Positions 1 to 64,000 of a DNA stretch of 64,000 bases are shown one piece after another (position 1 is the first letter of the stretch; every line of letters starts with the position of its first letter). The notes beneath the pieces were generated by a model. The model ran no database searches and was not told the DNA's origin. It saw nothing but the letters and a program-made list of their open reading frames with translations. A program made the translations under genes and the position numbers. Origin of the DNA: Polyangiaceae bacterium (GTDB taxonomy: Bacteria; Myxococcota_A; Polyangia; Polyangiales; Polyangiaceae); NCBI GenBank assembly GCA_015075635.1, contig JABTUA010000003.1, positions 2,356,001 to 2,420,000 of the forward strand, in the 5' to 3' direction.

Positions 1-83
1 GCTCGGGCGCTTCCGCTGCGCACCCCGCCGCTGCCCAAGCGAGCCAGAGCAAGCAGAGGACCGAGCGTCGCATCTCGGAAATG

Positions 84-533
84 TTACTTGCTTCCGGGCT
101 TCCGGTCGACCGACTTCTCCTCGATCTGCACGGCGAGCGTGCAGGGTTTGGTGAGGAAGAGCTTGTGTTGCAGCTTGTGCTTGATGACGCAGATCGGCAC
201 GGTGCCCTGATCGCTGCCGTCCGGCGCGCTGATCTCGATGCGCCCGCCCGGCCTGAGCGTGGCCTGGAACTTCGCGGTCCCGCCCGGCACGTTGTCGCAG
301 GCGCTGACCAGGTCGTTCATGGTCTGCTCGGCCTTCTTCCTCTCCAGCTTGGCCGGGCACTCGCCCAGCATCACCGAGCCCTCGACCACCGCCACCTTCG
401 GCCCGGCCGCTTCCGGGGCCGGGCTCGCCGTGGGCGCCGCGGCGGGCTTCGGCTCGGCGCCGCGCGCACAGGCGAGCAAGGGAAGGGAGCAGAGGAGCGA
501 AGCAACCGGGACGCGCAGCACGGAGCGGAGCAT
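84..533 (-). CDS. Small putative lipoprotein, function unknown
   Basis: Protein of 149 aa. The first ~22 residues form a basic-then-hydrophobic signal ending in LLAC, a good lipobox, so the mature protein should be lipid-anchored at Cys22 or nearby. An Ala/Pro-rich linker follows (about 28-45), then a compact domain of about 100 residues with three Cys (in GECP, ACDN and ICVI contexts) and one late Cys (KPCT), possibly two disulfides. I do not recognise the family. It faces away from the decayed gene to its right and seems monocistronic. The codon pattern (strong G/C at third positions) supports a real gene. The first 83 bases of the window hold nothing I can assign. Confidence 0.75.
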   Translation of the reverse strand: MLRSVLRVPVASLLCSLPLLACARGAEPKPAAAPTASPAPEAAGPKVAVVEGSVMLGECPAKLERKKAEQTMNDLVSACDNVPGGTAKFQATLRPGGRIEISAPDGSDQGTVPICVIKHKLQHKLFLTKPCTLAVQIEEKSVDRKPGSK

Positions 534-686
534 GCCACATCTGACGAGATGCTCGCGGAACTTCCGCGAGCCGGCGCTGTCCCGAGGCCTTCGGGTCGAA
601 GGTTCGAACGCGGGAGAGTGCTCATGCTGCCCAGATCGGGTGAAGGCATTGGTTTGTCCGGCGAGGCCGGGTGCATCACCACGGCG

Positions 687-1054
687 ATGCGCGCCGCTTC
701 GCTCCGCGGGCCGCGCTGCCTGCGGGTCGCGCTGGCTCGCGCAGGCCGCATCGAGGAGGAACGCTTGTTCCGCGAGCGCGCCGAGGTCAGCGTCGGACTC
801 GGTGAGGGCGCGACCTTCGTCATCGACGCGCCCGGGCTCGGGGCGCAGACACCGGTGTTCGTGCGTCGCAAACGCGGCTACGCGCTCCTGGACCCGGAGG
901 CGAGGTCCAGAACGTGGTCACGTCGGCGTCCGGTACGCTGCCGCCCAGCGTGGCGGCGTGCGTCGCGGCGCGCACGCTCGACGTCTCCTTCCGCCCGCCG
1001 GCGGGGGGCGCCGCGGTGATCGTGGTTCCGGTGACGTTCGTCCTTCAGCGCTGA
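687..1054 (+). pseudogene. Remnant of an AgmX/PglI C-terminal-domain (myxobacterial) protein
   Basis: From the ATG at 687 the reading gives LRVALARAGRIEEERLF, then EVSVGLGEGATFVID, the usual N-terminal start of myxobacterial AgmX/PglI-type proteins (FHA-like front part). The similarity stops near LLDPE (about 899). In the +1 frame from 902 to the TGA at 1052-1054 the reading is GEVQNVVTSASG, LPPSVAACV, then PPAGGAAVIVVPVTF. That is the typical C-terminal tail of the same family. The middle several hundred codons expected between them are missing and the frame has shifted. What is seen is the two ends joined; deletion and decay is the inference. A sequencing or assembly fault is the alternative, though it would need to lose a large internal piece. 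Confidence 0.7.
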
Positions 1055-1067
1055 TAGACTGCGGCGC

Positions 1068-1982
1068 ATGCGCGCGCGCTCGGTCTTCTCGGTCACTTTG
1101 CTCATCCTCGGGGGATTCCTCGGCTGCTCGAGCGGAACGAGCCCCGGCCCGGGCTCATCGAGCCCCATCCCGCTGGAGGACTTCCCGAACGTCTACGCCG
1201 ACGCGCTGTGCGACAACCTGGCGAGCTGCTGCACCCAGAGCGGTTACACCTACGACGCGAACGAGTGCAAGGCCACGGTGAAGGGCTTCGTCGGCTTGTT
1301 CGGCGGCTTGGTCGACAAAGGCACCGTGAAGTACGACGCCAGCGCGGCCGGCGCGTGTATGAGCCAAGTTCCGGCCTACGCCAAGGGCTGCCTGCAGGGC
1401 AGCCTCGCCTCGGCCGCTTGCGACAGCGTCTTCGTCGGCACCGTGCCCGAAGGCGGCGCCTGCACCCAGAGCTCGGAGTGCGTCGAGCCTCCCGGCGGGG
1501 GCGCGGACTGCGATCAAGGCAAGTGCGTTCCGGAGAAGCGCGGTGTCGCGGGCGACGCCTGCGGCTGGACCTGCACCGAGCAAGGCAGCTCGACCTCGTG
1601 CTCCGGCACCAGCGGCGACTCGAACACGCGCTGCTTCACCAACGACGGATTGTACTGCGAGTCGACCAGCAACACCTGCAAGCAGCGCATCGCGATCGGT
1701 GGCAGCGGGTGCGACTGGGAGGAGTCCTGCGTGGACGGAGCGTTCTGTCAGAGTCAGGTCTGCACGGCGCAGAAGGCGGTGGGTGAGGCGTGCGTCAACG
1801 ACGACGAGTGCACGTCGAGCGCGTACTGCGACCAGACCTGCCTGACCAAGAAGCCGCTGGGCGCGAGCTGCACGGACGACTTCGCCGACGAGGAGTGCGC
1901 CGACGGCGCCTGCGAAGGCGGCAAGTGCGCGAAGGGCTCGAACGACTCCCTGGGCTTCTTCTGCGACGGCTCGGGCCCCTGA
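1068..1982 (+). CDS. Cysteine-rich putative surface lipoprotein
   Basis: Protein of 304 aa with an N-terminal hydrophobic stretch ending in FLGC (lipobox, Cys20), followed by a Ser/Gly/Pro linker. The body carries more than 30 Cys in spaced patterns such as CDNLASCC, GEACVNDDECTSSAYCD and CEGGKCAKG. This resembles the disulfide-rich extracellular lipoproteins common in Polyangia, in which short Cys modules (QSSECV..., NDDECTS...) repeat. No catalytic motif is visible. A role at the cell surface is inferred from signal and Cys content only. It starts 13 bases after the remnant gene and converges with the next gene, leaving 2 bases between the stops. Confidence 0.85.
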   Translation: MRARSVFSVTLLILGGFLGCSSGTSPGPGSSSPIPLEDFPNVYADALCDNLASCCTQSGYTYDANECKATVKGFVGLFGGLVDKGTVKYDASAAGACMSQVPAYAKGCLQGSLASAACDSVFVGTVPEGGACTQSSECVEPPGGGADCDQGKCVPEKRGVAGDACGWTCTEQGSSTSCSGTSGDSNTRCFTNDGLYCESTSNTCKQRIAIGGSGCDWEESCVDGAFCQSQVCTAQKAVGEACVNDDECTSSAYCDQTCLTKKPLGASCTDDFADEECADGACEGGKCAKGSNDSLGFFCDGSGP

Positions 1983-1984
1983 GG

Positions 1985-3097
1985 TCAGGGGGCCTTCTTC
2001 GAGACTCTCACCCGGTTGAGCGAGCGCTTTTGCAGGAAAGGGTGCTCGCCGGTGCGGATGCGCACGGTGGCGGGCGCGCGCGACACGACTCGGCCGACGA
2101 AGGAGTCGATGTTCCAATCGTCGCCGGTCTCCGTGGCGTCGTAGCGCGCGTGCACCAGGTAGAGCCCCGGGCTGCCGAACGTGCCGGTGGGGCAGAGCTC
2201 GACCAGGCGGCTCACCACCGAGATCGAGCCGCCCGGCCCCAGGCGCGTGAAGGCCTGGCGGTCCGGTGAGCGCGAGTCCGGCTGCGGATCGCAGGTGACG
2301 AGCCCGTCGGGGCGCATCACCTCGAAGCTGACGAGCTCGCGGCGGAAGTAGACGGTCTGGGCGTGCTTGCTGCGATTCTGAAGCGTGAGCTGCACCGTCG
2401 CGGAGCGCTCGGCTTGCGCGTCGGAGCCCTGGGCCATCTTGATCACCAGGGGGCTCTCTTCGCTCGCCTTCTTGTCGGCCTCGATCCGCGTGCGCGACCA
2501 CTCCGCGTAGTCGCTCTTCAGCGCGAAGGGCTCACCCGCGAGCTCCTTCACGCCAGCTTCGTCGTCGGGCTTGGCCTTGCCCTTGGGCGGCGCCGGGAGC
2601 GCGGCGAAGGGCGCGTCCTGCTTCGGCGTCTCCTCGACGCGTTTGCCGCCTCGCCAGACCGTCTTCTTCTTTTCGGGCCAGCCGAACCGGGGCGTCACCA
2701 CGGCCCCGGGCACCAGCTGCCACTGCCCGCCGGCGGAGAAGCAGTAGAGGCGGGGGTCGAAGTGCTGCTCGACCCCTTCGCCGGGCTCGAGCACGACCAA
2801 CGTGCGCTTGTCCGGCTTGCTCGGGTAGAGCTCGTCCGGCAAGCGGCAGGTCTCCTTCTTCTTCTTGCTCGGGACCAGGACGTCGAGTCGGAGCAGACGC
2901 GGATCGGCGGCGAGCACCGCCGGCTCGCTGCCGGTGTTCGCGATGCTGAGCGACCACGGGCGGCCCGGCCCCCGCTCGCTGACCCTGAGCTCGAGCTTCG
3001 GTGGCGCGCTTGCTTCGGCCTTCTCCTCGGCCGCGGCGGCACCGGCGGAGAGGAGCGCGGCGGAGCACAGCCAGAGGGAGCGGCGGGACATCCCCAT
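1985..3097 (-). CDS. Putative exported protein, function unknown
   Basis: Protein of 370 aa. Residues 1-23 look like a Sec signal peptide (basic MSRR, hydrophobic core, AGAAAA cleavage region). The mature part seems beta-rich: an N-terminal section (about 33-130) and a C-terminal section (about 225-345) each read like an immunoglobulin-type fold (LELRVSERGPG, SLSIANTGSEPAVL; VQLTLQNRSKHAQTVYF). They are joined by a charged Lys/Pro-rich linker. The pair of 'tone of voice' sentences typical of DUF-type periplasmic beta domains is present but I cannot name a family. It is divergent from thiE with about 50 bases between. Confidence 0.75.
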   Translation of the reverse strand: MGMSRRSLWLCSAALLSAGAAAAEEKAEASAPPKLELRVSERGPGRPWSLSIANTGSEPAVLAADPRLLRLDVLVPSKKKKETCRLPDELYPSKPDKRTLVVLEPGEGVEQHFDPRLYCFSAGGQWQLVPGAVVTPRFGWPEKKKTVWRGGKRVEETPKQDAPFAALPAPPKGKAKPDDEAGVKELAGEPFALKSDYAEWSRTRIEADKKASEESPLVIKMAQGSDAQAERSATVQLTLQNRSKHAQTVYFRRELVSFEVMRPDGLVTCDPQPDSRSPDRQAFTRLGPGGSISVVSRLVELCPTGTFGSPGLYLVHARYDATETGDDWNIDSFVGRVVSRAPATVRIRTGEHPFLQKRSLNRVRVSKKAP

Positions 3098-3148
3098 GGG
3101 TTACCAAAGCCAGGCCGCCACGCCAACCCGGGGCTATGCTGGGCGCTC

Positions 3149-3793
3149 ATGCGCGGCCTGTACGCCATCGTGGACACCCAGAGCCTCGCGCGGCTGGGCC
3201 TTGGGGTGCTCGAGCTCGCGGACGCGGTGCTGGCCGCGCGCCCCGCGCTGCTCCAGCTCCGCGCCAAGGCGCTGGGCGCCCGCGACACGCTCGAGCTCTT
3301 GCGAGCCCTCGCCGGCCGCTGCCGCGCTCGCGGCGTGCCGCTCTTCGCCAACGACCGTCCCGATCTCGCGCTGCTCGCCGGCTGCGACGGCGTCCACGTG
3401 GGTCAGAGCGATCTCCTCGTCACGGACGTGCGTGCGTTCGCGCCATCACTGAAGGTCGGCGTCTCGTGTCACGACGCTGCCGAGCTCGAGGACGCGCTCG
3501 CGCTGGGGCCCGACTACGTGGCGTTCGGTCCGGTGTTCGCCACCGCGTCGAAGGAGAATCCGGATCCGGTGGTCGGTGTGGACGGGCTCGCGCGCGCGGC
3601 GGCGCGGGTGCGCGCCGCGGGGTTGCCCCTGGTGGCCATCGGCGGCATCGGGCTCGACACCGCTCGGGCGGTGGCTGCGCACGCGGAGCTGGGCGCGGTC
3701 ATCGGCGCGCTCTTGCCGGGCCCCGGCCAGTCGCTCGCGGACGTGACGCTCAGGGCTCGAGAGCTGCACGCGCGCCTCGGGGGCGAGTCATGA
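3149..3793 (+). CDS. thiE: Thiamine-phosphate synthase
   Basis: ThiE joins hydroxymethylpyrimidine pyrophosphate and thiazole phosphate to give thiamine phosphate in the cytoplasm. The 214-aa product is a TIM-barrel of normal family length. Visible motifs: LQLRAK (35-40), NDR (68-70), GVHVGQSDL (81-89), the substrate loop GPVFATASK (127-135) and the phosphate-binding GGIG (165-168). The start at 3149 is set by the family's usual N-terminus (GLYAIVD). The long open frame upstream of it is the antisense of the neighbouring gene. The stop overlaps the next start by four bases (ATGA), so the two are probably co-transcribed. No other thi gene or TPP riboswitch was seen nearby. Confidence 0.95.
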   Translation: MRGLYAIVDTQSLARLGLGVLELADAVLAARPALLQLRAKALGARDTLELLRALAGRCRARGVPLFANDRPDLALLAGCDGVHVGQSDLLVTDVRAFAPSLKVGVSCHDAAELEDALALGPDYVAFGPVFATASKENPDPVVGVDGLARAAARVRAAGLPLVAIGGIGLDTARAVAAHAELGAVIGALLPGPGQSLADVTLRARELHARLGGES

Positions 3794-4380
3794 GCTTGAT
3801 CCTCACCGCGCTGCTGGTCGGTGGCGGCGCCGTGGTCGCGGGCCTCGCCACGCGCTACGCGGTGAAGCGCGGCGAGCGAGCCCCTGCTCCGCCGGCGCCG
3901 GTGCCGCCGCCACCGTCGCCGCTCGCTCGAGCGGGCTTCGAGCTCGAGCTCGGCGACGTGGTCGAGGTGCTCGGGCGCGAGCTGTGGCTGGAGGAGGCCT
4001 GGCTCCTCAGCGAGGGCGCCGACGCGGTCGCGGCGCTGTTCGCAGCCCGCGAGGCGACGCTGGTCGTGCTGCCTCCACCCGCCAGCACGCTCTACGTGCT
4101 CGACGAGATCGAGCTCGGCCTGCCGGAGGAGCCGCCGACCTGCCTCGAGTCGCGGGGCGTGCGCTTCGAGCGCCTGCGCCGGCTGCCGGTGTCCGTCCAG
4201 CCGGTGGGCAAGTCGGTGCCGCTGCCGTGGGACGAGGGCTTGCTCTCGGAGTACCGGGGCCTCGGCGGCGACGCGCTCTGGGTGCTCGGGCGCGGCAGCC
4301 GGAGCCGCGTCTGGCAGGGCCGCTCGGTCCACGCCTCGGACATCGTGCGCTGGGGCGGAGGCATGAAGACCCTCGAGTGA
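3790..4380 (+). CDS. Putative membrane-anchored protein, function unknown
   Basis: Protein of 196 aa. Residues 4-24 form one transmembrane segment, followed by a Pro/Ala linker (about 31-46) and a soluble domain of about 150 residues starting FELELGDVVEVLG. The domain contains a two-part beta-type pattern (VVLPPPASTLYVLDE; ALWVLGRGSRSRVWQG) but no known catalytic motif. The ATG overlaps the thiE stop (ATGA), which suggests translational coupling rather than a shared pathway. It converges with the delta-prime gene, two bases separating the stops. Function not recognised. Confidence 0.75.
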   Translation: MSLILTALLVGGGAVVAGLATRYAVKRGERAPAPPAPVPPPPSPLARAGFELELGDVVEVLGRELWLEEAWLLSEGADAVAALFAAREATLVVLPPPASTLYVLDEIELGLPEEPPTCLESRGVRFERLRRLPVSVQPVGKSVPLPWDEGLLSEYRGLGGDALWVLGRGSRSRVWQGRSVHASDIVRWGGGMKTLE

Positions 4381-4382
4381 GC

Positions 4383-5360
4383 TCAGGCTCGCCTGAGGCG
4401 CGCGACCATCGCCTCGAGCGCCAGCGTGGGCTGCACGTTGCGCTCGATCTCGGCCAGCGTGCCCAGCACCACGGCGTGGCGGTGCGCGGCGCGCTCGGCA
4501 GCGTCGGGGTCGCCCTCGATGGCGCGCCTCGCGTCCTCGGCCAGTGCTTGGGCGAAGAAGCCGAGCTGCTCGCGGACGGCGTCGCGGCTCTCGCCGCGGC
4601 TCTGCCCCAGGGCGATGGCCTCCGCCAGATCCGGCGCGTCGAGGGCGGCGCGGGCGGCGGCCAGGAACTCGTCGCGCTCGCGCATCGCCTCGGGGTCGGC
4701 GAGATCGAAGGCGAGCTCCGCGCTGCCTTGAGCCAGCAGAGCGGCGCTCGCCGGCAAGCCGCGGGCCTGGCACAGCTCGGCGACGACCTCGTCGGGGAGC
4801 GGTCCGAAACGCAGCGCGAGCGTGCGTGAGCGCACGGTGTCGAGCAGGCGGCGCGGGCGGCTGGTGAGCAGCACGAAGTGCGTCCGCTCCGCTGGCTCCT
4901 CCAGCGTCTTCAACATCGCGTTGGCGGCCTGCTGCGTCAGCTCGTCCGCGTCCCGCACGATGAACACGATCGCGCGCCCTTCGTGAGGGCGGTAGCCGGC
5001 GCGCCCGAGCACGACCTTGCGGATCTGCTCGACGCTGATGCCCGTGGCTTCGCTCACCCCGCTGCCGAGCAGCGAGCCGTAGAGGCCGCGGCCGACCAGC
5101 ACGACGTCCGGGTGGAGCGGCACTCGCGGCTCTTCTTCGGCCAAGGTCACCGCGCGGTGGCACGCCGAGCACTTGCCGCAGGCGAGCGGCGACGGCGCCT
5201 CGCACACCAGCGACTGCGCCAGCGCGAACGCCGCCAGCTCCTTGCCCACGCCGGGCGGGCCCTCGAAGCGATAGGCGTGGTGCACCTTGCCGGCGGCGAG
5301 CGCGCGGGTCAGCGTCTCGACCGCCGTGGGCTGGCCCAGGATGGCGGAGAACCCGCTCAC
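4383..5360 (-). CDS. holB: DNA polymerase III delta-prime subunit (clamp loader)
   Basis: Protein of 325 aa. It is an AAA+ clamp-loader subunit that helps place the sliding clamp on DNA. Visible parts: the RFC-like opening ILGQ (7-10), Walker-A-like GPPGVGKE (34-41), a four-Cys zinc module at Cys53, 61, 64 and 67, and AMLKTLEEP followed by LLTSRP and VRSRT (the SRC-like region). In the P-loop the Ser/Thr after Lys is Glu, and the SRC Cys is Thr, which fits delta-prime rather than the ATP-hydrolysing tau/gamma. The GTG start overlaps the stop of the upstream gene (GTGA). The same frame stays open far upstream, but the homology begins at this GTG. Confidence 0.9.
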   Translation of the reverse strand: MSGFSAILGQPTAVETLTRALAAGKVHHAYRFEGPPGVGKELAAFALAQSLVCEAPSPLACGKCSACHRAVTLAEEEPRVPLHPDVVLVGRGLYGSLLGSGVSEATGISVEQIRKVVLGRAGYRPHEGRAIVFIVRDADELTQQAANAMLKTLEEPAERTHFVLLTSRPRRLLDTVRSRTLALRFGPLPDEVVAELCQARGLPASAALLAQGSAELAFDLADPEAMRERDEFLAAARAALDAPDLAEAIALGQSRGESRDAVREQLGFFAQALAEDARRAIEGDPDAAERAAHRHAVVLGTLAEIERNVQPTLALEAMVARLRRA

Positions 5361-6397
5361 TCGCCGTTGCCCCAGCTGAGCGCGCCGCTCTCGACGACCC
5401 CCGGCCAGGCGTCGACGTAGCGCGAGGGCTGACCCGGCTCCGAGACGTCGATCCAGACGGCGTGGCCCGTCCCCGGGGGGCGCACGTCCACGTGCAAGAA
5501 CTTGTTGTTCGGGTAGAAGCCGCAGCCCACGTCCTTGAGCGTGCGGCACACGCGCATCACGGCCTCGTTCGCCACCCCCATGACGAACAGGTCCAGCGCG
5601 CGGCCCTTCTTGTGGAAGCTGCCGTGTCCGTCGCGCCGATAGCCGCTGATCACGTAGATGGGGCGACCGGGGAAGGCCTCGGACAAGCGCGCCACGACCC
5701 AGAGCAGGCGCGGATCGAGCAGGCGCACGTTCGGCACCCACTCGCCGAGCGCCTCGCTCTCGGCCAACGGCTCGAGCGGCAGCGGCAGCTCGGGGCGCTC
5801 CACTCCGGGGGGACGCGCCACCACGCTCAGGCGATCGAGCGCGTCGAGTGCGACCGATCCGTCGCACTCGAGCAAGTTGAAGCTGTCGTGCTCGCCGCCG
5901 TAGCGCGCCAAGCTCACGCTGTACGGCCGCTGCCAGGGCTGACAGCGCTGCGTGCGCGCCGCACTGACGAACACCGCGTCGGCGCTGGGCGGCTTTCCGA
6001 GCTGCCACGCGGGCAGGAGCTCGGCGCCGGGCAGCTCCGGCAGCGCGAGCTCGCGCACGGAATCGAGCTCGAGCTCGAGCCCGAGCGCCGCCGGCGCCTC
6101 CGGGCTCGGCTGCCAGGCGCTCAGGCTCCAGTCGAGCCGCGGCGGCGAGGTCCAGGTCGCTGGACCGAAGCGGCCGGAGTAGAACGCCCGCCACTCGCCC
6201 TGCCGCTCCACCCAGGGCTCGACGTAGCGCCGGAGCAAGCCGAGATCTTGCTGCGCGGTCATCCGCACCTCGACCAGCCCGGCCCATGGGCTGTCGCTCA
6301 AGACCGGACGGGGCGGCTTCGCCGGCCGGGGCAACGCCGCGGCGCTCAGCGCAAAGCAGAGCGCGCCGGCGAAGCTCGCGAGGCGGAGGGCCGTCAC
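5357..6397 (-). CDS. Exported DUF882/M15-type (YcbK-like) zinc peptidase-fold protein
   Basis: Protein of 346 aa from a GTG start. Residues 1-24 look like a signal peptide (LASFAGALCFALSAAALP). The first ~190 residues are an unassigned domain. The C-terminal ~130 residues have the DUF882/M15 metal-site pattern: SGYRRDGHGSFHKKG, GRALDLFV and FLHVDVRPPG. The expected zinc ligands are therefore the His of SFH, the Asp of ALDL and the His of LHVD. Family members act on, or bind, peptidoglycan in the periplasm; the substrate here is inferred. The stop overlaps the delta-prime start by four bases. The long open frame that runs further upstream overlaps the TetR gene antisense frame and is not coding. 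Confidence 0.82.
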   Translation of the reverse strand: MTALRLASFAGALCFALSAAALPRPAKPPRPVLSDSPWAGLVEVRMTAQQDLGLLRRYVEPWVERQGEWRAFYSGRFGPATWTSPPRLDWSLSAWQPSPEAPAALGLELELDSVRELALPELPGAELLPAWQLGKPPSADAVFVSAARTQRCQPWQRPYSVSLARYGGEHDSFNLLECDGSVALDALDRLSVVARPPGVERPELPLPLEPLAESEALGEWVPNVRLLDPRLLWVVARLSEAFPGRPIYVISGYRRDGHGSFHKKGRALDLFVMGVANEAVMRVCRTLKDVGCGFYPNNKFLHVDVRPPGTGHAVWIDVSEPGQPSRYVDAWPGVVESGALSWGNGE

Positions 6398-6438
6398 CGC
6401 CCGAAGATGCCCTGGACGGCCCCGGTTATCAAATTCCC

Positions 6439-7125
6439 TCAGCTCTTCTGAGCCTGGGTCTCCATCGCCTTCATCCCCAGGCGCAGGAGGTAGAGGAAGG
6501 TCTGGAAGGCCTCGTCGGCCTTGGCGCTCTCCTCGCCTTCGAGCTCCTGGGCCACCACCAGGCCGTTGAGCACCGCCAGGATCAGCACCGACAGCGGCTC
6601 CATGGGCGCGAAGTCCTTCGGGTCGATCTTGAGGACGTCGGCGACGCCCTCGCCGATCAGCTTCCGGGCGTCGTGCTGCAGGGTCGCGGCGCGCTTCTTC
6701 AGCTCGGGGTCCCGGCGGGCCGCGGCCCAGACCTCGATGTTGAGGCCCACCATCGTGCGGTTGTCCTGGATCGAGCCCCAGAGCGAGGTGAGCGCGCTGA
6801 CCATCCGCTGCTTGGACCCGTCCTCGCTCGAGCCGAGAGACTCCTTCACCTTGTCCAGGTAGCGCTTCTGCGTGAAGCTCTGAACCTCGTGGATCAGCGC
6901 GTTCTTGCTGGCGAAATAGTAGTGGACGATGCTCTTGCGCAGGCCCAGCTCCTTGCCGATCTCGGCCAGCGTGGTCGCGCTGAAGCCCTTGCGGGCGAAG
7001 CACTTGGCCGCCGCGCTCAAGATGGCCGCGACGCGGGGGTTCTCCCAATCGACGGCGCGAGCCGCCGCTCCGTTGCCGCCGCCGTTCGTGGGTTCGGTGT
7101 GAGTCAGGATTTCTGCGGAAGTCAT
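6439..7125 (-). CDS. TetR/AcrR-family transcriptional regulator
   Basis: Protein of 228 aa. After a ~28-residue Gly/Ala/Asn-rich lead comes a TetR helix-turn-helix at about 31-84 (ILSAAAKCFARKGFSATTL, then GLRKSIVHYYFASKNAL), which is the conserved DNA-binding core. The C-terminal ~140 residues are the usual all-helical ligand and dimer domain, including LNIEVWAAARRDPELKK. The ligand is not predictable from sequence. It is separated by 41 bases from the exported M15-type gene downstream. Two 11-bp palindromes lie just upstream of the start (7140-7175), so autoregulation is plausible. Confidence 0.9.
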   Translation of the reverse strand: MTSAEILTHTEPTNGGGNGAAARAVDWENPRVAAILSAAAKCFARKGFSATTLAEIGKELGLRKSIVHYYFASKNALIHEVQSFTQKRYLDKVKESLGSSEDGSKQRMVSALTSLWGSIQDNRTMVGLNIEVWAAARRDPELKKRAATLQHDARKLIGEGVADVLKIDPKDFAPMEPLSVLILAVLNGLVVAQELEGEESAKADEAFQTFLYLLRLGMKAMETQAQKS

Positions 7126-7139
7126 GCTGGTCTGGTGAT

Positions 7140-7175
7140 CCGAGACTCGGGGACGCTAGGGGCGCCCGAGTCGGG
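7140..7175. promoter_or_regulatory. Candidate TetR operator pair (two 11-bp palindromes)
   Basis: Positions 7140-7150 read CCGAGACTCGG and 7165-7175 read CCCGAGTCGGG. Each is a perfect palindrome around its central base, and the centres (7145 and 7170) are 25 bp apart. They begin 15 bases upstream of the TetR start. TetR-family repressors usually bind such inverted repeats next to their own gene. The binding is inferred. Confidence 0.5.
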
Positions 7176-7262
7176 ACCACACCCTCCGACCGGCTTTTTG
7201 GCCAATGCGCCGCCCGGCGTCAAGGCCCGCGGGCCGAATCACGGAACTCCCGGCGGATCGAG

Positions 7263-7787
7263 TCAGCGCCGAGCCCCGTAGAGCCGCCGCAGGGTGGCCT
7301 GGAACTCCCAGGCCGGGGCGATCAGCAGGTCCGGGGCGTAGCCCAGGTGGGCCAAGGCGAGGGCCTTCGCGCCGGCCACGTGCTCGAAGGCGGTCTCGAC
7401 GTCGCTGCCACGCTCGCACAAAAGCGCGGCGATCACGCTGACGCTCCGGCTCATGCCGGCAGCGCAGTGCACCAGCACGTTGCCGTGCTTCATGCGCCGG
7501 CGGATGAAGGGCAGGGCGACGCCGAGGGCGCCCTCGAACTCGTCCTGGCCGTTTCCCCCGTCCATGATCGGAAGGTGCAGCCACTCGGTCTCCTCGCGCT
7601 CCGGGCCCGCGATGTCGTGTCCGGGAAACAACGGCATGGGACACAGCGACACCACCCCGGCGAAAGGTGCCGGGCCTCCCTCGGGGTCGGTGGGGTGCTC
7701 GGCCCCGCTGAGCGCGTCGTACCCGGACTCGTGGTCACCCAGGAACAGGCGGTGATCGATACGCCACACGATCAGCGATCGTGCCAC
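7263..7787 (-). CDS. Dual-specificity (tyrosine-type) protein phosphatase
   Basis: Protein of 174 aa with the cysteine-phosphatase signature HCAAGMSRS: His107, nucleophile Cys108 and Arg114 (C-x5-R). Asp76 in PIMDGG is the likely general acid. The length fits a lone DSP catalytic domain with no targeting region. It should remove phosphate from Tyr or Ser/Thr, or possibly from RNA or phosphoinositide, as in related DSPs; the target is unknown. Myxobacteria have many Ser/Thr kinases, one of them in this window, but no link to them is visible here. It is followed on the same strand, 137 bases away, by the TetR gene. Confidence 0.88.
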   Translation of the reverse strand: MARSLIVWRIDHRLFLGDHESGYDALSGAEHPTDPEGGPAPFAGVVSLCPMPLFPGHDIAGPEREETEWLHLPIMDGGNGQDEFEGALGVALPFIRRRMKHGNVLVHCAAGMSRSVSVIAALLCERGSDVETAFEHVAGAKALALAHLGYAPDLLIAPAWEFQATLRRLYGARR

Positions 7788-7808
7788 AGAATCGGACGCT
7801 GTAACAGG

Positions 7809-8840
7809 TCAGAGGCTCGGCAAGAGCAAGAGCCGGCCCACGGTCCCGCGCGCCTCGAGCCGTTCGTGGGCGAGGGCAGCGTCCGCGAGCGGCAGCAAGT
7901 CCGCGATCACCGGCCTCAAGCGTCCACGCTGTACCAAGTCGAGGCACTCCTCCAGATCGCGCCGGGTGTAGCTGCGAGCGCCGGAGATCTGGTGGCCGAA
8001 GAGGATCAGCGGGCCGAGCGCCAGGCTGACCTTGCCGACGTCGATGTTGCCGATCACGACCAGGCGGCCGCGCGGTCGCAGGCACTTCTGCGAGTCGCGA
8101 AACGTCGCGGCGCCGGTCAGCTCGAGGGCCACGTCCACGCCCCCGCGCGCGAGCGCCCGCACGTCGTCGGCGAACCCGCGCTCCGTCACCTCGACGACCT
8201 CGTCGGCGCCCCACGCCACGAGCGCGTCGCGCTTCGCGGCGCTCGTCGTCGTCGCGATCACTCGCGCACCGGCGAGCTTCGCCAGCTGCACGGCCTGGAG
8301 CCCCACGCCGCCGCTCGCGCCGGTGATCAGCACCGTCTCGCCGATCACGAGCCGCCCGACGTCCCGGAGCGCGCGCAGCGCCACCGCCGCCGTGCAGCCG
8401 AGCGACGCCGCCTCCTCGAAGCTCACCTCGTCGGGGAGCTTCACCAGCGCACGCTCCGGCGCGGCGACCAGCTCGGCGTAGCCGCCGTCGATGGTGTGCC
8501 CGAAGCTCTGCCACGCCCGTTCGCAATCCAGGGTGCGGCCCGCGACGCAGCTCGGGCAGTCCCCGCACCACGGTCGGTGCAAGTTGGCGACGCGGTCGCC
8601 CGGGGAAACCAGCGTCACGGCGCTGCCGACGCGCACCACCTCGCCCGCGAATTCGTGGCCGAGCACCGTCGGCAGCTTCATCATCGGGAAGCCGCCGCGC
8701 CGATCGATCAGGTCGCGCCCGCATACGCCGGCGGCGTGGACGCGCACCAGCGCTTCGTCGGGCTTGGGCTCGGGGTCGGGCCAGTCCCGTAGCCGAAGCT
8801 CGCTGGGCCCGCCCGCGCGCTCGAGCACGACGGCGCGCAT
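7809..8840 (-). CDS. Zinc-binding alcohol dehydrogenase (MDR family)
   Basis: Protein of 343 aa, normal length for the medium-chain dehydrogenase/reductase family. Catalytic zinc ligands expected at Cys40 (AAGVCGRD) and His62-Glu63 (LGHEFAGEV). The structural zinc lobe has four Cys at 92, 95, 98 and 106. The Rossmann cofactor motif is GASGGVG (174-180), a quinone-reductase-like form that usually goes with NADPH. Substrate not predictable. Start at 8840 chosen because the family begins MRAVVLE; the longer open frame upstream lies opposite the Pro-rich lipoprotein. Five bases separate it from the next upstream gene on the same strand, so the two may be co-transcribed. Confidence 0.93.
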   Translation of the reverse strand: MRAVVLERAGGPSELRLRDWPDPEPKPDEALVRVHAAGVCGRDLIDRRGGFPMMKLPTVLGHEFAGEVVRVGSAVTLVSPGDRVANLHRPWCGDCPSCVAGRTLDCERAWQSFGHTIDGGYAELVAAPERALVKLPDEVSFEEAASLGCTAAVALRALRDVGRLVIGETVLITGASGGVGLQAVQLAKLAGARVIATTTSAAKRDALVAWGADEVVEVTERGFADDVRALARGGVDVALELTGAATFRDSQKCLRPRGRLVVIGNIDVGKVSLALGPLILFGHQISGARSYTRRDLEECLDLVQRGRLRPVIADLLPLADAALAHERLEARGTVGRLLLLPSL

Positions 8841-8845
8841 GCTCG

Positions 8846-9340
8846 CTACTTCTTGGGCGCGGCTGGCGGAGCCGGCGGCGGCGTTGCCGGCGGTTTGGCG
8901 GGCGGCGTCGCGCCGGGTTTCGCACCGGGAGGAGGTGGAGGCGGCGGCGCTGCGCCGGGCTTGGGAGGCGGCGGCGCTGCGCCGGGCTTGGGAGGCGGCG
9001 GCGCTGCGCCGGGCTTGCCGGTCGGGGCGGGCGGCTTGCCGGTTGGCGCGGCACCGGGCTTGGCAGGCGGCGGCGGCTTCGCGGGAGGCGCTGCGCCGGG
9101 CTTCGGCTCTTCTGCGATCTGCTTGTCGGCCGCGCCGTCGTCGTCGCCCCCGTCGTCGTCCTTGTCGGCGGTCGCCGCTTGCTTGGTGCTCTTCGTGTCG
9201 TCGTCTTCTTCTTGCCGCAGTCCCTCTTCGGGGATGGGCTTGAACACCGGTGCGACGGGGGGAATGCTCGCTTCCTTTCCGCCGCCGCAGGCGATGGCGA
9301 GGAAGAGGACCGGCAGGGCTGACCAGCAGGGGTGACGCAT
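8846..9340 (-). CDS. Proline-rich putative lipoprotein
   Basis: Protein of 164 aa when started at the ATG at 9340 (an upstream GTG at 9382 would add 14 residues but would bury the signal peptide). LFLAIACGGG gives a lipobox at Cys18. An Asp/Glu/Lys-rich section follows (about 45-80), then a long Pro/Ala/Gly/Lys tail made of tandem PGAAPPPPK-type units. The DNA for the tail contains a 27-bp unit repeated about three times around 8940-9015. Likely an envelope-spanning or wall-associated linker protein. No enzymatic domain is seen. Low-complexity tails like this change length easily between strains. Confidence 0.7.
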   Translation of the reverse strand: MRHPCWSALPVLFLAIACGGGKEASIPPVAPVFKPIPEEGLRQEEDDDTKSTKQAATADKDDDGGDDDGAADKQIAEEPKPGAAPPAKPPPPAKPGAAPTGKPPAPTGKPGAAPPPPKPGAAPPPPKPGAAPPPPPPPGAKPGATPPAKPPATPPPAPPAAPKK

Positions 9341-9378
9341 GGCCGTGCAGCCTACAGGAGGCCGGCTCGAAGCGCGAG

Positions 9379-10998
9379 TCACGGCGTGAGCACGCGCTCT
9401 CCCAGCACCCGGGAGTTGCCATCGGCGTCCGTCGCGACGACCCGGAACAGGTGCGGGCAGGGCGAGAGCCCAGCCACCGAGACGTTACCCGCATAGCCCA
9501 CGGCGGGACAGCCGTCGTACATCGGGTAAACGGCGCACACGTCGGGTCGCGCGACGTTCACTGGCAGCGTGGCGACGTCGCTGCCGTCGATCTGCGCCTT
9601 CACGCTGGCCACCTTCACCGTGTCGAGCACCCAGCCGGACACGGCAATGGACGAGCCAGCGAGCTTCACGTCGGTAGCGGGCGCGTCGATCACGCCGAAG
9701 GGTGCGCGCTTCTTCAACAGGCCTTGGAGCTCGCTCTGCACCGTGCCGAAAGCGCCGAGCGCCAGGTACGAGAGCCCGCGTACGGTGCCGCCGGCGGCGA
9801 GACCGAAGACCATCTCCGCCCGCACGTTGTGGAAGTAGGCCGAGGTCGGTCCACCGCGCCAGCCCTGGAACTTCTTCACGCCCTGATCCATCGCCAGGCC
9901 CACGCCGTAGGTCTTGTTCGAGCTCTGCCAGCTGACCCACGGACCGGGCGAGCTGAAGTTGTCGTAGAAGAAGCCGTCGTTGCCGGGCGTCGAGAGCGGC
10001 ACGATAGTCCCCGCCGCGTCGAGCAAGAGCGGCAAGTCGGGACCGCCCTGACCGTTCGCCACGTACAGCGTCGGGAACTCCTGCGCCGTCGCCGGGTGGC
10101 TGATGCTCTCCTGGCTCGTGACCTGGGTCTCGACCTCGACCACGTGCTCGCTGACGAAGCGGAACCGGCTCGTGTACAGCACCTGCACCGGCAAGCCCGC
10201 GCCGCTGCACGCGCTCTGCTTGCAGTCCTTCGCCTCCCAGTCCGGGTTCCACTGCAGCGGCTGGATCACCACCTCCAGCGCGTCCCCGGATTTCCCCTGG
10301 GAAATCAGCTTCGCCCCGCGGTTGCACTCGTCCCCGCCTTGCACCGGGTTCCAGCCCAGGAACGTGATCGAGTTGCCGCAGCTCGCGCTCGACGACTGAC
10401 ACGAGGCGTTCCAGGCGCACGGTTGGCGCGAGCGCGTGGGATCGTAGATGGCGATCTGAAGCTCGCGCCCGGTGTCGTTGGCGTCGATGACGTTCGAGCC
10501 CGGGTTGGCGCTCAGGCCGAAGAACACCACCGTGCCGCCCCAGTCGAGTCGAGAGCCGATGCGCACGTAGTCCGTGGGGCTCTTCAGGAACACGTCGGTG
10601 TGGCCGCCGCTCTGCTTCGTCTCGATGCCGCCGAACCCGGCGCTCGGCAGGCGCATCGACCAGGGATCGACCTTCGGCGCCGCGACGACGACCGGGCAGC
10701 CGTCGATGCTCGCGTCGCTGGCACCGCCGGCTCCCGAGCTGCCCGCGTTGCCGCCGCTCGCTGTGGAGCCGGCGTCTCCGCCGGTCGCAGCGCTGCCACC
10801 GCTGGCGGAGCTGCCACCGCTGGCGGAGCTGCCACCGCTCGCGGAGCTGCCACCGGTCGCGGAGCTGCCACCGGTCGCGGAGCCCCCGCCGCTCGCGGAG
10901 CCCCCGCCGCTCGCGGAGCTGCCGCCGGAGCCCGAGGTGTCCGAGCACGCCAAGCACACCGCCAAGGTCGTGGAGCCGATGCTGCTCGCGAGTCGCAT
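9379..10998 (-). CDS. Large putative lipoprotein with Ser/Gly repeat linker
   Basis: Protein of 539 aa. The signal ends LAVCLAC (lipobox at Cys18). Residues ~19-85 are a low-complexity linker of SSASGG-type hexapeptides, encoded by an 18-bp repeat (about 10795-10925). A large beta-rich domain follows, containing WSMRLPSAGFGGIETKQSGG and DFSSPGPWVSWQSS-type segments with paired Cys. The last ~110 residues (AVSGWVLDTVKVASVKAQID) look like an Ig-like surface domain often found near the C-terminus of myxobacterial secreted proteins. Probably displayed on the outer membrane. No named family recognised. It lies 65 bases before the divergent Uma2 gene. Confidence 0.8.
   Translation of the reverse strand: MRLASSIGSTTLAVCLACSDTSGSGGSSASGGGSASGGGSATGGSSATGGSSASGGSSASGGSSASGGSAATGGDAGSTASGGNAGSSGAGGASDASIDGCPVVVAAPKVDPWSMRLPSAGFGGIETKQSGGHTDVFLKSPTDYVRIGSRLDWGGTVVFFGLSANPGSNVIDANDTGRELQIAIYDPTRSRQPCAWNASCQSSSASCGNSITFLGWNPVQGGDECNRGAKLISQGKSGDALEVVIQPLQWNPDWEAKDCKQSACSGAGLPVQVLYTSRFRFVSEHVVEVETQVTSQESISHPATAQEFPTLYVANGQGGPDLPLLLDAAGTIVPLSTPGNDGFFYDNFSSPGPWVSWQSSNKTYGVGLAMDQGVKKFQGWRGGPTSAYFHNVRAEMVFGLAAGGTVRGLSYLALGAFGTVQSELQGLLKKRAPFGVIDAPATDVKLAGSSIAVSGWVLDTVKVASVKAQIDGSDVATLPVNVARPDVCAVYPMYDGCPAVGYAGNVSVAGLSPCPHLFRVVATDADGNSRVLGERVLTP
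10795..10925. repeat. 18-bp coding minisatellite in the lipoprotein linker
   Basis: An 18-bp unit is repeated about seven times with small changes and encodes the Ser/Ala/Gly hexapeptide linker of the lipoprotein on the minus strand. The unit is a multiple of three, so copy changes keep the frame. Confidence 0.75.
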
Positions 10999-11063
10999 GC
11001 TCTCCCGCGCAGACTACCACGTCGCTCGCGGGTCGAATCTCGCGGCTGTGATACCCTCGAGTC

Positions 11064-11663
11064 GTGGTGCAGCCCGCCGCGCGCTCGGCTCGCTTCGAGG
11101 ATCTCGTGGCCCTCGGCGACGACGTGCGCGCGGAAATCGTGGACGGGCAGGTGGTGACATCGCCGGCTCCCCTGCCGCGGCATTCGCGTGCTCAGCGGGC
11201 GTTGGGCCGCTTCATCGGCGGCCCCTTCGACGACGATGACGGCCGTGGCGGACCGGGCGGCTGGTGGATCTTCGTCGAGGTCGACGTGGAGCTCGCCGCG
11301 CACGACGTGGTTCGACCGGACCTGGCCGGCTGGCGGCGCGAGCGGCTGCCCCAACCGGGCCGCGCCCGGCCGATTCGCGTGGTGCCGGATTGGATCTGCG
11401 AGGTCGCCTCCGCGAGCACAGCTGCTCACGATCGCGTGACCAAGCGCGCCCTCTACGCCCGGCACGGAGTCAGGCACTATTGGCTGGTCGATCCCGAGGC
11501 ACGGACGCTCGAGGCCCTCGAGCTCGCGGGCGACCGCTGGGTCGAGCTGGGCGCCTGGGACGAGTCGGCGCGCGTGCGTGTCGCGCCGTTTCAGGATGTC
11601 GAGCTCGAGATCGGTCGGCTGTTCCTACCCCGAGACGCCGACCCCGAACCGAGCGACAGCTGA
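11064..11663 (+). CDS. Uma2-family (DUF820) putative restriction-endonuclease-fold protein
   Basis: Protein of 199 aa. It has the Uma2 layout: FEDLVALGDDVRAEIVDGQ at the front, RPDLAGW (Asp86), WICEVASAST (Glu113), HDRVTKRALYARHGV and HYWLVDPEART. The acidic residues and Lys127 fit the PD-(D/E)XK nuclease core of the family. Family members are common in cyanobacteria and myxobacteria, and their biological job is not established. It is probably a stand-alone gene, divergent from the lipoprotein and converging on uvrC. GTG start at 11064; a second GTG follows immediately and cannot be excluded. Confidence 0.85.
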   Translation: MVQPAARSARFEDLVALGDDVRAEIVDGQVVTSPAPLPRHSRAQRALGRFIGGPFDDDDGRGGPGGWWIFVEVDVELAAHDVVRPDLAGWRRERLPQPGRARPIRVVPDWICEVASASTAAHDRVTKRALYARHGVRHYWLVDPEARTLEALELAGDRWVELGAWDESARVRVAPFQDVELEIGRLFLPRDADPEPSDS

Positions 11664-11676
11664 GCGTCGCTTCAGC

Positions 11677-13578
11677 TCACCCGCTCTCCGCGAAGTGCTG
11701 CCGGAGCGCCGCGAGCTGCCGGCGCGTCACGCCGGGCACCGCGAGGATGGCCTCGTCGCTCGCCTCGCGCACCCCCTGGACGCTGCCGAGCTCGTCGAGC
11801 AGCGCCTTCTTGGTCTTGTCACCGATGCCCTTGACCCGATCCAGCTCGCTCTCGAAGCGCCGCTTCTTGCCGAGCTTCTTGCGCCCCCGATTCGAGAAGC
11901 GGTGCGCCTCGTCGCGGGCGCGGGCGAGCAGGAACAGCTCGGTGCTCTGCGGCCGGAGCGCGATGGGGTTCTTCTGACCCGGCAGGTAGACCCGGTCCAC
12001 GAGTTTGTCGCCCAGCGGGCTCTCGCGCTCCTTGGCCAGCCCGACGACCGACAGCTCGTGCAGCCCCAGATCGCCGGCGGCGGCCTGGGCCACCGCCAGC
12101 TGCCCGCGGCCGCCGTCCACGACCAGGAGGTCGGGCAGCTCCCACTCGGCCTTGTCGTCGCCGTCTTCGGCGGCGCGCCCGCGGCGAAAGCGCCGCGCGA
12201 GCACCTCGTACATCGCGCCGTAGTCGTCGCCGTCGCTGACGCCCTTCACGTGGTAGGTGCGGTAGCGCTTCTTGTCGGGCAAGCCGTCCCTCAGCGCGAC
12301 CACGGCGCCGACGGTGTCCTGTCCGCCCAGGTGCGAGATGTCCACGCACTCGATGCGGCGCGGCAACGCGGGCAAGCGCAGCCGCTCCTGGAGCTGGGCC
12401 AGGCGCACGTCCATGTCCTCCGCGGCGCGTTGCTTCTCCCCGAAGGCGTGGCGCGCGTTGTCCACCGCCAGCTCGAGCAGCTGGCGCTTGGGGCCGCGCT
12501 CGGGCGCCACGATCTCCACCTTGCGGGCGCGCCCGCCTTCTTCCCGCGCCAGCGCCTGGCGCCGCTCGCTCAGCCACTCCGCCACGCCGCCGGCGACCTC
12601 GGGCAGGGTTGGCACCAGCACCTCGTCGGGGATGAGCCCCGCCGACAGGCCCTCCACGCCGTAGTGCTCCCGCAGGAACGAGCCCACCAGCTCGTCGTCC
12701 GGCAGCTCCACCTTCTTGTGGCTGAAGCTCGACGCCTCGACCATGCGGCCGCCCCGCACGCTGAGCAGCGACAGCTCGACCAGATCGCCCTCGCGGTACA
12801 GGCCCAGGACGTCCTGATCGCGATCGCTCACCGCGACCACCCGCTGCGCCTCGCGCACCAGCCGGACCGCGTGGAGCTGATCGCGGTAGAGCGCCGCCAG
12901 CTCGTACTCCATGGCCTGAGCGGCCTCCGCCATGCGCGCCTCGAGCTCCCGGCTGAGCTCGTCGTGGCGTCCGTCCAGGAACAGGCTCACGGCGCGGATC
13001 TGCTGCGCGTAGCGCTCGCGGTCCACCTCGTACACGCAAGGCGCCGGGCAGCGCTTGATCTGATACTGAAGGCAAGGGCGCGAGCGGCTCGCGAGCTCGC
13101 GATCGGAGCAGGTGCGCAGCTGGAAGTGCTTCTCGATCAGGTTCAGCGTGCGCCGGGCGGCGGTGGCCGAGTGGTACGGCCCGAAGTAGCGCGCCTTGTC
13201 CGGCTCGGGGCGCCGCACCAGCTCGAGCCTGGGCCAGGCGTGCTCGAGCGAGAGCTTGAGCGTCAGGAACTCCTTGTCGTCCCGGAGCTTGACGTTGTAG
13301 CGGGGCCGGCTCTCCTTGATCAGGTTGTTCTCGAGGATCGCGGCTTCCTTCTCGGTGCCGGTCACCACGGTGTCGAAGTCGGCCAGGTGCTTCTGCAAGA
13401 GCGGGATGAAGCCGCGGGTGTCGCTGCCTCCGTCCTGGAAGTAGCTGCGCACGCGCGCGCGCAGGCTCTTCGCCTTGCCGATGTAGAGCGCCGCGCCCGC
13501 GCGGTCGCGGAACACGTAGCAGCCCGGGCGCGCAGGCAGCGCCTCGAGCTTGTCTTGGACTTTCTCCGGCAGATCCAC
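11677..13578 (-). CDS. uvrC: UvrABC system protein C (excinuclease subunit)
   Basis: Protein of 633 aa, normal UvrC length. UvrC cuts DNA on both sides of a lesion in nucleotide excision repair after UvrA/UvrB recognition. Domains in order: GIY-YIG nuclease (about 13-95; GCYVF and LYIGKAKSLRARV), a Cys-rich region (CSDRELASRSRPCLQYQIKRC contexts), a UVR UvrB-binding motif (about 205-238), the RNase-H-like C-terminal nuclease (VDISHLGG, VVDGGRGQL, ARDEAHRF), and a tandem helix-hairpin-helix tail (about 570-630; VKGIGDKTK, VPGVTRRQL). All expected parts are present. It diverges from the VanW gene with about 40 bases between. Confidence 0.97.
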   Translation of the reverse strand: MDLPEKVQDKLEALPARPGCYVFRDRAGAALYIGKAKSLRARVRSYFQDGGSDTRGFIPLLQKHLADFDTVVTGTEKEAAILENNLIKESRPRYNVKLRDDKEFLTLKLSLEHAWPRLELVRRPEPDKARYFGPYHSATAARRTLNLIEKHFQLRTCSDRELASRSRPCLQYQIKRCPAPCVYEVDRERYAQQIRAVSLFLDGRHDELSRELEARMAEAAQAMEYELAALYRDQLHAVRLVREAQRVVAVSDRDQDVLGLYREGDLVELSLLSVRGGRMVEASSFSHKKVELPDDELVGSFLREHYGVEGLSAGLIPDEVLVPTLPEVAGGVAEWLSERRQALAREEGGRARKVEIVAPERGPKRQLLELAVDNARHAFGEKQRAAEDMDVRLAQLQERLRLPALPRRIECVDISHLGGQDTVGAVVALRDGLPDKKRYRTYHVKGVSDGDDYGAMYEVLARRFRRGRAAEDGDDKAEWELPDLLVVDGGRGQLAVAQAAAGDLGLHELSVVGLAKERESPLGDKLVDRVYLPGQKNPIALRPQSTELFLLARARDEAHRFSNRGRKKLGKKRRFESELDRVKGIGDKTKKALLDELGSVQGVREASDEAILAVPGVTRRQLAALRQHFAESG

Positions 13579-13619
13579 GGCGTGCCTGGCTTTCGCGCCC
13601 GTGATATTAGCGCCGCGGG

Positions 13620-15257
13620 ATGCCGTTCGGGCACAAGCTCTCGCTGAATCGCTCGCGCGGCGCGCTGATGCTGGTCGTCGCCGTGGCGGCGGGCCTCGGC
13701 ATCGGCTTCCTGCTCGTCCCGCGCGCGCCCACCCCGGGGGATCCCAAGGAGCCCCCGCCGAAGGTGCTCTTGCTCGGCGAGGCGCTGACCCTGGACGACG
13801 AGGCGCCGAAGCGAGCCCTGGACCGGGTGCGCCGCTTCGCGGCGGGCAAGCTCAGCCTCGATCTGGGCGAAGGGCAGAAGCGCGAGCTTCAGATCGGCCG
13901 GCTCGGCGCCGAGATCGACAAGGTCCGCGTCTCGCAGCTGGTGCGCGACTGCCGCGACGCCACCAGCCCCCTGCGCATGTCCCGGCGCGGAGCGAGCGAG
14001 CAGGAGGTGGTCCTGCCGGTCCCGATCGTGCTCGACACGGACGCGGTGGTGGGCGTGCTCCTGCGCCTGAAGGACGAGGTCGATCGGCTGCCGGTGGACG
14101 CGCGCCTCGATCTCGAGAAGCGCACGCTCACGCCCGAGATCTCCGGGCGCCTCCTGGACGTGGACGCCACGCTGCTCGAGCTCAGGCGCGCCATCGCCTC
14201 CGGCGAGACCTCCGCGAAGGCGGTGTTCGAGCTGCGCCGGCCCAAGCGCGTGGCCGCCGAGCTCGGCGACGTGAAGTTCGACGCGGTGCTCGGCTGGTTC
14301 GAGACCAAGTACAACCGCGGCGACAAGTACCTGGCGCGCACCTTCAACCTGCGCCTGGCGGCGAGCAAGCTCGACGGCACCGTGCTCCTGCCCGGCGAGA
14401 CCTTCGACTTCAACGAGGTCGTGGGCGCCCGCGACGAGGCGAACGGCTACAAGGTCGCGCCGGTGATCGCCGAGGGCGAGCTGGTGGACGGCATCGGCGG
14501 CGGCACCTGCCAGATCTCCGGCACGCTGCACGGCGCCACCTTCTTCGCCGGGCTCGACATGGTCGAGCGCTACCCGCACACGCGGCCGAGCTCTTACATC
14601 AAGATGGGCCTCGACGCGACGGTGGTGTACCCGACCATCAACTTCCGGGTGAAGAACGCCTTCGACTTCCCGGTGGTCCTGCACCAGACGGTGAAGAACG
14701 GTGTGGTGCGCGCCGAGGTCCTGGGCCCGCGCCGCGTGCGCACGGTGACCTTGATCCGGCGCATCGACGGCGCCATCCCCTACGAGCAAGTCGAGCGCGA
14801 CGACCCGAACCTGCCGGAGGGCGTGCGCGTGCTCTCGCAGCGGGGCGTCGCCGGTTTCAAGCTGCACCGCTACCGCATCGTGCGCGAGGGCGAGCACGCG
14901 GTGCGCGAGCGCTGGAACGACCTCTACCCGCCGACCACGCAGATCGTGAAGGTGGGGCGCGGCGCGATGCCCCAGGACAGCGTCGCCAAGAAGCACGACG
15001 AGCACCCGGAGTACCTGGCGGACGAGCTCCTGGTGATGACCCAGGGCGTGGACGTGCGCGCGAACGACGGCGAGTCCACCGGGCGCGACATGTCCGAGAG
15101 CCGCGAGCCGGGCAAATACGGCGAGGCGCGCTGGACCGAGAAGGCGGGCATGCCCTACTTCGACGAGGCCGCGAGCAAGCCGGCGGACAAAGACGCCGAC
15201 GAGCCCAAGGGCGAGAAGAAGCCGAAGGCGAAGAAGAAGCTGAACGCGAAGCAGTGA
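13620..15257 (+). CDS. VanW-family membrane-anchored protein
   Basis: Protein of 545 aa. One transmembrane helix at about 16-36 anchors it, with most of the protein outside. Around residues 225-400 is a VanW domain: FDFNEVVG, GIGGGTCQISGTL, NFRVKNAFDFPV. The tail (about 505-545) is Lys/Glu-rich low complexity. VanW proteins occur beside vancomycin-resistance genes in some bacteria but are widespread elsewhere, and their function is not settled. A wall-related role is an inference from anchoring and family. There is no van cluster here, so no resistance role is claimed. Confidence 0.85.
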   Translation: MPFGHKLSLNRSRGALMLVVAVAAGLGIGFLLVPRAPTPGDPKEPPPKVLLLGEALTLDDEAPKRALDRVRRFAAGKLSLDLGEGQKRELQIGRLGAEIDKVRVSQLVRDCRDATSPLRMSRRGASEQEVVLPVPIVLDTDAVVGVLLRLKDEVDRLPVDARLDLEKRTLTPEISGRLLDVDATLLELRRAIASGETSAKAVFELRRPKRVAAELGDVKFDAVLGWFETKYNRGDKYLARTFNLRLAASKLDGTVLLPGETFDFNEVVGARDEANGYKVAPVIAEGELVDGIGGGTCQISGTLHGATFFAGLDMVERYPHTRPSSYIKMGLDATVVYPTINFRVKNAFDFPVVLHQTVKNGVVRAEVLGPRRVRTVTLIRRIDGAIPYEQVERDDPNLPEGVRVLSQRGVAGFKLHRYRIVREGEHAVRERWNDLYPPTTQIVKVGRGAMPQDSVAKKHDEHPEYLADELLVMTQGVDVRANDGESTGRDMSESREPGKYGEARWTEKAGMPYFDEAASKPADKDADEPKGEKKPKAKKKLNAKQ

Positions 15258-15410
15258 CCTGTCGTGGCGGGCTGCGACCGTTCTTGACGCAGGTTCAAAC
15301 GCAGCGGGAAGGTCGCAAGCCAGCAGTTCGGGCGCTAACCGTTAAGAACGCGTTGCGCGATCCGCGGGACTCGCATGGGGCGCTCCGGGCCGGCTAGAGT
15401 GCCGCCTGCA

Positions 15411-16553
15411 ATGGCTGCATCCGAACGGCGATTGGCCCGGTTTGCCGTCCTGGAGGCCGCAGATCCTGCTGGCAGCGCAGCGGCGGCCGTGAAGGCGGTT
15501 GTCCAGGCGGGATCGCTTCATTGGATCTGGAAGGAATCCAGCGCGGGGCTCCCGCAGGCAGACGTCGTCTTCCTGGTGGACGCAGGAGGAGGAGAGTGGG
15601 CCCTGCGACGAGTTCGGGAGTTGCGTCGAGCCGGCTTCACCAAGGGAATTGTCGTGTTCGCCGAGCGGCAACCCGGGGCGCCTACCCCGGCGCCTACCCC
15701 TGTCCCATCGGCGCTGGGCTGTGACGAGTGGTTCGATTTCCCGCTGCAAGGGACTTCACCGCTCCAAGTTCGGCTAGCCGCTCTGGCGTATCGTTTGCGA
15801 GCGGACGCCGACGACGACGACGACCACCTTGTCGGGCTCGACCCGGAGCTGCTCGAGCTGCGGATCGGCACAGTGACGGTCCCAGTTCGAACCCAGACGC
15901 GGTTTCGGATTCTGACGGCGCTAGTGCCATGCCGTCCGACTTGGATACGAGGGCCGGACCTGGTGCGCCTCGCGTTCTCCACTCACCACGATGCTGACTC
16001 ATCAGTGGTCCGCGTGCATGTGCATGGCATCCGGCAGATCATGAAGGCGGTGAGCTTCGAAAAACTCGGTCAAACGGGTTTGGAACACCTTCTGGAGAGC
16101 GAGACTGGCCTGGGATATCGGTTCAATCTGCGCGCGCCGGCTGCCAAAAGCGCGCTCGCGCGCGTGCGCGGCAGCGGGACGCGTCTCGCGGCGGCCAAGT
16201 CCTTGCTCCTCGTTGAAGACGATCCACTCGTGGTTCAAGCGTTCGTGCGCCGGCTCGCACGCAGGCACTTCGACGTGGTGCCGGTGCTGAACTGCAAGTG
16301 CGCGCGGGAGCAAGTCAGGCGCTTTCACCACGCGCTCATCGACAAGAGCCTCCCTGACGGAGACGGCATCGATTTGGGCGCCGAGTTGCTCCGGGCTGGG
16401 AGAGTGGAGTCCGTTACGTTCATGACGGCTCATCCAACGGCGGGCGATGTCTACCGATCATACGGAGTCGGTCCAGTAATCGACAAAGCGGATGGGTTTG
16501 AAGTGATCGCGGCGGCTTTGGCAACCGGTAATCCGGCGCGACACCCTGGGTAG
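15411..16553 (+). CDS. Response regulator with winged-helix before a C-terminal receiver
   Basis: Protein of 380 aa. Residues ~8-125 resemble a receiver fold that lacks the phosphate-accepting Asp (ADVVFLVDAGGGEWAL..., KGIVVFAERQ). About 146-240 is an OmpR-type winged helix (LRIGTVTVPVRTQTRFRIL, then SSVVRVHVHGIRQIMK and GLGYRFN). About 262-375 is a true receiver: acidic residues in VEDDP, Asp311 in LIDKSLPDG as phosphate acceptor, and Lys in VIDKAD. Usual OmpR-type proteins have the receiver first, so the order is reversed. No partner kinase is adjacent. An ATG at 15375 could start it 12 residues earlier. The stop is 4 bases before the target duplication of the IS66 element. Confidence 0.8.
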   Translation: MAASERRLARFAVLEAADPAGSAAAAVKAVVQAGSLHWIWKESSAGLPQADVVFLVDAGGGEWALRRVRELRRAGFTKGIVVFAERQPGAPTPAPTPVPSALGCDEWFDFPLQGTSPLQVRLAALAYRLRADADDDDDHLVGLDPELLELRIGTVTVPVRTQTRFRILTALVPCRPTWIRGPDLVRLAFSTHHDADSSVVRVHVHGIRQIMKAVSFEKLGQTGLEHLLESETGLGYRFNLRAPAAKSALARVRGSGTRLAAAKSLLLVEDDPLVVQAFVRRLARRHFDVVPVLNCKCAREQVRRFHHALIDKSLPDGDGIDLGAELLRAGRVESVTFMTAHPTAGDVYRSYGVGPVIDKADGFEVIAAALATGNPARHPG

Positions 16554-16557
16554 AGAT

Positions 16558-16565
16558 GCTGGGCA
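16558..16565. repeat. Target-site duplication, left copy
   Basis: GCTGGGCA directly precedes the left inverted repeat and is repeated exactly after the right one (17616-17623). Eight bases is the duplication length known for IS66-family insertions. Confidence 0.9.
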
Positions 16566-16639
16566 GTGACCCATCAGCGACACCGGGATGATTTCCGCGG
16601 ACGCGGCCGCCAGGCTCGGCTGCGAAGCGGAGGTGGTCA

Positions 16640-16999
16640 GTGGCAGGTGGACGGAAGATCGAGGACGAGGCGGAGGCGCGGCGGTGCCTGGCCGCAGCGA
16701 AGCGGAAGGGCCTGAGCGCCGGAGAGTGGGCCCGGGCGCACGACATCGACGGGCGGTCTCTGAACGCGTGGCGGGTGAATCTCGGGCGGCGGGGAGCGAG
16801 CGCTCAACCGCGACGGCGAAAGTCGAAGGCGGCAGCGACGGCGCGCGCCTTGGTCGAGCTCGTTCCGGCTTCGCCGAGCGTCGCTGTGGCTGGCAAGGGC
16901 CGCTACGTTCTCGAGGTTGCCAAGGCACGGGTGGAGTTCGGCGACGACGTTTCGGTCGAGACGCTGCACCGGGTACTCGAGGCCTTGCGCTCGTGCTGA
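16640..16999 (+). CDS. tnpA: IS66 TnpA-like accessory protein
   Basis: Protein of 119 aa, full length for the family. The front half contains a helix-turn-helix-like segment (GLSAGEWARAHDIDGRSLN AWR) and a basic stretch RRRKSKAAA; the tail is the typical VEFGDDVSVETLHRVLEAL. In IS66 elements this small protein is the first of three genes and is needed for efficient transposition. The stop overlaps the tnpB start region, as is usual in the family. Confidence 0.85.
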   Translation: MAGGRKIEDEAEARRCLAAAKRKGLSAGEWARAHDIDGRSLNAWRVNLGRRGASAQPRRRKSKAAATARALVELVPASPSVAVAGKGRYVLEVAKARVEFGDDVSVETLHRVLEALRSC

Positions 17000-17240
17000 G
17001 CCTGCCTCCGGCGGTGCGCGTGTTCGTGGCGGTGGCCCCGCTCGACATGCGCGGCTCTTTCGACGCCCTCGCCGGCGCCGTGCGCCGCCTGGGGCTCGAT
17101 CCAGTCGATGGCCACCTGTATCTCTTCCTCAACAAGCGCAGGCGGATCGCGAAGGCTCTGTGGTTCGACGGGTCGGGCTGGTGTGTTCTCGCCAAGCGCC
17201 TCGAGGCTGGGAGCTTTCAGCTTCCGCGGCTGCGCCGCCG
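16993..17240 (+). pseudogene. tnpB: IS66 TnpB, 5' part only
   Basis: From the GTG at 16993 the reading is typical IS66 TnpB (Orf2): VRVFVAVAPLDMRGSFDAL, VDGHLYLFLNKRRRIAK, then LWFDGSGWCVLAKRLEAG. Homology ends near 17235, where the sequence jumps to the transposase tail in another frame. About 30 C-terminal residues are gone. The frame stays open to 17607 by chance, giving a nonsense tail. The true product is therefore probably non-functional. Confidence 0.8.
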
Positions 17241-17563
17241 CACTCATTCGGTACTACAAGAACCATCGGGACGCGCTCTTCCGCTTCGTCGACGACCCGC
17301 TGGTCCCCATCGACAACTCTCCAACCGAGCGCGAGTTCCAGAACGTCGCCAAGCTGCGCCTCAACATGCTCTTCGCCGGCAGCACAGAAGGCGCCCACCG
17401 CGCTTGCGTGCTCCTCGGCATCATCGCCACCCGTCGCGCTCAAGGTGTCCCCGCGCAGGCCTATCTCGCCTGGGCCTTCGAGCGCCTCGGGACCCACCGC
17501 GATGTCTTCGCGCTTCCGCTCGAGGCGCTGACCCCGGCCGCGTTCAAGAAGACCCTCGCCTGA
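17240..17563 (+). pseudogene. tnpC: IS66 transposase (TnpC), 3' fragment
   Basis: About 107 residues of the IS66 DDE transposase C-terminus are present: RYYKNHRDALFRFVDDP, PIDNSPTEREFQNVAK, LLGIIATRRAQG and a normal stop at 17561-17563. The Glu in NSPTERE is the last residue of the DDE catalytic triad. The two Asp residues and all upstream domains are missing. The fragment cannot catalyse transposition. Confidence 0.88.
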
Positions 17564-17615
17564 GCCCCAGGCACGATTCCGCGAGCCGCGCACCCCGGCG
17601 TCGCTGATCGGTCAC

Positions 17616-17623
17616 GCTGGGCA
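17616..17623. repeat. Target-site duplication, right copy
   Basis: GCTGGGCA directly follows the right inverted repeat (17594-17615) and matches 16558-16565 exactly. Together they mark the boundaries of the insertion event. Confidence 0.9.
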
Positions 17624-17673
17624 ACACCTTCTTAACGCGCCGGAACGAACCTCCGATGGCAAGGTCGACCTGG

Positions 17674-17700
17674 CGTGCTGTTGGGGGCTTCCACAGCACG
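17674..17700. promoter_or_regulatory. Inverted repeat upstream of the small exported protein gene
   Basis: CGTGCTGT (17674-17681) and ACAGCACG (17693-17700) form a perfect 8-bp stem with an 11-base loop. GTCGAC occurs outside each arm. The stem lies 60 bases before the next start. It could be an operator or the remains of a terminator from the sequence split by the IS66 element. Function is not established. Confidence 0.35.
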
Positions 17701-17759
17701 GTCGACACTTGTCGAAGCGAGACCCATTCGCGCATTCCAGTGAGAGAAAGAAGGAACAA

Positions 17760-18251
17760 ATGAAGTCTAGTGTGATTCGCAAGTTCGTGTTCGCGCTTGC
17801 AGGATGCCTGTATGCCAGCTCCGCGAGCGCAGGGGTGGTGGTTCAAGCTGGAGCGGGCCATCCGCATCTGGGTTCTGGAACGTCTGGTTGGGCCAACGAA
17901 TGGAGTGGCAGCGCGTGGCTGATCACGGACGGGAGATCGATTCTTCCAAACAACGCGAGTGCCTGGTCTCCTGCCTGGGACACGCCGATTCCAATCAGTG
18001 CGACGAACGCTACCTGGACCGTAATCGCGTACGCCGGTAGCTCTGGTTCGGGCCAATGGTCCTTCAGCAACCGCATCTGCACGTTCAGCAGTTCGGGCGC
18101 GTTCTACTCCTGCGGTTCGACTGTCGGCGCTGGGAGCACGTCCCAGGCTACTGTCCCCACCGACGGGAGCGCGTACAGTCAGTCCCTATGGAGCTGCGGG
18201 GGCGAGTTCTGCGCCGGCGGGGCGACTCTCTACCACATCAAAGCGTACTGA
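17760..18251 (+). CDS. Small exported protein, orphan
   Basis: Protein of 163 aa from the ATG at 17760, which follows a GAAGGA ribosome-binding site. Residues 1-23 are a clear Sec signal (basic SSVIRK, hydrophobic FVFALAGCLYASSASA). The mature part is about 140 residues, rich in Ser, Gly, Thr, Asn and Trp with five Cys. Segments such as ATNATWTVIAYAGSSGSG, then CTFSSSGAFYSCG, suggest a compact disulfide-bonded beta protein. I do not recognise it. Its base composition looks less G/C-rich than neighbouring genes, and it lies immediately beside a mobile element, so horizontal gain is possible. Confidence 0.7.
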   Translation: MKSSVIRKFVFALAGCLYASSASAGVVVQAGAGHPHLGSGTSGWANEWSGSAWLITDGRSILPNNASAWSPAWDTPIPISATNATWTVIAYAGSSGSGQWSFSNRICTFSSSGAFYSCGSTVGAGSTSQATVPTDGSAYSQSLWSCGGEFCAGGATLYHIKAY

Positions 18252-18278
18252 GTGTTTGAAGCGCGTGGAAGCGCGTGC

Positions 18279-18312
18279 CTGTTTCGCGGGGGACCTGCCC
18301 TGCGAAACAGGT
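18279..18312. terminator. Strong hairpin after the small exported protein gene
   Basis: CCTGTTTCGC (18279-18288) pairs perfectly with GCGAAACAGG (18303-18312). Inner GGGG/CCCT pairing with one G-U extends the stem to about 14 bp, with a 6-base loop. It begins 27 bases after the stop at 18251. No T-run follows, so intrinsic termination is possible but unproven; it could also protect the 3' end of the mRNA. Confidence 0.5.
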
Positions 18313-18472
18313 GCGACGCGACATCGCGCCATGCGGACCCGTTCTCGTCTGCGGCGGCAGTCTCGGACATGGCGCGACCTCGATGGGACTAAAATTAGTT
18401 AAGCAGGCAGCAGATCGGGGCAGACGGCGCAGGGCCTTTCCCGCTGTGAATTGGTGACCGCGGAGGTGCTAA

Positions 18473-19072
18473 ATGGGAGTGTTTGGCAAAGGTGCCTGGG
18501 CTTTGGCTGGTGCGGTCGTCGGCGTCGGTGTCGCCCTGACGCTGCTGGGTCCGAGAAATGCCCCAGGCAAAGTGGCGGGGCTGACCGAACTGCGCTCCTC
18601 ACCCGAAAGACCGCCGGTAGTCGAAAGCGCTCCAGTGGCCCCCGCAGTGCCGGAAGTGGATCTGACTCCGGCTGAAGCGGTGCGAGTCTCTCCGACCCAA
18701 TCGCAGCCAGACCAAGTCGTTGAGTTGGCGACGGCGCTGGAGGCCCAGTACACGGTTGACGAGCGACCCACCCGTGAAGCCAGTCGAAGAGAAACAGTGA
18801 TCGAAGAGCTTTTCGCGCAACCGGAGCTACAAGGAAAGGCCGCTCTTGGCGAGGTTGATTGCCGCGAGAACATCTGCCGCGGAATGGTCACAATGTTCGA
18901 TGAGCAAGCGGATGGCGAAGTGTTCGGACGGACCTTCTTGTCGCCCAAGTTTGCGAGCGCCATTCAACATGCGGTAACAGTCACGTCACGGAAGAAGATG
19001 CCCGACGGGACAGTGGTTGCCACCTTCTTCGTTCACCCACAGTCCGTCGCCGACATGATCCCTCCTCCCTGA
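18473..19072 (+). CDS. Putative membrane-anchored protein, function unknown
   Basis: Protein of 199 aa. An N-terminal hydrophobic segment (about 8-26: AWALAGAVVGVGVALTLLG) gives a single membrane anchor or uncleaved signal. A Pro/Val/Glu linker follows (about 40-70). The C-terminal ~100 residues form a soluble domain with two Cys (VDCRENICRG) and an alpha/beta pattern ending VVATFFVHPQS. The C-x5-C pair in this context occurs in many myxobacterial hypothetical periplasmic proteins. Function not recognised. A GAGG-type ribosome-binding site precedes the ATG. Confidence 0.72.
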   Translation: MGVFGKGAWALAGAVVGVGVALTLLGPRNAPGKVAGLTELRSSPERPPVVESAPVAPAVPEVDLTPAEAVRVSPTQSQPDQVVELATALEAQYTVDERPTREASRRETVIEELFAQPELQGKAALGEVDCRENICRGMVTMFDEQADGEVFGRTFLSPKFASAIQHAVTVTSRKKMPDGTVVATFFVHPQSVADMIPPP

Positions 19073-19464
19073 GCGCGCGTGCCTTGAGCGCCGGCTGACG
19101 GCGCACTCGGTGCCTGCGGGCGGCTGCGGCTCCCCCAGGGGCGGCGAGACCGAGCGGCCCGGTGTTTCGGTTGGCGCCTCCGCCAACCCGGTTGGCTGGC
19201 CTGCCGGCCCCCGGGGCCGAAATCCCCGCGCACTCCGCCCGGTACGCGGCTTGCTCTCTGTCCTCTCGCGATGATCCGGGCTCGATCGCCGATGTTGGCC
19301 TGCTTCGCTGCCTCGCAGCGGAGACCGCGATTGACAGCAATCCTCCCGCGCACTTACGCTGCGGGTGCTGGCACTCGTGGTTGGCTGGCGGTCGGGCCCA
19401 TGCGGAGGGTTCGCCCACCGGGCTGCCCCCAATCGGGGCGCCCCGGTCGTGAAGGAGCAATTCG
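19073..19464. other. 392-base gap before the vWA lipoprotein gene
   Basis: The interval is G/C-rich with no convincing coding region on either strand. It contains a possible promoter near 19331-19360 and a good ribosome-binding site (AAGGAG) just before 19465. I see no repeat, RNA or mobile feature. Confidence 0.6.
19331..19360 (+). promoter_or_regulatory. Possible sigma-70-type promoter for the vWA lipoprotein gene
   Basis: TTGACA at 19331-19336 is a perfect -35. The best -10 is TACGCT at 19355-19360 (18-base spacing, three of six positions matching). Transcription would start about 100 bases before the ATG at 19465. The weak -10 keeps confidence low. Confidence 0.35.
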
Positions 19465-21960
19465 ATGAGTCTCAAAGGTACGAAGAAAGCTGACTCGCTG
19501 GTCAAGCGCGCCGTTCGCGCGGGCCTGGTGGGTTTGGGCCTGATCTCGGTGGCCTGCCTCGACCGGCCGGTGTCGCCGGCCTCGCCGAACACGACGAACG
19601 TGTTCGTGCAGGACATCCGCCAGACCACCATCGACAAGATCGACCTGCTCTTCATGATCGACAACTCGATCTCGATGGCAGACAAGCAGGTGCTCCTGGC
19701 CGACGCCGTGCCGCAGCTGCTCGGCCGGCTGATCACGCCCGCCAAGGATCCCATCACCGGCAAGGAAGAGTTCAAGGCGGTCGTGGACATCCACATCGGC
19801 ATCGTGTCGTCCAGCTTGGGCGGCCACGGCGGCATCCAGTGCTCGGAGGGCGGCCCCGGGTCGAACCCCACGCAGTACGACAACGCCCACCTGATCGGCA
19901 CGATTCGCCCCGGTCTGACCTCGTACAACAACATGGGCTTCCTCTGGTGGGACCCCAACGGTGACAAGGGCACCGCGGGCCCCGGCGAAGCCAACGCCGG
20001 TGCCTTGCAGACGAACTTCACCGCCCACGTGACCGCCACCGGCGAAAGCGGCTGCGGCTACGAGGCCCAGCTCGAGAGCTGGTACCGCTTCCTGGTCGAT
20101 CCGGCGCCGCCCTCCAAGGTGATCGTGCAGGACAACATCGCCCAGATCGAGGGCGTGGACGAGGTGGTCATCCAGCAGCGCCGCGACTTCCTGCGGCCTG
20201 ACTCGCTGGTCGCCGTCATCATGCTCACAGACGAGAACGACTGCTCGATCATCGACGGCGGCTTCAACTGGATCGCCGCCCATACCGTCCACCCGAACAA
20301 CACCGCGTACCACCTGCCGCGCGGCACCTCCGCCTGCGCCACGGATCCGGACAGCCCCTGCTGCCGCTCCTGCCAGGCCGCCGAGGGCTCGCCCCCGGCG
20401 GGCTGCACGGCGATCGCAAGCGACTCGGAGTGCGCGAAAGGTCTCTGGGATGACCAGGGCGACGCCCCGAACCTGCGCTGCTGGCAGCAGAAGAAGCGCT
20501 TCGGGCTCGAGTTCCTGTACCCGACCCGTCGCTACGTGGAGGCGCTCAGCCAGCCGCGCATCTGCCCGAGCTGGGACGCGAACGGCCCGGTGGGCTGCCA
20601 CTTCGACAACCCGGGCGCCCCCGGCTACCGCACCTGCAACCCGCTCTACTCCAAGAACGTCGGCTGCCCGCTGATCAAGGACGAGGGCAGCTGCGCCTCG
20701 GCAGGCGCCTGCGAGTGGAACGCGCAGGCGGGGACCTGCGACATCTCCTGCGAGACCGGCACCCGCGACCCGGCGCTGGTCTACATCGCCGGCATCGTGG
20801 GCGTGCCCTGGCAGGACATCGCCACCGAAGACACGCTCAACGACCCGACCCAGCTCAAGTACCTGACCTCCGGCCAGATCGCCTCAGGGGGACGCTGGGA
20901 CTGGCTGGTGCCAGCGTGCAAGACGCCGCTCAGCGCCAGCACCGGCAACCCCGGCAACAAGCTGCCGCGCGCCACCCTCGACCCCTGCGACAAGTGGGAT
21001 CTGGCGGATCAGCCGGACGACGCGCTCATGATCGAGTCGAGCACGCCGCGTACGGGCACGGCCCTCGCGATCCAGCAGCCGCTGGTAGATCCCAACGGTA
21101 CGGAGGTGGGTACGCCGGGGTCGAACCCCATCAACGGTCACGAGTGGCTGACCGAGGACGCTGACCTCCAGTACGCCTGCATCTTCAAGCTGCCGACGCC
21201 CAAGGACTGCGGCGCCGCCGCCGGCGGATGTGATTGCGACGACTTGACCATCGGAACGGCCGCGTACACCGCCAACAACCCACTCTGCCAAGGCGGTGGG
21301 GGCTATTCCAAGATACAGCAGTACGCGAAGGGCTTCCCCGGCACGCGCGAGCTTCAGGTGCTGAAGGACTACGGTGAGAACAGCATCGTGGCCAGCATCT
21401 GCCCGAAGATCACGGACAACAAGGCCAGCCCAAGCTACGGCTACAACCCCGCCGTGGACGCCATCATCGAGCGCCTCAAGGAGGTGCTGAGCGGCCAGTG
21501 CGTGAACCGGCCCATCGCCTTCCCGCCGGGCCCCGACGGCAAGCCCGATCCCAACGCCATTCCGCAGTGCGCCATCGTCGAGGTGCAGCCGAACGCCGGC
21601 GGGTGCGCCCCCTGCGAGGCGAATCTGGGCCGCTCGGACGTCGATCCGGATCTGGTCAAGCCGGTGATCGCGCGGCTGAAGCAGACCGGGCAGTGCACGG
21701 GCAACGCCTGCAACCCGGCCAGCTACTGCATGTGCGAGATCGACTTCGTCAAGGACAAGGACACCTGCCTGAACACCGGCGCCCAGCCGGACAATTACGG
21801 CTGGTGCTACGTCGATCCGTCGCAGGGCATCGGCAACCCCGCGCTGGTCGAGGGCTGCGATCCGCCGCGGCAGATCATCTTCAGCGGCAACAGCACCCCG
21901 ACCTCCGGCTCGACGGTGTTCATCGCCTGCCTCGGCGCGCCGATCTCCAGCGCCAACTGA
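19465..21960 (+). CDS. Large Cys-rich lipoprotein with von Willebrand A-type metal motif
   Basis: Protein of 831 aa. The signal ends LGLISVAC, a lipobox at Cys31. Residues ~58-330 look like a vWA domain: LLFMIDNSISM supplies a MIDAS-type D-x-S-x-S (Asp66, Ser68, Ser70), and VIMLTDENDCSI is the later conserved strand with Asp. The rest is rich in paired Cys, consistent with a disulfide-bonded extracellular body (CCRSCQAAEGSP, CAIVEVQ...CAPCEANLG). vWA proteins bind other proteins through a metal ion, so a surface adhesion or scaffold role is inferred. It appears to be a single-gene unit. A strong AAGGAG precedes the ATG. Confidence 0.85.
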   Translation: MSLKGTKKADSLVKRAVRAGLVGLGLISVACLDRPVSPASPNTTNVFVQDIRQTTIDKIDLLFMIDNSISMADKQVLLADAVPQLLGRLITPAKDPITGKEEFKAVVDIHIGIVSSSLGGHGGIQCSEGGPGSNPTQYDNAHLIGTIRPGLTSYNNMGFLWWDPNGDKGTAGPGEANAGALQTNFTAHVTATGESGCGYEAQLESWYRFLVDPAPPSKVIVQDNIAQIEGVDEVVIQQRRDFLRPDSLVAVIMLTDENDCSIIDGGFNWIAAHTVHPNNTAYHLPRGTSACATDPDSPCCRSCQAAEGSPPAGCTAIASDSECAKGLWDDQGDAPNLRCWQQKKRFGLEFLYPTRRYVEALSQPRICPSWDANGPVGCHFDNPGAPGYRTCNPLYSKNVGCPLIKDEGSCASAGACEWNAQAGTCDISCETGTRDPALVYIAGIVGVPWQDIATEDTLNDPTQLKYLTSGQIASGGRWDWLVPACKTPLSASTGNPGNKLPRATLDPCDKWDLADQPDDALMIESSTPRTGTALAIQQPLVDPNGTEVGTPGSNPINGHEWLTEDADLQYACIFKLPTPKDCGAAAGGCDCDDLTIGTAAYTANNPLCQGGGGYSKIQQYAKGFPGTRELQVLKDYGENSIVASICPKITDNKASPSYGYNPAVDAIIERLKEVLSGQCVNRPIAFPPGPDGKPDPNAIPQCAIVEVQPNAGGCAPCEANLGRSDVDPDLVKPVIARLKQTGQCTGNACNPASYCMCEIDFVKDKDTCLNTGAQPDNYGWCYVDPSQGIGNPALVEGCDPPRQIIFSGNSTPTSGSTVFIACLGAPISSAN

Positions 21961-22063
21961 ACGAGCGGGGCGCGCTCTGCGGGGCGGTGACCGGCGAGGT
22001 TGCCGCCCCGTGGCGCATTTTGGGACGCGCCACGCGGAGCCGCGGGGGTAGGATGCCCCCCGG

Positions 22064-22756
22064 ATGGAGGCCCGGAAGACCATCCTCGTCATCGAAGACG
22101 AGCCCAACATCCTGCTCGGCCTGAAGGACGCGCTGTCGTTCGAGGGCTACCGGGTGGTCACGGCGTCGTGCGGCAAGGACGGCCTGACGCAGGCTCGGGC
22201 GGAGCGCCCCCACGTGGTGCTGCTCGATCTGATGCTGCCGGACATGAACGGCTACCAGATCTGCGAGGAGCTCCGGCGGCAGGACGCCTTCATGCCCATC
22301 ATCATGCTGACCGCCCGGAGCCAGGAGGCGGACAAGATCCGGGGGCTGGACGCCGGCGCCGACGACTACGTGACCAAACCCTTCAGCGTGGGCGAGCTGG
22401 TGGCGCGCATCCGCGCGCTGTTCCGCCGCACCGGGCGGCCCGTGGAGAACAGCACCTTCAAGATCGGCGACGTCACCGTCAACGTGGCGGCGCACACCGT
22501 GCAGCGCGGCACCAAGCAGGAGACCGAGCAGCTGAGCTTCTACGAGGTGGAGCTCTTGCGCCTGCTCCACGAGCGCTCGGGGCAGCCGGTGAGCCGCGAG
22601 GAGATCTTGAACAAGATCTGGGGCGTGGACGCGAACCCCACCAACCGCACCATCGACAACTTCATCGTGAAGCTCCGGAAGAAGCTCGAGAAGCGCCCGG
22701 ACAAGCCGGAGCACATCCTGACGGTGTACGGGTACGGGTACAAGCTGGTGCCGTAG
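22064..22756 (+). CDS. OmpR/PhoB-family response regulator
   Basis: Protein of 230 aa, standard length and order. Receiver domain 6-118: acidic Glu11/Asp12, phosphate acceptor Asp55 (VVLLDLMLPDM), Thr83 and Lys105 (YVTKPF). The DNA-binding winged helix spans about 130-228, with LSFYEVELLRLL, IWGVDANPTNRTIDNFI and the final HILTVYGYGYKLVP wing. It should act as a phosphorylation-controlled transcription factor. No sensor kinase gene is adjacent, so this is an orphan regulator within the window. It converges with the M23 gene, with a repeat-filled gap in between. Confidence 0.95.
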   Translation: MEARKTILVIEDEPNILLGLKDALSFEGYRVVTASCGKDGLTQARAERPHVVLLDLMLPDMNGYQICEELRRQDAFMPIIMLTARSQEADKIRGLDAGADDYVTKPFSVGELVARIRALFRRTGRPVENSTFKIGDVTVNVAAHTVQRGTKQETEQLSFYEVELLRLLHERSGQPVSREEILNKIWGVDANPTNRTIDNFIVKLRKKLEKRPDKPEHILTVYGYGYKLVP

Positions 22757-22873
22757 GGCCTCAGAGGTTGCGCCACGAACGCCACGACGCAACGACGCCA
22801 CGACAGAGAAGAGTTTTGATTTTGGCGCGCGTCGGATGGTGAGAGCAGCTCGGTTGTCGCCGGGTGCGTGACT

Positions 22874-23029
22874 GCGTTGCGGTCAACGGAGTGGGAACAG
22901 GTCGGCTGAACCCGTCAGCGTGGCCGCGTTGCGGTCACCGGGGTGGGAACAGGTCGGCTGTACCCGTCAGCGTGGCCGCGTTGCGGTCAGCGGAGTGCGA
23001 ACAGCTTGGCTGTACGCGCGTGCTTGACC
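22874..23029. repeat. 52-bp tandem repeat, three copies
   Basis: Units begin with GCGTTGCGGTCA at 22874, 22926 and 22978, exactly 52 bases apart, and share GAACAGGTCGGCTG-type cores with a few changes. The third copy is the most diverged. No spacers of unique sequence separate them, so this is not CRISPR. A period of 52 is not a multiple of three, so a coding role is unlikely. Confidence 0.85.
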
Positions 23030-23044
23030 GTTCCCGTGACACGT

Positions 23045-23061
23045 CCGCACCATCGGTGCGG
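23045..23061. terminator. Hairpin between convergent genes
   Basis: CCGCACC (23045-23051) pairs perfectly with GGTGCGG (23055-23061) across a three-base loop, followed by TTT. It lies between two convergent genes and could end transcription from the plus strand. The T-run is short, so this is tentative. Confidence 0.4.
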
Positions 23062-23149
23062 TTTGGGACGACATGACCGTCGGGCGGAGGAGAGAACGGA
23101 GATCGTTGCGTCGTTGCGTCGTTGCGTCGTCGCGAAATAATCCCCGCTG

Positions 23150-23992
23150 CTACTCGGACGCGAGCGGCATCACGTTCCTGGGATCGCAGACCACGGTGCG
23201 GGCGTTCTTGGTGAGCTCGCCGGGGGCGAGGGAGGCGACGTTCACGCCCTCCCGGACCCGGCGCACCTCGAGGTGCAGGTGGACGTCGCCCGGGCTCCCG
23301 CTGTCGCCGACGAAGCCGATGAGCGAGCCCTCGCGCAGGTTCATGCCGCGGGACAGGCCCGGCGCCGGACCTTCGAGGTGACCGTAGACGATCACGTACT
23401 CGCGCAGCCGATCGCCTTCGCGCACCGAGTGGCGGGTGACCACCGAGTTGCCGAAGACCTCGCCGACGAACAGGACCTCGGCCTCGCCGGTCTGGTGCTC
23501 CAGAGCGACCAGGCGAACCTCGGCGCCGCGGCGCTGGCCCAGGTCGAGGCCGCCGTGGCCGACGGCCTTGATGTGGGTGCCGCGGCGCTGCTGGACGTCG
23601 GGGCGGTCGAGATCGTAGCCGCTGACCACCAGGTTCTGCCCGGGCAGCGGCGGCACCGGCCAGCGGTAGCGCCGGTAGTCGTTCGGGCGCTCCGGCCGGC
23701 GCGGGATCTGGTCGTAGAAGCGCCACGCTCCGCGCTTGTCGCGGTGCACGTTCTGCTCGGCCTCGAGCGCGGCGCCGCCGAGGGCGCCTTGCGGCACCGG
23801 GATGCAGACGCCTTGGTCGGGCAGCGTGCCCTGGGGGCAAGCGCTGGCGAAGGCGCGGGGCGGCGCCGCCGCGGCGCCGGGCACCGGGGGGCGGGCTGGG
23901 GGCGAGCTGACCAGCGGGCGTCCCTGCTCCGCGGCCTGCGAGAGCGCGGCCAGGGCGGCGCAGAGGGCGGTGGCCTGGGTCAGGGGCTGCAC
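23150..23992 (-). CDS. Exported M23-family (LytM-type) peptidase
   Basis: Protein of 280 aa. It has a signal-like N-terminus (ALCAALAALSQA), a Pro/Ala linker, then an M23 domain (about 140-250). Metal ligands fit H-x3-D at His146/Asp150 (VGHGGLDLG) and H-x-H at His238/His240 (GDVHLHLEV), with His205 (VYGHLE) as the catalytic His. All are present, so it should be active. LytM-type enzymes cut peptidoglycan cross-bridges, or regulate amidases, in the periplasm. It diverges from the methyltransferase gene with 75 bases between the starts. Confidence 0.88.
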   Translation of the reverse strand: MQPLTQATALCAALAALSQAAEQGRPLVSSPPARPPVPGAAAAPPRAFASACPQGTLPDQGVCIPVPQGALGGAALEAEQNVHRDKRGAWRFYDQIPRRPERPNDYRRYRWPVPPLPGQNLVVSGYDLDRPDVQQRRGTHIKAVGHGGLDLGQRRGAEVRLVALEHQTGEAEVLFVGEVFGNSVVTRHSVREGDRLREYVIVYGHLEGPAPGLSRGMNLREGSLIGFVGDSGSPGDVHLHLEVRRVREGVNVASLAPGELTKNARTVVCDPRNVMPLASE

Positions 23993-24067
23993 GGGGGGAG
24001 ATTAACGCACGAAAAGCCCGCCGCTATTCCGGAACGTTTGCGTACACTGGCCCGGGTTTGATAGCGG

Positions 24068-24895
24068 ATGAGCATGACGTTTCCTTCGGGCCAGATCAGC
24101 CCGGCCGACGCAGCAGTGATGGAGACCTTCGTGGTCCCTCGCTACTTGTCGTTTTTCGGCGACCTGGTGCTCGAGCTCCTGCTCGCCGGAGAGGGCGCGC
24201 GCATCGTGCACCTCGGGTGCCGCACCGGCTACCCGGACAAGCAGCTCTGCGATCTGGCCAGCGGCGCCGAGGTGGTGGGGCTCGACGCCTCCGCGCCGGC
24301 GCTCGATCTGGCGAAGAGCAAGCTCTCGGGCGACTTGCCCCCGCCCATCGAGTACCTCCTGGCGAGCGAGCTCCCGACGGGGCTCGAGGCGGGAGCCTTC
24401 AGCCACGCGCTCTGCCTGCACCCCATGGGCGACGCCCACGAGCGCGGGTTGCTCTATTCGGAGATGTACCGGCTCTTGTGCGAGAACGGCCAGGCGCTGA
24501 TCGCGCTGCCGCTGCGCGGCTCGTTCCAGGAGGTCGGCGACCTGTTCCGCGAGTACGCGCTCAAGTACGACGACGGGGATCTCGGCAAGGTCGTCGAAGA
24601 GGCGATGGCGAGCCGGCACAGCATCGAGACCCTCTCCGAAGAGATCGAGGCCTCGGGCCTCGACGACGTGGACGTCGAGATCCGCACCACCAGCCTCACC
24701 TTCGACAGCGGTCGCGCCTTCATGGAGGACCCGGTCTCGCGCCTGCTCATCCTGCCCGAGCTCACGATGTCCCTGGGCGGATTGGATCTCGACAAACCCC
24801 TGGCCTACGCCCGTGACGCCATCGACAAGTACTGGTCCGAGGGCAAGTTCGAGCTGACCCTGAACGTGGGTTGCGCCAGCGCGCGGCGCTGCTGA
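24068..24895 (+). CDS. Class I SAM-dependent methyltransferase-like protein
   Basis: Protein of 275 aa with a Rossmann-type front: motif I is degenerate (ARIVHLGCRTGYP, about 44-56, rather than GxGxG), then EVVGLDASAPAL supplies the acidic residue that contacts SAM ribose. Later segments (LYSEMYRLLCENGQALIALPL) match motif post-II and III regions. The C-terminal ~110 residues are unassigned and may choose the substrate. Probably cytoplasmic. The substrate is unknown. The 51-bp repeat array begins about 90 bases after the stop. Confidence 0.8.
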   Translation: MSMTFPSGQISPADAAVMETFVVPRYLSFFGDLVLELLLAGEGARIVHLGCRTGYPDKQLCDLASGAEVVGLDASAPALDLAKSKLSGDLPPPIEYLLASELPTGLEAGAFSHALCLHPMGDAHERGLLYSEMYRLLCENGQALIALPLRGSFQEVGDLFREYALKYDDGDLGKVVEEAMASRHSIETLSEEIEASGLDDVDVEIRTTSLTFDSGRAFMEDPVSRLLILPELTMSLGGLDLDKPLAYARDAIDKYWSEGKFELTLNVGCASARRC

Positions 24896-24988
24896 GCAGC
24901 GGCGCGTCAACCCGACCTGGAGAGCCGCTCCAACTCCCGCACGCGATCGAGCCCTGCATTTTCCGCCGCGGACAGCCCACAGCGGTCT

Positions 24989-25555
24989 GCGACGCGTGCG
25001 TTGTCCGTGAGGTGGCCAACAGGCGCGTCGGAGCGGTCTGCGACGCGTGCGTTGTCCGTGAGGTGGCCAACAGGCGCGTCGGAGCGGGCTGCGACGCGTG
25101 CGTTGTCCGTGAGGTGGCCAACAGGCGCGTCGGAGCGGTCTGCGACGCGTGCGTTGTCCGTGAGGTGGCCAACAGGCGCGTCGGAGCGGGCTGCGGCGCG
25201 TGCGTTGTCCGTGAGGTGGCCAACAGGCGCGTCGGAGGGTCTGCGACGCGTGCGTTGTCCGTGAGGTGGCCAACAGGCGCGTCGGAGCGGTCTGCGACGC
25301 GTGCGTTGTCCGTGAGGTGGCCAACAGGCGCGCCGGAGCGGTCTGCGACGCGTGCGTTGGCCGTGAGGTGGCCAGAAGCCAGAAGGTGCGCCGCAGCCGG
25401 CTGCGACGCGTGCGTTGGCCGTGAGGTGGCCAGCAGGTGCGCCGCAGCCGGCTGCGGCGCGTGCGTTGGCCGTGAGGTGGCCAACAGGCGCGTCGGAGCG
25501 GGCTGCGACGCGTGCGTTGGCCGGGACGCAATCAGGGCGCGCGTCGGAGCGGCGG
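24989..25555. repeat. 51-bp tandem repeat array, about 11 copies
   Basis: Units starting GCGACGCGTGCG occur at 24989, 25040, 25091, 25142, 25193, 25243, 25294, 25345, 25403, 25454 and 25505. Spacing is 51 bases except for one of 50 and one of 58. Copies differ at scattered positions, and the last four use GCGTTGGCCGTG where earlier ones have GCGTTGTCCGTG. Because 51 is 17 codons, long frames stay open on both strands, but no start, ribosome-binding site or coding bias supports a protein. The array ends at the stop of the kinase gene. There are no unique spacers, so it is not CRISPR. Confidence 0.92.
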
Positions 25556-25557
25556 CC

Positions 25558-28500
25558 TCACGCCAGCCTCCGCTCCAGCTCGAGCAGGCGCGCGTGCTCC
25601 GGCACGTTCTCCAGGAAGCAGCGGATGAGCCGCGGGTCAGCGAGCTTGTCGGCGCGCTCCGTGAGCTTCTGGACGGCGAGCCGAGCGGCGGTCCGCGCCT
25701 CGTCGCTGAGGCCCGAGGCGACCAGCGCCTCGACGAAGGCGGCGCGAACGCGGCCCTCGGTCTCGTCGCTGCCGCCATGCTCCTCGAGCAGCGCCATGCC
25801 GGTGCGCGCCCGCTCGAGCGCGCGTTCCGTCTTGCCCTGCGCGAGCAGCGCCGCGGACTCCGCCGCCAGGCCCTGCGCGCGCAAGATGGGCACCGCGGGC
25901 GCCGCGGTCTGGGCGACGAGGGCTTCGGCCTCGGCCAGCGCGGGCTCGCCGGCCAAGAGCAATATCAGCGCCAGGTACAGGTGCGAGCCGGCGATCAGCA
26001 GCGTCTCCTTCCGCGTCTCGGCCTCGTGGATGGCGCGACGTTCGAGGTCGAGGGCCTCTTCGATGCGCCCGCGGTAGGCCAGCACGAGCCCCAGGTTGTG
26101 CATCACGTAGTGTCCGATGCCAGCCAGGCCCAGGCGCTCGGTGTGGGACATCGCCTCGGTCAGGAGCTGTTCGGCGCGGTCGAGGTCGCCGATCGAGAGC
26201 GCCGCGTAGCCGAGGTTGGCGCGGGCATTGCCACCGGTGCGCCAGTCCCCGATGGCGTCGAAGCCCTCGAGCGCCGCCTCCACCTCTTTGACGAAGCGGC
26301 CGACGTCGCCGTCGTAGTAGGCGCGGGCGCTCTTGCCGTGGTGCACCCAGGCGTCGCCCATGGCGCGGAGCTTTTGGAGCCCGCGGGCCTGGTCCTCCGC
26401 GGCGGCGATGAGCGAGTCCGCCATCTGGTTCATGCCGAGCTTCAGGTGGTTGTGGGAGGCGCGGATCAACGCGACGATCTGCGTCGCGCGAGCCTCTTCG
26501 TCCAGCGGCTCTTGGGCGCTCGCCCGCGCCGCCCAGACGATCAGCTCCTGGTCCTTGCCCAAGGTGCCGGCGGAGCTGCAGAGCGCGCCGACCGAGACGT
26601 ACCAGCGCGCGGTGCCTGGGGTGATGAGGTCGAGGGCGGCTCGTGCGTGGTGCTCCGCCTCGACGTATTCACCGCGCCAGAAGTGGGCGTCCGCCGCCAG
26701 GTAGTGCAGCTCGCCTCGGGTGACGTCGTCCGGATCCAGCTCGAGCGCGCGGCGGACTCGGCCGAGCACGGCCTCGAGATCCGCGCCTTCCAGGGCTTGC
26801 TCCGTGGCGGACAGGTAGAAGCGCGCGGCGCGCTCGGGCTGGGAGCCCCGGCGGAAGTGCTCCGCCAGCGCCAACGAGTCCGACACCCCGGCCTGCTCGA
26901 GCCACTCACCGGCCAGCCGGTGACCCAGCTCGCGGTCTTCGGGCGTGAGCGAGGCGTACACGGCCTCGCTCAGCGTGGCGTGTCGGAAGACGTGCTCCGC
27001 CTCGCCTTCGAGGCTCGACTGCGGCCGCCTGGAGATCAACTCCTTCTTCCCGAGCTCGTCGAGCTCCGCCGCGACGAAGCCGGGATCCGCGTCGCTGCCG
27101 AGCAGGGCCCGCACGCCACCGCTCCAGAAATGGACGCCGAACACCGAGGCCGCGCGCAGGATGCGTCGCGGCTCCGGGCCCAGGGCTTCGAGCCTGGCCT
27201 GCAACATGCCGAGCACCGTGTCCGGGAGCTCGCGCTGTCCCTCCGCCAGCGCGCGGAGCAGCTCCTCCAGGAAGAAGGCGTTGCCGTCCGCGAGCTCCAC
27301 CGCGCGCTCGATCGCCGCCGCGTCCACCCGGTCGCCGAGCACCTCCCGCCCGAGCGCCAGGGCGGCCTGGCGCCGCAGCGGCCCGAGCCGGAGCTCTTGC
27401 GGCTCGCGCTTCTGCCAGAGCTTCGGCAGGACGTCGTGCACCTCCGGACGCCCGAGGCCCAAGACGAAGAGCGGCGCGTCCACCAGCGAGGCGAGCGCCG
27501 CGTCCACCAGCGTGACCGTGGGCAAGTCGCCCCAGTGCAGATCTTCGAGCACCAGGAGCACCGGGTGCGCGGCGCACTCGTCGGCCAGGAAGTCGAGCCA
27601 CGCGCCACGCATCGCGTCGCCGAGCAGCGTCGGGTTCTGGCGCACCGCCAGGAGCGACGGAAAGGCGTCGTCGGCGAAGGCCACGTCGGCGAGCTCGCCG
27701 AGAAACACCGTGGTCTGCTCGACGGGGCTCTTGGCCCTGGCGTGCCGCCGCACCCGCGCCGCGAGCTTGGCGCGGCTCTGCTCGGCGGGCTCTCCGTCCA
27801 GTACGCCCGCGGACTCGCGGAGCGCGCCGCGCAGGAGCGCGAAGGGAGAGCCCGCGCTCACGCTCTCCGCGCGACCGAGCAAGAGCTCCGCGCCCGGATG
27901 GCGCTCCAGCGCTCGGCGCAAGAGCTCGTAGCGCAGACGCGACTTGCCCACGCCCGCCGGCGAGATGACCAGCGCCACCCGCGCTACCGGCTCCTCGAAG
28001 CACTCGTCCACCAGCGCTTCGAGCGTGGCCAGCTCGCGCTCGCGACCCACGCAGGTGGTCGGGCGCCCGAGCAGCTTGCGCGTGCCGTCGCCGTCGCTCT
28101 TCGAGCCCAGGATGGCGTTGCCGCGCGCGTCGCGCTCGAGCTGGTAGGCCCCGGCCACGAGGCGAGCCGTGGCGTCGTCGATGGCGACCCGGCCCGGCAC
28201 CGCGCGAGCGAGCAGGCGCACGCCGCGATCGATGGCGTCGCCGACCGGCGCGCGACCGCCCACGACCCCGAGCCCGGACGCGAGCGCCACGGGGCGCTCC
28301 GGGAAGAGCTCGCGCATCAGCTCGGCTACGCGCACCGCGCCGAGCGCCTGGTCACGCGGCGTGCCGCTGCCGACGAAGCTGCCCACGCGCGTGCCGTTCG
28401 CCAGCGTGTCGAAGCGGCCACCGGCCGAGCTGACCCGGGCGGAGAGCTGCGACTCGGGACCGACGCTGAGCTCGGTCTCGGTGATCTGGACGGTCTCGGT

Positions 28501-29403
28501 GTCGTTGGTCGGCTGCCCGCCGAGCAACGCGACCCAGACCACGCGCTGCTCTCGCCCGGTGATCCCCGCCGTGGCCCGGGTCTCCGGCGTGGCCGCGCCG
28601 AGCTCCTGGCAGGCGCTCAGCACGGCGCCGGCGTCGCGCGGGCGGCTCTCCGGCGCCTTGGCGAGCATGCGGCTCACCAGCTCGTCGAACGCGTGGGGCA
28701 CGTCGCTCGCGAGCTCCCCGAGGGGGCTCGGCTCGTCGAGCAGCACCTTGGCCAGGACCGCGGTGGAGTCGCCGCCACCGAAGGGTGTGTCGCCGGTCAG
28801 GCACTTGTAGACGACGCTGCCCAGCGAGAACACGTCGGACGCCGGCTCGATCTGCGCGGCGCCCCGCGCCTGCTCCGGGGACATGTACGCGAGCGTCCCG
28901 ATCAAGAGGCCTCGCTCGGTGATGCGCGGGTCGAAGCGCCGGCGCGCGATGCCGAAGTCGATGAGCTTGGCCTGTGCCAGCGCGCCGTCCGGCACCAGGA
29001 TGTTGGCGGGCTTCAGATCGCGGTGCACGACGCCCAGCTGGTGCGCGATCGCGAGCCCGGCGCACACCCTCCTGAGCAGCGTCAGGCACTCCGGGAAGGC
29101 CAGCCGCCGGTTGGCGATCAGGCTGGAGAGGCTGGTCGCTTCCAGCCACTCCATGGCCAGGTAGACCTGGCCCTTCGAGGTGACGCCGTGGGCCACGTAG
29201 CGCACCACCGCGGGGTGCGACAGCTCGGCGAGCACCGCGGCCTCGCGCAGGAAGCGGTCCGGACGCTGGTCTTGGTGCAGCACCTTCACCGCGACGACGT
29301 CGCCGCTCGTCCGATCTCGCGCGCGGTAGACGACGCCCATCCCGCCCGCGCCCGCGCGGTTCAGGACTTCGAAGCGATCGCCGACGAGCTCACCTGGACG
29401 CAA
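25558..29403 (-). CDS. Ser/Thr protein kinase with cyclase-like, ATPase and TPR regions
   Basis: Protein of 1281 aa, cytoplasmic with no clear membrane helix. Kinase domain ~10-270: Gly loop GAGGMGVVY (18-26), Lys40, HRD at 127-129 (VVHRDLKPANIL), DFG at 149-151, SPE at 175-177. Next, about 295-450, is a region like a class III nucleotide-cyclase/PknK-type domain without obvious metal Asp. Then an ATPase of the AAA_16/STAND type with P-loop PAGVGKSRL (about 480) and a Walker B LVLEDLHW (about 620). From about 880 to the end are many TPR-like repeats. This matches PknK-like receptors that sense signals through TPRs. Signal and targets are unknown. Confidence 0.93.
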   Translation of the reverse strand: MRPGELVGDRFEVLNRAGAGGMGVVYRARDRTSGDVVAVKVLHQDQRPDRFLREAAVLAELSHPAVVRYVAHGVTSKGQVYLAMEWLEATSLSSLIANRRLAFPECLTLLRRVCAGLAIAHQLGVVHRDLKPANILVPDGALAQAKLIDFGIARRRFDPRITERGLLIGTLAYMSPEQARGAAQIEPASDVFSLGSVVYKCLTGDTPFGGGDSTAVLAKVLLDEPSPLGELASDVPHAFDELVSRMLAKAPESRPRDAGAVLSACQELGAATPETRATAGITGREQRVVWVALLGGQPTNDTETVQITETELSVGPESQLSARVSSAGGRFDTLANGTRVGSFVGSGTPRDQALGAVRVAELMRELFPERPVALASGLGVVGGRAPVGDAIDRGVRLLARAVPGRVAIDDATARLVAGAYQLERDARGNAILGSKSDGDGTRKLLGRPTTCVGRERELATLEALVDECFEEPVARVALVISPAGVGKSRLRYELLRRALERHPGAELLLGRAESVSAGSPFALLRGALRESAGVLDGEPAEQSRAKLAARVRRHARAKSPVEQTTVFLGELADVAFADDAFPSLLAVRQNPTLLGDAMRGAWLDFLADECAAHPVLLVLEDLHWGDLPTVTLVDAALASLVDAPLFVLGLGRPEVHDVLPKLWQKREPQELRLGPLRRQAALALGREVLGDRVDAAAIERAVELADGNAFFLEELLRALAEGQRELPDTVLGMLQARLEALGPEPRRILRAASVFGVHFWSGGVRALLGSDADPGFVAAELDELGKKELISRRPQSSLEGEAEHVFRHATLSEAVYASLTPEDRELGHRLAGEWLEQAGVSDSLALAEHFRRGSQPERAARFYLSATEQALEGADLEAVLGRVRRALELDPDDVTRGELHYLAADAHFWRGEYVEAEHHARAALDLITPGTARWYVSVGALCSSAGTLGKDQELIVWAARASAQEPLDEEARATQIVALIRASHNHLKLGMNQMADSLIAAAEDQARGLQKLRAMGDAWVHHGKSARAYYDGDVGRFVKEVEAALEGFDAIGDWRTGGNARANLGYAALSIGDLDRAEQLLTEAMSHTERLGLAGIGHYVMHNLGLVLAYRGRIEEALDLERRAIHEAETRKETLLIAGSHLYLALILLLAGEPALAEAEALVAQTAAPAVPILRAQGLAAESAALLAQGKTERALERARTGMALLEEHGGSDETEGRVRAAFVEALVASGLSDEARTAARLAVQKLTERADKLADPRLIRCFLENVPEHARLLELERRLA

Positions 29404-29437
29404 TCTCGCCTGAGCGTACTACGAGCCTGGCACGACA

Positions 29438-32400
29438 CTAGTACCGATACTGCCAGAGCAGATCGAGCCCGGTGCCCAGCGTTCCGACCTCGGTGCGCAA
29501 GGACCAGTTCCTCCTGAAGCGCCAGTCCACGGTGCCGCTCACGTCCACGGGCTCGGTGCCGGCGGTGCTCTGCTGTTGCTCGAGTCGATTGCGGTACGTT
29601 CCTTCGAACCAGACGCTCTCGCTCAGGCGCACCGCGGCGGTGTAGCTGGCCTTGTTCTCGTCGGTCCCGGTGCGAAGCTCGACGGTCCCGACCAAGGCGT
29701 CGGCGAACAGCGTGTTGAAAGCCGTGGCGATGCCGCCGGCGGCCGCCGTCTCGCGCGTGCGGGCGCTCGATGACTCGTCGCCGCCGCCGCTCGAAGCGCC
29801 ACCGAACAGGAGCGCCATGATCTCCGGCTCGGGTCGCGCCGGATCGCTGGTCAGCTTGAGCTTCGCGTCCTTGAGGGTGCCCCGCACGTCCACGTACACC
29901 AGGGTGCCGTCGGGCGCGCGCCAGCTTGCGGTCGCGAACAGGTGCGGGTCGCTCGGCTCCGGGGTGTCGAACACCACCCGCCCCGCCTCGATCACCCAGG
30001 TCTTGCCCCAGGACTGGAAGCGGCCGCCGGGCTCGAGCTCGATGTGCCCGCCCACGACGGTCTTCTGTCCCAGGTCGATGACGGGCTGGCCGACCAGCGG
30101 CAGATCCAGATCCGAGCGCGTCAGCCGCACGCCGCGGCGCAGGTTCACCACCAGGTGCCAGGGCAAGATGCTGCCGGTGCGTTCGACGGTGGGCTCCTTC
30201 AAGGCCTGGGCGATCTGGATGGCAGGGTTGTCCGCGAGCTCGACCACCGCGCGGCCCGAGGCCTGGGGCAGCCGCGCGGTGAGGTTCGGGATCTCGACGG
30301 TCACGAGCATGCGCTCTTCTTCGCGCTCCAGCTGGAGCGTCGCGAAGCCGCTGGCCGTTGCCTGCGACACCCCCTGGAACAGCACCGGGACCTCGGTCAC
30401 GCTGACCGAGGCGTTGCCGCGGGCGAGGCGCACGCCGTCGAAGTAGAGGTTGGAGAGCGCGCGGAGGTTCACCTTCTCGGAGCGAGCCTTGCCTTCCACG
30501 CCTTGGATCCGCACCAGCGTGTAGATGCCGGCTCGCTTGGCCGTGGCGCCGAAGGTGACGTCGCGGAACTCGATGCCCATCGGCGCGATGTTCACCACGC
30601 CGCTCCTCACCGTTGCGCTGCCGTCCACCTCCACGTCGAAGTCTCCGCTGGGCTTTCCGCCGGCGGCCATGCGGGGCTCGAGCGTGGCGCTGAGCTTTCC
30701 GTCCACCTTTCCGGTCAGGCGCGAGAAGACGTCGCGCAGGAACGGAGACAGCACGACCGCGTCGTAGCCCTTCGACTCCACCGAGAGCAGCACGCGCCGG
30801 GCGCGGTCGATGTCCGGCGTGACCTTCTCCCAATCGAGCCCGAATCGGGCGTCGGCGCTCAGCGTGCCCTGGCCGTCGTCGAGCTCGGCCTGCGCTCGCA
30901 GCTGCTTGCCGTCGGAGCGGACCAAGATGTTCCCGCGTCCCACGCTCACGCCGTCCACGCTGGCGCCGCCCAGGTCGATGTTCGCCGACAGCTGCGGCGG
31001 GTCCTCCGCCTTCGGCCGCTGCAAGGCCACGTTGCCCTGCAGTGCGCCCGCGACTTTTGCCTCCGCGAGGGCCGGCACCACCCCGAGCGGGACCCCCTCC
31101 AGCGCCAGGTGCGCGCCGCCCGTCCAGGTGCCTTCGAACACGTTGGCGTTGCCCTTGGCCGCCAGGTGCGCGACCCGTTGCCCGCCCACGATGAGCTCCG
31201 TGTTGCTGCCGAAGCGCCCGCTGCCGGGCTCCCATTCACCGCTCGCGCGCACGTCGACCGCCAGCGCGCGGAAGCTCGTCGCCGACTGCACGCGGCGCGC
31301 GTCGATGTTGACCGACAGCTTCGGCTCGCTGGCGGGGCCCGAGATCAGCACGCGCGCGCCGGCGGAGCCGAGCAGACCCTCCGGGCGGAAGGGCGCGGGG
31401 AACTGCGAGAACGGTCGCTCGTGGATCGTGAGCATCGCCATCACTGGCGCTTCGAGCGCGTACGTCAGCCACTCTTCCGGCGTGGCGAGGAGCTTCTTCC
31501 AGTCCAGGCGCACCGAGCCGCTGGTGGTGATCAGCGCGCCGTCCGAGTCGTAGAGCTGCGTGGTCCCGCTGGCGTCGCCCTTCTCGCCGTTCACGCCGCC
31601 CGTCGCCTGCAGCTCGATGCCCACGAAGCGGAGCGGCGCTTCGCCCTTCTTGGCGGGCGCCTGCACGACCTCGAGCTTGCGCGTGCCGGCGATCTCGACC
31701 CGGAGGTTGGGCAGCTCCTTCGGCGAGAGGCGCTCGATCCTGACGCGGGCGTAGGCGGTGCCGTCGATCTTGTCGATGCGGGCCGACTTGGGCAGGACGT
31801 GCTTCAAGAGTGCGAGCTGCACCTCGCTGAGCTGGATCTCACCGTCCCCCGTCATGCCGCGCCAAGAGGCCGCCTCGGCCGGGTTGCCGTCGAGCTCGCT
31901 CTGCCAGGCGGCGCCGAAGTTGCCGATGTCGGCAACCGCGCCGCTCGCCTTGCCCTCGATGTGCTCGCCGTCGAGCGTCGCGTCCAGCGAGAGGGAGATG
32001 CCGCCCACCGACGCGATGGAGCCGTTGCCGAGCGCCAGCCGCACGTGGCCCCCGGACTGCTCCTTGCTGGCGACGACGTCGGCGTCCACGGTGAGCTTGC
32101 CTCCCAGCACTCCGCGCGGCAGCCCGATGGCCCGGGAGATCAAGTCGAGATCGAGCTCCTGGCCCTTGGCCTTGACCTCGATGCGGCCCTTCGAGATGCG
32201 CACCTTGCCGCCCAGCTCGCCGCCCGCGCCGGTCAGCTTGAGGTTTTCCACGACGACGTCGCGGGTGTCGAGGCCGAGCTCGGAGATGCGACCGCCGAGC
32301 ACGGCTGTACCGCGCTTCACCTGGATGTCCAGGTTCTTCACGCTCGGCTTGGCCTTTGCCTCCAGGACGGCGCTCGCGTTCACCTCCGGCCCGTACTCGT

Positions 32401-34084
32401 CGCTGAGCTTGGCGGTCAGCGCCGGGCGCAGGACCGGCCCCTTCGCCGTGGCCGTCACCTTGCCGAAGCTCTGGCCCTGGGCGCTCAGGTTCGAGCCCGT
32501 CACCTTGGCGTCGATGGAGAGCTTGTCGAGCTCGGTCAGCTTGCCCTTCGCGCGGCCGCTGACGTGTCCGCGCGCGAGCTTCACCTCCCCGAGCGAGAAG
32601 CCCGAGACGTCCGCCGCGAGCGTGGCGTCGAGCTGGTTCTTCTCGATGCGCGCCTTGACCTGAGCTTCGGCGCGGCCCTTGGCGGTCGTCAGCTTCTCGA
32701 CGCGCGGGGCGCGCTCGATCTGGAAAGAGCGCGCGCGGGCATCGAGGTCCACCGCCCCGTCCGGGTGGACCGTGAACGCGACCTTGAGCGGCATGCCGGT
32801 CTCGTGGAGCGTGGCCTTGCCTTCGAAGCCCTTCTCGTTCCAGGTGCCGGTCACGTCCATGGGAGGCACCGCCTGACCGAGGAGCGTGGTCGCGGCGGTG
32901 GTGCCGTTGACGTCCACCACGAGCCGGCCGCCCTTGTCGAAGACCGCCAGCGAGGTGTCCACGTCCACGTTGGTCGCGGGCGCTTTGGGCCAGAGCGCGC
33001 GCAGATCGACGCCGCGCCCCTGCACGTCCAACGCGACGTTCACCCCGCGATCGAAGCGCACCGGTCCGGTCGCGGTGAGCTTGGCGCCGTCGACCTCGAA
33101 GCGCGAGTTGGTCTGGAGCTCCGGCAGATCCCCGTTCACCTCGACGTGGCCGGCCACTGCTTCCTTCAGCGGCCAGTCGGAGAAGAGCGCGCGCACGTCC
33201 TCGGGCAGCGCCTTGGGCACGTCCACCGTTGCCTTGACGGTCTTGCCCTTCACGTACACCGAGCTCGAGACCGGCAAATTGCCGAAGTAGCCGTTGAACG
33301 AGCTCCACACTGCGCCGGGCGCGCGCACGTGGAGCTCGCCGGTCCCGGTGGCGTCCGTGCCGCCGAGGCCGCGCACCGTCATGCCGTAGCGAAACACGTC
33401 GATGGCGGCGCCCTTGGGCGTGGCGAGCACCGAGCCGCGCACGCCACCGAGCGCGACCTCCAGGGTGGGCAACCCGGCGACGGTGCCGCGCCCGTAGACC
33501 CGACCGAGCTCGATCTGAGGCAGCCACACGCGGAGCGGCTTGCTCGGCGCGCTCGGCTTGCGCGGCTCCTTGGGCGCGCTGGGCACCGGCGTGAGCGCTC
33601 GGACCAGCGTGGGCACGCCCGCCGCGTCCGGGACGATGAAGGCGTCGGCTCGGTCGGCGCGGATGTGGCGGATGATGACCGTGATGCGCTCTTCGGCCGT
33701 GACGATGTCTCGAATCAAGGTCACGACGTCCGTGCGCACGCGGATGTCTTGCAGCGTGAGCACCGTGGTGCCCGCCTCGTCCTTGACCGTAGCCTCGCTC
33801 AGCGTCGCGCCGCGCAGGCCGAGCTCCTGGATTTCCCCCGTGCGGAGCTCGCCGTGGAACGCGCCGGTGAGCGAGCGCGAGAGCAGGGTCGAGGCCACGC
33901 GCCGCGACGCCGGCAGGTTGACGTGCAGCACGGCGCCCGCGACGAGCGCCAGCACGAACACGGCGCTGAGGCCGAGGGTGGCCGAGGCGCGCCCGGCGAA
34001 GCGCAGCACCCGCGCCCGGCGCCCGCCCCGAGCGGGACCGGGGTCCGGCTCGGTCGGCGGTGGCCTGAGGGTGCTCTTGACCAT
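29438..34084 (-). CDS. TamB-like (DUF490) translocation and assembly protein
   Basis: Protein of 1548 aa, long like other TamB proteins. One transmembrane helix at about 33-55 (GLSAVFVLALVAGAVL) anchors it in the inner membrane. The remainder is a very long beta-rich periplasmic region of repeated short strands, ending in the DUF490-like C-terminus (about 1200-1548; ARPEPEIMALLFGG, then GLDLLWQYRY at the end). TamB proteins bridge the envelope and help insert outer-membrane proteins or move lipids. The start at 34084 shares one base with the stop of the upstream TamA/BamA-like gene (TGATG), so the two are probably translated together. The longer open frame to 36718 is antisense or accidental. 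Confidence 0.88.
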   Translation of the reverse strand: MVKSTLRPPPTEPDPGPARGGRRARVLRFAGRASATLGLSAVFVLALVAGAVLHVNLPASRRVASTLLSRSLTGAFHGELRTGEIQELGLRGATLSEATVKDEAGTTVLTLQDIRVRTDVVTLIRDIVTAEERITVIIRHIRADRADAFIVPDAAGVPTLVRALTPVPSAPKEPRKPSAPSKPLRVWLPQIELGRVYGRGTVAGLPTLEVALGGVRGSVLATPKGAAIDVFRYGMTVRGLGGTDATGTGELHVRAPGAVWSSFNGYFGNLPVSSSVYVKGKTVKATVDVPKALPEDVRALFSDWPLKEAVAGHVEVNGDLPELQTNSRFEVDGAKLTATGPVRFDRGVNVALDVQGRGVDLRALWPKAPATNVDVDTSLAVFDKGGRLVVDVNGTTAATTLLGQAVPPMDVTGTWNEKGFEGKATLHETGMPLKVAFTVHPDGAVDLDARARSFQIERAPRVEKLTTAKGRAEAQVKARIEKNQLDATLAADVSGFSLGEVKLARGHVSGRAKGKLTELDKLSIDAKVTGSNLSAQGQSFGKVTATAKGPVLRPALTAKLSDEYGPEVNASAVLEAKAKPSVKNLDIQVKRGTAVLGGRISELGLDTRDVVVENLKLTGAGGELGGKVRISKGRIEVKAKGQELDLDLISRAIGLPRGVLGGKLTVDADVVASKEQSGGHVRLALGNGSIASVGGISLSLDATLDGEHIEGKASGAVADIGNFGAAWQSELDGNPAEAASWRGMTGDGEIQLSEVQLALLKHVLPKSARIDKIDGTAYARVRIERLSPKELPNLRVEIAGTRKLEVVQAPAKKGEAPLRFVGIELQATGGVNGEKGDASGTTQLYDSDGALITTSGSVRLDWKKLLATPEEWLTYALEAPVMAMLTIHERPFSQFPAPFRPEGLLGSAGARVLISGPASEPKLSVNIDARRVQSATSFRALAVDVRASGEWEPGSGRFGSNTELIVGGQRVAHLAAKGNANVFEGTWTGGAHLALEGVPLGVVPALAEAKVAGALQGNVALQRPKAEDPPQLSANIDLGGASVDGVSVGRGNILVRSDGKQLRAQAELDDGQGTLSADARFGLDWEKVTPDIDRARRVLLSVESKGYDAVVLSPFLRDVFSRLTGKVDGKLSATLEPRMAAGGKPSGDFDVEVDGSATVRSGVVNIAPMGIEFRDVTFGATAKRAGIYTLVRIQGVEGKARSEKVNLRALSNLYFDGVRLARGNASVSVTEVPVLFQGVSQATASGFATLQLEREEERMLVTVEIPNLTARLPQASGRAVVELADNPAIQIAQALKEPTVERTGSILPWHLVVNLRRGVRLTRSDLDLPLVGQPVIDLGQKTVVGGHIELEPGGRFQSWGKTWVIEAGRVVFDTPEPSDPHLFATASWRAPDGTLVYVDVRGTLKDAKLKLTSDPARPEPEIMALLFGGASSGGGDESSSARTRETAAAGGIATAFNTLFADALVGTVELRTGTDENKASYTAAVRLSESVWFEGTYRNRLEQQQSTAGTEPVDVSGTVDWRFRRNWSLRTEVGTLGTGLDLLWQYRY

Positions 34085-36183
34085 CAGAACGCCTCGCCCA
34101 GCGCGATGTGGATGGCCATGGGCAGGCCGAACACGGTGCCCGGGTCGCCTTCCCGGCGCTCCAGATCCTCCTCGCCGAGCTGCTGCAACCAGGGCGTGCG
34201 GTAGCCCGCGTCGATGCGCAGCGGGCCCACCGGCGTCTGGTAGCGCAGGCCCAGGCCGGGGGAGATGTGCGGGACGTTGAAGCGGATTTCTCCCACTCTG
34301 CGTGTGACGTCGCTCGCGTCGATGAAAGTCGCACCGAACAGCGGGCCGATGATGGGAAAGCGCACTTCCATCGAGGCCTCCCACAGCGTGAGGCCTCCCA
34401 GGGGGCGGATGCAAGCATCCGGCAGCTGGTCCAGGGCTCCGCCGCAGTTTTCGCCCGTGGGCACCAGGAAGCCGACCGGACCGTGGGGCCCGACGCCGCG
34501 ATAGGGGTAGCCGCGGTTCGAGTTGGGGCCTCCGCTGTAGAAGGCCCGGAACAGGAGCTTGTGCTGATCGCGGACCACACTCGGGTTGGTCGGATCGGCC
34601 TGCGCCTGCGCGCTGGTCAGCGTCTCGCCGTAGTCGCTCGGGAACAAGAAACCGTTCGTCACCCGCGTGGCCAGGGTCACGTGCTTGGAGAGCGGTAAGA
34701 AGCCGCGGAACTCGGGCCTGAGGCGAAGATCGCTGACGGTGCCGCCGAAGACGTAGCCCGCCACCTGGAACGAGTTCGACAGGTAGAATCCCTTGCGCGG
34801 GTCGATACGATCGTCGCGGAAGTCCAGGATGGCGTAGAGCTCGGGGAACGACACCCGGACCGCGTCGAGCCCATCGGGCCTGCCGCCCTGGTAGGTGAAG
34901 GGGAAGTTCGCCTGCCAGTTGTAGGAGGGCGTCACGAACAGGTGGTGGGCGAAGAAGGCGCGCTCCAGGCCCGTGCTGGCCTTGATCTCGTGATAGCCGA
35001 TCACCCGCTCGCGCTCCGGGTCGGCGTTGTCGGGGATCGGGTAGAGCAGCGGGTAGATGCTGTAGTCGGCGGCCACGAACCCCGTGGTGCGCCCTTCGAT
35101 GAACGAGGGCTGGCGCAGCTCGGAGTGCAGGCGGTTCTCGGGCAAGACCCGCGTCGGCGTGTCGAAGCGGCCGATGCGCGTCGGAAAGTAGGTCACGCCG
35201 GGCCGGGCCTCGACGTTGAAGCGGCGCATGCCGCCGGCGAAGTTCCGGTGCTCCCAGCCGACGCGGAAGTGATTGGACAGACGGAGCACGTCGAAGCGCG
35301 CGCCGCCGCCGACGCGCAGCGTGCGCAGCGATGCCTCTCGCAATACCACCGTGATCGGCACCTCGCCGGTCTCGGCGTTCGACTTGTCTTGTCCGACCTC
35401 GACGCTGGAGAACACACCCAGGTTCTGCAGGGCGTCCTGGGCGTCCAGGACGTCGCGGCGCGAGTAGCGGGCGCCCTCTTCCAGGCCCAGCACGGCGCGC
35501 ACCTTCTCCTCCGGGATCGACTCGAGCCCCACGATGCGCACCCGGCCGTAGCGCGCGACCTCCCCCTGCACGATCTCGAAGCTCACGTCCGCGGTGTGAG
35601 TCGCGAGGTCCACCTTGGCGTGGTGCTTCACCCGCGCGAAGGCGTATCCGGCGTCCCCCAGCACGTTGGCGATGGCCTTGGCGTTGGCTTCGAAGACGTC
35701 CTCGTCGAAGCGATCTCCGGGGTCGAGGGTGATGGCGGCGAGCGCTCTCGCCGCCACGTCGTGTGGCAGGCTGGCCAGGCCGCTCAGGTCGGAGCGGCGC
35801 ACCTCCACCACGGGGCCCTCGTCCACGGCGATCTCGACCCGGACGTGGCGCTCGTCCACGCGCAGGATGCGCGCCGCACGGACCTTCGCCTCGTAGAACC
35901 CCTTGCGGCGGTAGTAGCGCTCGACCCGCTCGAGGTCCCGCGCGAGCACGGTGTCGTCGAACACCTCGTAGTCGTAGAGCAGCCCTTCGAACGAGCGCGG
36001 CCAGGGCGGCGGGCGGGTCGCGAGCCGCTCCTCGACGTTGCTCGAGTCGACGGCGCTGCCGCCGACCACGTCGACGCCAGCGACGAGATCGCGTCCGGGC
36101 GGCGCGGCCCTCTTGATGCAGCCGACGAGCGCGGTCGAGAGCAAGGCCGCTTTGGCCAGCGCTCCCGCGCGCGACTGACGCAT
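34084..36183 (-). CDS. TamA/BamA-like outer-membrane protein with lipobox
   Basis: Protein of 699 aa. POTRA-type repeats occupy about 40-365 (VEVRRSDLSGLASLP, ARYGRVRIVGLESIP, REASLRTLRVGGGARFDV contexts), followed by a C-terminal beta-barrel of the BamA/TamA type (about 370-699; GLGLRYQTPVGPLRIDAGYRT is the signature region). With TamB encoded directly downstream in a 1-base overlap, it is most likely the TamA half of a transport pair. The signal ends STALVGC (Cys22), a good lipobox, which is unusual for this family. The barrel region uses the usual mix of aromatic and Gly residues. Confidence 0.88.
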   Translation of the reverse strand: MRQSRAGALAKAALLSTALVGCIKRAAPPGRDLVAGVDVVGGSAVDSSNVEERLATRPPPWPRSFEGLLYDYEVFDDTVLARDLERVERYYRRKGFYEAKVRAARILRVDERHVRVEIAVDEGPVVEVRRSDLSGLASLPHDVAARALAAITLDPGDRFDEDVFEANAKAIANVLGDAGYAFARVKHHAKVDLATHTADVSFEIVQGEVARYGRVRIVGLESIPEEKVRAVLGLEEGARYSRRDVLDAQDALQNLGVFSSVEVGQDKSNAETGEVPITVVLREASLRTLRVGGGARFDVLRLSNHFRVGWEHRNFAGGMRRFNVEARPGVTYFPTRIGRFDTPTRVLPENRLHSELRQPSFIEGRTTGFVAADYSIYPLLYPIPDNADPERERVIGYHEIKASTGLERAFFAHHLFVTPSYNWQANFPFTYQGGRPDGLDAVRVSFPELYAILDFRDDRIDPRKGFYLSNSFQVAGYVFGGTVSDLRLRPEFRGFLPLSKHVTLATRVTNGFLFPSDYGETLTSAQAQADPTNPSVVRDQHKLLFRAFYSGGPNSNRGYPYRGVGPHGPVGFLVPTGENCGGALDQLPDACIRPLGGLTLWEASMEVRFPIIGPLFGATFIDASDVTRRVGEIRFNVPHISPGLGLRYQTPVGPLRIDAGYRTPWLQQLGEEDLERREGDPGTVFGLPMAIHIALGEAF

Positions 36184-36189
36184 CCGCCG

Positions 36190-36909
36190 TTACTTCTTCT
36201 TTGCGGGGTCTTTCGGCGGATCCTGGCCGGGCAGGTACGCGAGCTCCGCCGCCTTCTCGTGATAGGTGATCTCTTCGTAGGTCAGGATGCCCATGATCGG
36301 ATCGGCTTCCGTTCCCGTCGTGGCGCGGACGAAGGTGGTCGAGTAGTCGCCCTTCACGGTGACCTTCGCACCCTTCATCGGCAGCGGGTTCGGTAGCTTC
36401 ACGCCCCAGAAGGTGTCGCTCTTCTCGGCGTCCTCCTTCTTCTCGAACTCCTCCACCGCGTCGTAGACCTGCGCGAAGTTCGAGGCCCACCCCATCACCT
36501 TGATGCACTCCTTCTCCGGAGCGTCTTTGGTGTCGCAGAGCCAGAACGCCGGGACCGGCGCGTTGCACCCTTCGGGGTCGGCCTTGCCGCCCTTGTGTAC
36601 GGCGCAGGCCGGCGCGTCCGGCAGGTTGGTCTTGCCGATGTAGCCGGTGATGCTGAGCTTCTTGCCGGCCACCTCTTTGCGATGAGTGCGGCTGCGCAGG
36701 TGGTAGCTGGCCCCCCACACCGTGTAGGCGTCACCCGCCTTGATCGGCTTCTGGGGGACGTTCGGGACGGCCGGCATGGCCGCCTTCGGACCGCTCGACG
36801 CTCCGCGCGGCTGGTACTTCTCATCGTCCTTGCCCCCACCGCAGCTCACCACGGAGGCGGAGAGCACGACGGCGGCGAGCGAGGCGGAGATTCGGCGAGC
36901 AGACAACAT
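36190..36909 (-). CDS. Putative lipoprotein upstream of the TamA/TamB pair
   Basis: Protein of 239 aa using the ATG at 36909, which follows a GGGAGG ribosome-binding site; the longer frame up to 36966 would place the signal far inside. ASVVSCGGG is a lipobox (Cys23). The mature part has a linker, then a ~170-residue domain with two Cys pairs (CAVHKGG, EGCNAP, LCDTKD, ECIKV) and a beta-type pattern. No family recognised. Only six bases separate it from the TamA-like gene, so the three genes look like one operon and the lipoprotein may join that envelope machine. Confidence 0.78.
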   Translation of the reverse strand: MLSARRISASLAAVVLSASVVSCGGGKDDEKYQPRGASSGPKAAMPAVPNVPQKPIKAGDAYTVWGASYHLRSRTHRKEVAGKKLSITGYIGKTNLPDAPACAVHKGGKADPEGCNAPVPAFWLCDTKDAPEKECIKVMGWASNFAQVYDAVEEFEKKEDAEKSDTFWGVKLPNPLPMKGAKVTVKGDYSTTFVRATTGTEADPIMGILTYEEITYHEKAAELAYLPGQDPPKDPAKKK

Positions 36910-37023
36910 GTGGCCTCCCTGAACGGAATGATTTCGCATGGCTATCACGCGGCTCGGCGCTGCCACAAGGCCAGGGCGCCCTCCGCTCCAACGCGCGCGC
37001 CATTACCCCCCATCGGCCGGGAT

Positions 37024-37051
37024 TTGACAACACTTTTCAGGCTCCTAGCCT
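37024..37051 (+). promoter_or_regulatory. Possible promoter for the ApaH-like gene
   Basis: TTGACA at 37024-37029 and TAGCCT at 37046-37051 are 16 bases apart. The predicted start of transcription falls at about 37058, at or next to the GTG start codon at 37059, which would make the mRNA leaderless. The -10 matches only three of six consensus bases. Confidence 0.4.
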
Positions 37052-37058
37052 GCCGAGC

Positions 37059-37766
37059 GTGGGTCGCACGATCGTCGTGGGGGACGTCCACGGTTGCCGG
37101 GCCGAGCTCGAAGAGCTGCTGTCCCGCCTGGCCTTTGGGCGGGAGGACGCCCTCTACCTGGTCGGGGATCTGGTGGCGCGGGGCCCCGATGGGCCCGGGG
37201 TTCTGGACCTGGCGGCCGGGCTCGGCGCGGCGGCCGTGCAGGGCAACCACGAGTGGCGCCTGCTCCAGGTGCGGGCCGCCCGGGCCCGAGGCGAGCCGGG
37301 GCGGAGGCTCGGGCCCTCCCACGAGCTCCTGATGCGAGTGCTGGAGGACCGACACTGGGCGGTGCTCGAGGCCCTGCCGTACTGGCTGGACCTCCCCGCT
37401 CACGAGCTCCGGGTGGTGCACGCCGGCGTGGTGCCCGGCACCCCCATGGAGCGCCAGGATCCTTGGGCCCTCACCCACATGCGCAGCATCGACGACGACG
37501 GCGCGCCCAGCGACAAGCGCGCTCGGACGCTCTGGGCCGAGCGCTACGACGAGCTGCCGCACGTCGTGTTCGGGCACAACGCGGTGGACGGCCTGCAGCT
37601 CGCCTCGTTTGCCACGGGTCTCGACACCGGCTGCGTCTACGGCAACCAGCTCTCGGCGCTGGTGCTCGGTCCCGGCGAGCGCGTGCCCCCGAAGCGCGAG
37701 CGCCGCGACGTCATCGTGTCGGTGCGCGCCCGCAAGGCGTACGTGGAGATGAAGCCGGGGGCCTAG
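37059..37766 (+). CDS. ApaH/PrpE-like calcineurin-type phosphatase
   Basis: Protein of 235 aa with all metal motifs of the family: GDVHGC (8-13), GDLVARGPDG (37-46) and GNHEWR (61-66), plus later His residues (VVHAGV, VFGHNAV). Relatives split diadenosine tetraphosphate or act on phosphoproteins; the 235-residue length with this motif spacing fits the ApaH/PrpE branch. The substrate is not certain. The GTG start cannot move downstream because the first metal motif begins only eight residues in. It diverges from the lipoprotein gene. Confidence 0.88.
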   Translation: MGRTIVVGDVHGCRAELEELLSRLAFGREDALYLVGDLVARGPDGPGVLDLAAGLGAAAVQGNHEWRLLQVRAARARGEPGRRLGPSHELLMRVLEDRHWAVLEALPYWLDLPAHELRVVHAGVVPGTPMERQDPWALTHMRSIDDDGAPSDKRARTLWAERYDELPHVVFGHNAVDGLQLASFATGLDTGCVYGNQLSALVLGPGERVPPKRERRDVIVSVRARKAYVEMKPGA

Positions 37767-37799
37767 AACGTTCGGTGGGCGACAGAGCGCCTCGATACG

Positions 37800-37985
37800 A
37801 GCCGCTCGGCGGTCAGCCGAGCCCCGGGATCACTCGAGCAGTCTTGCCATGATCAGATCACGTTACGCCACTGAGAGGCGAGTGCGAATGCCGGCCGGGA
37901 CCGGCGCCGGCCGTTTCGACCGCAAGGAAGAGTCGCGTGGCGTTGGCGGTCGCCAGCGGAGCGCGAATAGCCTAGAGCGGGTCCC
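37800..37985. repeat. Diverged copy of the murG-murC dispersed repeat
   Basis: Positions 37843-37874 contain AGTCTTGCCATGATCAGATC and continue into CGCCACTGAG, almost the same as 59007-59038. In the matching frame it reads LAMIRSRYATE against FAMIRSRSATE in the murG-murC ORF. Flanking bases are similar but diverged. It sits between the ApaH-like gene and the convergent hypothetical gene, so it is intergenic. Confidence 0.7.
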
Positions 37986-37988
37986 GAG

Positions 37989-39227
37989 CTACAAGACCTC
38001 GACGGCCCGGCTCAGGCCGCGCAGCGCGTGGCAAGCGTCGCCGATCAGATCGAGGTAGGTCTGCTCGCGATCCTTGCGGATCGCCTCCAGGCGCTCGTAC
38101 ACGCCGCCCTCGAGCAAGCCACCTGATACGTCCACCAGGTCGGCGGTAGCGAAGCGGATGGTCTGATCGATGCGCTTGCCGCCTTCGGTGTCGGGCCCAG
38201 TCAGGCCGAGGGAGCGGGCGAGCGTCAGCGTCTCGATCAGGTGGCCGAAGAACTTCTGCTGCTGCAGACGGATGAGCAGGCCTTGATCGGGGTGGCGGAG
38301 GAGCAGGCTCGCGTAAGCCGGGCGCTCGAGCTCGTAGCGGAACAAGAGCACGCCGAGCTGCTTCTTCAGGCGGCGCCTGTCGTCGTCGCTGCCCGCCACG
38401 GCGACGGCGCTGGCCACCGCCTGCACCAGGTGCAGGCCGCCGCAGCTATGCCCGTAGATGCCGGTCTTGTCGCGCTTGGCACGGTGCAGCGGGCTGCCCT
38501 CGTCGAAGGCTTGGTCTGGCGGGCCCCCGTAGCCCTCGACCACCTTCTGATCGGCCTCGAGACGCGCGAGCGCGGCGGAGATCAGCCCAGCGAGCGCGGG
38601 CGGCTCGGTCGCGGCCTTGGGCTCGCGCTTCACGTGCTCGGCCAGCGCCGAGATCTGCCAGGCGACGTGGTGATAGTCGGCGTCGGTCTTGGGCTCGGCC
38701 GCCGCCGCGCGCAGATCCGCGACTAGACGCGCGAGCGTGACCCGCTCGCCCGTGGAGGTCTCGAAGCTCTTGTCGAGCGGCACGTTCATCTCCAGCAGCG
38801 TCTTCACCAGCAGGAAGCGGTGCGGCTCCACGGGGTCGCTGCCCTTCTTCTCCGGGAAGAGCCAGAGCCTCTTGCCCGAGATCTCCTTCTGCTCCGCGAA
38901 GGACACGATCACCTCGCTGGCGGGGCGCCCGTCCGCGGCGGCGAAGTCCGCGCCGAACGCCACCATGCCGTGGGCGAGGGCCCAAGGGCTCTTCGGATCG
39001 CCGGCTCCGGCTCGAATCGCGGCGCCGAGGCGCTTCTGGATCGACTCGACCTCGGCGCGCGTGGCCGCGCGCGGTGCCGTGACGCTCGCCGCGCTGGTGG
39101 AGCCGGACGGCCGCGGCGGCAAGCCGCCGTCCTTGGGCTTCGGCGCCTCGCGCGTGATCCCGAAGTAGACGCCCGCTGCGGCTGCGGCCGCGAACAGGAT
39201 CAGGATGTTGCGAGAGCGCTCCGCCAA
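37989..39227 (-). CDS. Putative membrane-anchored helical protein
   Basis: Protein of 412 aa. One transmembrane segment at about 8-25 (ILILFAAAAAAGVYFG) and a Pro/Ser/Thr-rich linker precede a mostly helical domain (about 58-410). The helices recur about every 40-50 residues with His, Trp and Glu at turns (WALAHGMVAFG, YHHVAWQISALAEH, IYGHSCGGLHLVQAVASAV). That pattern resembles an alpha/alpha-toroid fold. No catalytic motif can be assigned. Transcribed alone and divergent from the 39.3 kb lipoprotein gene. Start at 39227 supported by the signal-anchor position. Confidence 0.75.
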   Translation of the reverse strand: MAERSRNILILFAAAAAAGVYFGITREAPKPKDGGLPPRPSGSTSAASVTAPRAATRAEVESIQKRLGAAIRAGAGDPKSPWALAHGMVAFGADFAAADGRPASEVIVSFAEQKEISGKRLWLFPEKKGSDPVEPHRFLLVKTLLEMNVPLDKSFETSTGERVTLARLVADLRAAAAEPKTDADYHHVAWQISALAEHVKREPKAATEPPALAGLISAALARLEADQKVVEGYGGPPDQAFDEGSPLHRAKRDKTGIYGHSCGGLHLVQAVASAVAVAGSDDDRRRLKKQLGVLLFRYELERPAYASLLLRHPDQGLLIRLQQQKFFGHLIETLTLARSLGLTGPDTEGGKRIDQTIRFATADLVDVSGGLLEGGVYERLEAIRKDREQTYLDLIGDACHALRGLSRAVEVL

Positions 39228-39323
39228 GGCGCGGGCGAGTATGGTGACTCTGCTGCCCTGCGTCAGGTGTTTTCGCCGTGCAAGGTCCGATGTGGGGTCG
39301 TGTCAGCGAAGGCAGGAGGCTCC

Positions 39324-40376
39324 ATGCTGCGCTCGATCGGACTCTCGGCTCTGGTGCTCTTGCTCGGTGGCTGCGGCGGCGGTGACGACGGCGGACCCGA
39401 AGGCTCGGCCGGTCAACCCGGCGCCGGCGGAGGCGGCGGCGGCGTCAGCCTGGGCGGCTCTGGCGGCGGCGGCGGCGGGGGCGCAGGCGGCGGCGAAGCG
39501 GGCGCGAGCGCCGGCGGCAGCGGCGCGGTGGGCGGCGCTGTCGGGGCAGGCGGGACGAGCAGTGGCTGCGGCAACAACCAGAAGCACGCCACCATCGGCA
39601 ACCTGATCGTCGCGGACGTGAGCTGGCCTGCGAAGACCGGAATCAGCGCCGGCAGCGGCAAGATCCACATCTGGACGCGAACCGTGCTCGACTTCGGCGA
39701 CGCAGATCCCGCGAGCGGCGAGATCCCCGCGAGCGGCGAGGTCTCGCCCTGCGGCAGCGCGATCCCGGCGCTCACCAAGACCGCCATCGCCGGCGGTGGT
39801 CAGGTGCAGACGGTGATCCCCGACGCGGTCTGGGACAAGGCGGGCATGCCGAAATTCAAGGCCTCCGGCAAGCTCTCGGGCTTCGACGTCGGCGCCACGA
39901 TCTCGATGGACCCGGTGGTGTCGCTGGTGGGGCTCAGCATGCCCGATCCGAACGCGGCCTGGCCCGCCTCGGCCAAGCAGATCACCGGCGTCGATCACGA
40001 CGGCGACGGGCAGCCGGGGATCCTGGCGGTGCCGCGCACCGACCCGCCCTTCTCCGCGCCGCCCACCAGCCTGTTCGAGGCCCTGAACCCGAGCGGCAAG
40101 CGCGCCCACGAGGTCTACATCGTGACGCGCACGGCGGTGCAGATCAGCGGGACCCGCGACAGCTGCACGAGCGCGTCGGGTCAGGCCGAGGTCAAGCTGT
40201 TCGACAACCACGTGGTGGGCTGCAAGCGCAACGACGGCAAGCTGTGCAGCGCCAGCGAGTCGGACTTCATCGATCAGAACCAGCCGAAGTTCAGCGTCTC
40301 GAACGCGACCTACACCATGGTTCAGCTCGGGGAGGGAGCGACGTGCGCGGACGTGCGTGGGGCCTTGCCTCTCTGA
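39324..40376 (+). CDS. Glycine-rich-linker putative lipoprotein
   Basis: Protein of 350 aa. LVLLLGGCGGG is the lipobox region (Cys17). A Gly/Ala/Ser linker occupies about 18-85. A beta-type domain of about 250 residues follows with pairs of Cys (PCGSAI, DSCTSASG, VGCKRNDGKLC, ATCADV). The DHDGDGQPG segment (about 230) resembles a calcium-binding loop of the DxDxDG type. Probably anchored at the outer membrane. The ATG follows a GGAGG ribosome-binding site. The stop overlaps the start of the penicillin-acylase gene by 34 bases, so the two are likely co-transcribed. Confidence 0.8.
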   Translation: MLRSIGLSALVLLLGGCGGGDDGGPEGSAGQPGAGGGGGGVSLGGSGGGGGGGAGGGEAGASAGGSGAVGGAVGAGGTSSGCGNNQKHATIGNLIVADVSWPAKTGISAGSGKIHIWTRTVLDFGDADPASGEIPASGEVSPCGSAIPALTKTAIAGGGQVQTVIPDAVWDKAGMPKFKASGKLSGFDVGATISMDPVVSLVGLSMPDPNAAWPASAKQITGVDHDGDGQPGILAVPRTDPPFSAPPTSLFEALNPSGKRAHEVYIVTRTAVQISGTRDSCTSASGQAEVKLFDNHVVGCKRNDGKLCSASESDFIDQNQPKFSVSNATYTMVQLGEGATCADVRGALPL

Positions 40377-42880
40377 GCCTGCTCGCGCTCGGCTCGGTGG
40401 CTTGCGGCGAGCCCGAGCCGGCACGGGACGACGGCGCGCCCATCGAGATCGTGATCGACGACATGGGCGTGCCGCACATCTACGCGGCGAGCGACGAAGA
40501 TCTGTTCTTCGGCTACGGCTACCAGCTGGCGAGCGACCGACTGCTCCAGCTCGAGATGTGGCGGCGCTTCGCCCACGGCCGGCGGGCGGAGGTCTTGGGC
40601 GCGGACTTCAAGGGCTCCTTCGGCGCCACCGCGCTCCACGACGATCAGCTGGTGCGACTGTTCGACCTGCCGCGCTGGGGCAAGCTCGACGCGGAGCTGA
40701 TGCGGGCGGAGGCGCCGGAGCGTTGGCAGCTGCTCCAGGGCTGGCGGCGCGGCATCAACCAGCGCATCGCGGAGGTGCGGAGCGGCGCGCTGCCCAGACC
40801 CTTCGGCTTCGGCGCGGACGAGCTCGACTTCCTGCCGGAGCCCTGGGACGAGGACGACCCGCTGATCGTGCAGAAGATGATCCAGCTCGGCCTCGACCAG
40901 AGCTTGCTCTACGAGATCCTGATCACGCTCTTGGGCGAGATCGCGCCGGCCACGCTCGAGTCGGCGCAGATCTTCCAGCCGGCCCACCCGACCTTCGCGG
41001 TGCCGCCGGAAGACCGCCCGAGCATCGTGGCAGCCGGAGCGCCGCCGCAGTCGAAGAGCGCCCCTTCGACCTGGCAGCTCCCGGAGTCCGCCAACCATCC
41101 GGCCGCCTGGCGGAGGCTCCTGGCCGCGCCCAGGCCCGGCAGCAACAACTGGGCGGTGGACGGGCGCTTCACGGACAACGGGCGCCCGCTCCTGGCAGGC
41201 GATCCGCACCTGGTGTTCACGCTGATGGGCGCGATGTACGCGCTGCACCTGAACAGCGCCGACCGCGGCGGCAGCTTCGACGTCGCCGGCTTCGCCTTCG
41301 CCGCGGCCCCCGGGATCTTCGCCGGACAGACCCGAGGCGCGATGTGGGCGCCGACCTCCGCGTTCGGCGACGTGATGGATCTCTGGTCCGTCGAGCTGAC
41401 GGACGCGGGCGCGCGCATCGGCAGCGCGGTCGTCCCGGTCGTCAGCCGACAAGAGGTGATCCCGATCCGCGGCGGCACGAGCGAGAGCATCGTGGTGCGC
41501 GAGGTCCCGGGCCACGGCGTGATCTTCGAGCCGGCCTTCGCGGGCGTGCCGGTGCCGCTGACCGGCGAAGGGCGCGAGGTGCTGCTCGGCTGGACCGGTT
41601 TTGCCGCGCGAAGCTCGCTCTACTTCCTGGAGCTCGATCGCGCCCAGAGCGTGGCGGAGCTCGACCAAGCGGTGCAGCGCGCGCCGGAGCTCAGCTACAA
41701 CTGGGTCGGCGCCGACGCGGACGAGATCGTGTACCGGGTGAGCCTGGAGGTGCCGAAGCGGAACCCCGTCGCAACCGGTCGCGAGCCGTGGCGCGTGATG
41801 AACGGCGACGACCCCGAGGCCTTCTGGCCCGGAGGCTCACTGCCGCTCGCGGAGCTGCCGCACGGGCGCGCGGCGGAGCGCGGCTTCATCGCGACGGCCA
41901 ACAACGATCCCCTCGGGTTCACGGCCGACGGCGATCCGGGGAACGACGCCTGGTACTACGGCGCCTTCTACGATCCGGGCTATCGCGCCAAGCGCATCGA
42001 GTCGGAGCTCGAGCGGTTGACGACGCGGGGCGGCGTCACGCTGGAGGAGATGCAGAGCCTGCAGATCGACTCGCGCTGCCTGATGGCCGACACCTTCCTC
42101 GCGCTGCTCGAGGAGGCCTGGGCGGCGCGCGACGGCGATCCCGCGTTGGCCGAGCTCGGGGCCCGCCCTGGCATGGAACGGCTGGTGAAGCTGCTCGTCA
42201 GTGAGTGGGATCGCCGGATGAGACGCGACTCGGCGGGCGCAGTCGCGTTCCACGCCTTCGCCCACTTCACCACCGGAGAGGCGGTCGAGGACGACATGAT
42301 CCCGCTGCTCTACGAGCGCGTGCTCGAGGCGGCGCCCTTCTACGTGCTGAAGGTGGCGGCGCTGGCGCTCTCGGGGCAGTACCCCAAGGGCGATGCGCTG
42401 CTTCAGCAAGGCCGGCACCGGATCGTGCTCACCGGCCTGGCGCGCACGGCGGAGCTCTTGACCGCGCGCTACGGCGGCGTGGAGCCGAGCCTCTACCGCT
42501 GGGGCGACGTACACGTCACCAGCTTCGACAACGCCTTCGGGCTCGGGGTAGCGCTGCCCTCGGTCCCCAGCGACGGCGGCGAGAACACGGTGAACGTCGC
42601 GCACAGCGTGTTCCGTCGTGACTTCGTCGTGCCCGAGCAGTGGGTCAGCGACTACGGACCGGTCGAGCGCCTGGTCGGCCGCTTCGACGACTCCGGCACG
42701 CCCGAGGTCTGGGTGAATTTCCCGCTCGGCAACGTGGCCGACCGCGCGAGCCCCCATTTCGACGACCTCACCGAGGACTGGGTCGAGGGGCGTTACCGTA
42801 AGCTGGCCTTCTCCCGCGCCGAGGTCGAGGCGCGGGCGGAGAGGAGGGTGCTGCTCGGATCTGATATGAAGCTTCGGTGA
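40343..42880 (+). CDS. Penicillin acylase-family (S45) lipoprotein
   Basis: Protein of 845 aa from a GTG start after a GGAGGGAG site. LGSVAC is a lipobox (Cys21). This is an N-terminal-nucleophile hydrolase: a precursor cleaves itself to give alpha (about 22-266) and beta chains, and Ser267 in PGSNNWAV becomes the N-terminal nucleophile of beta. The family cuts amide bonds in penicillins, acyl-homoserine lactones and other N-acyl compounds. The substrate here is unknown. A quorum-signal or antibiotic role is possible, not shown. The start lies inside the last 34 bases of the upstream lipoprotein gene. Its stop overlaps the rsmE start (GTGA). Confidence 0.92.
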   Translation: MRGRAWGLASLSLLALGSVACGEPEPARDDGAPIEIVIDDMGVPHIYAASDEDLFFGYGYQLASDRLLQLEMWRRFAHGRRAEVLGADFKGSFGATALHDDQLVRLFDLPRWGKLDAELMRAEAPERWQLLQGWRRGINQRIAEVRSGALPRPFGFGADELDFLPEPWDEDDPLIVQKMIQLGLDQSLLYEILITLLGEIAPATLESAQIFQPAHPTFAVPPEDRPSIVAAGAPPQSKSAPSTWQLPESANHPAAWRRLLAAPRPGSNNWAVDGRFTDNGRPLLAGDPHLVFTLMGAMYALHLNSADRGGSFDVAGFAFAAAPGIFAGQTRGAMWAPTSAFGDVMDLWSVELTDAGARIGSAVVPVVSRQEVIPIRGGTSESIVVREVPGHGVIFEPAFAGVPVPLTGEGREVLLGWTGFAARSSLYFLELDRAQSVAELDQAVQRAPELSYNWVGADADEIVYRVSLEVPKRNPVATGREPWRVMNGDDPEAFWPGGSLPLAELPHGRAAERGFIATANNDPLGFTADGDPGNDAWYYGAFYDPGYRAKRIESELERLTTRGGVTLEEMQSLQIDSRCLMADTFLALLEEAWAARDGDPALAELGARPGMERLVKLLVSEWDRRMRRDSAGAVAFHAFAHFTTGEAVEDDMIPLLYERVLEAAPFYVLKVAALALSGQYPKGDALLQQGRHRIVLTGLARTAELLTARYGGVEPSLYRWGDVHVTSFDNAFGLGVALPSVPSDGGENTVNVAHSVFRRDFVVPEQWVSDYGPVERLVGRFDDSGTPEVWVNFPLGNVADRASPHFDDLTEDWVEGRYRKLAFSRAEVEARAERRVLLGSDMKLR

Positions 42881-43605
42881 CGCTGCGCGCAGCCGTCGGA
42901 TCGCTCGTGGCCGGGGAACTCGACCTCGACGCCGCGACCTCGCGCTACCTGGTGCGCGTACACCGGCTGCGAGTCGGCGAAGCGTTCGTTGTCTTCGACG
43001 TGGAGTCCGGGCTCGAGGCCGACGCGGAGCTCCTGGTCGCCGAGCCGCGCCGGGCCCGCGCGCGCGTGGGAGAGCCGCGGCCTGCTCGAGTGTCGGCTCC
43101 GCTGCCGGTGACGCTGCTCTGGTCCCTCGGCAAGGGAGACAAGCCCGAGACCGTGATCCGAGACGCCACCGCGCTGGGCGTCGCGCGGGTGGTCCTGGTC
43201 ACGACCGAGCGCACCGTGCCGCGGCTGGGTGAGCGTGGGGAGGGGCGTCGCGAGCGCTGGCAGAGCGTTGCGCGGGAGGCTGCCCGGCAGTCCGGGCGCG
43301 GCGACTTGCCAGAGCTCGTCGGCCCGCTCGCCCTGGGCGACGCGCTCGGCCTGCTGCCGGAGGCGCTCGGCGTGGTGCTGGATCCGGAGGCCGAGGCGCC
43401 GCTCCGGGCGGTGCTCTCCGACTGGCGACCGAGCGCGTCGCTCCGTGTGCTGGTGGGTCCCGAGGGTGGCCTCGCGCAGCACGAGCTCGCGGCAGCACGG
43501 GAGGCGGGCTTCCGCCCGGCCCGCTTCGGCCGCCTCACGCTGCGCACGGAGACGGCGGCGGTGGCGGTGCTCGGCGCGCTGGTCGCGCTCGCGGAAACGC
43601 CCTAG
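42877..43605 (+). CDS. rsmE: 16S rRNA (uracil-1498 N3)-methyltransferase
   Basis: Protein of 242 aa, normal for RsmE. It methylates U1498 in 16S rRNA and has a SPOUT (knotted) SAM-binding C-terminal domain: SVRVLVGPEGGL-type core (here RVLVGPEGGLAQHE) and RFGRLTLRTETAAVAVLGAL near the end. The N-terminal ~70 residues are the PUA-like RNA-binding part. The GTG start overlaps the penicillin-acylase stop by four bases, so expression is probably coupled to an otherwise unrelated gene. Confidence 0.92.
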   Translation: MTLRAAVGSLVAGELDLDAATSRYLVRVHRLRVGEAFVVFDVESGLEADAELLVAEPRRARARVGEPRPARVSAPLPVTLLWSLGKGDKPETVIRDATALGVARVVLVTTERTVPRLGERGEGRRERWQSVAREAARQSGRGDLPELVGPLALGDALGLLPEALGVVLDPEAEAPLRAVLSDWRPSASLRVLVGPEGGLAQHELAAAREAGFRPARFGRLTLRTETAAVAVLGALVALAETP

Positions 43606-43618
43606 GCTGCGGACCGCC

Positions 43619-45751
43619 ATGCGGAGATTCGCGAGCTGGTTTTGCCTGGCCGTTTCGCTCTACGCCGGATCGGCGCTCGGCGCCCTGACGGACTCGGAGA
43701 AGGCGCAGATCCAGGGTTTCGTCAGGACCGGCGAGCCGAAGAACGCCGCGCGCATTCGCGCGCTGGTGGCGCGCCCGGACCTGTCCGCCGAAGAGGCAGC
43801 GGAGCCGCTGGCGGCGGGGTTCGCCGCGGTGCCATTCGACGAGAAGCGCGAGAAGCTGGCGCGGGAGATCCTGCTCGGCCCGGGCTCGGTCGCGGCGCGG
43901 AGCGAGCTCGCGCCCCCCATGGTCACGGCGCTGCTCGCGCGGGCCTCCGCCGCGCTCGGCTCGATGCCGGTGAGCGAGGTCGGCGCCGAGGCGGTCAAGG
44001 CGGACAAGCTGGCGGCGGAAGTCGTGCGCGTCCACCGCTTCGTCACCGACGTGATCGCCAACGCCGGCCGGCCGCCCGCGGATGGCCACGACGCGGCGGC
44101 CGGGTTCCGCGATGACGCGTTGAAGCGCGCGATCGAGGCGTACCGAGCGCACTTCGAGCGGCACGCGTCGGTGCTGAAGCCTGGGACCCGACTGAGCCCA
44201 TCGCTGGTGCCGGTGCGCGCGCAGGCGGCGCTCGCCGTCGTCGATCTCTCTCGGGGCCTCTTGCAGCGCCACGAGGTCTCGGCGCTGCTCGGCCTGAGCG
44301 GGCAGAAGAAGAGCATGTTCGAGCGCCACGGCACGTTGCTCGAGGACGGCGGCACCGCCAGCGAGGAGCGCCTGGCCCAGGCCACGCGCTTCCTCGACAA
44401 GTCGCCTCGCGCGGCCTCGGGCTTGAGCCTGTGGCTCTTGTCCAAGGCGCCGGTGCGCGGGCTCGGCTCGCGGGAGGCTCGGGCGGGCGCGCGGGTCTCG
44501 CTGGGCTCTTCCGCGGGCGCGCCCAGCGCGGCGCCGCTCTGGCCCGATGACGTCGAGCCCTCGCGGCCGGATCGCGAGCTCGCCGAGGTCGCGTATTCGG
44601 CCGCCTGGATCGTGACGCGCGCGGCGTTCAAGGAGCGCCCCGAGCTCGCCAAGACCGCCGCGCTGATCGCGTCTCGCGCGACGCGGGCTGGTGCCGCCGG
44701 CCAGCTCTCCGGCGATCTGGAGTCATCGCTCCTGGCGCCCCCGGGCAGCACGCCGGCGGCCGCGCACGGCGCTTCGGCGGAGCTGTTCGCCGCCCACGCC
44801 CTGCGCTTGGTCTTGCTCGACGCCCCCCGCGCCCTCGACCTCGCGCTCGCGCGCGCCATCGCCGGCCGGGACGAGCCGCTGGCCAGTTTCGTGCTGGCGG
44901 TCAGTCTGCTCGCCGCCACCGGGGGCAGCGCCGACGAGGTCGCCGTCGGCCGCACCGACACGACCGGCGGCGTGTCGGCCGACCAGCTCACCGGCGTGAA
45001 GCTGACCAACGCCGCCGTCTCGTCCTTCGAGCTCGACGGCAAGAAGCTGGAGGTGAGCCTCGGCTCCGACGGTCAGATCGACAAGGTCCTGGTGGACGGC
45101 GCCGCGCCCCGTCTCTCGAAGCTGCCGCGGGTGCGTTTGTCGCCGAAGCCCGGCGACGCCTGGCTGGTCGGCTCGCAGCGCTGGGACAAGCTCGGTGGTG
45201 CGCCCCGCGGTCTCGCGGTGGACGACGGTCGCTTCGTGCTCGGCGCCGCCGAGCAGAGCGACGGCTTCGATGCGGTCGTGACCGGGGAGACCGAGAAGGA
45301 CCCGACCATCCACGCGCGCGTGTTGGTGAAGGGTCGGGGCGGCGGCCTCTTGGTGCGCGGGCAGCCCGGGGAGAAGAGCTACGACGGCATCGCCGTGCTC
45401 CTCAGCATCGACCCGAAGCCGAAGGCGACGCTGATCCTGGTGGACGGCAAAGCCAAGGCCACGGAGCTCGGCCCGGGGGTGGAGCTCGGCGTCGCCGGAC
45501 CGGGCGGCTACCTCGTGGTCCTGAGCGCCAAGGGCCAGAGCGTCTCGGCGACGGTCGACGGAAAGAAGCTCGAGGCGAAGCTCGAGCGAGGCGTGGGCAG
45601 CGGCCGCAGCGGCCTGATGGTGGTGGGGGCGGGGCAGATCGAGGTCTCCGGCTTCGGGCGCGGCGCGCCCAAGGCGGAGAAGAAGAAGGCAGAGCCGGAG
45701 AAGAAGAAGCCTGCCGTGGAAAAGCCCCCGACCCCCAAGAAGAAGCCATGA
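43619..45751 (+). CDS. Exported protein, function unknown, with Lys-rich tail
   Basis: Protein of 710 aa. Signal peptide at about 1-21 ([16 protein letters not shown]). The first ~420 residues are helix-rich ([29 protein letters not shown]). The C-terminal ~200 residues are beta-rich, with a [11 protein letters not shown], then [19 protein letters not shown] pattern, like a concanavalin-type or LamG-like beta sandwich. The last ~35 residues are Lys/Pro/Glu repeats. No family name can be given. It sits 13 bases after rsmE, and its stop overlaps the B12-binding gene start (ATGA), which suggests an operon. Confidence 0.75.
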
Positions 45752-46161
45752 GCGAGCGACAGAAGGTACGAATCCTGGTGGCCAAGCCCGGCCTGGACGG
45801 CCACGACCGGGGTGCCAAGGTGGTGGCCCGGGCGCTGCGCGATGCGGGGTTCGAGGTCGTCTACACCGGGCTGCACCAGACGCCGGAGATGATCGCGAGC
45901 GCTGCGGTTCAAGAGGACGTGGACGCCGTCGGGCTCTCGATCATGAGCGGCGCGCACAACACGCTGTTTCCCGCGGTCATCGACGCGCTGAAGCAGCGTG
46001 GCGCGACGGACGTCCTGGTCTTCGGCGGCGGCATCGTGCCGGACGAGGACATGGTCAGGCTCGCCGCTGCCGGGGTGAAGAAGGTGTTCAAGCCCGGCAC
46101 CCCGCTCGGCGAAATCGTCGACTGGGTGGACCAGAACGTGAAGCCGCGGGCCCTCGCCTAA
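45748..46161 (+). CDS. Free-standing cobalamin (B12)-binding domain protein
   Basis: Protein of 137 aa that is almost entirely a B12-binding domain of the methylmalonyl-CoA-mutase small-domain type. Motifs: DGHDRG with D-x-H-x2-G at Asp17, His19, Gly22; GLSIMSGAH; and VFGGGIVP. These position the lower axial His ligand and the cofactor. Such stand-alone domains serve as the B12 subunit of split mutases (methylmalonyl-CoA, isobutyryl-CoA or relatives). The large catalytic subunit is not in this window. The ATG overlaps the stop of the preceding gene. Confidence 0.92.
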
Positions 46162-46201
46162 AGGGGGTCCCGGGCCAGCTCGGCCCGCCGCTGGAGCGGG
46201 G

Positions 46202-46405
46202 TCAGGCCCGGAGCTGGTCGACCGTGGCGTTTCGACGCGCTGCGCCGAGAGGCAACGGGGTCCGGATGGCGCTGCTCACCCGGGCGGTGACCGCCGGGTG
46301 CTGGGCTCGGCTGCGCTCCGAGACACGCGGCGGGGTCAGGCGGAAGGTGCCGACGAAGATGGCGAGGGCTACGAAGCTCGGGATCAGTGCGAACAGGACG
46401 GTCAT
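46202..46405 (-). CDS. Small predicted membrane protein
   Basis: Protein of 67 aa. Residues 3-22 (VLFALIPSFVALAIFVG) form one good transmembrane helix, followed by a basic tail (RLTPPRVSERSR and later RR). Third-base G/C is high throughout, as in neighbouring genes, which supports coding. A weak ribosome-binding site is present. It points away from the dcw operon and shares its upstream region. No family recognised. Confidence 0.5.
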   Translation of the reverse strand: MTVLFALIPSFVALAIFVGTFRLTPPRVSERSRAQHPAVTARVSSAIRTPLPLGAARRNATVDQLRA

Positions 46406-46647
46406 TCTTTGGGCTCTCGAGCGCCGGTGAGTGCAGCGGACGTGCCGCCGACCTCGAGTGCGCCAACCCTAGGAAACGCCAGGGCATTTGAGCAACCCCT
46501 AAGTTGCTTTTTCACCGCAGGCGCGTGGGTGGTTTTCCACAGCCTCGGCAGCTCGTGCCCCGTTCCAAATGCTGAACAGAAGAGCATGTAGGGGAACCGG
46601 AGCCAGTTAGGTGCTCGGAATCCTTGGGATTCTTCTTGGCCGACTTG

Positions 46648-46676
46648 TTGACAGGGGAGGGCGCGCCCTCTAGTTT
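46648..46676 (+). promoter_or_regulatory. dcw operon promoter (mraZ promoter)
   Basis: TTGACA at 46648-46653 is a perfect -35 hexamer. TAGTTT at 46671-46676 is a plausible -10, with an ideal 17-base spacer. Transcription should begin near 46683, leaving an untranslated leader of about 60 bases before the ATG at 46742. The MraZ boxes lie just downstream of the start point, so bound MraZ would block the promoter. Confidence 0.8.
46657..46670. promoter_or_regulatory. 14-bp palindrome inside the promoter spacer
   Basis: GAGGGCGCGCCCTC is perfectly palindromic and fills most of the 17 bases between -35 and -10. A dimeric repressor or activator could bind there. No regulator is known from the sequence alone. 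Confidence 0.5.
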
Positions 46677-46689
46677 CGCCCCACGTCAG

Positions 46690-46714
46690 TGGGAAAAAGT
46701 GGGGCGAAGTGTTG
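46690..46714 (+). promoter_or_regulatory. MraZ operator (TGGGN repeats with 10-bp spacing)
   Basis: TGGGA (46690-46694), TGGGG (46700-46704) and TGTTG (46710-46714) are each separated by five bases. Known MraZ operators have three TGGGN boxes at 10-bp steps in front of mraZ. Two boxes are perfect and the third is degenerate. Position right after the promoter supports autoregulation by MraZ. Confidence 0.82.
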
Positions 46715-46741
46715 GCTTCGCCCGTCGAGTGGCACACACGG

Positions 46742-47191
46742 ATGTTCCGAGGACAGTTCGCACACACGATCGACGCCAAGGGGAGAGTCAGCCTCCCGGC
46801 GCGATTCCGTGACGGCCTGGTGGCGCAGGGCGACCCGCGCTTCATCCTGACGCCCGCGCTCTTCGACCCCTGCCTGCACCTCTATCCGATGCGGGCCTGG
46901 GAGGAGCTCGAAGAGAAGATCGCCGGGCTCCCGAGCTTCGACCCGAACATCGTGCGCTTCCGCCGGCTGTACCTGTCGGCGGCGCTCGAGTGCGAGCTCG
47001 ACAAGGCGGGGCGTGTGCTGGTGCCGCCCGCGCTGCGCGAGCGTGTGGGCCTCGCGAAAGACGCGCTCTGGGCTGGCATGGGTCGCACCGTCGAGCTCTG
47101 GGCGCAGGAGAGGTGGGACGCCGCACTGGCGCTCAGCGACGACGAACGCGTCGCGTTCGAGCGGGCGGTGATGGAGCAGATCCGGGTATGA
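46742..47191 (+). CDS. mraZ: MraZ transcriptional regulator of the dcw cluster
   Basis: Protein of 149 aa made of two SpoVT-AbrB-like beta-strand domains (about 5-55 and 80-125), with the hallmark opening MFRGQFAHTIDAKGRVSLPAR and the later SAALECELDKAGRVLVP. In other bacteria it assembles into a ring and binds the TGGGN boxes in front of its own gene to repress the dcw operon. A GTG 33 bases upstream (46709) would also be in frame, but it would fall inside the MraZ boxes, and the family N-terminus starts at this ATG. The stop overlaps the rsmH start (ATGA). Confidence 0.96.
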   Translation: MFRGQFAHTIDAKGRVSLPARFRDGLVAQGDPRFILTPALFDPCLHLYPMRAWEELEEKIAGLPSFDPNIVRFRRLYLSAALECELDKAGRVLVPPALRERVGLAKDALWAGMGRTVELWAQERWDAALALSDDERVAFERAVMEQIRV

Positions 47192-48111
47192 CGACCGTGG
47201 CAACCACTACCGACGAAATGCCGAGCTTCGAGCACGTCACGGTGATGGCGGCGGAGGTCGTGCACGCGCTCGGTCCGGAGCGCGGCGGCGTGTACCTGGA
47301 CGTCACCGCCGGGGGCGGCGGGCACGCCGCGGCGATCCTCGCTCGGGCGCAGAATGCCCGGGTAATCGCCTTCGATCGCGATCCGCGAGCCGTGCTCGCG
47401 GCCGAGCGACGCCTGGCCGAGTTCGGCGAGCGGGCGCTGGTGGTGCACCTGGCCTTCAGCGACGTAGTCGCCTGGCTCGAGTCGGCGAAGATGGGACCGG
47501 TAAACGGGCTCGTCGCGGATCTGGGTGTGAGCTCTCAGCAGCTCGCAGATCGCGAACGCGGCATGAGCTTCCGGAGCGAAGGTCCGCTCGACATGCGCAT
47601 GGACCCGACCTCGGGCGAGACGGCGCGCGAGCTCATCGAACGCGTCTCGCAGGACGAGCTCGCCGACATCGTCTACCAGCTGGGCGAGGAGCGGCGCTCG
47701 CGGCGCGTCGCGGCCTGCATCAAGCAGGCGCTCGCTGCCGGTGAGCTCGAGACCACGCTCGACCTCCGGCGTGCCGTCGTGCGCGCGGTGGGACCGAGGC
47801 GCATCGGCGGGATCGATCCCGCGACGCGCACCTTCCAAGCGCTGCGCATCGCGGTGAACCGCGAGCTCGACGAGCTCGCGACGCTGCTCGCCGCGTTGCC
47901 CGCGATGATCGCGCCGGGCGGCGTCGCGGCGATCATCAGCTTCCATTCGCTCGAGGACCGCCTGGTCAAGCGCGCGTTCCTGGAGCGCACGCTCTGGCAG
48001 CGCCTCAGCAACAAGCCGCTGACCGCGGGGGACGCGGAGCGAGAGCAGAATCCCCGGGCTCGAAGCGCCAAGCTGCGCGCCGCCCTGCGACTCGCCGAGG
48101 AGGGCTCGTGA
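47188..48111 (+). CDS. rsmH: 16S rRNA (cytosine-1402 N4)-methyltransferase
   Basis: Protein of 307 aa, the RsmH (MraW) enzyme that N4-methylates C1402 in the ribosomal decoding site. SAM motif I is LDVTAGGGGH (about 37-46), followed by VIAFDRDPRAV, then GLVADLGVSSQQL with the RSEGPLDMRMD signature and AIISFHSLEDRLVK near the end. Length is normal. The start overlaps mraZ by four bases. The stop overlaps ftsL (GTGA). Confidence 0.97.
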   Translation: MTTVATTTDEMPSFEHVTVMAAEVVHALGPERGGVYLDVTAGGGGHAAAILARAQNARVIAFDRDPRAVLAAERRLAEFGERALVVHLAFSDVVAWLESAKMGPVNGLVADLGVSSQQLADRERGMSFRSEGPLDMRMDPTSGETARELIERVSQDELADIVYQLGEERRSRRVAACIKQALAAGELETTLDLRRAVVRAVGPRRIGGIDPATRTFQALRIAVNRELDELATLLAALPAMIAPGGVAAIISFHSLEDRLVKRAFLERTLWQRLSNKPLTAGDAEREQNPRARSAKLRAALRLAEEGS

Positions 48112-48578
48112 AGCGCCGCGGCAGCCCCTTCCTCACGCTCTGGACCCTGGCAGTCCTGGCGGCCACCGCGGCCTTCGTGCTGTACCTGGGTCTGCGCGTC
48201 CGCAGCGTCGAGCTGGGCTACGAGCTCGGGCGGGCCCACGCTCGGGTTGCGCGGCTGCGCGAGGTCAAGCGCGTGCACGAGCTGGAGCTCGCCAGCCACA
48301 AGACCCCGGAGCGTGTGGACATGGTCGCGCGCTCGCTGCTCGGCATGAGCGAGCCGACCGCTGAGCGCATCCTGCCCGCGGGCAAGCAGCCCGAAGACGA
48401 GGCCGACGAGGGCGCGAAGAACGCCGCCCCGACCGACGAGGCGAGCCAGGAGGACACGCGTCCGGCAGCGGCCGCGCCGGGCACGCCGACCGCACCCACC
48501 GCACCCACCGCAAGGCCGGCGGGCACTGGAGCGACGCTTCCGCCGCCCGAAGACGGGTGGGAGGGAGACGAGCCGTGA
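48108..48578 (+). CDS. ftsL: FtsL-like cell division protein
   Basis: Protein of 156 aa. Bitopic: short basic cytoplasmic end, transmembrane helix at about 10-29 (LWTLAVLAATAAFVLYLGL), then a coiled-coil-like periplasmic stretch (ARVARLREVKRVHELELAS, about 44-65). A Pro/Ala/Thr-rich, Glu/Asp-containing tail (about 85-156) is unusual in length for FtsL, which often ends near 110-120. FtsL links FtsB/FtsQ to FtsI/FtsW in the divisome. The call rests on position and topology because FtsL sequences are poorly conserved. Both ends overlap neighbours. Confidence 0.85.
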   Translation: MKRRGSPFLTLWTLAVLAATAAFVLYLGLRVRSVELGYELGRAHARVARLREVKRVHELELASHKTPERVDMVARSLLGMSEPTAERILPAGKQPEDEADEGAKNAAPTDEASQEDTRPAAAAPGTPTAPTAPTARPAGTGATLPPPEDGWEGDEP

Positions 48579-50656
48579 ACGCCCCGAGCTCGAGCCGGAA
48601 CCGCTGGATTCGCGTGCGCATGGGCATGCTGTGCGGGCTCTTGGCGCTCGGGCTCGGCCTGGTCGTCTCGTCGGGCTGGGACCTGATGATCGGCGACGGC
48701 CCGGCGTGGCGAGAGCTGGCGGAGAAGCAACGCCAGCGCCGGCTGCACGTCACGCCCAAGCGCGGCACCATCTACGACCGAAACAAGAGCGCGCTGGCCG
48801 TCAGCGTGGAGGTCCCGAGCGTCAGCCTCGACGCGGTGGAGCTCTTGCGCAACGTGCCGCCGCAGCAGATCCCGGTGGTCGCGCGCGACGCCGCGAACCG
48901 TATCGCTCAGGCGCTCTCGCTCGACCCGGCGCAGCTCGAGCGGAAGATCCTCCAGAAGCGCCGCTTCAGCTGGTTGAAGCGCCAGATCACCGCGGAGGAG
49001 GCCGAGCGAGTGCGCGCGCTCGGAAACAAGGAGGCGTCGGGTGGCAAGCCCGTGCGTGGCTTGGTCGTCGAGGGCGAAGGCCGGCGCTATTACCCGCGGC
49101 GTGAGCTGGCCGGTCCGCTGCTCGGCTTCGTGGCGCCCGACGGCGAAGGCAAGGACGGCTTCGAGTACGCGATGAACCAGGAGCTGAAGGGCCACGTCGA
49201 GCAGCTCCGGGGACTGCGCGATCGCTCGGGCCGGCTGCTCTTCTCCGACGGTGTGCAGGACGAGCAGGCGCTGGCGGGCCACAACGTCGAGTTGTCGCTC
49301 GATCAGGGCATCCAGTTCACCGCAGAGCGGGAGCTGGCGGCGGCCGCGCGCACGTTCGAGGCGTCCGGCGGCAGCGTGATCGTGGTCGACCCCTGGACCG
49401 GCGAGGTGCTCGCGATGGCGAGCTGGCCTGGGTACAACCCCAACGACTACGGCGACAGCGAGCCGACGCAGCGACGCGATCGGGGCATCACCGATGCGTT
49501 CGAGCCGGGCTCGACCATGAAGATGTTCACCATCGCCGCCGGTCTCTCCGCCGGCGTGATCACGGCGGACCAGAAGCTCTTCTGCGAGAAGGGCATGATG
49601 CCGGTGGACAACGTCGTGATCCGCGACACCCACCCGGCGGGCTGGCTCACCGTCGCGCAGGTGCTGGCGATATCGTCGAACATCTGCTCGGCGAAGGTCG
49701 GCCTCGGGCTGGGCGGCGACAAGCTCTACGAGTCGCTCTTGCGCTTCGGCTTCGGGCAGGAGTCCGGCGTGTCCCTGCCCGGCGAGGCGAGCGGCACGCT
49801 GCGCCCGCGGGGACGTCCCTGGGTGCAGGTCGAGACCGCCGCAGCATCGTTCGGTCAGGGCATCAGCGTCACCAACCTTCAGATGGCGATGGCGGCGGCG
49901 GCCATCGCCAACGGCGGCGAGCTGATGGAGCCCATCCTGATCAAGCGCGTCACGACGGCGACGGGCGAGGTCGTCCGGGAGGCGACGCCGCGGGTGCGGC
50001 GGCGCGTGATTCAGAAGCGGGTCGCGCAGACCGTCACCGAGCTGATGATCGCCGTGACCGAAGGCGAGGGCACGGGTCTGGAGGCGGCCATCGACGGCTA
50101 CCAGGTGGCGGGCAAGACGGCCACCGCGCAGAAGACGGATCCGGCCACCGGGCGTTACTCCCTCGACAAGTTCATGGCGAGCTTCGTGGGATTCGTGCCG
50201 GCAAAGAAGCCCGTGGTCGCCATCGCGGTGCTCGTGGACGAGCCGATGGTCGAGCACGCCGGCGGCGCGGTCGCGGCGCCGATCTTCCGCCGCGTCGCCC
50301 AGGCGGCGCTCAAGTACAAGGGCCTGACCGCGCAGGCCAAGGAGCGGGTGGACGTCGCGACGCTGGGAGTGAAGCCCGACCGCGCCAACGTCGCCTACGA
50401 TCTCCTGCGGGAGGCCCAGGGCAAGAAGCCCTCGGTGCAGGAGGGCGTTGTCGCCGGCGGGCCGGTGCCGGCGGGCAAGGTCCGGGTGCCCGACATGACC
50501 GGCTGGCCCGCGCGCGCCGCGGTGCGGCAGGCGCTCGAGCTCGGCATCGAGCCGCGCATCTCCGGCACGGGCCTGTGCGCCAAGCAGGAGCCGCCGCCGG
50601 GCGGTGTGGTCGACAAAGGCGCGAGCATCACCCTCGTGTTCGAGCCCGCTTCATGA
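48575..50656 (+). CDS. ftsI: Division transpeptidase FtsI (PBP3) with PASTA domain
   Basis: Protein of 693 aa. Transmembrane helix at about 18-38, PBP dimerisation domain (about 55-240), then the penicillin-binding transpeptidase domain (about 275-600). Catalytic motifs: Ser313-x-x-Lys316 in FEPGSTMKMF and SxN at Ser367/Asn369 in ISSNICSAK. The third motif reads K514-T515-A516 (VAGKTATAQK) where most FtsI proteins have KTG. A PASTA domain fills the last ~60 residues (VPDMTGWPARAAVRQALELG). It makes septal peptidoglycan cross-links. The GTG start overlaps ftsL (GTGA); the ORF frame itself extends upstream of it. Confidence 0.95.
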   Translation: MNAPSSSRNRWIRVRMGMLCGLLALGLGLVVSSGWDLMIGDGPAWRELAEKQRQRRLHVTPKRGTIYDRNKSALAVSVEVPSVSLDAVELLRNVPPQQIPVVARDAANRIAQALSLDPAQLERKILQKRRFSWLKRQITAEEAERVRALGNKEASGGKPVRGLVVEGEGRRYYPRRELAGPLLGFVAPDGEGKDGFEYAMNQELKGHVEQLRGLRDRSGRLLFSDGVQDEQALAGHNVELSLDQGIQFTAERELAAAARTFEASGGSVIVVDPWTGEVLAMASWPGYNPNDYGDSEPTQRRDRGITDAFEPGSTMKMFTIAAGLSAGVITADQKLFCEKGMMPVDNVVIRDTHPAGWLTVAQVLAISSNICSAKVGLGLGGDKLYESLLRFGFGQESGVSLPGEASGTLRPRGRPWVQVETAAASFGQGISVTNLQMAMAAAAIANGGELMEPILIKRVTTATGEVVREATPRVRRRVIQKRVAQTVTELMIAVTEGEGTGLEAAIDGYQVAGKTATAQKTDPATGRYSLDKFMASFVGFVPAKKPVVAIAVLVDEPMVEHAGGAVAAPIFRRVAQAALKYKGLTAQAKERVDVATLGVKPDRANVAYDLLREAQGKKPSVQEGVVAGGPVPAGKVRVPDMTGWPARAAVRQALELGIEPRISGTGLCAKQEPPPGGVVDKGASITLVFEPAS

Positions 50657-52179
50657 CGCTGACTCACATGGTCGCCGAAACGCCCGCCCCCGGTCTGACG
50701 CTCGGTGAGCTCGCGCGCGAGCTCGCTGGCCAGGCCGCGCGCGTCGTCGGGGACGACCGCGTTCGGATCCTGGACGTGCGGCAGGACTCGCGACGCATCG
50801 TGCCGGGGGACCTGTTCGCGGCGCGCCCTGGCGGTCGGGCCGACGGAGCGAGCTTCGTCGCGGACGCGGTGGCGCGCGGCGCGCGAGCCGTGATGGTGCA
50901 GCGCGGTAGCGCCTTGCCGGACGTCGCGGTGCCGATCGTCGAGGTGGCGGACGTGCGGCGGGCCGTGGCCTTCGCGGCCGAGGCCGTCCACCACCACCCG
51001 TCGCGCGCCGTGGGCGTCGTGGGCATCACCGGCACCAACGGCAAGACCACCACCAGCTACCTGACCCAGAGCGCGCTCTCGGCCGCCGGCGCCCGCGCCG
51101 GCCGGCTCGGTACCCTGGGCTTCGCCTTCGAGAGCGACGTGATCGACTCGCCGCTGACGACCCCCGAGGCCGACGAGGTGACGCGCTACGTCGCCCGCGT
51201 GCGCGATCGCGGCGGCAGTCACCTGGTGATGGAGGCCTCGAGCCACGCGCTGAGCCTGTGCCGCGTCGAGGCGCTCGAGCTCGCGGCGGCCGTCTTCACC
51301 AACCTGACGCAGGACCACCTCGACTTCCACGGCAGCATGCAGGCCTACGCCGCCGCCAAGCTCCGGCTCTTCACCGAGCTCTCGCCGAGGGTGTCGGTGG
51401 TGAACGTGGACGATCCGTTCGGGGTCAGCGTCGCCGCGAGCGCGAAGGGGCGCGTGCTCCGGGTGAGCAAGCGGATCGGCGCCGCCGACGTGTGCCCCGT
51501 GGAAGTCGTGAGCGACGCTCGGGGCATCCGCGGTCGCATCCGTCTGCCCTCCGGCGAGGTCGAGCTCGAGAGCCGACTGGTCGGAACCCACAACCTGGAC
51601 AACCTGCTCGCCGCGCTCGCCGTGGTCGAGGGTCTCGGGCTCGACGCGGCGCGGGCGGCCCGCGGTCTGGCGGACGCGCCCGCCGTGCCAGGGCGGCTCG
51701 AGCGCTGCGACACCCCGGACGACGACGTGCTGGTGCTGGTGGACTACGCGCACACCCCGGACGCGCTCGAACGCGTGCTCGAGACCTGTCGCACGTTGAC
51801 CCGAGGCGAGCTCATCTGCGTGTTCGGTTGCGGCGGCGACCGCGACCGCGAGAAGCGCCCCAAGATGGGCGACGCCGTCGGTCGTCTGGCCAGTCGCGCC
51901 ATCGTCACCAACGACAACCCGCGCTCGGAGGAGCCCGGAGCCATCGCGGCTGCCATCGTGCCCGGCCTCGCGCCCCACGGCATCCCCTTCGAAGTAGAGC
52001 TGGACCGCGCCCGCGCCATCGAGCGCGCGGTGCTCTCCGCCTCGGCCGGCGACGTGGTGCTGATCGCCGGCAAGGGCCACGAGCCCTACCAGATCGTCGG
52101 CAGCGAGCGCCGAGACTTCGACGATCGCGCCGAGGCCCGCCGCGCGCTCGCGCTCCGCCGCGGGGGAGGGCAGGGCTGA
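50653..52179 (+). CDS. murE: UDP-MurNAc-tripeptide synthetase
   Basis: Protein of 508 aa. MurE adds the third amino acid to the wall precursor. ATP site: GTNGKTTT (127-134). Later ligase motifs: EASSHAL, VFTNLTQDHLDFHG and the DNPR box at 421-424 (TNDNPRSEEP), which in known MurE proteins marks meso-diaminopimelate as the amino acid added. The wall is therefore probably DAP-type. The start overlaps ftsI by four bases (ATGA). The stop shares one base with the murF start (TGATG). Confidence 0.96.
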   Translation: MTLTHMVAETPAPGLTLGELARELAGQAARVVGDDRVRILDVRQDSRRIVPGDLFAARPGGRADGASFVADAVARGARAVMVQRGSALPDVAVPIVEVADVRRAVAFAAEAVHHHPSRAVGVVGITGTNGKTTTSYLTQSALSAAGARAGRLGTLGFAFESDVIDSPLTTPEADEVTRYVARVRDRGGSHLVMEASSHALSLCRVEALELAAAVFTNLTQDHLDFHGSMQAYAAAKLRLFTELSPRVSVVNVDDPFGVSVAASAKGRVLRVSKRIGAADVCPVEVVSDARGIRGRIRLPSGEVELESRLVGTHNLDNLLAALAVVEGLGLDAARAARGLADAPAVPGRLERCDTPDDDVLVLVDYAHTPDALERVLETCRTLTRGELICVFGCGGDRDREKRPKMGDAVGRLASRAIVTNDNPRSEEPGAIAAAIVPGLAPHGIPFEVELDRARAIERAVLSASAGDVVLIAGKGHEPYQIVGSERRDFDDRAEARRALALRRGGGQG

Positions 52180-53600
52180 TGGCCACGCCCATCCCGGAGA
52201 ACCGCGTCGCGCTGACGCTGGACGAGATCGTGGCGGCGACGGGCGGGACGTTGCGTCCTGGGCTCCACGCCGCCGTGACCGGTGTGACCACCGATTCGCG
52301 CGCCGACGTGGCCGGCAAGCTGTTCGTCGCGCTGATTGGCGAGAGCTTCGACGGGCACGCCTACGTAGCAGACGTGGCGCGGCGGGGCGCGCACGCGGTG
52401 GTCGTGTGCCGTGACGTGGAGGTTCCCGAGGGCACGGCCGTGATCCGAGTCGAGAACACGCTCTCGGCGCTCGGCGCGCTGGCCTGCTTCCACCGCTCGC
52501 GCTGGGGCGGGAAGCTGGTGGCGATCGGCGGCTCCGCGGGCAAGACCACCACCAAGAGCGCAGTTGCCGCCTTCCTGGAGGCAGCGCTGCCAGGCGCGGT
52601 CCACTTCGCGCGCGGCAACCTGAACAACCTGGTGGGCGTCCCGATGGTGCTGTTCGGCCTCACCGAGGCGCACCGCGTGTGCGTCGTCGAGCTCGGCACG
52701 AACCAGCGCGGAGAGGTGGCGCGGCTCGCGGAGATCACGCACCCGGACGTCGCCGTGCTGACCCTGGTGGCCATCGAGCACTCCGAAGGCATCGGGGACA
52801 TCGACGCCATCGAAGCCGAGGAAGGCGCGCTCTTCGCCGCCATCGGTCCTGGCGGGACCGCCATCGGTAACGCCGACGACGCGCGGGTGCAGAGGCTCCT
52901 CGGCGCCGCGCCGGCAGCGCACAAGCTCAGCTACGGTGGCGCGGAAGCGGCGGCCTACCGCGTGGTGTCCCGTACCCTTCGGGGGCTCGACCGGAGCGTC
53001 GTGGAGATCGCGCGGCCGGGCGGCGAGCGGGTCACGCTCGAGACGCAGCTGCTCGGCAGGCCCGGAGCGCTGGCGCTGGCAGCGGCGCTTGCGGTCACCG
53101 AGCGCGTGAGCGGCGCCCGAGTTTCGAGCGAGGTGGCCGCTCGGGCGCTCGCTCTGCTCGGCGCCGGTGAGGCGCAGCGCCTGGTCCCCATCGAGCTCGG
53201 CGACGGCACGGTGGTCGTGGACGACAGTTACAACGCGAATCCCGCCAGCGTGCTCAGCTCGGCGGAGACCGCCCGCGAGATCGCCCGCGGGCGCGGCGCT
53301 CGTCTGCTCCTGGTGGTCGGCGAGATGCGCGAGCTCGGCCCGCTCAGCGTGCGCGAGCACCAAGAGCTCGGGCGTGCGCTCGGACGCTTCGGCGCCGACG
53401 CCCTGTTCGCCGTCGGCGGCGACGCGGCGTACGTGGCCGAGCTCGGAGGCGGTAGCTTCGCGGCGGACGCCGAGGCCGCCCTGGGGATGGTGCTCTCGGA
53501 GCTGCGCGCCGGGGACGTGGTGCTGGTGAAGGCGTCGCGGGGTGTGCGCGCGGAGCGAGTGGTCGAAGGCCTGGTTCGGGCGAAGGGAAGGGCGGCGTGA
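52179..53600 (+). CDS. murF: UDP-MurNAc-tripeptide D-Ala-D-Ala ligase
   Basis: Protein of 473 aa. MurF adds D-Ala-D-Ala to complete the pentapeptide precursor. ATP-binding GGSAGKTTTK (about 116-125), then NLNNLVGVP, VVELGTNQRGEV and DDSYNANPASV mark the ligase. All Mur-ligase domains (N-terminal substrate, central ATPase, C-terminal Rossmann) are there in order. ddl, which makes D-Ala-D-Ala, is not in this window. The start shares one base with the murE stop. The end overlaps mraY (GTGA). Confidence 0.95.
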   Translation: MATPIPENRVALTLDEIVAATGGTLRPGLHAAVTGVTTDSRADVAGKLFVALIGESFDGHAYVADVARRGAHAVVVCRDVEVPEGTAVIRVENTLSALGALACFHRSRWGGKLVAIGGSAGKTTTKSAVAAFLEAALPGAVHFARGNLNNLVGVPMVLFGLTEAHRVCVVELGTNQRGEVARLAEITHPDVAVLTLVAIEHSEGIGDIDAIEAEEGALFAAIGPGGTAIGNADDARVQRLLGAAPAAHKLSYGGAEAAAYRVVSRTLRGLDRSVVEIARPGGERVTLETQLLGRPGALALAAALAVTERVSGARVSSEVAARALALLGAGEAQRLVPIELGDGTVVVDDSYNANPASVLSSAETAREIARGRGARLLLVVGEMRELGPLSVREHQELGRALGRFGADALFAVGGDAAYVAELGGGSFAADAEAALGMVLSELRAGDVVLVKASRGVRAERVVEGLVRAKGRAA

Positions 53601-54727
53601 TCTACGAGCTGCTCTACCCGCTCTCCAGCAAGTACGGCTGGGCCAGCGCGCTCAACGTGCTCCGCTACACGCCCTTCCGCGCCATCATGGCGACCATCAC
53701 CGCCATGGCGCTGTGCTTCGTGCTGGCGCCCTGGTTCATCCGCACGCTCCAGACCAAGCAGATCGGCCAGGTCATCCGCGACGAAGGGCCGGAGTCGCAC
53801 AAGCTCAAGGCCGGCACCCCCACCATGGGCGGCGCGCTGATCCTGCTCGCGGTGCTGGTTCCGACGGCGCTGTGGGCGGACGTGAAGAACGTGTTCGTGC
53901 TGGCGACCACGGCCGTCACCGCCGGCTACGGCGCCATCGGCTACCTGGACGACCGCCTCAAGCTCGAGGGCAAGAGCTCGAAGGGGCTTCCCGGACGCTA
54001 CAAGCTGCTCGGTCAGTTCCTGATCGGCGGCGGCGCGGTCGGCTACCTGTTCCTCGGCAGCGGCAAGCTCTCGCCGGAGTGGCTGGCGATCCGCGCGCGC
54101 GTGTCGATCCCCTTCCTGGCCTTCGAGAAGCACCCCATCGAGCTGCCGCTGTGGGCGTACTTCGTGTTCGCGCTGCTGGTCGTGGTGGGTACCAGCAACG
54201 CGGTGAACCTCACGGACGGGCTCGACGGGCTCGCCATCGGCCCGGTGATGATCAACGCCGGCACCTACGTCGTCTGGGCGTACATCGCCGGCGCCGTGCT
54301 GTTCGGTCGCCCGCTGGCCGGCTACTTGAACATCGCCGGCATCCCGGAGATGAGCGAGCTCGCCGTGTTCGGCTCCGCGGTCATCGGCGCGGGCATAGGC
54401 TTCCTCTGGTACAACACCTACCCCGCGCAAGTCTTCATGGGGGACGTGGGCTCGCTGTCGCTCGGCGGCGGGCTCGGCATGCTGGCGGTGCTCACCAAGA
54501 ACGAGCTCTTGAGCGTCCTGCTCGGCGGCATCTTCGTGGTCGAGGCGGTCAGCGTCATCACGCAGGTGGTGAGCTTCAAGCTGTTCAAGAAGCGCATCTT
54601 CTTGATGGCGCCCATCCACCATCACTTCGAGAAGAAGGGTTGGCCGGAGCCGCGCATCATCGTGCGCTTCTGGATCATCTCCATCCTGCTGGCGCTGGTG
54701 AGCCTGAGCTCGCTGAAGTTGAGGTGA
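53597..54727 (+). CDS. mraY: Phospho-MurNAc-pentapeptide translocase
   Basis: Protein of 376 aa with about ten predicted transmembrane helices. MraY moves phospho-MurNAc-pentapeptide onto undecaprenyl phosphate to form lipid I. Conserved pieces: KAGTPTMGG (about 72-80), the DD pair in YLDDRLK (about 118), NAVNLTDGLDGLA (about 201-213), FMGDVGSL and APIHHHFEKKGW near the end (metal and substrate residues). The GTG start overlaps murF (GTGA). Confidence 0.97.
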   Translation: MIYELLYPLSSKYGWASALNVLRYTPFRAIMATITAMALCFVLAPWFIRTLQTKQIGQVIRDEGPESHKLKAGTPTMGGALILLAVLVPTALWADVKNVFVLATTAVTAGYGAIGYLDDRLKLEGKSSKGLPGRYKLLGQFLIGGGAVGYLFLGSGKLSPEWLAIRARVSIPFLAFEKHPIELPLWAYFVFALLVVVGTSNAVNLTDGLDGLAIGPVMINAGTYVVWAYIAGAVLFGRPLAGYLNIAGIPEMSELAVFGSAVIGAGIGFLWYNTYPAQVFMGDVGSLSLGGGLGMLAVLTKNELLSVLLGGIFVVEAVSVITQVVSFKLFKKRIFLMAPIHHHFEKKGWPEPRIIVRFWIISILLALVSLSSLKLR

Positions 54728-54732
54728 CCAAG

Positions 54733-56052
54733 ATGGAGCTCGGTGGCAAGCGCGTGATCGTGGTGGGGCTCGGCAAGAGCGGCCTCTCGGCCGCGCGCCT
54801 GTGCCAGCGCCGCGGTGCGCGTGTGCTCGGCACCGACGTCCAGCCGGCGGAGAAGCTGCCCAAGGAGCTCGGCGGCGCCGGGCTCGAGCTCGTGCTCGGC
54901 GGTCACGCCGGCGTGGACTTCTCCGCCGCGGATCTGATCGTGGTCTCGCCCGGCGTGCCGCCGCTGCCCGAGCTCGCCCGGGCGGAGCGAGCCGGCGTGC
55001 CCGTGATCGGCGAGATGGAGCTCGCGGCGCGCCTCATCGGCGCGCCCATCGTCGCCATCGGCGGCACCAACGGAAAGAGCACGACCACCACCCTGGTGGC
55101 GCGCATGCTCGAGGCGACCGGCAAGCGCATCTTCGCCGGGGCGAACCTCGGCGCACCCGCCTGCGACGCGGTGGAGGGTGGCTTCGACGTCGTGGTGTTC
55201 GAGGTCTCGAGCTTCCAGCTCGAGCGCGCGCCGAAGTTCTCGCCGAAGGTGAGCGTGCTGCTCAACATCAGCGAAGATCACCTGGACCGCTACTCGAGCT
55301 ACCAGGAGTACGCGAACGCCAAGGGCAACGCCTTCGCGAACCAAGGCGAGGAGGACAGCGCCGTGGTCCCGGCGGGTGACGCGGCGTGTCTGGCCCAGGC
55401 GCGCCGCGGCCGCGGCAAGCTCTCGACCTTCGGCGCCGGCGGGGACTACGAGGTCCGAGGGCGCCAGGTGATCGAGCGCGCGAGCGGCGAGAGCTTCTCG
55501 CTGGTCGGCGTGGATTTGCACGGGCGCCACAACCTGGACAACGCCGCCGCCGCCATCGCTGCGGTGCGTGCCCTCGGCGTCGCGCCCGAGGCGATCGCCG
55601 CGGGCCTCGGGGCCTTCCACCCGCTCCACCACCGCATGGCGCTGGTGCGCGCCCTCGGAGGGGTGCACTTCTACGACGACTCGAAGGGCACGAACGTGGG
55701 CGCCGCGGTGACCGCGCTCGCGGGCCTGGAGGAGCCGAAGGCGGTGTTGATCGCGGGGGGGCGTGACAAGCTCGGGAGCTACGGCCCGCTGGTGGATGCG
55801 CTCGAGAAGAAGGGGCGCGCGGTGGTCGTCATCGGTGAGGCGGCCTCGCGCATCGCCGACGCGGTCGGCGCGCGTGTGCCGGTGGCACGCGCGGCCAGCA
55901 TGGCGGAGGCCGTGCGCGTCGCGCGGAGCTTGGCGGAGCCCGGCGACGCCGTGCTGCTCTCGCCAGCCTGCTCCAGCTACGACATGTTCGTGGACTACGT
56001 CGATCGTGGAAACCAGTTCGCGGCGGCCGTGAGCGCCCTGGAGGAAGCATGA
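54733..56052 (+). CDS. murD: UDP-MurNAc-L-Ala-D-Glu ligase
   Basis: Protein of 439 aa from the ATG at 54733. MurD adds D-Glu to UDP-MurNAc-L-Ala. ATP site GGTNGKSTTT (about 112-121); FEVSSFQLE, LNISEDHLDRY and YDDSKGTN are the other ligase marks. The start has a perfect AGGTGA ribosome-binding match five bases upstream. An in-frame GTG at 54724 would overlap the mraY stop (GTGA), the pattern used elsewhere in this operon, and would only add three residues. The stop overlaps ftsW (ATGA). Confidence 0.95.
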   Translation: MELGGKRVIVVGLGKSGLSAARLCQRRGARVLGTDVQPAEKLPKELGGAGLELVLGGHAGVDFSAADLIVVSPGVPPLPELARAERAGVPVIGEMELAARLIGAPIVAIGGTNGKSTTTTLVARMLEATGKRIFAGANLGAPACDAVEGGFDVVVFEVSSFQLERAPKFSPKVSVLLNISEDHLDRYSSYQEYANAKGNAFANQGEEDSAVVPAGDAACLAQARRGRGKLSTFGAGGDYEVRGRQVIERASGESFSLVGVDLHGRHNLDNAAAAIAAVRALGVAPEAIAAGLGAFHPLHHRMALVRALGGVHFYDDSKGTNVGAAVTALAGLEEPKAVLIAGGRDKLGSYGPLVDALEKKGRAVVVIGEAASRIADAVGARVPVARAASMAEAVRVARSLAEPGDAVLLSPACSSYDMFVDYVDRGNQFAAAVSALEEA

Positions 56053-57308
56053 CGTTCCTGAAGCGGTGGCTCGCGCCGACCGAGCGCATGGGCCCGGTGG
56101 ATCCGGTGCTCGCGGCGATCGTGGTGGCCCTGATCGGCTTCGGCGTGGTCATGGTCTACAGCGCCAGCGTCATCGAGGCGACGGTGGTGTTCCGCGACGC
56201 GCAGTACTTCTTGAAGCGCCAGGCCGTGTACGCCGGGGCTTCGCTGGTGGTGATCTGGGTCCTGTCGCGCATCGACTACCACCGGCTGCGCCCGCTCACG
56301 TATCCGATTCTGGGCGGCGTCGCGGCGCTGCTCGTGCTCTCGGTGATCGGCTTCGGGCACACCGGCGGAGGCGCTACGCGCTGGCTGCGCCTCGGCCCAG
56401 TCCACGTGCAGCCGTCGGAGGCCGCGAAGCTCGCGCTGGTGCTGTGGCTGGCCTACTCGCTGGAGAAGAAGCGCGAGCAGGTGAAGTCGTTCTCCGTCGG
56501 CATGCTGCCGCACCTGCTCATGGCCGGCGCGCTGATGCTGCTCTGCCTGAAGCAGCCTGACTTCGGCGGCGCGGTCGTGCTCCTGTTCTTGACCTTCACG
56601 CTCCTGTTCGTGGCCGGCGCGCGCATCGGTTACCTGCTCGGCGTCGCCATCATCGGCGGCCTCGCCGCGGCTTGGCTCGTGCGCTTCACCAGCTACCGCT
56701 GGGAGCGCATGCTGGCCTGGTTCAACATGAACGAGCACCGTCAGGATCTGGCCTACCAGCCGTTCCAGGCGGTGATGAGCTTCGGCTCGGGGCAGGGGAC
56801 GGGGCTCGGGCTGGGCAAGGGGCTACAGGTCCTGTACCTGCCGGAGGCGCACACCGACTTCATCGCGGCCATCATCGGCGAGGAGCTCGGCTTCATCGGC
56901 GTCTTGGGTCTGGCCGCGACCTACCTGTTCATCGTGGTGCGCGGCGTGCGCGCGGCGCTCTCGGCCAAGGAAGAGTACGGCTCCTACATCGCCTTCGGGA
57001 TCTCGATGCTGTTCGGGATCCAGGCGCTGGCCAACCTGGCGGTCGCGATGGCCATCCTGCCTACCAAGGGCCTGACCTTGCCCTTCGTCAGCTACGGCGG
57101 CTCCTCGCTCTTGGTGAACGCGGCGGCGATGGGCATCCTGCTCAACGTGACGCGCCCGCGGGAAGGCGCCGCGGAGAACCAACGTGTCGCCGAGGGCGGA
57201 CCCAAGCCCGAGGCCAGCGCGATGCTGGTGTCCGAGGCCAGTTTCTCCGAAGGCGAGCCGAAGAAGAAGCGCGCCGCTCGCGCCAGGCCGGAGGAGGTGC
57301 CGTCGTGA
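56049..57308 (+). CDS. ftsW: Septal peptidoglycan polymerase FtsW
   Basis: Protein of 419 aa, SEDS family, with about ten transmembrane helices. It polymerises lipid II into glycan at the septum as partner of FtsI. Visible SEDS segments: GFGVVMVYSASVIEA (about 30-45), RWLRLGPVHVQPSEAAKLA (about 114-132) and the later FVSYGGSSLLVN. The last ~55 residues are charged (KKKRAARARPEE) and cytoplasmic. Coupled by overlap to murD and murG (GTGA at its end). Confidence 0.95.
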   Translation: MTFLKRWLAPTERMGPVDPVLAAIVVALIGFGVVMVYSASVIEATVVFRDAQYFLKRQAVYAGASLVVIWVLSRIDYHRLRPLTYPILGGVAALLVLSVIGFGHTGGGATRWLRLGPVHVQPSEAAKLALVLWLAYSLEKKREQVKSFSVGMLPHLLMAGALMLLCLKQPDFGGAVVLLFLTFTLLFVAGARIGYLLGVAIIGGLAAAWLVRFTSYRWERMLAWFNMNEHRQDLAYQPFQAVMSFGSGQGTGLGLGKGLQVLYLPEAHTDFIAAIIGEELGFIGVLGLAATYLFIVVRGVRAALSAKEEYGSYIAFGISMLFGIQALANLAVAMAILPTKGLTLPFVSYGGSSLLVNAAAMGILLNVTRPREGAAENQRVAEGGPKPEASAMLVSEASFSEGEPKKKRAARARPEEVPS

Positions 57309-58471
57309 GCCGGCCCAGGTTGCTCCTGGCTGGTGGCGGAACCGGCGGCCACGTGTTCCCGCTGATCGCGGTGGCGGACGCGCTCTCGGAGCTCGCGCCC
57401 GAGGTGAGCCTGGTCTTCGTCGGCACTGAGCGCGGCATGGAGGTGAAGCTGGTTCCGGCCCGGGGCTACGCGCTGGAGCTGATGCGCGTGCTGCCGATCC
57501 GCGGCGGCGGCCTGAGCGGCGCGGTGCGTGGCGTGTGGCGCGCGATGATGAGCGTTCCGGAGTCGCGGGCGCTCCTTGCCAAGCACGCGCCGCGCGCGGT
57601 GGTCAGCATCGGCGGTTACGCCGCGGGGCCGATCTCGCTGGCGGCGCGCCTCTCACGGGTGCCGCTGGCGCTGATCGAGCCGAACAGCGTGATGGGCCTC
57701 GCCAACCGCCTGACCGTGCCCCTGGTTCAGCGCGCGTACTTGGCGTTCCCACAGGCAGAGAGGCACTTCGCGCGAGGCACGGCGCTCGCGACGGGAGTGC
57801 CGATTCGCGCGGGCTTCGAGCCCAGGCCGTACGCGCGGAGGAGCGGGCCGCTCCAGGTGCTGGTGATCGGTGGCAGCCAGGGGGCGAAGTCCTTGAACGA
57901 GACCGTGCCGGCGGCGCTGGCCCAGGTGGCTGCCCCGCTCCGCGTCACGCACCAGTGCGGCGTCGCCCACGCCGACAGCGTGCGCGCGACCTACCAGAGG
58001 CTCGGCGGGCGCTTCGCCTGGGAGGTGGTGCCGTTCATCGACGACATGCCGGCGGCGCTCGCCGCGGCGGATCTGGTCATCGGCCGCTCCGGGGCCAGCG
58101 CGGTGAGCGAGATTGCCGCCGTCGGGCGCGCGGCTTTGTTCGTGCCCTACCCGTACGCCGCGGGGGATCACCAGCGGCACAACGCCGAGACGCTGGCCGA
58201 GGCCGGCGCAGCGGTCTCGGTGGCGGCGAGCGAGGCGACGGCGGAGCGCCTGGCGCGCGAGATCGAGCAGCTGGCGACGGAGCCGGGGCGGCTCGAGCGA
58301 ATGGCCGCTGCGTCCATGGGTTGGGGCAAGCCGCACGCCGCTCGCGACATCGCGCTGGATCTGCTCGCGCTGGCCGGGCTCTCGCCGGTAGGGGTGTGCG
58401 GAGCCAAGGACGACGAGCAGGCGAAGCTGCCCGACAACGGCGCGAGTCGACTCCTGGAGGTGCCGGGATGA
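57305..58471 (+). CDS. murG: Lipid II synthase glycosyltransferase
   Basis: Protein of 388 aa. MurG transfers GlcNAc from UDP-GlcNAc to lipid I, giving lipid II, at the inner face of the membrane. The G-loop is GGGTGGH (10-16). Other marks: SIGGYAAGP, IEPNSVMGLANR, VIGGSQGAKSLNE and GRSGASAVSEIAA with the YPYAAGDHQRHNAE nucleotide-binding segment. The C-terminal ~25 residues (CGAKDDEQAKLPDNGASRL) extend beyond the usual end. The GTG start overlaps ftsW. The stop overlaps the ATG of the repeat-made ORF (ATGA). Confidence 0.95.
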   Translation: MSRPRLLLAGGGTGGHVFPLIAVADALSELAPEVSLVFVGTERGMEVKLVPARGYALELMRVLPIRGGGLSGAVRGVWRAMMSVPESRALLAKHAPRAVVSIGGYAAGPISLAARLSRVPLALIEPNSVMGLANRLTVPLVQRAYLAFPQAERHFARGTALATGVPIRAGFEPRPYARRSGPLQVLVIGGSQGAKSLNETVPAALAQVAAPLRVTHQCGVAHADSVRATYQRLGGRFAWEVVPFIDDMPAALAAADLVIGRSGASAVSEIAAVGRAALFVPYPYAAGDHQRHNAETLAEAGAAVSVAASEATAERLAREIEQLATEPGRLERMAAASMGWGKPHAARDIALDLLALAGLSPVGVCGAKDDEQAKLPDNGASRLLEVPG

Positions 58472-59214
58472 TCTTCGACAAGCTGTGCGAGATCGATCTC
58501 GAGATCGAAATCGACGCCGACAGCGAGTTCGACGTCGAATACGAGCCCATTGCGGAACTCGAGTACGAGTACGAGCACGAGCACGAGCACGAGTACGCGG
58601 GAGTGGACGAACTGCTGGAGCAGAAGCTTTCCAGCGCCTCCGAGCTCGCCGGTGGCTTGGGTCCTCGAGCAGCCGCTCGCGGCTGCGAGACCTCCACCAC
58701 GCCGCCAGTCCTTGGCACGAGCAGATCACGATCCGCCACTGAGGCGTTGACGCCCGAGAATGCCGGCGAGGCCGGCGGAAGCTTCCTCGTGCGAAGCGAG
58801 AGTCGCGAGGCGCTGCTGGATGCCGAACGAGAAGAGAACAAGTCCCCCAAGAATCCCGGCGGGGCCGGCGGAAGCTTCCTGGTGCGAAGCCCGAGTCGCG
58901 AGGCGCTGCACGTGGACCAGCGGACGGTGTCTCGAGCATCCGAGCTCGCAGGTGACTGGGATTGTCGAGCCGAGGGCAGCGATGGCGAGACCGGAACGAC
59001 GTCCAAAGTCTTTGCCATGATCAGATCACGATCCGCCACGGAGGCCTGGACGCCCGAGAATCCCGGCGGGGCGGGCGGATCCCTCCTGGTGCGAAGCGAT
59101 GATCGCCAGACGCTGCCGGTCGCCCGACGCGAAATGAAAAACCCAAGAGCGGCCCGCGATCACGCCCTGCGCAGCACCGGTAGCGACGACCCCGCCGGAG
59201 GCCACCATGTTTAG
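58468..59214 (+). CDS. Repeat-made ORF between murG and murC, function unknown
   Basis: Reading of 248 aa whose ATG overlaps the murG stop and whose stop overlaps the murC start by eight bases, so the frame links the two essential genes. Residues 1-46 are a highly acidic simple repeat (alternating Glu with Ile, Tyr or His). Then come two diverged ~63-residue repeats (about 55-117 and 156-218) sharing ASELAG, ET-TT, RSRSATEA, TPEN, AGGS and LVRS, plus a partial repeat (about 127-148). No domain or catalytic site is visible. A relative sits at 37.8 kb. It may be a peptide-coding or merely open-frame dispersed repeat rather than a working protein. Confidence 0.5.
   Translation: MIFDKLCEIDLEIEIDADSEFDVEYEPIAELEYEYEHEHEHEYAGVDELLEQKLSSASELAGGLGPRAAARGCETSTTPPVLGTSRSRSATEALTPENAGEAGGSFLVRSESREALLDAEREENKSPKNPGGAGGSFLVRSPSREALHVDQRTVSRASELAGDWDCRAEGSDGETGTTSKVFAMIRSRSATEAWTPENPGGAGGSLLVRSDDRQTLPVARREMKNPRAARDHALRSTGSDDPAGGHHV
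58560..58600 (+). repeat. Glu-Tyr/Glu-His hexanucleotide simple repeat
   Basis: GAGTAC and GAGCAC alternate over about 40 bases, giving (EY/EH) codons in the repeat-made ORF. Such a run is prone to slippage and is a multiple of three, so length change keeps the frame. Confidence 0.8.
58633..58815 (+). repeat. Dispersed repeat, copy A
   Basis: The stretch from CCTCCGAGCTCGCCGG through GAGAGTCGCGAGGCGCTG matches copy C (58934-59117) along its length. The most conserved block is 58721-58742 (CAGATCACGATCCGCCACT) and the tail with GGCGGAAGCTTCCTCGTGCG. Confidence 0.8.
58849..58909 (+). repeat. Dispersed repeat, partial copy B
   Basis: Only the 3' part of the unit is present: AATCCCGGCGGGGCCGGCGG through AGTCGCGAGGCGCTG. 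It matches the same part of copies A and C. Confidence 0.75.
58934..59117 (+). repeat. Dispersed repeat, copy C
   Basis: Full-length unit with the central CCATGATCAGATCACGATCC. This block is closest to the copy at 37.8 kb. The aligned protein reading is ASELAG, then AMIRSRSATEAWTPEN, then GGAGGSLLVRS. Confidence 0.8.
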
Positions 59215-60604
59215 GGGCCGCGTCCGGCACGTGCACTTCATCGGGGTCGGCGGCATCGGTATGTCCGGCCTGGCCGAGATCCTGCGCACGCTCGAGTTCG
59301 ACGTGTCGGGCTCCGACATGAAGGAGGGCGAGAACACCAATCGCCTGAAACGCCTAGGGGTGCGCATCGACGTCGGGCACCGCGCCGAGAACGTGAAGGG
59401 CGCCGACGTGATCGTGTTCTCGAGCGCCATCGGGGCGGAAAACCCCGAGATGCGCGAGGCGGCGGCCCGTGGCATCCCCATCATCGCGCGCGCCGAGATG
59501 CTGGCCGAGCTGATGCGACTGAAGTACGGCGTCGCCATCGCCGGCAGCCACGGCAAGACCACCACGACCTCGCTGGTGGCCACCGTGCTGCGCGAGGCGG
59601 GCTTCGATCCCACGGTGGTGGTGGGCGGTCGCATGGCGGCCCTCGGCTCGAACGCCCGCCTGGGCGCCGGCGACCTCTTGGTGGCCGAGGCCGACGAGAG
59701 CGACGGCTCGTTCCTGCGCCTGACGCCGACCATCGCGGTCATCACCAACATAGACGCCGAGCACCTGGACTTCTACGGCACCCACGAGCGCGTGAAGACC
59801 GCCTTCGTCGAGTTCGCGGAGCGTGTGCCGTTCTACGGCCTCAGCGTGCTGTGCCTGGACCACCCGCACGTGCAGGACATCCTGCCGCAGATCCGCCACC
59901 GGCACGTGACCTACGGGCTGTCGCCGCAGGCCGACTACGCCGCGCGCAACGTCCGTCACGCCGGCCTGACCACCACCTTCATGGCGTATCGAAAGGGTGA
60001 GCCCCTCGGGGAGTTCTCGGTGCGCATGCCCGGAGCGCACAACGTGCTGAACACGCTGGCGACGATCGCCGTGGCGGACGAGCTGGAGGTGCCGCTCGAC
60101 GTGATCAAGTCCGCGCTGGCCGGATTCCACGGCGTCGCGCGCCGCTTCACCGTCACGCACGAGGTCGGCGGCGTCACGCTGGTGGACGACTACGGGCACC
60201 ACCCGGCGGAGGTCATGGCGACGCTGGAGGCCGCCCGCAAGGTCTTCGACCAGCGCGTGCTGGTCGCCTTCCAGCCACATCGCTACAGCCGCACTTCGCA
60301 CCTGTTCGACGAGTTCACGCGCGCCTTCAACGTCGCCGACTCGGTGATCATCGCCGACATCTACGCTGCCGGCGAGAAGCCCATCGCTGGGGTGAGCGCC
60401 GAGAGCCTGGTGGAAGCCATTCGCAAGCATGGGCACCACGCCGTGCGCTACGTCGGCGACAAGGCCGCCATCGCCGAGACGCTGGCCGCGGAGGCGCAGC
60501 CTGGCGACGCCGTGATCGCGCTCGGGGCAGGGGACATCAACAAGATCTTGCCCGTCATCGCGGACAAGCTCGAGGCGCGCTTCGGAAAGGGGAGCAGCGC
60601 ATGA
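59207..60604 (+). CDS. murC: UDP-MurNAc--L-alanine ligase
   Basis: Protein of 465 aa. MurC adds L-Ala to UDP-MurNAc, the first amino acid of the stem. It has the Rossmann front (FIGVGGIGMSGLAEIL), the ATP site AGSHGKTTTT (112-121), EADESDGSF, NIDAEHLDFYG and the C-terminal DDYGHHPAEV with FQPHRYSRT. Fully intact. A GGAGG ribosome-binding site precedes the ATG, unlike the tightly overlapped genes before it. That, plus the repeat-made ORF upstream, suggests partly independent translation. The stop overlaps ftsQ (ATGA). Confidence 0.97.
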   Translation: MFRGRVRHVHFIGVGGIGMSGLAEILRTLEFDVSGSDMKEGENTNRLKRLGVRIDVGHRAENVKGADVIVFSSAIGAENPEMREAAARGIPIIARAEMLAELMRLKYGVAIAGSHGKTTTTSLVATVLREAGFDPTVVVGGRMAALGSNARLGAGDLLVAEADESDGSFLRLTPTIAVITNIDAEHLDFYGTHERVKTAFVEFAERVPFYGLSVLCLDHPHVQDILPQIRHRHVTYGLSPQADYAARNVRHAGLTTTFMAYRKGEPLGEFSVRMPGAHNVLNTLATIAVADELEVPLDVIKSALAGFHGVARRFTVTHEVGGVTLVDDYGHHPAEVMATLEAARKVFDQRVLVAFQPHRYSRTSHLFDEFTRAFNVADSVIIADIYAAGEKPIAGVSAESLVEAIRKHGHHAVRYVGDKAAIAETLAAEAQPGDAVIALGAGDINKILPVIADKLEARFGKGSSA

Positions 60605-61497
60605 GGGCGAAGAAGCACGGCGCGACGCTGTCGGCACCCGACGAGAGCGGCTTCGTGGACGGCGAGAGCCCGAAGCCCGGACCGGTCGCCGCGAGGAACG
60701 CCCGCGGGCGGAGCGAGCCGCCGCCCGAGGGGCCGGGCTTCTTCCGTACCGCGTGGTCGTTGGCCAAGCTCCTGGCCGGCGTGGTCATCGTGGTCGGGGC
60801 CTCCGGTCTGGTGGCCTGGGGTGCGCACCGCTACGCGCTGAGCTCGCCGCGCTTCGCCATCCGGACCATCGAGGTGAAGGGGCAGAAGCGCAAGACCGAC
60901 GAGCAGATCGCCCAGGTCGCCGGCGTGAAGCGCGGCGACAACGTCTTCGCCGTGGATACCAACAAGGTCGAGCAGAAGCTGCTCGCCGATCCCTGGATCA
61001 AGCAGGTGAAGGTGGCGCGCGCGCTCCCGAGCACGCTCAGCATCGAGCTCGAGGAGCGCGAGGTGGGCGCACTCGCGTCCATCGGCGAGCGCCTGTACCT
61101 GGTGACGAAGTCCGGTGAGCCCTTCAAGCCCATCGAGGAGGGCGATCCGTACGACCTGCCGGTGGTGAGCGGGGTGACGGCCGAGGACCTCGGTCGGGAT
61201 CGCGCGCGGGCCGTGGAGCGCATCGCGCTCGGGCTCGAGATCGTGCGCCACTGGGAGCGCATCCCGATGAGCCGCGTTCACCCGGTGCAGGAGGTGCACC
61301 TCGCGGCCGGCGGCGACGTCAGCCTCACGCTCGGCAAGGCCGGCATCACCGTGCACGTGGGCAAGGGCCCGTGGCGCAAGAAGCTCCTGATGGCGGAGCG
61401 CGTGATCGGCCAGATGGAGAAGAAGGGCCGGGTCCCCGGCATCGTGTTCGCCGACAACGTCGCCCACCCCGAGCGGGTGGTGGTGAGGATGCGATGA
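60601..61497 (+). CDS. ftsQ: Cell division protein FtsQ
   Basis: Protein of 298 aa. A basic/Pro-rich cytoplasmic part of about 52 residues, a transmembrane helix at about 56-78, a POTRA domain (about 83-155; FAIRTIEVKGQKRKTDEQI, then DPWIKQVKVARALPSTLSI) and the FtsQ beta domain (about 160-298). FtsQ joins early and late parts of the divisome and binds FtsB/FtsL. In many cluster relatives murB and ddl lie between murC and ftsQ; here the murC stop and ftsQ start overlap directly. Confidence 0.93.
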   Translation: MRAKKHGATLSAPDESGFVDGESPKPGPVAARNARGRSEPPPEGPGFFRTAWSLAKLLAGVVIVVGASGLVAWGAHRYALSSPRFAIRTIEVKGQKRKTDEQIAQVAGVKRGDNVFAVDTNKVEQKLLADPWIKQVKVARALPSTLSIELEEREVGALASIGERLYLVTKSGEPFKPIEEGDPYDLPVVSGVTAEDLGRDRARAVERIALGLEIVRHWERIPMSRVHPVQEVHLAAGGDVSLTLGKAGITVHVGKGPWRKKLLMAERVIGQMEKKGRVPGIVFADNVAHPERVVVRMR

Positions 61498-61636
61498 GCG
61501 GTCAACTTTCCGGATGTGGGATAGGGCCGGAATCCTTCGTGAAAATTTGGCCCGATGGAAGGCTCTCTGGCAGCGTCGGCCCTGCTCCGAGGCCCCTTGA
61601 AAACGCGCCGCCGGAGCCCCGAGGAGCCCCCAACCG

Positions 61637-62902
61637 ATGAGCTACAGCGCCCTGTCCAGCCCCGAGATCGTGGTCGGGCTCGATCTTGGATCGACCAAGG
61701 TCAGCGCCGTGGTCGGCGAGGTCGACGCCGACGGCATCACCATCCTCGGCGTCGGCAACGTGCCCTGCAGGGGACTGCGCAAGGGTGTGATCAGCAACAT
61801 CGAGTGGACGGTGCGCTCGATCCGCGAGGCCATCGACGCCGCGCAGACCATGGCGGGCGTGGAGATCCGCACGGTGTACGCCGGCATCGCCGGCTCCCAC
61901 ATCCGCAGCCACATGTCCGACGGCGTGTGCGCCATCAGCGGTCGCGAGGTCACGCGCTCGGATCTTGAGCGGGTGCTCGAGGGCGCCCGGGCCATTCCGG
62001 TGGACGCCGATCGCATGATCCTCCACGCGCTTCCCCGCGAATACGTCGTGGACAACCAGGACGGCATCCGCGATCCCATCGGCATGAGCGGCGTGCGCCT
62101 GCAGGTGCGCTGCAACCTGGTGACCGCCGCGACCAGCTGCGTGCAGAACGTGGTCCGCTGCGTCGAGCGCTGCAACCTGCAGGTCGCCGACGTGGTGCTC
62201 GAGCCCCTGGCCAGCGCCGACGCGGTGCTGTCCGAGGACGAGAAGGAGATCGGCGTCGCCGTCATCGACATCGGCGGCGGCACCACGGACCTGATCCTGT
62301 TCGCCGACGGCGGCGTGGCCCACGTGTCGGTGATCCCGGCCGGCGGCAACAACATCACCAGCGACGTGGCGGCGGGGCTGCGCACGCCGATGGCGGAGGC
62401 GGAGCGGCTGAAGCGCAACTACGGCTGCGCCCTGGGTCGCATGGTCAACGACGACGAGGAGATCGAGGTGCCCGGCGTGGGCGGACACGGCCCGCGGCGC
62501 GCGGCCCGGCGCCTGCTCAGCGACATCATCGAGCCCCGCGTCGAGGAGATCTTCAGCGAGGCACGCCGGCGCATCGAGGAGACCGGTCTGCTCGAGCAGG
62601 TGTCGAGCGGCTGCGTGCTCACGGGCGGAGCGGCGCTCATGGAGGGCATGGTCGAGTGTGCCGAGGAGATCCTCGGCATGCCGGTGCGGCTCGGGTTCCC
62701 GGTCGGCGTGCGCGGCATCGTGCAGCTGGTGCAGGGACCCCAATACGCCACCGGCGTCGGGCTGGTGCGCTACGGCGCCTCCCAGCTGGCGGAGGCGTAC
62801 TCGCGCGGCGGAGCGGTCCCCATCGCGGACAAGGCGCTGCCGATCGAGCAGGCCGACAGGCAGAGAAACGGATTCTGGAGCTGGATCAGGGCGGCGTTCT
62901 GA
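61637..62902 (+). CDS. ftsA: Cell division protein FtsA
   Basis: Protein of 421 aa, actin-like ATPase that ties FtsZ to the membrane. Phosphate-1 segment VGLDLGSTKVSAVVG (13-27), SHI-domain region SGREVTRSDLERVLEGA, phosphate-2 DIGGGTTDLILF and adenosine motif TGGAALMEGM. The last residues NGFWSWIRAAF are the amphipathic membrane-targeting helix. A GAGGAG ribosome-binding site precedes the ATG, and 139 bases separate it from ftsQ, so a local promoter may exist; I saw no clear one. Confidence 0.97.
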   Translation: MSYSALSSPEIVVGLDLGSTKVSAVVGEVDADGITILGVGNVPCRGLRKGVISNIEWTVRSIREAIDAAQTMAGVEIRTVYAGIAGSHIRSHMSDGVCAISGREVTRSDLERVLEGARAIPVDADRMILHALPREYVVDNQDGIRDPIGMSGVRLQVRCNLVTAATSCVQNVVRCVERCNLQVADVVLEPLASADAVLSEDEKEIGVAVIDIGGGTTDLILFADGGVAHVSVIPAGGNNITSDVAAGLRTPMAEAERLKRNYGCALGRMVNDDEEIEVPGVGGHGPRRAARRLLSDIIEPRVEEIFSEARRRIEETGLLEQVSSGCVLTGGAALMEGMVECAEEILGMPVRLGFPVGVRGIVQLVQGPQYATGVGLVRYGASQLAEAYSRGGAVPIADKALPIEQADRQRNGFWSWIRAAF

Positions 62903-63040
62903 GCGGTATCCGGGAGCAGCAGGCGACAAGAAGTACCAACGGAAGCACAGGCGAAAGCGACGAGCTCCACCAAGGGGAGGCAGGCCCCGGAGCAAGTCGA
63001 AAGGGATCGCGGCGAAGGCCGCACCGGGAGGATGAGGAAA

Positions 63041-64000
63041 ATGACGTTCTCGATCGAGTTTGCCGACGAGACCCAGCAGTATCAGGCCCGCATCAAGGTG
63101 ATCGGGGTCGGAGGCTCGGGAGGCAACGCAGTCAACACGATGATCCACTTCGGCCTCGAAGGCGTGGAGTTCATCAGTGTCAACACCGACGCCCAGGCCC
63201 TGGGCTCGAACGCCGCGGCGCAGAAGATCCCCATCGGGGCGAACCTGACCCGCGGGCTCGGCGCCGGCGCCGATCCGGAGCGCGGCCGCAAGGCGGCGCT
63301 CGAGGACGTGAACCGCCTGAAGGAGTCCCTGGAAGGCGCCGACATGGTCTTCATCACCGCCGGCATGGGCGGCGGCACCGGCACCGGCGCGGCCCCCATC
63401 ATCGCGCAGATCGCCCGGGAGCTCGGCGCCCTGACGGTGGGCGTGGTGACCAAGCCCTTCGTGTTCGAGGGTAAGAAGCGCGCGCGTCAGGCCGAGGCCG
63501 GCATCGCCGCGCTGAACGACCACGTGGACACGCTGATCACCATCCCGAACGAGAAGCTCATGACCCTGGCCGACGAGGAGATGACCTTCGTGGACGCCTT
63601 CCGCAAGGCGGACGAGGTGCTCTTCCAGGCCGTGAAGGGCATCAGCGATCTCATCACGCAGGACGGCATCGTCAACGTGGACTTCGCCGACGTGCGCACG
63701 GTGATGAACAACATGGGCCGCGCGCTCATGGGCACCGGCTGCGCCAAGGGCGAGGGCCGAGCGCGCCTGGCCGCGGAGCACGCCATCACGTCGCCGCTGC
63801 TCGACAACATCAGCGTCGAAGGCGCCACGGGCGTCCTCATCAACATCGTCGGCGGCCCCGACATGAAGATGAAGGAGATCCAGGACGCCGCGAGCCTGAT
63901 TCAGGAGCAGGCCCACGAGGACGCCAACATCATCTTCGGCGCGAGCATCGACGAGAGCATGGGCGACGCCATCAAGGTGACGGTCATCGCCACCGGCTTC
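63041..64000 (+). CDS. ftsZ: Cell division protein FtsZ (3' end beyond window)
   Basis: The first 320 codons are in the window with no stop. FtsZ is the tubulin-like GTPase that forms the division ring. GTP-binding features: [12 protein letters not shown] (about 20-31), the tubulin signature [11 protein letters not shown] (about 108-118) and the T7 loop segment [10 protein letters not shown] (about 210-219). The start at 63041 has GGGAGG nine bases before it. An in-frame ATG at 63032 adds three residues but would sit right next to the ribosome-binding site. The gap to ftsA is 138 bases. Confidence 0.97.

What the first reader, a model, noticed from the sequence alone, without database searches (positions are those of the whole stretch)
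16558..17623. Deleted IS66 with exact 8-bp target duplication and intact ends
The 22-bp inverted repeats (20/22 match) and exact GCTGGGCA duplication show that the whole element inserted by IS66-type transposition. Inside, the tnpB end and most of tnpC are missing. Either a complete copy inserted and then lost its middle, or the deleted form itself moved as a passenger. If the same deletion exists at other sites, it is a non-autonomous IS66 family.
Basis: partly seen in the sequence, partly recalled or inferred. Interest (0 to 1): 0.65.

Follow-up and report, generated by a model that had tools for sequence, protein, structure and literature searches.

The report
Internally deleted IS66 insertion sequence
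A bacterial jumping gene (IS66 type) in a Polyangiaceae genome has kept both ends and its 8-base insertion footprint but lost most of its transposase genes; it is a single, ordinary deletion relic, and no sister copies show that the shortened form moved by itself.

Summary
Window 16566-17615 is a 1050-bp IS66-family element with 22-bp terminal inverted repeats (20/22; 22/25 when extended), flanked by exact GCTGGGCA duplications. tnpA is complete; tnpB stops at about codon 79 of 128; only the last 104 of about 547 tnpC codons remain. The same genome (Polyangiaceae, 9.47 Mb) holds six full-length relatives (2388 or 2382 bp). Five have intact tnpC, and their terminal repeats are identical to those of the window copy. 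They are not its direct parents: nearly identical to one another, they differ by about 5% from the window copy. The differences are mostly synonymous, even in the surviving tnpC tail, so the deletion probably followed most of that divergence. The junction is unique in its own genome, in 108 family genomes and in the GTDB r220 collection. Four other Polyangiaceae genomes carry different shortened IS66 elements with both ends, each single-copy where checked. The simplest reading is a full-length insertion that later lost its middle in place, with a short filler at the junction. Movement as a passenger, with transposase supplied by intact copies, is mechanically possible but unsupported. Not a non-autonomous family on present evidence; low novelty.

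The parts
16558..16565 (.). left 8-bp target-site duplication GCTGGGCA
   Evidence: sequence; 8-bp duplications also flank four of six full copies
16566..16587 (+). left terminal inverted repeat, identical to the left repeat of all six full-length copies
16640..16999 (+). tnpA, complete frame (119 aa); no Pfam model matches; assigned from position and from its match to the tnpA frame of the full copies
16993..17232 (+). tnpB, first ~79-80 codons only (PF05717, E 1.9e-21, profile positions 2-73 of 101)
17227..17248 (+). deletion junction with about 19 nt (CGGCTGCGCCGCCGCACTC) that match neither side; 16/19 to an inverted stretch of the deleted tnpC, weak support
17249..17563 (+). last 104 codons of tnpC plus stop (PF03050 positions 234-283 of 284, E 4.7e-9)
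17594..17615 (-). right terminal inverted repeat, identical to the right repeat of the full-length copies
17616..17623 (.). right 8-bp target-site duplication GCTGGGCA

Best explanation
A complete IS66-family element, of a subtype about 5% different from the copies now in the genome, inserted 12 bp downstream of a response-regulator-like gene and made the 8-bp duplication. It then lost about 1.34 kb of its middle (end of tnpB, most of tnpC) in place by illegitimate recombination that left a short filler. It can no longer supply transposase. Shown: ends, duplication, deletion, uniqueness of the junction, divergence. Inferred: the order (insertion, then deletion), the recombination route, and loss of activity.
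For: Intact repeats and exact duplication. Full-length relatives with identical terminal repeats and 8-bp duplications. Only one copy carries this junction in the genome, none among 107 other family genomes with up to 3 mismatches, and none in GTDB r220 by exact 44-mer. The surviving tnpC tail differs from the full copies by 10 synonymous and 3 amino-acid changes (P = 1.4e-4 under neutrality), with tnpA and tnpB at dN/dS 0.18, so most divergence probably predates the deletion. Polarised changes fall about equally on both lineages (14 window, 18 full copies, 23 ambiguous). Other shortened elements in the family have different structures and are each single-copy where checked, as expected for repeated independent losses.
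Against: No strain with the full-length element at this site is available. No full-length copy of the window's subtype remains in the genome, so its parent has not been seen. Five intact transposase copies with identical terminal repeats could have moved the deleted form.
Confidence: 0.7

Rival explanations
1. The deletion arose at another site and the 1050-bp deleted form then transposed here, with transposase supplied in trans by a full-length IS66 copy.
For: Both ends are identical to those of five copies with intact tnpC. The duplication is exact and the ends are unmutated while the interior differs by 5%. A 319-bp IS66 derivative with both ends and an exact 8-bp duplication exists in another Polyangiaceae genome.
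Against: No second copy with the junction anywhere searched. The 319-bp relative is also single-copy. An exact duplication is equally expected if the full element inserted.
Confidence: 0.25
2. The element was assembled by recombination between two IS66 copies, one giving the left part and one the right part, rather than by one internal deletion.
For: Two full copies in the genome (C2:943979-947366 and C2:1255198-1258585) lack matching flanks, so exchange between copies may occur.
Against: The matching 8-bp duplication on both sides argues for a single insertion, and both halves show the same ~5% divergence from the full copies.
Confidence: 0.04

Closest known systems
Full-length IS66-family element of the same genome (2388 bp, e.g. 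C1:3011105-3013492)
   Same: identical 22-bp terminal repeats, 8-bp duplications, tnpA/tnpB/tnpC order, about 95% DNA identity in shared parts
   Different: intact tnpB and tnpC; belongs to a recently multiplied, nearly identical set that excludes the window copy
IS66 family as captured in Paracoccus (ISPpa5a 2829 bp, repeats 22/20, 8-bp duplication; ISPpa7 2731 bp; PMC3281130)
   Same: multi-gene layout, repeat length, 8-bp duplication
   Different: those are full-length, active elements
Bacterial MITEs and other non-autonomous IS derivatives (described in general in PMC3281130)
   Same: terminal repeats kept, own transposase lost, possible movement in trans
   Different: MITEs are typically multi-copy; this one is single-copy, 1050 bp, and still carries gene remnants
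319-bp IS66 remnant in Polyangiaceae bacterium bin.255 (L104/L158)
   Same: both ends, exact 8-bp duplication, internal loss
   Different: different deletion, only a tnpC tail fragment kept

Membership tests
IS66 family | TnpB (PF05717) and TnpC DDE transposase (PF03050) homology | tested here: met
   window fragments match PF05717 and PF03050 over their cut-offs; the full copies match across the models
IS66 family | 8-bp target-site duplication | tested here: met
   GCTGGGCA on both sides; four of six full copies also have exact 8-bp duplications
IS66 family | terminal inverted repeats shared with full-length members | tested here: met
   22/22 identical to left and right repeats of the full copies
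IS66 family | complete tnpA-tnpB-tnpC set (autonomous element) | tested here: not met
   tnpB cut at ~79 of 128 codons, tnpC reduced to 104 of ~547; so it is a deletion derivative of the family, not an autonomous member
Non-autonomous IS66 family / MITE | several copies sharing the same deletion junction at different sites | tested here: not met
   one copy only in own genome; none in 107 other family genomes or GTDB r220 exact scan
Non-autonomous IS66 family / MITE | mobilised in trans by a full-length element | not testable with these tools
   needs a transposition assay; candidate suppliers exist

The most novel reading that the evidence does not exclude
Shortened IS66 elements with both ends arise repeatedly in Polyangiaceae and some, including this one, moved as passengers of intact copies, forming young non-autonomous lineages that have not yet multiplied.
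Probability: 0.2. Interest if true: 0.35.

Novelty: new member of a known kind. Interest (0 to 1): 0.18.

Why it matters
It is a clear example of IS decay with a partly datable order of events, and the genome also holds five intact copies with identical ends, so trans-mobilisation of a deleted IS66 could be tested directly. Otherwise internal deletion derivatives of insertion sequences are common.

Tried and rejected
Source of the junction filler: no other copy in the genome beyond chance (28 hits with up to 3 mismatches against 24 for the reversed control). An inverted match to the deleted tnpC zinc-finger region is 16/19 in the full copy and 17/19 in a congener, but about 1.5% of GC-rich 19-mers do as well, so it stays a suggestion. 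A hairpin at the junction is not unusual (z -0.77). An empty site in the two congeners could not be tested: the flanking DNA has no match there. Plasmids: only weak tnpB matches in Variovorax. Literature: no paper found in the open library on non-autonomous IS66 elements in myxobacteria.

Full report
Observation. Reading 15500-18700 confirms the finding at its stated coordinates. The element runs 16566-17615 (1050 bp). Its 22-bp terminal repeats match at 20/22 and extend to 22/25. GCTGGGCA flanks both sides. In the window there are 17,960 pairs of identical 8-mers within 3 kb; only this pair has inner inverted repeats better than 16/22. The insertion lies 12 bp after the stop codon of a response-regulator-like gene (15375-16553; PF00072 just over cut-off), so that frame is not broken.

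Anatomy. tnpA is complete (16640-16999), although no Pfam model recognises it. tnpB starts at 16993 and matches PF05717 for its first ~79 codons, then is cut. From 17249 the last 104 codons of tnpC follow, matching only the end of PF03050. Compared with full copies, the left part matches positions 1-667 and the right part the last 370 bp; a short stretch between them matches neither side. From general knowledge of DDE transposases, the first two catalytic aspartates must lie in the lost part, so the remnant cannot act as transposase; this is inference.

Relatives in the same genome. The window lies in contig C3 of a 9.47-Mb, 5-contig genome; the nearest named relatives are Polyangiaceae. Six full-length copies have the same terminal repeats: four identical 2388-bp copies, one with 2 differences, one of 2382 bp. 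A seventh copy is truncated on the left. Four of the six have exact 8-bp duplications; two do not. Five have an uninterrupted tnpC match; the 2382-bp copy is split over two frames. Three further IS66-type transposase genes of other subtypes score higher against PF03050, and one more partial match was found.

Is a full copy the donor? The window copy differs from the full copies at 36 of 667 and 19 of 370 positions. Using two congeneric species as outgroups, 14 changes fall on the window lineage, 18 on the full-copy lineage and 23 are ambiguous. The left-truncated seventh copy differs from the full copies by 1 position in the tail and from the window copy by 20. So the window element is a separate subtype and none of the present copies is its immediate parent. 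Differences are mainly synonymous in tnpA (dN/dS 0.18), tnpB (0.18) and the surviving tnpC tail (0.10; 3 amino-acid against 10 synonymous changes, P = 1.4e-4 under neutrality). Part of that constraint reflects the full-copy lineage, so this is support, not proof, that the deletion is younger than most of the divergence.

Did the deleted form move? The junction occurs once in the genome, once (this copy) in 108 family genomes allowing 3 mismatches, and an exact 44-mer is absent from the GTDB r220 collection, where the source genome itself may be left out. A survey of terminal-repeat pairs in the 108 family genomes found other short elements with both ends: 1080 bp in G035, 400 bp in G032, 319 bp in G116, and a 1759-bp element in G103 whose middle is replaced by other DNA. 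The 319-bp one has an exact 8-bp duplication; the other three do not. None of the three tested in their own genomes (G035, G032, G116) has a second full-length match. These are draft assemblies in which repeats can collapse, so low copy number there is weak evidence. The picture is of independent losses, not of a spreading family.

Order of events. An exact duplication and intact ends are expected both if a full element inserted and later lost its middle and if the deleted form inserted. The single copy favours the first. The second stays open because five intact copies with identical ends could act in trans. The site could not be compared with relatives, because the flanks have no match in the two congeneric genomes.

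Junction. About 19 nt (CGGCTGCGCCGCCGCACTC) sit between the parts. They resemble an inverted stretch of the deleted tnpC (16/19 in the full copy, 17/19 in a congener), but about 1.5% of similarly GC-rich 19-mers match as well. An inverted templated filler is possible, not shown.

Verdict. A real, single-copy, internally deleted IS66 element with intact ends. It is a new instance of a common kind of IS decay. Open-library papers describe IS66 elements of 2.7-2.8 kb with 8-bp duplications and non-autonomous derivatives of ISs in general (PMC3281130); none on this case was found.

Noticed in passing
L104:2992-3310 (also L158:301-619): 319-bp IS66 remnant with both terminal repeats and an exact 8-bp duplication (CATGATGC) in Polyangiaceae bacterium bin.255, keeping only a tnpC tail fragment; single-copy in its genome.
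   Followed up: partly
L154:501-1580: 1080-bp IS66 element (G035) with tnpA, tnpB, the start of tnpC and the right end joined; no 8-bp duplication; a related 89% copy in the same genome does not reach the junction.
   Followed up: partly
L155:501-900: 400-bp IS66 remnant (G032) with both ends and several internal losses in tnpA and tnpB; no matching 8-bp duplication.
   Followed up: partly
L083:1636-3394: 1759-bp element with IS66 ends, tnpA and a tnpC tail, whose middle is replaced by DNA that looks by eye like pieces of an IS3-type transposase; no 8-bp duplication.
   Followed up: no
L037 and L038 (C2:943979-947366, C2:1255198-1258585): Two full-length, identical IS66 copies without 8-bp duplications, possibly from recombination between copies or an assembly join.
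   Followed up: no
L034 (C1:722613-726000): Left-truncated copy of the same IS66 element, with a tail almost identical to the full copies (1 of 370) but several small indels inside.
   Followed up: no
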